This document shows positions 1-14,699 of a stretch of DNA of 14,699 bases, one piece after another. Origin of the DNA: a bacterium (lineage in GTDB: Bacteria > UBP15 > UBA6099 > JAJRTR01); assembly GCA_024278215.1 (NCBI GenBank), contig JAJRTR010000169.1:1-14699 (forward strand), read 5' to 3'. A program made the position numbers and the translations under genes. The notes under the pieces were generated by a model. The model did not search any database. It had not been told where the DNA came from and worked only from the letters and a program-made list of their open reading frames with translations. Positions within the stretch are counted from its first letter, which is position 1; the number at the start of each line of letters is the position of its first letter.

Positions 1-734
1 CTTTGCACGGCAATTCCGTCGACAACGGCCTGTGCGTTCTGTGCGTTCTGAATTATGTCCAGAACACCGGTGTTCAAGCCTGTCTCGCCTGCGCCAAGGA
101 CATCGAATCCGGTGGAATTGCCGATGTCGAGCAATTCTTTCTGGTCGCCGGTGTTTGCGTCCTTGATCACGAGAGTCTGGTCGCCGGACAACGGATCTTC
201 AATGATGTATGCTTCGCCCCAGTCGCTGAAATCCTCGCCGGTACCACTCGTCGAGTTGTTGATCAATCCGGCAAGCTGCCCGAGCGTTTCGCCGCCTGTA
301 TACGTGATTGTGAAGACTTCGTCGGGGTTTGTGCCGTTGTCGTAGGTTATGTCGAATGTGCCGGCACCGCCCAGTGTGTATGCAGAGCCTTTTGTGCCGG
401 ACTGCATTATCTGTTCCTGCGCCAGTTGCAGTATCTCGACATCATGAGTCCCGGCGCTTGCCGCCGCGTTTGCCGTGCCTGTAACGACCGCTTCATTCGC
501 CGAAGTCACCTTGTTGTCGAAGGCTACTCCGTTGACAAATGTTTTTAATGTGCCTTTTAGAGAAAGAAGGCTGCTGTTTACTTTCTGAATCTCATCTTTT
601 TCATAGCCCAGTTTTGTCTGCTGCGTCTCGATCAGCCTTACCGGCGCACGTTCGATATACATCAACTGCTTAATGATTGATTCTGTGTCCAGCCCTGAAA
701 AAAGGCCTCCAAAACTGATTGCACTTGTGTCCAT
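1..734 (-). CDS. fliD: Flagellar filament cap protein FliD (hook-associated protein 2), N-terminal part, cut by window edge
   Basis: Reading leftward from the ATG at 734, 244 codons are open to the window edge. The product begins MDTSAISFGGLFSGLDTES and continues with IIKQLMYIERAPVRLIE, the characteristic FliD N-terminus (D0 coiled-coil region, SGLDT..II..LM motif). It ends in the window with an AQNAQAVVDGI stretch, typical of the FliD segment before the middle domains. FliD caps the growing flagellar filament and folds exported flagellin at the tip. Members are usually 450-650 residues, so roughly half is missing. An AGGAG ribosome site (743-747) lies 8 bases before the start, and a perfect sigma-28 promoter lies about 60 bases upstream. 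The alanine- and threonine-rich, cysteine-free composition fits an exported flagellar axial protein. Identification is confident. The gene is on the same strand as the exporter gene upstream of it but has its own promoter. Confidence 0.93.
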   Translation of the reverse strand, partial: MDTSAISFGGLFSGLDTESIIKQLMYIERAPVRLIETQQTKLGYEKDEIQKVNSSLLSLKGTLKTFVNGVAFDNKVTSANEAVVTGTANAAASAGTHDVEILQLAQEQIMQSGTKGSAYTLGGAGTFDITYDNGTNPDEVFTITYTGGETLGQLAGLINNSTSGTGEDFSDWGEAYIIEDPLSGDQTLVIKDANTGDQKELLDIGNSTGFDVLGAGETGLNTGVLDIIQNAQNAQAVVDGIAVQ

Positions 735-792
735 GACCACCACTCCTGTAATTTTTAGTAGTACACACGATTTCTCGGGTGTCTATTCTACA

Positions 793-819
793 TTATCGGC
801 TATTTCCGCTTTTACTTTA
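793..819 (-). promoter_or_regulatory. Sigma-28 (FliA/WhiG-type) flagellar promoter of fliD
   Basis: Read on the minus strand, this site is TAAA (816-819), a 15-base spacer (801-815), then GCCGATAA (793-800). That is an exact match to the classical sigma-28 consensus TAAA-N15-GCCGATAA. Transcription should begin near 785, giving a leader of about 50 bases before the fliD start at 734. This places fliD in the late class of flagellar genes, dependent on FliA and normally released by anti-sigma factor export once the hook is complete. Confidence 0.9.
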
Positions 820-960
820 GGCATTCCCAGATATATTTACTACAATTATTTATTTATTTTATTGTATGTATGTAAGACGACTGATACAAATCACATTCGA
901 TGAAAATCCTTCAAAAGCTGATCAGCCCTCTTTTCAATATGGAAAATACAGTAATTGTTG

Positions 961-1743
961 TCAGTCATCAATCACATCGTCGAGCCTGAACAGGCGGTAG
1001 AGCGAAGTAACGCCTGAATATATGTGGTTCCAGTTTATTTTCTTTCCTTTAGGGACAAAAACAATGTCGCCGTCTCCGAGAGAGCAATTCTTTGGGAATT
1101 CCGCTTTCCCCAGCAGATCGGCGAAGTCGATTATTATCAGGTCGCCGCTCTCGGTGGGCGAAACTGTTATGTTGCCGCCGGACGCGGCAATGTTTTCTTC
1201 TGTGTCGGAAGCCTGATTGAAATCATAAGGGAACTCGACATCTTTCACGGGCGCTTTTATCAGTCCGACCTGGCTCTTTTTAGCGTTTTGTGCAAATCCG
1301 CCGGCGCGGCTGATTACATCGAATATTGTATCACTCCTGCGGATGTCGAAGATACCGGGTTTCTTCACGGCACCGAGCACGAAAACCCTTTCGAGCTTGA
1401 AATTCTTGATATTTACTGCAACTCTGGGGCCCTTCATATACGCTTCCAGCGATTTTGTGACGATCTCGCCCACCTGGCCGGCACTCATTCCGGACACGCG
1501 TATCTCTCCGAGCATCGGGTACGAAATACGTCCGTCCGGCCTGACCTGTGCACTCATCGACAGTTCGTCATAGGGCCAGACTTTTATCGTTAAAATGTCC
1601 AGCGGCTGTATAATGTATGATCTTCCACTGTCCGCAATCGCGGATGCCGGTTCCTTAGCCACAGCCTGGATATTGCCACATGGAAATAATGCGTACATGG
1701 CTGCACAAATAAATAAAGCAATTATTTTGTGTGAAATTTTCAT
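961..1743 (-). CDS. Polysaccharide export protein, Wza/OPX family (Poly_export plus SLBB domain)
   Basis: The 260-residue product is a periplasmic/outer-membrane exporter for capsule or exopolysaccharide. Residues 1-27 form a signal peptide (basic MKISHK, then a hydrophobic stretch) with a likely signal peptidase I site after Gln26-Ala27. Residues about 42-115 are the Poly_export domain (YIIQPLDILTIKVWPYDEL, then RPDGRISYPMLGEI). An SLBB beta-grasp domain follows (RVFVLGAVKKPGIFDI, then DVISRAGGF), with GDGDIVFVPKG near the end. It is shorter than the roughly 380-residue Wza of E. coli. It lacks a convincing lipobox (the Cys22 context is LFPC) and an obvious C-terminal amphipathic pore helix, so it may be a periplasmic adaptor or a short OPX type rather than the full outer-membrane channel. 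No glycosyltransferase or Wzc kinase gene is visible nearby. The ribosome site is weak (GAAAGA close to the ATG). I see no clear terminator before fliD. Confidence 0.88.
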   Translation of the reverse strand: MKISHKIIALFICAAMYALFPCGNIQAVAKEPASAIADSGRSYIIQPLDILTIKVWPYDELSMSAQVRPDGRISYPMLGEIRVSGMSAGQVGEIVTKSLEAYMKGPRVAVNIKNFKLERVFVLGAVKKPGIFDIRRSDTIFDVISRAGGFAQNAKKSQVGLIKAPVKDVEFPYDFNQASDTEENIAASGGNITVSPTESGDLIIIDFADLLGKAEFPKNCSLGDGDIVFVPKGKKINWNHIYSGVTSLYRLFRLDDVIDD

Positions 1744-1798
1744 TCTTTCAAGTTCGCTAAATACTGCGCGATCTCTGCTTCCCTTTACCTGTGTCTTA

Positions 1799-1813
1799 GA
1801 AATATGCGGGTTA
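1799..1813 (+). repeat. Intergenic repeat copy 1 (GAAATATGCGGGTTA)
   Basis: This 15-base string is identical to 8992-9006 and has two differences from 13085-13099. All three copies are in the same orientation and all lie in intergenic DNA. Copy 1 lacks the TTGGT extension that precedes the other two. Its function is unknown. Confidence 0.45.
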
Positions 1814-1870
1814 TATCCGTTTCTTCCACCAAATTATTTTCTTGCGTCTTTTCATCGTTGACACGAAACT

Positions 1871-1887
1871 TGTGTTATTATCACACA
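1871..1887. promoter_or_regulatory. TGTGT-N7-ACACA palindrome, possible operator
   Basis: A 5-base inverted repeat with a 7-base AT-rich centre overlaps the best extended -10 candidate on the minus strand (TGTGATAAT), where a repressor or activator could act on the exporter gene. It resembles a CRP/FNR half-site pair but the spacing is off by one base from the TGTGA-N6-TCACA consensus, so I do not call it a CRP site. Confidence 0.25.
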
Positions 1888-1931
1888 GCGCTAATGTTGC
1901 TTTTTGTATTTGTATATACTAATCCGAACTT

Positions 1932-1953
1932 GCCCGGAATGCAATATCCGGGC
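1932..1953. repeat. Inverted repeat GCCCGGA-N8-TCCGGGC
   Basis: A perfect 7-base inverted repeat with an 8-base loop (ATGCAATA) lies in the divergent region, about 206 bases before the first cyclase gene. No T-run follows on either strand, so it is not an intrinsic terminator. It could be an operator or a structured leader element. Confidence 0.4.
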
Positions 1954-2158
1954 TGTTAACTCCGGCACTGCTGTGTAAATATTAACTGCCGCCATTGCGT
2001 TAAAACCGCAGTCATGAAATAATATCATAAGCCGATAGCAAGCGGCTCTCATAAAAGAAATCACTGAAATCAACATAGTCGGGATATCTGCGAGATAGTT
2101 TATTACAGAAGATTTGCAACACTATTAGTCAATAATAGATGGCAAGGTGACGTGAAAA

Positions 2159-5100
2159 ATGAAGACATTTTTTAAACTACCGAAAAAAGCGGAACAGAGG
2201 AACCCCATAATAGGCGTGATGATAGGTTTTGTTGTCGCGCTGTCGATAGGGTTGTGTTATCACGAGAAGGCCGCCGACATACCTGTTGCAGGTTGGGTAT
2301 TTAATTTCCTCAACAGCCTTGAGTACAAGACATATGATTTGAGATTCAGGATCAGGGGCGCTTTGCCGGAGCAGGCTATCAGCAAAGACATTGTACTGCT
2401 TGATTATGACGATGAGACAGAGGAGTGGGCGCCTTTTCCGCCTGACAGGACGTATTACGCTGAAATAATCAAAGCGCTCGCCGACGAAGACTCGCGAACA
2501 AAGGCAACATTTTTCGACATATTTTTCTTCGATCCGTTCGGCCAGCAGGTCAATGAGGAAATGGCGGAGGTCTTCTATAAAAAATTTACGGAACTTCCGT
2601 CGCAGATCGAGAAGGACTCCGAGGTCACAGGAAGATTCAAGCAGGACATGTACGATGTTTACGAGATACTGTCCGGCGATAAGCCGGGCGGAGTGTCGCT
2701 TGCCAGGAAGAAGTTACAGGAAATCATCGACGACAAAGAGATCAAGGAAATGATCTCGTATTTCAACAATACCGCCGCATTTTTTCAGGAGCAGTCCGAT
2801 ATGTCGGAACTTGCGCCCAACCGAGACATCGTCCTGAACGACGCTATCACAAAAGCTCGAAATGTTTATCTCGCGCAGATCGTCAACAACGCTGAAAAGA
2901 CTCCCATAAGCGTAGCAGACATTCTTTTCGATCCCCTGCTCCACAAGTCTTTCTCGAAACTGATAAAAATGCAGGACCGCACGAAGACTGAAAACAGGAA
3001 AGAAGTCGAGACCAATTATGCGCTGCGGAACATGACCGAGGCGGACTTCAGGTATCTGCTCGAGGAGAGTGACAAGCCGGACATCGACGGTCGGAAACCT
3101 CTGCCGTTCACTGACGAGGTCAAGTCGGCCATTGTCGCCGAGATGGCAAAAGTAAAAAAAGATGTGGACAATGCGATGGTGATAAACGACCATTTCGCCG
3201 TCTATATCACACCTCCCGATGTCGAGGACGTGCTCCAGAATCCGGTAATAAACGACCTGTTTAAAAAGCTCCTTATGATGAAAGACCGCACGAAGACCCG
3301 GCGCAGAACCGAAGTTCTTGTCAACTATGCTCTCAATACTTTTACACCTGCTGATTTCGATAAAATTCTCGAAAAGGGAAAGGTCGAGTGCAAAGCGCTG
3401 GGAAAACAAACTTGTGAGAACAACATGCGCGGCGACTGTCAGGAGACTGTTCTTGGGGAATGTGCGGACCCGACATCCGACGAGTGCAACAGGATGATCA
3501 AGGAAAAATGTGACGCGGCTGTTGACGAAGAGTGCGCGGATAAGACGACATCGGAATATCTTGATATCGCCCGGCAGGCCTGCGGTGTGCCTGCTGAAAA
3601 TGAGGGAGTTACAGATGGAGACTGCGGCGGCGAGTGCTATAATTCGTGCGCCTCGGATTGCAGCGCGGTATGCGAGAGCAAGAGTACGGAAATCTGTAAA
3701 GATATTGCCGAGAATAAACGTAAAGAATGTATAGAAACATATTCGCAGGAATGTGAAAGACCGTGCAACAGAAGATGCAAAATCGCTTTCACCTTCGACG
3801 AATATAACGCAGTGCAGGCCGAAAAAGATATGCTGGAGAAGGAAGGCGAAAGAAAAATATCGCCGGAGCTCGCCAGGGCCATCGACATAGGAAACGTAAT
3901 GCCTGTGCCGGCGGAAAAACTGCTTGACAAATACCGGAAACTGATAAATATGCAGTCGCCGGCAACTTTTATTGCAAAAGGTACTGCGGGTCCGGGATAT
4001 GTTAAACCTGAATTCCAGAAATACGATGGCACTATTCGTACTGCTGCGCCTGCTTCGGGGTTCAGGGGCAAACTCTTCCTTCACATCGACATGTTGCTCG
4101 CCATGCGCTATTTCGGTATCGGCCCCGACGACCTGATGTTCTATCCCAACAAGATCATCATGAACAATTGCCGCCGACCCGGCAGCGATGATACTTTTTC
4201 TGTCACGATTCCTCTGTACAGGCGTGGCACAGTCCTTGTCAACTGGGCCGGTACTTACTATGAACCGAATCAATATGATCACCGCAGTTTCAGGAAGATA
4301 TATGAGAATGCCGTTAAGTACAACATAATCAGAAAGACTGAGCGTGGCGAAGAGTTGACCACACTTGAAAAACAGAGAATGGCGGGAATCAAAAAAGAAG
4401 AAATTGCGAAGATAAAAAAAGAAATCGAGTTTTTTAAAGGAAAAATAAGCATGACGGGGCTTACCGCTGTCGGCACTCACGACCTCAACCCCGTTCCGTT
4501 CCATCCGAGATACCCCCTTGTCGGTATGCACGCTAATTTCGTCAATATGGTGATCACACAGAACTTCATCCACACCGCGCCGTTCATTCTGTTTATATTC
4601 GTCATTGTATTTCTGGGCGTTTTCGCAGGATATATAGGCGGTTCGAGGGAACAATTGTCCGGCGCTTTGATAACCGGTGGTTCGAGTCTTGGGTTCGCCG
4701 TTATTTCGATTCTGGTTTTCAACTATGCAAATATGTGGATGCCGGTCGTCCCGGTTTTTGTGGCTCTTATCGCCATATACCTGCTGGTTGTTCTATACCG
4801 GTTCATGACTGAAGGGCAGGAAGCGAAACGAATGAAGAGCATGTTCGGCACTTATGTTAATCCCGAGGTTGTTGATGTTCTTATCGAGAATCCTGAAATG
4901 CTGCAACTCGGCGGAAAGAGAATGGACCTCTCATGCACGTTCATCATGGCGTCCGGCCCCGGCCTCCAGACCGAGGACGCCGAGATTCTGGTCGACCGTC
5001 TCAACGAATTTTTTACCGAAATGACCGATGCGATTTTTGAGTATGACGGCACACTCGACAAGTACGAAGGACACATCATCATGGCGGTTTACGGGGCACC

Positions 5101-5704
5101 TGTCCATTATGACGACCATCCGCAAAAGATATGTATGTCGTGCGCCGCGATGAAAAAGAAGATGAGCGCTTTGCGCGTGAAATGGAAAGAAGAAGGCAAG
5201 GAAACGATTAACATAACAGCAGGGGTAAACACGGGACCGATGATCGCCGGAAACATGGGGTCCGCTTCGAGATTCAATTACACGATCATGGGTGACTCGG
5301 TCAACCTCTCCGCGCGTATCCTCGGTGCAAGCATACAGTACGGCATCGAGTTTATGATCAGCGAATATACTTATGAACGCGCCAGGGATGCTATTGTCGG
5401 CAGGCTCGTGGACGACATTGTTGTTGTCGGTAAGGAAGAGCCTGTAAAGGTCTATGAGATCATCGCTATGGCTGGCGAAGAGCTCGAGCCAGGAATGCGG
5501 GAATTCATCGACGCCTACGAAAACGGCTTCAATCTTTATACAGAACGAAAATGGGACGAAGCCGTTGCGTCGTTCGAGAAGGCGCTCGAACACAGAGACG
5601 ACAAACCGACAAAGATGCTTATAGAAAGGTGTGAAAAATATAAAGAGGAACCGCCGGAGGATGGTTGGAAGGGCGAGTTCGTGCTTACGTCGAAGGGACT
5701 GTAA
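2159..5704 (+). CDS. CHASE2 receptor adenylate cyclase subunit, C2-like (metal aspartates lost), with cysteine-ladder insert
   Basis: The 1181-residue protein has a membrane helix (about 16-34), a long extracytoplasmic CHASE2 sensor, three membrane helices (808-826, 835-856, 862-880), a class III cyclase domain (about 915-1100) and a TPR-like tail (about 1116-1150, YENGFNLYTERKWDEA). In the cyclase domain both metal-binding aspartates are replaced, the first by Ser932 (FIMASGPG for FSDI.GF) and the second by His972 (DKYEGH for DKYIGD). The purine-selecting pair Lys968/Thr1042 and the transition-state pair Asn1049/Arg1053 (GDSVNLSAR) are intact. Alone it should not cyclise ATP. Its residue set matches the C2 half of mammalian adenylyl cyclase and complements the protein encoded 143 bases downstream. 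The sensor holds a duplicated helical module (252-303, 355-406) and a cysteine-rich block (411-540), both beyond the usual CHASE2 layout; family members are commonly about 700-750 residues. The start has AAGGTGA (2144-2150) 8 bases upstream and an in-frame stop just before it. Family and architecture are certain; the pairing is inferred. Confidence 0.92.
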   Translation: MKTFFKLPKKAEQRNPIIGVMIGFVVALSIGLCYHEKAADIPVAGWVFNFLNSLEYKTYDLRFRIRGALPEQAISKDIVLLDYDDETEEWAPFPPDRTYYAEIIKALADEDSRTKATFFDIFFFDPFGQQVNEEMAEVFYKKFTELPSQIEKDSEVTGRFKQDMYDVYEILSGDKPGGVSLARKKLQEIIDDKEIKEMISYFNNTAAFFQEQSDMSELAPNRDIVLNDAITKARNVYLAQIVNNAEKTPISVADILFDPLLHKSFSKLIKMQDRTKTENRKEVETNYALRNMTEADFRYLLEESDKPDIDGRKPLPFTDEVKSAIVAEMAKVKKDVDNAMVINDHFAVYITPPDVEDVLQNPVINDLFKKLLMMKDRTKTRRRTEVLVNYALNTFTPADFDKILEKGKVECKALGKQTCENNMRGDCQETVLGECADPTSDECNRMIKEKCDAAVDEECADKTTSEYLDIARQACGVPAENEGVTDGDCGGECYNSCASDCSAVCESKSTEICKDIAENKRKECIETYSQECERPCNRRCKIAFTFDEYNAVQAEKDMLEKEGERKISPELARAIDIGNVMPVPAEKLLDKYRKLINMQSPATFIAKGTAGPGYVKPEFQKYDGTIRTAAPASGFRGKLFLHIDMLLAMRYFGIGPDDLMFYPNKIIMNNCRRPGSDDTFSVTIPLYRRGTVLVNWAGTYYEPNQYDHRSFRKIYENAVKYNIIRKTERGEELTTLEKQRMAGIKKEEIAKIKKEIEFFKGKISMTGLTAVGTHDLNPVPFHPRYPLVGMHANFVNMVITQNFIHTAPFILFIFVIVFLGVFAGYIGGSREQLSGALITGGSSLGFAVISILVFNYANMWMPVVPVFVALIAIYLLVVLYRFMTEGQEAKRMKSMFGTYVNPEVVDVLIENPEMLQLGGKRMDLSCTFIMASGPGLQTEDAEILVDRLNEFFTEMTDAIFEYDGTLDKYEGHIIMAVYGAPVHYDDHPQKICMSCAAMKKKMSALRVKWKEEGKETINITAGVNTGPMIAGNMGSASRFNYTIMGDSVNLSARILGASIQYGIEFMISEYTYERARDAIVGRLVDDIVVVGKEEPVKVYEIIAMAGEELEPGMREFIDAYENGFNLYTERKWDEAVASFEKALEHRDDKPTKMLIERCEKYKEEPPEDGWKGEFVLTSKGL
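2912..3067 (+). repeat. Sensor module repeat A (residues 252-303 of first cyclase)
   Basis: This is the first copy of a helical module in the extracytoplasmic sensor. It aligns with residues 355-406, 103 residues later: LIKMQDRTKT against LLMMKDRTKT, NYALRNMTEADF against NYALNTFTPADF. The DNA is still visibly similar (both contain gaccgcacgaagac). The partner cyclase has a single equivalent beginning at its own residue 252. Confidence 0.8.
3221..3376 (+). repeat. Sensor module repeat B (residues 355-406 of first cyclase)
   Basis: This second copy of the module ends directly before the cysteine-ladder insert. Because the partner protein has one copy, the duplication most likely arose in this gene after the two cyclases separated. 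Confidence 0.8.
3389..3778 (+). other. Cysteine-ladder insert (residues 411-540 of first cyclase)
   Basis: Eighteen cysteines occur in 130 residues. The first seven (411, 419, 427, 435, 443, 451, 459) are exactly eight apart, and the next is sixteen further on (475), with Tyr467 at the skipped position. Then come five spaced by four (489, 493, 497, 501, 505), then 513, 524, 532, 536 and 540. The block is also rich in Glu, Asp and Lys. Spacings of 4 and 8 place cysteines near one face of a helix. By topology this lies outside the cytoplasmic membrane, where disulfides can form. I do not recognise a named domain. Confidence 0.85.
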
Positions 5705-5847
5705 CCTGCATTGCATAATATGGAAATGTGTGATTTATATGGTAGTAGATAATAGTAGCTTACAGGTATATTAATAGCTATAAATGAAAAGATAAATAAT
5801 CTCATGATAAGTATTGACGGGCAAGTTGATTCTTTTGGAGGAAACAG

Positions 5848-8736
5848 ATGAAGTTACCGTTCAAACTTCCGCATAAAATCGAGGAACGCAACAGACTGGT
5901 AGGATTCATGATAGGTATGGGGATGGCTGTTGTCTTCAGCATTCTATACATTGCAGGCCCGCTGAAGGTTTTCACAGACTGGGACCTCGACGCAAAGTTC
6001 AATATTCGAAACAACTGGCTCAACAGCATTCACGATGCTGAAAAGAAGTTTGAAATATTACCTGTCAATGAAGACATGGTGTTCATCGAAATCGACGACT
6101 CGACCCTCGACTGGGAGGGCACTTTCCCGGACGATCCGGTTTATTATATCGACTTGATAGACAAGATGGGACGGGAGCAATTCAATGCGCTCGCAATGAT
6201 GTTCAGCATTGATTACTCTCACGAATTCGGGCGAAAAGTCGACCCGGACAACAGTATGTATTTTCAGGATGTTTTTGGGAAGATTGCATGGATGCTGGGC
6301 TACAATGCAAGCAAGAAAAGCGACATGGTCGACCAACTGAGTTATTTGCGTGAATTCCTTGACGACCCGGGCGCCGGCGCGTCGAAATCTGAAATCGCGG
6401 CGAGAATCGAAGAGCTCGTGTTCAGTGATACATTCCAGGAAATAGATTCCTACATGAACATGGTAAGTGCGTTTTCACAGCAGAATGCCGAGTTGAACGA
6501 ACTGGCGCCCGACAGAGAAAAGATGCTGGCGAATCACATGGAAGGTGCCGGAAATGTTTTTTTTATGTATAAGTCGGAAAATATGGCCGTTGTCCCTTAC
6601 GATGTCGATGACCTGAGAAACAACGCCGGCATCAGGGAGATGCTTCTGAATGTGCTCAGACGCCCAACCCTCAACAGACCGGAAAATGAAAAACTCGCGC
6701 AGGTTTATGAGGCATATTTCAACCTTCTGCCGGACGAACTCAAGTTGCTGATAGAAGAAAAAAACAATCCTTTCCCGAAAGATGTAATTGAAAGATTGAA
6801 AAGTGATTACAAGAAAAGGCAGGCTGAACTCGAAGAGTTCCGGCTGCAAAACAAATATGTCGAGGTAGATATTCCACCGGGGGTCGAAGATAATTATCTG
6901 CACCTCCGAAAAGCTGTGCCTGTTAATCCCACAATAGGAAGAAAAACAGTAGGGCAGGGCATGTTTAAAGCTGAGATTTCATCAGACGGAAAACTCCGCA
7001 GAATAGCGCCGGTGGCGATATATGCAGGTAAGATGTATCCACATGTCGACTTCCTGCTGGCCCTTCAGTATCTCAATGTTCCTCTCTCGAATATAACATT
7101 TGAAAAACGACGGATCATTCTCAAAGATGCCGTTAATCCTCGCACCGGCGAAAAGAAGGACATCGTGATCCCACTGCTCGAGGACGGCACCATGATTGTA
7201 AACTGGGCCGGGCTCTGGGCCGACACCTCGATCCCTTTCGGACATAAAAGCCTGAAAAATATATATATGAATATCGGCAGACTCAACAACTACAAAGCTC
7301 ACCAGGACATATTGAGTTTGCCGAAAGAAGAAAGAGAAGCAAAACTCGCCGAGCTGCCCGCAGAAGTTATCGAGCTAAGGGAATCCATCACCGCCGATGA
7401 GGCTCAGACAAGGAAAGCGGAACTCGAGAACCTGACCGGTAAGATATTGATAGTCGGCCGCACCGCTGTCGGCACTGAAGACCTGAACCCGACACCGCTC
7501 GAACCCAGGTATCCGCTGCTCGGTCTTCACGCGAACGTCATAAACACTATTGTCCAGGACATATTCATAAAATATGTAAAGTGGTATGTAGTGATTGTTA
7601 TTTTCTTTGTTTTGTCTCTGTCGGTCGGCATGGTCGGTGGCGTTGTGCAGAATAAATCGACCGTCGTCACAGGTCTCATCAACTTCCTTTTCATGGGATT
7701 TGTGATCTCTGTTTACGGTGCGTTTGCCTTCTACATGTTTGTTTTTCGTTATACGAGCCTGCCTATTCTCGCGGCTGTTCTGCTGGTCGTGCTAACCTTT
7801 CTCCTTGTCTTCATATACAGGTTTGTGACCGAAGAGCAGGAGAAGAAAAAGATGAAAAACATGTTCGGCACTTATGTCAACAAGGAAGTTGTCGAATCTC
7901 TTATCGAAGACCCGGACAAATTGAAACTCGGCGGCGAGTGGATGGAATGTACAGTGTTTTTCTCCGACGTAGCGGGTTTCACGTCGATATCCGAAAGCAT
8001 GCCGCCTGAAGACCTTGACGAACTTCTTAACGAATACCTCACGGCAATGACCGACATAATTTTCGAATATGGCGGAACGCTTGACAAGTATATCGGCGAT
8101 GCCGTAGTCGCAATATTCGGCGCTCCGATACCGTTCCCCGAGAACGATCACGCCATCCGCGCATGTCTTGCCACAATCGACATGCAGGAAAAACTCGAGC
8201 AAATGCGCCAGGTCTGGCGCGAACAGGGCAAAACGGAACTTACCGCGCGCTGCGGCGTCAACACAGGTATGATGATCGCCGGGAACATGGGGTCGGTAAA
8301 GCGTTTCAATTACACCGTTGTCGGCGAGAATGTCGAATATGGCGAACACCTCGAGAGCGGCGGCAAGAAATGGGGCACGGTGATGACCATAAGCGAACCC
8401 ACTTACAATTATGCGAAAGATGTCATTCATACGCGGTTGCTTGATGTCGACTGGCTCGAGAGCAAACCTGTTCGCATCCTTGAAATAATGGGTAGAAAAG
8501 AAGAACCCCTTGCCGACAATATTAAAAAGGGAATTGCGGTATATGAAGAAGGTGTTCAACTTTATTTCGCTCGTGAATTCGACAAAGCAATAGCAAAATT
8601 CAAAGAAGTTTTTGAACATATCCCTGAAGACCTGCCTTCCCAAAGAGCTATAGGCAGATGCGAAGACGCAAAAGAGAATCCCCCTGATGAAGAATTCGAC
8701 AAACGCGCCGCACACATCGGCGCAATTAAGGTCTGA
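5848..8736 (+). CDS. CHASE2 receptor adenylate cyclase subunit, C1-like (metal aspartates kept, transition-state residues lost)
   Basis: The 962-residue paralogue of the preceding gene has the same plan: membrane helix (17-36), CHASE2 sensor, three membrane helices (about 580-599, 610-633, 638-657), class III cyclase (about 695-875) and TPR-like tail (about 892-945). Shared signatures include FKLP.K.E.RN at the N-terminus, TAVGT.DLNP.P..PRYPL.G.HAN before the membrane block, and MFGTYVN.EVV..LIE before the catalytic domain. The metal site is complete (Asp707 in FFSDVAGFT, Asp751 in DKYIGDAV). Lys747 and Thr823 are kept. The normal GD.VN...R segment instead reads GENVEYGEHLESGGKK, placing Glu830 and His834 where the transition-state Asn and Arg belong. 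A homodimer should therefore be inactive or nearly so. The residue set equals the C1 half of mammalian adenylyl cyclase, which also has His at the Arg position. GGAGG (5837-5841) sits 6 bases before the ATG. No terminator separates it from the first cyclase gene, so I infer co-transcription and an obligate heterodimer. Confidence 0.92.
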   Translation: MKLPFKLPHKIEERNRLVGFMIGMGMAVVFSILYIAGPLKVFTDWDLDAKFNIRNNWLNSIHDAEKKFEILPVNEDMVFIEIDDSTLDWEGTFPDDPVYYIDLIDKMGREQFNALAMMFSIDYSHEFGRKVDPDNSMYFQDVFGKIAWMLGYNASKKSDMVDQLSYLREFLDDPGAGASKSEIAARIEELVFSDTFQEIDSYMNMVSAFSQQNAELNELAPDREKMLANHMEGAGNVFFMYKSENMAVVPYDVDDLRNNAGIREMLLNVLRRPTLNRPENEKLAQVYEAYFNLLPDELKLLIEEKNNPFPKDVIERLKSDYKKRQAELEEFRLQNKYVEVDIPPGVEDNYLHLRKAVPVNPTIGRKTVGQGMFKAEISSDGKLRRIAPVAIYAGKMYPHVDFLLALQYLNVPLSNITFEKRRIILKDAVNPRTGEKKDIVIPLLEDGTMIVNWAGLWADTSIPFGHKSLKNIYMNIGRLNNYKAHQDILSLPKEEREAKLAELPAEVIELRESITADEAQTRKAELENLTGKILIVGRTAVGTEDLNPTPLEPRYPLLGLHANVINTIVQDIFIKYVKWYVVIVIFFVLSLSVGMVGGVVQNKSTVVTGLINFLFMGFVISVYGAFAFYMFVFRYTSLPILAAVLLVVLTFLLVFIYRFVTEEQEKKKMKNMFGTYVNKEVVESLIEDPDKLKLGGEWMECTVFFSDVAGFTSISESMPPEDLDELLNEYLTAMTDIIFEYGGTLDKYIGDAVVAIFGAPIPFPENDHAIRACLATIDMQEKLEQMRQVWREQGKTELTARCGVNTGMMIAGNMGSVKRFNYTVVGENVEYGEHLESGGKKWGTVMTISEPTYNYAKDVIHTRLLDVDWLESKPVRILEIMGRKEEPLADNIKKGIAVYEEGVQLYFAREFDKAIAKFKEVFEHIPEDLPSQRAIGRCEDAKENPPDEEFDKRAAHIGAIKV

Positions 8737-8751
8737 TTCGTATGTGAAAGT

Positions 8752-8774
8752 TCAGTATATGCCCTGGATACTGA
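8752..8774 (+). repeat. Inverted repeat after second cyclase gene
   Basis: TCAGTAT and ATACTGA form a perfect 7-base stem around a 9-base loop, 16 bases after the second cyclase stop codon. The position suits a transcript 3' end, but GCGCAACG follows rather than a T-run. It may be a processing or stabilising hairpin, or a factor-dependent terminator. Confidence 0.4.
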
Positions 8775-8856
8775 GCGCAACGACCATTCTACAGGCTCAC
8801 ATCGAAAAGCGGAGCAGAAATATAATAACGGCTCTTCGCTGAATTGTATGGGTAAA

Positions 8857-8874
8857 GCGGCGATGAATCGCCGC
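8857..8874. repeat. GC-rich palindrome GCGGCGAT-GA-ATCGCCGC
   Basis: A perfect 8-base inverted repeat with a 2-base centre (7 base pairs with a TGAA loop if folded) is followed at once by a smaller GCGC-TTC-GCGC hairpin (8882-8892). Its compact GC-rich form resembles dispersed REP-like intergenic elements. Only one copy is visible in this window. Confidence 0.45.
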
Positions 8875-8977
8875 ACACCAAAGCGCTTCGCGCCTCTACT
8901 ATCGCATGTCGCCCAATGATAATCAGTCTTTCTGCAATGAGTCTTGATCGACTTTTGGGGATTGCACCCGGTTCAGT

Positions 8978-9006
8978 TAGCCCGCATTGGTGAAATATGC
9001 GGGTTA
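8978..9006 (+). repeat. Hairpin containing intergenic repeat copy 2
   Basis: TAGCCCGCAT (8978-8987) pairs with ATGCGGGTTA (8997-9006) over 10 positions with one G-T wobble, leaving the 9-base loop TGGTGAAAT. The right half contains GAAATATGCGGGTTA, identical to 1799-1813. Of the three repeat copies, only this one keeps the left stem arm. Confidence 0.5.
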
Positions 9007-9085
9007 GAAGATAGCGATGGCTTTGTTGAAAAGTGATTTTTGTTACCTTAGAATTAACACAAAAGCAATTGAAGACAGCATCGTG

Positions 9086-12000
9086 ATGAGAACAAAACAT
9101 AATAGAGTGTTCAGTACAGTCGCCGCCAGGGCGCTTGCCGCATTTATTATCGTATCGGTCTGCTTTGCGTTGATCCTGTATGTTTCAGGATGTGCAGGGT
9201 TCGAGTCATGGAAAAGCGAAAGGCTGAGCGAGTTGTATCGGTCTGATGAGGCAGGTGATAAGAGCGGGGTTGTGTTTACGCTCGTCGGCGAGCATTCGGT
9301 AATCGGAGTCGGAGCGAATACTGTCCGCGAGGATCGCGAAAAGTGGAAAGCGACATTCAGCATGAGTTCGCTGGAGATGCAGCGCGGGGCCGATTTTCAC
9401 CTTGACGCGAAAGTGAAGATAGTTGATAAGGAGATACTGAGACTGATCGAGAAGTCCGGGTCGGATGAATTATATATGCTGGCGGTGATCGCGCCGATCT
9501 ACAACAGGGAAGGACATTTCAGGCAATTTACCAATATTCAGATGTCGTGTATGCTCACGCCGACCGGCATGCCGATTGAAACATTGCAGGAAAACCTGCC
9601 TGCGAAATTTAAAAGCAATCATTACCGTACACCGTGGGAGATGGTGGACACAAGGACGCCGGCTGAAGCGATTGATGGTGATGTGATCAGATTTTCCATA
9701 GACTCGCGTGTACCCGGCGACATCGATGACGGCCACTATCGAATAGCGATCGAGATGGGCGCGAGAATCGACGGTCGTTTGATCAAGCTTGAACTCATTC
9801 CGTATCTCGGCTCGATTCTGCTTGACGAGGAGAAGAGCAGGGATGTTTTTCTTACCGCGAATGCCACTGAAAGAAGCAGGATCAACATAAATTATTCGCC
9901 TGTGTTCACCGTCGGCGCTCCCGCGCCTCCGAGGATGCCCTGGACGCTGCTCGGGACGGTCGACACGCACGGCACAAGGGGCATTGTCGCCCGCGAGGAC
10001 AAAGCTTATTTCGCCATCAGCTATTCCGGCCTGCGCCAGGATAAGATGATTATCCCGATGAACAACCGCTACGGCGCTCCGATCACATATCGACTCGAAC
10101 CCGATTTCCCAACGCAGAATAAGGAACAGGAATCATTTGAAAAAACATATTATTACAAAGGGCCTACCGTTCTTTCTCACATTCAGCTTTCACCGGTGGA
10201 ACTCGATTATTCGTCAGGTGAAATGAGTGTGGTGGTCCACACGCCGTCGGGCGGAACAGATGATCTGGGCCGCGCTCCGTTCATCGGAAACACAAAAACG
10301 GGAGCGACGACCGGTGGGAATTATTTCGATTACCGTTTCAGCGAATACGGCCATTATGTGATCGAGATGAAAGGCTACATAAATGATGTGTTTGGAAGGA
10401 CATATTTCGGCGGCGGCACTTATGACGTCTGGGTCGCGCTTCCGCTCAGCATGAGCACAAGCTGCAAGCCGGGTATGCCCTACTCGGTGGGCATGAGCTA
10501 TTCGCCGAGAGTGACTGTGCATCCGGGTGTGCCCGCGGACATGAGTTACGAAGTGAAGCTGTACAGGAACTCGTCGAAAGAAGACGTGAAAGTGTGGAAG
10601 CACACAGGCCGCGCGAATAATTACGGCTACTACTTTCCGCGTGAAAATTTCGAGCCGATGGTTTTCGACGCGCCGGGCGAATACCGTGCGGAAGTTACCG
10701 CGACCTATTGGGACAAAGACGGCAGGCTCTGGATGGGCGGCCAGACCAGCGCGAGCGTAGTCGCCACGCGCGACAGCGACGTGACGGTGCACGGCGATAT
10801 CATGTTCTTCCAGTCGCGGCCCTTCGATGTTAATGTGCCGCTGGATTTCAGGCCGAGGTTCGAGCTCAGGGCGAGCGGACTTGCAGGCACACAGGAAATC
10901 AACGACATGACGATGACCCAGATCAGAATGGGAATGCCGTACAACAGCAACGACGTCCTGTTTTTCTCACCGGCGCTGTTGTGGAACGTCGGCGAAATGT
11001 ATCCTCTATTATCTTTTTCCACAACCGACAGGTCCGTCACAGGCGAGGTGCTGAATAACTTTCCGCCGCTCGATAGGTTTCTCAATGAACATTTCGGTGA
11101 AACGATCGACGACTTGAATGATTGCTGGGGAAAGGTCTATGCGGTCGACACCTGCGATTCCATGCTGCTCGATATGGTCGAGACTTCGCTGCACAAGGCC
11201 GCCGACAATCTCACTGTGATGTCCATGGGCGCGAACAGGTACCAGCCCCATGCCTTCCAGGAAGACCAGGAGATCGTCAGTTACTATTATTCATCTTCGA
11301 TCAAGCCCGGCCTGCTGAGCCGGAATGTTGTCTCCGATTCCACCAACTCGACATCCTACTGGATAATTACGCCGAACTTTTTCGGGCACCAGTTCGGCTC
11401 GGGCGAAAACGGCGATGTGCGTGGAGATTTGTATCACCTGATGGGCGGGGTTGTATACAGGAACTTGAAGACCGGCGTGAATAAATACGGCATATATCAT
11501 TCATCGGCGCTGGTGGCAGACGGCAGGGACGAGAACAACAGGGTAGAAGCGCCCCTGAAATCGCCGCTGGTGACGGTGGGCGGGCGTGATTACTACATGT
11601 TTCCGGGCATGTCGCCGGAGCAGGGCGCTATCTACGAGACGGGAGATAAGATAGTCAGCGGCGGATTCCTCTTCCCTTCAATCTCCGCCGATTATGAGTT
11701 CAGGCTCGTGCCGCCTTCCGGCAAACCTCTGATATACAAAGGTAAATCGAACGACTTCGGATTATTCAAGCCGATGCCCGGCTACATCGCGCGGGAACCG
11801 GGACTGTACAGGGTATACATGAAATTCTTTGCCGGGGGCAGGGAGGGCGCGACGCTCGGCAAACCCGACGGCTGGTACCACCTCTATGTTGTGGAAGAAA
11901 ACTCGCCATACAAGATCACATTCGACATGCCGCTGGTCTCCGAGTTCGACCCGAAAGATGTACTCGAATTGCATGGGAGTCTGCCCGAGGGCTGGAAAGA

Positions 12001-13048
12001 CGGGAAACTGTATTACACGGTAGTCAGCCCCGGCGTCGTCTATTCCGACGGCGAGTTGCCGATAGAAGACGGCAGGTTCACATACAGGTATGCGCCGCTT
12101 CACGCGAATGTCTATTACAAGAGCCTGGAACTGTTCGACAAAGTGAATAACAGGCCGGATTTCTGGGACACGGTAGTCTTTTCGTTTTTTGTAGACGGTG
12201 TATCGCGAGACGGAAAAAGAATCACTGCCGCCGCCGAAATACTTGCGCGCGGAAACAAAGTATATTACTTTGAAGGCGAATGGCCCAAGGGACCGCCGCC
12301 GAAACTTCGCGCGAAAAAAATGTACGGTCGCTTTTCAATCGACAGATCGGCATTCCCTTACTCGAAAGACGACATAAAAGTACCCGGCGATACCGGTAAC
12401 CTTATTAAAAAGAAATGCGGCTCGTGCCATGCGTTGCCGTCTGCCGGGCGCACATTCAGCGCGTGGAGCGGAATCGTCAACTGGCATATCGAGAAGAATT
12501 GGCTATGGCTGCGTCCCGCGAATCGCAGGGCAATAGTCGATGCGCTCTACGAAAAGTTTCCGCCGTCGACGTCCGATGATGCAGCCATGCGCGAAAAAAT
12601 GCTTATGCAAAAAGGCGATAAGCTATTTAAAAAACGGTGCCTGTCGTGTCACCCGTCCGAACCTGCAAGGGACAGACCCAGGTCACGGCTCGGCTGGAAA
12701 AATATAATCGAGAGACACGAATACTGGGGCGAAAAAATGCGCGGCGACCCGATGTACGCGAATGATGAAGAAAAGAAAACACTCTTTGAATATCTTCACC
12801 TTGTTTCAGGTTCGGAACCGGAGTTGCCGGCCGGTGATCCTCGTTCGCCAAAAAAGAAATTTCAGAAATTGTGCTTCGACTGCCATGCGACAACTCTCGA
12901 AACATACAACTGGAGTAAGGCCGACAGGCGTTTCCTCGACATGCACATAAAGAATAAATTCGATGCCGGCAAGCAACATGACGCAGAGGCTGTTCTCAAG
13001 TATCTTCTGGGCGATGATAACAGGAAAAAGAGCGGGAACGAAGAATAG
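9086..13048 (+). CDS. Large secreted lipoprotein with Ig-like beta modules and a C-terminal tri-haem cytochrome c region
   Basis: From the ATG at 9086 the product is 1320 residues. An upstream ATG at 9017 is in frame, but 9086 gives a proper lipoprotein signal: a basic start (MRTKHNR), a hydrophobic core and lipobox VSGC with Cys36. Ala follows the cysteine, with no Asp retention signal, which fits the outer membrane. Residues about 40-1090 are beta-rich with recurring Ig-like endings (GHYVIEMKG near 422, PGEYRAEVT near 531, PGLYRVYMK near 906, each followed by a GR or GG turn). The C-terminus has three haem-binding motifs 74 and 78 residues apart: CGSCH 1111-1115, CLSCH 1185-1189 and CFDCH 1263-1267. 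Each is followed 19-22 residues later by a histidine (1134, 1211, 1287) where monohaem relatives often carry the methionine ligand, suggesting bis-histidine, low-potential haems. It probably moves electrons at the cell surface or periplasm. I do not recognise the whole protein as a named family, and the partner is unknown. It follows the cyclase pair on the same strand but is separated from it by 349 bases. Confidence 0.85.
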   Translation: MRTKHNRVFSTVAARALAAFIIVSVCFALILYVSGCAGFESWKSERLSELYRSDEAGDKSGVVFTLVGEHSVIGVGANTVREDREKWKATFSMSSLEMQRGADFHLDAKVKIVDKEILRLIEKSGSDELYMLAVIAPIYNREGHFRQFTNIQMSCMLTPTGMPIETLQENLPAKFKSNHYRTPWEMVDTRTPAEAIDGDVIRFSIDSRVPGDIDDGHYRIAIEMGARIDGRLIKLELIPYLGSILLDEEKSRDVFLTANATERSRININYSPVFTVGAPAPPRMPWTLLGTVDTHGTRGIVAREDKAYFAISYSGLRQDKMIIPMNNRYGAPITYRLEPDFPTQNKEQESFEKTYYYKGPTVLSHIQLSPVELDYSSGEMSVVVHTPSGGTDDLGRAPFIGNTKTGATTGGNYFDYRFSEYGHYVIEMKGYINDVFGRTYFGGGTYDVWVALPLSMSTSCKPGMPYSVGMSYSPRVTVHPGVPADMSYEVKLYRNSSKEDVKVWKHTGRANNYGYYFPRENFEPMVFDAPGEYRAEVTATYWDKDGRLWMGGQTSASVVATRDSDVTVHGDIMFFQSRPFDVNVPLDFRPRFELRASGLAGTQEINDMTMTQIRMGMPYNSNDVLFFSPALLWNVGEMYPLLSFSTTDRSVTGEVLNNFPPLDRFLNEHFGETIDDLNDCWGKVYAVDTCDSMLLDMVETSLHKAADNLTVMSMGANRYQPHAFQEDQEIVSYYYSSSIKPGLLSRNVVSDSTNSTSYWIITPNFFGHQFGSGENGDVRGDLYHLMGGVVYRNLKTGVNKYGIYHSSALVADGRDENNRVEAPLKSPLVTVGGRDYYMFPGMSPEQGAIYETGDKIVSGGFLFPSISADYEFRLVPPSGKPLIYKGKSNDFGLFKPMPGYIAREPGLYRVYMKFFAGGREGATLGKPDGWYHLYVVEENSPYKITFDMPLVSEFDPKDVLELHGSLPEGWKDGKLYYTVVSPGVVYSDGELPIEDGRFTYRYAPLHANVYYKSLELFDKVNNRPDFWDTVVFSFFVDGVSRDGKRITAAAEILARGNKVYYFEGEWPKGPPPKLRAKKMYGRFSIDRSAFPYSKDDIKVPGDTGNLIKKKCGSCHALPSAGRTFSAWSGIVNWHIEKNWLWLRPANRRAIVDALYEKFPPSTSDDAAMREKMLMQKGDKLFKKRCLSCHPSEPARDRPRSRLGWKNIIERHEYWGEKMRGDPMYANDEEKKTLFEYLHLVSGSEPELPAGDPRSPKKKFQKLCFDCHATTLETYNWSKADRRFLDMHIKNKFDAGKQHDAEAVLKYLLGDDNRKKSGNEE

Positions 13049-13084
13049 TCAACGACCGACCATAAGTTGTTATAGAGCTTTGGT

Positions 13085-13099
13085 GAAATGTGCGGATTA
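13085..13099 (+). repeat. Intergenic repeat copy 3 (GAAATGTGCGGATTA)
   Basis: This copy shares TTGGTGAAATRTGCGGRTTA (13080-13099) with 8987-9006, apart from two A/G changes. It lies between the lipoprotein gene and the FAH-family gene. TTGGTG (13080-13085), a 17-base gap and TAAGAT (13103-13108) could act as a weak promoter for the FAH-family gene. The left hairpin arm seen at 8978 is absent. Confidence 0.4.
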
Positions 13100-13152
13100 C
13101 GGTAAGATATCACGGTAGTATTGTTCTCAATGAAAAATGACAGGACCATATT

Positions 13153-13782
13153 ATGAAAGAAAAAATCACGAATATACCATCAAAAATTGTGGCGCTTGGC
13201 CTGAATTATCGTGACCATGCCAAAGAATTCAAACTGCCTGTTCCTGAAGAACCGATAATTTTCATGAAGCCGCCCACGGCTGTGATTTTCGATGGTGACG
13301 ACATCGTCTATCCCGCGCAGGCGACCCGTGTGGATTACGAAGCGGAACTCGCGATAGTTATAGGCAAAAAAGCTAAAAATATAAATGCCGCAGACGTTCC
13401 TGATTACATTCGCGGCTATACCTGCCTCAACGACATCACGGAACGGCATATCCAGGGCCGCGACGGGCAGTGGACACGCGCGAAGAGTTTCGACACTTTC
13501 TGTTCGATCGGACCTGTTGTCACCGACGAGATAGACCCGGCAAATGTGGCAGTGAGGTCGTACCTTAACGGAGAACTCAAGCAGGATTCGAACACGAGGA
13601 ACCTGATATTTACGATTGGAAAGATCGTGGAGTTCGTATCCGGCGTTATGACGCTTCTGCCCGGCGACGTCATTGCGACCGGCACACCTTCGGGCATCGG
13701 GCCTATGTTGCCGGGAGACGAGATAGTCATTGAAGTTGAAGGCATAGGCAAATTGACAAACCGTGTTGTCAAAGCAGATTGA
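13153..13782 (+). CDS. Fumarylacetoacetate hydrolase (FAH) family enzyme, FAHD1/YcgM-like acylpyruvase or decarboxylase
   Basis: The 209-residue protein has the usual length for single-domain FAH enzymes, which act on oxaloacetate, acylpyruvates or 2-hydroxyhepta-2,4-diene-1,7-dioate. The metal site is visible as Glu63 and Glu65 in DYEAELAIVIGKKAK and Asp94 in CLNDITERHIQ. NYRDHAKE supplies the His22/Glu25 lid dyad known from FAHD1. FMKPP (about 37-41), RAKSFDTF and the closing LLPGDVIATGTPSGIGP motif are all present. Nothing is truncated. The exact substrate cannot be fixed from sequence: oxaloacetate decarboxylase/acylpyruvase or an aromatic-catabolism isomerase are both possible, and no other aromatic pathway gene is near. 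AGGA (13142-13145) stands 7 bases before the ATG. The gene converges with the alcohol dehydrogenase, 42 bases apart. Confidence 0.93.
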   Translation: MKEKITNIPSKIVALGLNYRDHAKEFKLPVPEEPIIFMKPPTAVIFDGDDIVYPAQATRVDYEAELAIVIGKKAKNINAADVPDYIRGYTCLNDITERHIQGRDGQWTRAKSFDTFCSIGPVVTDEIDPANVAVRSYLNGELKQDSNTRNLIFTIGKIVEFVSGVMTLLPGDVIATGTPSGIGPMLPGDEIVIEVEGIGKLTNRVVKAD

Positions 13783-13784
13783 TA

Positions 13785-13839
13785 TAAGAGCCTCCGCAGC
13801 AATATTCCGGCGCTTGCGTGGCTCTTACATCGCTTTTTT
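13785..13839 (+). terminator. Probable intrinsic terminator of the FAH-family gene, overlapping the convergent gene's 3' end
   Basis: TAAGAGCC (13785-13792) pairs with GGCTCTTA (13820-13827). An inner pairing (CGCAG with TTGCG, across a small internal bulge) extends the stem. Six T's follow at 13834-13839, six bases after the stem. The right arm includes the stop codon of the opposing alcohol dehydrogenase and the T-run is its Lys-Lys codons read in reverse, so the element is squeezed into the 3' overlap. The T-run is farther away than ideal. On the minus strand no T-run follows. Confidence 0.5.
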
Positions 13840-14699
13840 AATTATTTCCACCGCTTCATCAAACGTCATTTCTTCAGGGTTATATATAAGAGAACCGTCG
13901 TTAATAGCGAGTTTTGCGATTTCCTCTATTTTATCTGCTGTCACACCGGCTTCTTTCAATGTCGTGGGCAAGCCGCAAATCTGCTTGAGATGTTTGCTGA
14001 GATTTCGCACGGCGTCGATAGCGGCGCGGGCCTTCACAAGAGAATTGCCCGGCACATTCGAACCGCACAGGTACGGCGCGAGTTCGGCGATAATGTCGGC
14101 ACGTTTCGTGAGGTTGTGTTCCATGCCGAAGGGAAGGAAAATGTTGTTGGCTGTTCCGTGCGGAACGTGGCACGCGCCCCCTGCGGCGTGAGCCAGCGAA
14201 TGGACCATGCCGACCATCGAGTTGGAAAACGCCATTCCGGCGATCAGTGCCCCGTTCGCCATGTTCATCCTTGCGTCGACATCGCCGCCATCTTTCACGC
14301 ATTTAACAAGATTTGCCGTAATCAGCTTGATCGCTGTAAGCGCCAGAGAATCCGAAACGGGGTTTTTGCCGAGGCAATAATATGCTTCGCAGGCGTGTGT
14401 GAGTGCATCCATGCCGGTAGCGGCGGTGATCTGGGGCGGCAGAGTCTGTGTCATGCGCGGGTCGATTATCGCAACTTTTGGATATAGTTTATCTGAAGTG
14501 AAAGCCATTTTTTCTTTTGCATCGACATTATAGACGACAGCGACAAGCGTGACTTCCGAGCCGGTGCCGGCGGTAGTGGGCACAGCGATGAAGGGCTGAA
14601 GGTCTTTGTTCACGCGGTCCGCGCCCTGGAATTGCATCAGGTCGGTTGTGCCTTCCGTGACGACAATATTAGCGCACTTCGCCGTGTCCATACTGCTGC
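13825..14699 (-). CDS. Iron-containing alcohol dehydrogenase (group III), C-terminal part, cut by window edge
   Basis: About 290 residues of a roughly 380-390-residue NAD(P)-dependent alcohol dehydrogenase are present. The ATG at 14689-14691 is internal: the two codons before it are Ser-Ser, so the frame reads SSMDTAK, the end of the GGGS..D.AK nucleotide-binding motif, and the gene continues beyond the window. PTTAGTGSEVT follows. The metal ligands are recognisable: Asp and His in GMDALTHACEAY, and two histidines in MVHSLAHAAGGACHVPHGTAN. The C-terminus ends EAVEIIKKAM with no sign of damage. Such enzymes oxidise simple alcohols, butanol or 1,2-propanediol/lactaldehyde, or reduce the aldehydes; the substrate is not predictable here. 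Confidence 0.92.
   Translation of the reverse strand, partial: SSMDTAKCANIVVTEGTTDLMQFQGADRVNKDLQPFIAVPTTAGTGSEVTLVAVVYNVDAKEKMAFTSDKLYPKVAIIDPRMTQTLPPQITAATGMDALTHACEAYYCLGKNPVSDSLALTAIKLITANLVKCVKDGGDVDARMNMANGALIAGMAFSNSMVGMVHSLAHAAGGACHVPHGTANNIFLPFGMEHNLTKRADIIAELAPYLCGSNVPGNSLVKARAAIDAVRNLSKHLKQICGLPTTLKEAGVTADKIEEIAKLAINDGSLIYNPEEMTFDEAVEIIKKAM

Follow-up and report, generated by a model that had tools for sequence, protein, structure and literature searches.

Two adjacent CHASE2 receptor genes in the window, that is, the whole stretch of 14,699 bases analysed here within a 4.55 Mb draft genome, very probably encode, as far as their residues can tell, the two chains of a membrane-bound class III adenylate cyclase that works only as a heterodimer and forms cAMP at a single active site. 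Moreover, class III cyclases split over two genes and working as heterodimers are likely to be a recurrent bacterial invention, in which tandem duplication of a CHASE2 receptor gene is followed by the same complementary loss, two sensors gate one site, and the retained pseudo-site may be allosteric. The split heterodimer is already known from eukaryotes, and its recurrence in bacteria is the main novelty. Bacterial class III adenylate cyclases have been described as homodimers and the split (pseudo)heterodimer as eukaryotic (PMC4821796, PMC9552081), a difference that one of these two papers treats as fundamental. Searches of an open-access library turned up no bacterial split cyclase pair, subscription journals lying mostly outside its scope.

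The features of the pair are collected in Table 1. Two open reading frames, each joining CHASE2 to a class III cyclase, had been proposed in the first-pass annotation, and both their coordinates and their Pfam matches, all above the cut-offs, bear this out: E-values for CHASE2 (PF05226) were 1.5e-24 and 2e-19, and those for the cyclase domain (PF00211) were 1.8e-11 and 4.2e-18, for proteins 1 and 2 respectively. Transmembrane-like segments were present in both proteins, so that CHASE2, transmembrane helices and cyclase together give the layout of a CHASE2 receptor cyclase. Structure prediction gives both cyclase domains an intact class III fold. AlphaFold2 monomer models, each from a 14-row alignment, reached a pLDDT of 85.4 and a pTM of 0.82 for the domain of protein 1, and 85.3 and 0.83 for that of protein 2; VIA-align superposed them on CyaB (3r5g) with Z = 25.4 and 26.6. 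In PDB sequence searches, protein 1 matched human soluble guanylyl cyclase beta and not alpha, as well as the second cyclase domain of AC8. Protein 2 matched AC5 C1 (1cjk_A), and soluble guanylyl cyclase alpha better than beta; a 40-residue segment of it gave no alignment to mammalian C1 in phmmer.

Table 1. Coordinates of the cyclase gene pair and its active-site positions in the window.
Feature	Position	Strand	Basis or remark
Protein 1, C2-like half, 1181 aa: TM, CHASE2, TM bundle, metal-less cyclase domain, TPR-like tail	2159..5704	+	
Protein 1 cyclase homology domain; K968, T1042, N1049, R1053 kept	4799..5509	+	Alignments, AlphaFold2, VIA-align
Met930: first metal Asp position, lost	4946..4948	+	Profile alignment, codon position; most likely register
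His972: second metal Asp position, lost	5072..5074	+	Alignment
Asn1049 to Arg1053: transition-state residues, kept	5303..5317	+	Alignment
Intergenic gap, 143 bases	5705..5847	+	
Protein 2, C1-like half, 962 aa: TM, CHASE2, TM bundle, cyclase with both Asp and without Asn/Arg, TPR-like tail	5848..8736	+	
Protein 2 cyclase homology domain	7819..8535	+	Alignment, AlphaFold2, VIA-align
Asp707: first metal Asp, kept	7966..7968	+	Alignment
Asp751: second metal Asp, kept	8098..8100	+	Alignment
Glu830 (Asn lost), Glu833, His834 (Arg lost)	8335..8349	+	Alignment; Glu833 matches a Glu also in C1-like halves of other lineages

No terminator-like site was found on the + strand between the two genes, and the corresponding gap measures 36-44 bases in four relatives. 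An Rfam search of the window gave no match, and a search of the source genome for 16S found none. Ten matches to the cyclic-nucleotide-binding family PF00027 occur in the source genome, which makes cyclic-nucleotide effectors plausible. Protein 1 also carries a Cys-rich insert (residues 411-540, window 3389-3778) with 18 Cys, seven of them spaced exactly 8 residues apart from 411 to 459. It sits in the presumed extracytoplasmic CHASE2 region, is missing from the three other homologues counted, and is possibly disulfide-rich or metal-binding. Downstream of the pair, at 9017-13048 (+), lies a gene for a 1343-aa protein with C-terminal c-type haem motifs (Cytochrome_CBB3 and related matches), which is not conserved beside the cyclase pair in relatives.

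Alignment with canonical cyclases demonstrates that the losses of the two chains are complementary. Protein 1 has lost both metal-binding Asp and keeps the four residues listed for its domain; protein 2 keeps Asp707, Asp751, Lys747 and Thr823, with Glu830 replacing Asn and His834 replacing Arg. The full set of two Asp, the purine-selecting pair, Asn and Arg is reached only by combining both chains. The assignments made earlier for Lys968, His972, Thr1042, Asn1049 and Arg1053 in protein 1, and for Asp707, Asp751, Glu830 and His834 in protein 2, all fall in canonical positions. Ser932, which had been named as the replacement of the first metal Asp in protein 1, is a different case. The loss itself is real, there being no Asp in any alignment register, but the canonical-cyclase profile favours Met930 over Ser932 as, most likely, the residue at this site; Leu is found in G002 and a gap in G005, and the following loop is shortened. 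The parallel drawn with the Asp-to-Ser change of mammalian C2 thus falls away for protein 1; it is G035, G023, G170 and G420 whose C2-like halves have Ser at the first metal site.

In class III cyclases the two chains of a dimer build the active site at their interface, one binding the metals and the other contributing the residues for the purine and the transition state. Since the natural pair shows this interface-site division of residues, a heterodimer of proteins 1 and 2 should have one active site. In such a dimer, protein 2 would supply the two metal-binding Asp as the C1-like half, and protein 1 would supply the purine-selecting Lys968 and Thr1042 together with the transition-state Asn1049 and Arg1053 as the C2-like half; the Lys/Thr pair points to ATP as the predicted substrate. 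With one complete site only in the mixed dimer, two different CHASE2 sensors would jointly gate one cAMP-making centre, and control of a single catalytic centre by two different sensors is probably the advantage of the split. The second interface site, without metal ligands, Asn and Arg, would be catalytically dead; with Lys747 and Thr823, it may bind nucleotide as an allosteric site. Dimeric catalytic centres have been stated for class III cyclases (PMC9552081), and in Rv1625c the D300A and R376A mutants are each inactive alone and regain activity on co-expression (PMC4821796), which supports the split reading, since the same division of losses was made there artificially. The retention of Lys and Thr in both halves counts against it, as strict economy would allow protein 2 to lose them.

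Within UBP15, seven genomes from four genera were compared, and both genes are present in all of them, adjacent, on the same strand and with protein 1 first. The complementary losses are likewise found in 7/7 genomes, and this recurrence throughout the phylum sample makes the pattern more than chance. In the homologues of protein 1, the second metal site is occupied by H, H, S, A, A, A and A and the first is never Asp, with K, T, N and R retained in every case. The homologues of protein 2 all keep both Asp and have His for Arg, the Asn position reading E, E, E, D, D, D and D; the Lys/Thr pair corresponding to Lys747/Thr823 is retained in all seven. The genes that flank the window's pair do not recur next to it in the other genomes and genera. 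Comparison of four close species gave dN/dS values of 0.06-0.10 (whole protein) and 0.00-0.03 (cyclase domain, where changes are few) in protein 1; the corresponding values in protein 2 are 0.04-0.07 and 0.02-0.05. The metal-less domain is thus under strong purifying selection, being maintained and not decaying. Activity is known for some class III cyclases whose residues are non-canonical, and protein 2 alone may be active as well. It might then form a working homodimer, through Glu830 and His834 or by tolerating the loss of Asn and Arg, given that both metal Asp, Lys and Thr are retained, with protein 1 serving as a modulating regulatory pseudo-cyclase. We consider this very improbable, because a pure regulator needs neither Asn nor Arg, and yet protein 1 retains both in 7/7 genomes, as do the metal-less halves of all other lineages, and dN/dS of its domain stays at or below 0.03. 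A scan of genome contigs with the family alignment recovered six named UBP15 records (ADurb.Bin236, UBP15_UBA6099, USMO_maxbin.112, USCA_metabat.19, DeMMO6_30 and RA.bin91), and these MAGs are the closest named relatives of the source genome; the same scan with protein 1 alone as the query found no relative.

The split is not confined to UBP15. DNA patterns for the UBP15-type losses, run over 386 genomes, had matched only UBP15 cyclases and three non-cyclase chance matches, and uniqueness to the phylum was considered on that basis. This reading was dropped, since the adjacency test revealed pairs with different substitutions at these positions, which patterns so narrow could not catch. Other loci at which two cyclase hits neighbour each other were taken as controls, position in the hit list being the sole basis of choice. 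Three of them, in G035, G074 and G023, proved to hold CHASE2-like receptor cyclases that form complementary pairs (G035 and G023 were read as full sequences), and their relatives G182, G317, G420, G170, G409 and G215 also carry such pairs. Once the rule had been formed, a further search for neighbouring cyclases brought up one new pair, in G138; it was predicted to be split and was confirmed to be so, and the 19 unpaired relatives fetched alongside it were all canonical. Altogether, complementary pairs account for 17/17 adjacent CHASE2-cyclase pairs (seven UBP15 and ten other genomes) versus 0/50 unpaired relatives from other genomes (23 + 8 + 19), which are canonical at all six positions. The C2-like halves of all pairs keep K, T, N and R and have lost at least one metal Asp, the loss in G409 being limited to the first; the C1-like halves keep both Asp and have lost N and R together. 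It had been asked whether the two forms always occur as neighbours and whether their losses are matched rather than random: no genome with one form only is seen among the 17, and the losses match in every pair. The split C1/C2-type reading of the window is thus supported, although it was too narrow, complementary pairs being found in several lineages. That both proteins are catalytically dead and serve as CHASE2 sensors or scaffolds is extremely improbable. Neither chain alone holds a complete catalytic set, as such a reading would have it, but in every genome the two chains together still hold all six residues, the catalytic domains are under strong purifying selection, and random decay would not leave one complete set in 17/17 pairs. 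Outside this count stands the adjacent pair G030:C13 (L103), which is degenerate and not complementary: one partner has substitutions at its first Asp, Lys, Asn and Arg, the other only Lys to Glu. It counts against the split reading. Two more distant genes at G034:C70 are both canonical.

The origin of the split was traced in a tree of 59 sequences, computed with the catalytic columns removed and without mammalian cyclases. C1-like and C2-like halves form sister clades in three separate places of this tree, and these sisters lie inside the bacterial CHASE2 cyclases. Support was 100/97 for the UBP15 clades, whose genomes match between the two halves as had been predicted; 100/98 for G035, G182, G317 and G074, which are sister to canonical single-gene cyclases; and 95/82 for G023, G170 and G409, which are nested among canonical cyclases. 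Forcing all C2-like halves into one clade was rejected (p-AU 1.3e-62). The C1/C2 sisters in each lineage, together with this rejection, suggest at least three independent origins of the split by tandem duplication and complementary loss, a history that gene conversion between neighbours could mimic. In UBP15, an ancestral canonical homodimeric CHASE2 cyclase would have been duplicated in tandem, with complementary loss following. An ancient split with a single origin common to all lineages would account for the C2-like gene coming first in every CHASE2 pair and for the resemblance of the substitutions, for example His in place of Asp and, throughout the C1-like halves of the three lineages, the Glu that precedes the lost Arg. 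It is nevertheless very improbable, since it conflicts both with the sister clades in each lineage and with the rejected single C2-like clade, and the starred branches of the tree force at least three changes.

Among the closest known systems, mammalian transmembrane adenylyl cyclases (C1/C2; 1CJK) likewise have the metal ligands in one half and the purine and transition-state residues in the second, and mammalian C1 has His in place of Arg, as the C1-like half does here. They differ in being one fused chain rather than two bacterial genes with CHASE2 sensors, in having Ser instead of Met at the first metal position, and in that Lys/Thr occurs here in both halves. Soluble guanylyl cyclase alpha/beta is also a two-gene heterodimer with a split site, protein 2 resembling alpha and protein 1 beta; however, it is a soluble NO-haem receptor making cGMP, whereas membrane CHASE2 receptors are found here and Lys/Thr would predict ATP. 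Sinorhizobium CyaD1, CyaD2 and CyaK likewise combine a CHASE2 sensor with a class III cyclase domain, and the term heterodimer is absent from the paper describing them (PMC13001267); unlike the pairs, the unpaired bacterial CHASE2 cyclases in this analysis are canonical at each of the six positions and are expected to be homodimers. The chytrid RGC/NeoR proteins are an obligate heterodimer of two receptor cyclases, but they are fungal, and RGC1 and RGC2 retain all cyclization-relevant residues (PMC8815786), so the reason why they must pair is probably to be sought elsewhere than in the active site. If recurrence in bacteria is true, the eukaryotic C1/C2 design becomes one of several parallel outcomes, and independent origins would make C1/C2 evolution testable by replicate natural experiments. 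The pairs would then offer simple two-gene systems for studying why a homodimer becomes asymmetric. They would also suggest that some cyclases annotated as degenerate are obligate partners, and they provide an annotation rule by which adjacent CHASE2 cyclases are read as complementary halves.

Further UBP15 cyclases were observed in the clusters L105 (G005:C1), L107 (G001:C95) and L108 (G001:C161). Their partners have either Glu at the first metal site with Asn and Arg kept, or both Asp with Asn and Arg altered, and these clusters are possibly a second kind of split pair. For G005:C1 and G001:C95, where one partner has Glu at the first metal site and the other lacks Asn/Arg, sister support was 95/79, and this set is a possible fourth origin of the split. 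In addition, a single UBP15 cyclase outside any CHASE2 pair, L092 (G005:C445:8535), has Arg changed to His with Asn kept (YTVIGDNVNLASHIE).
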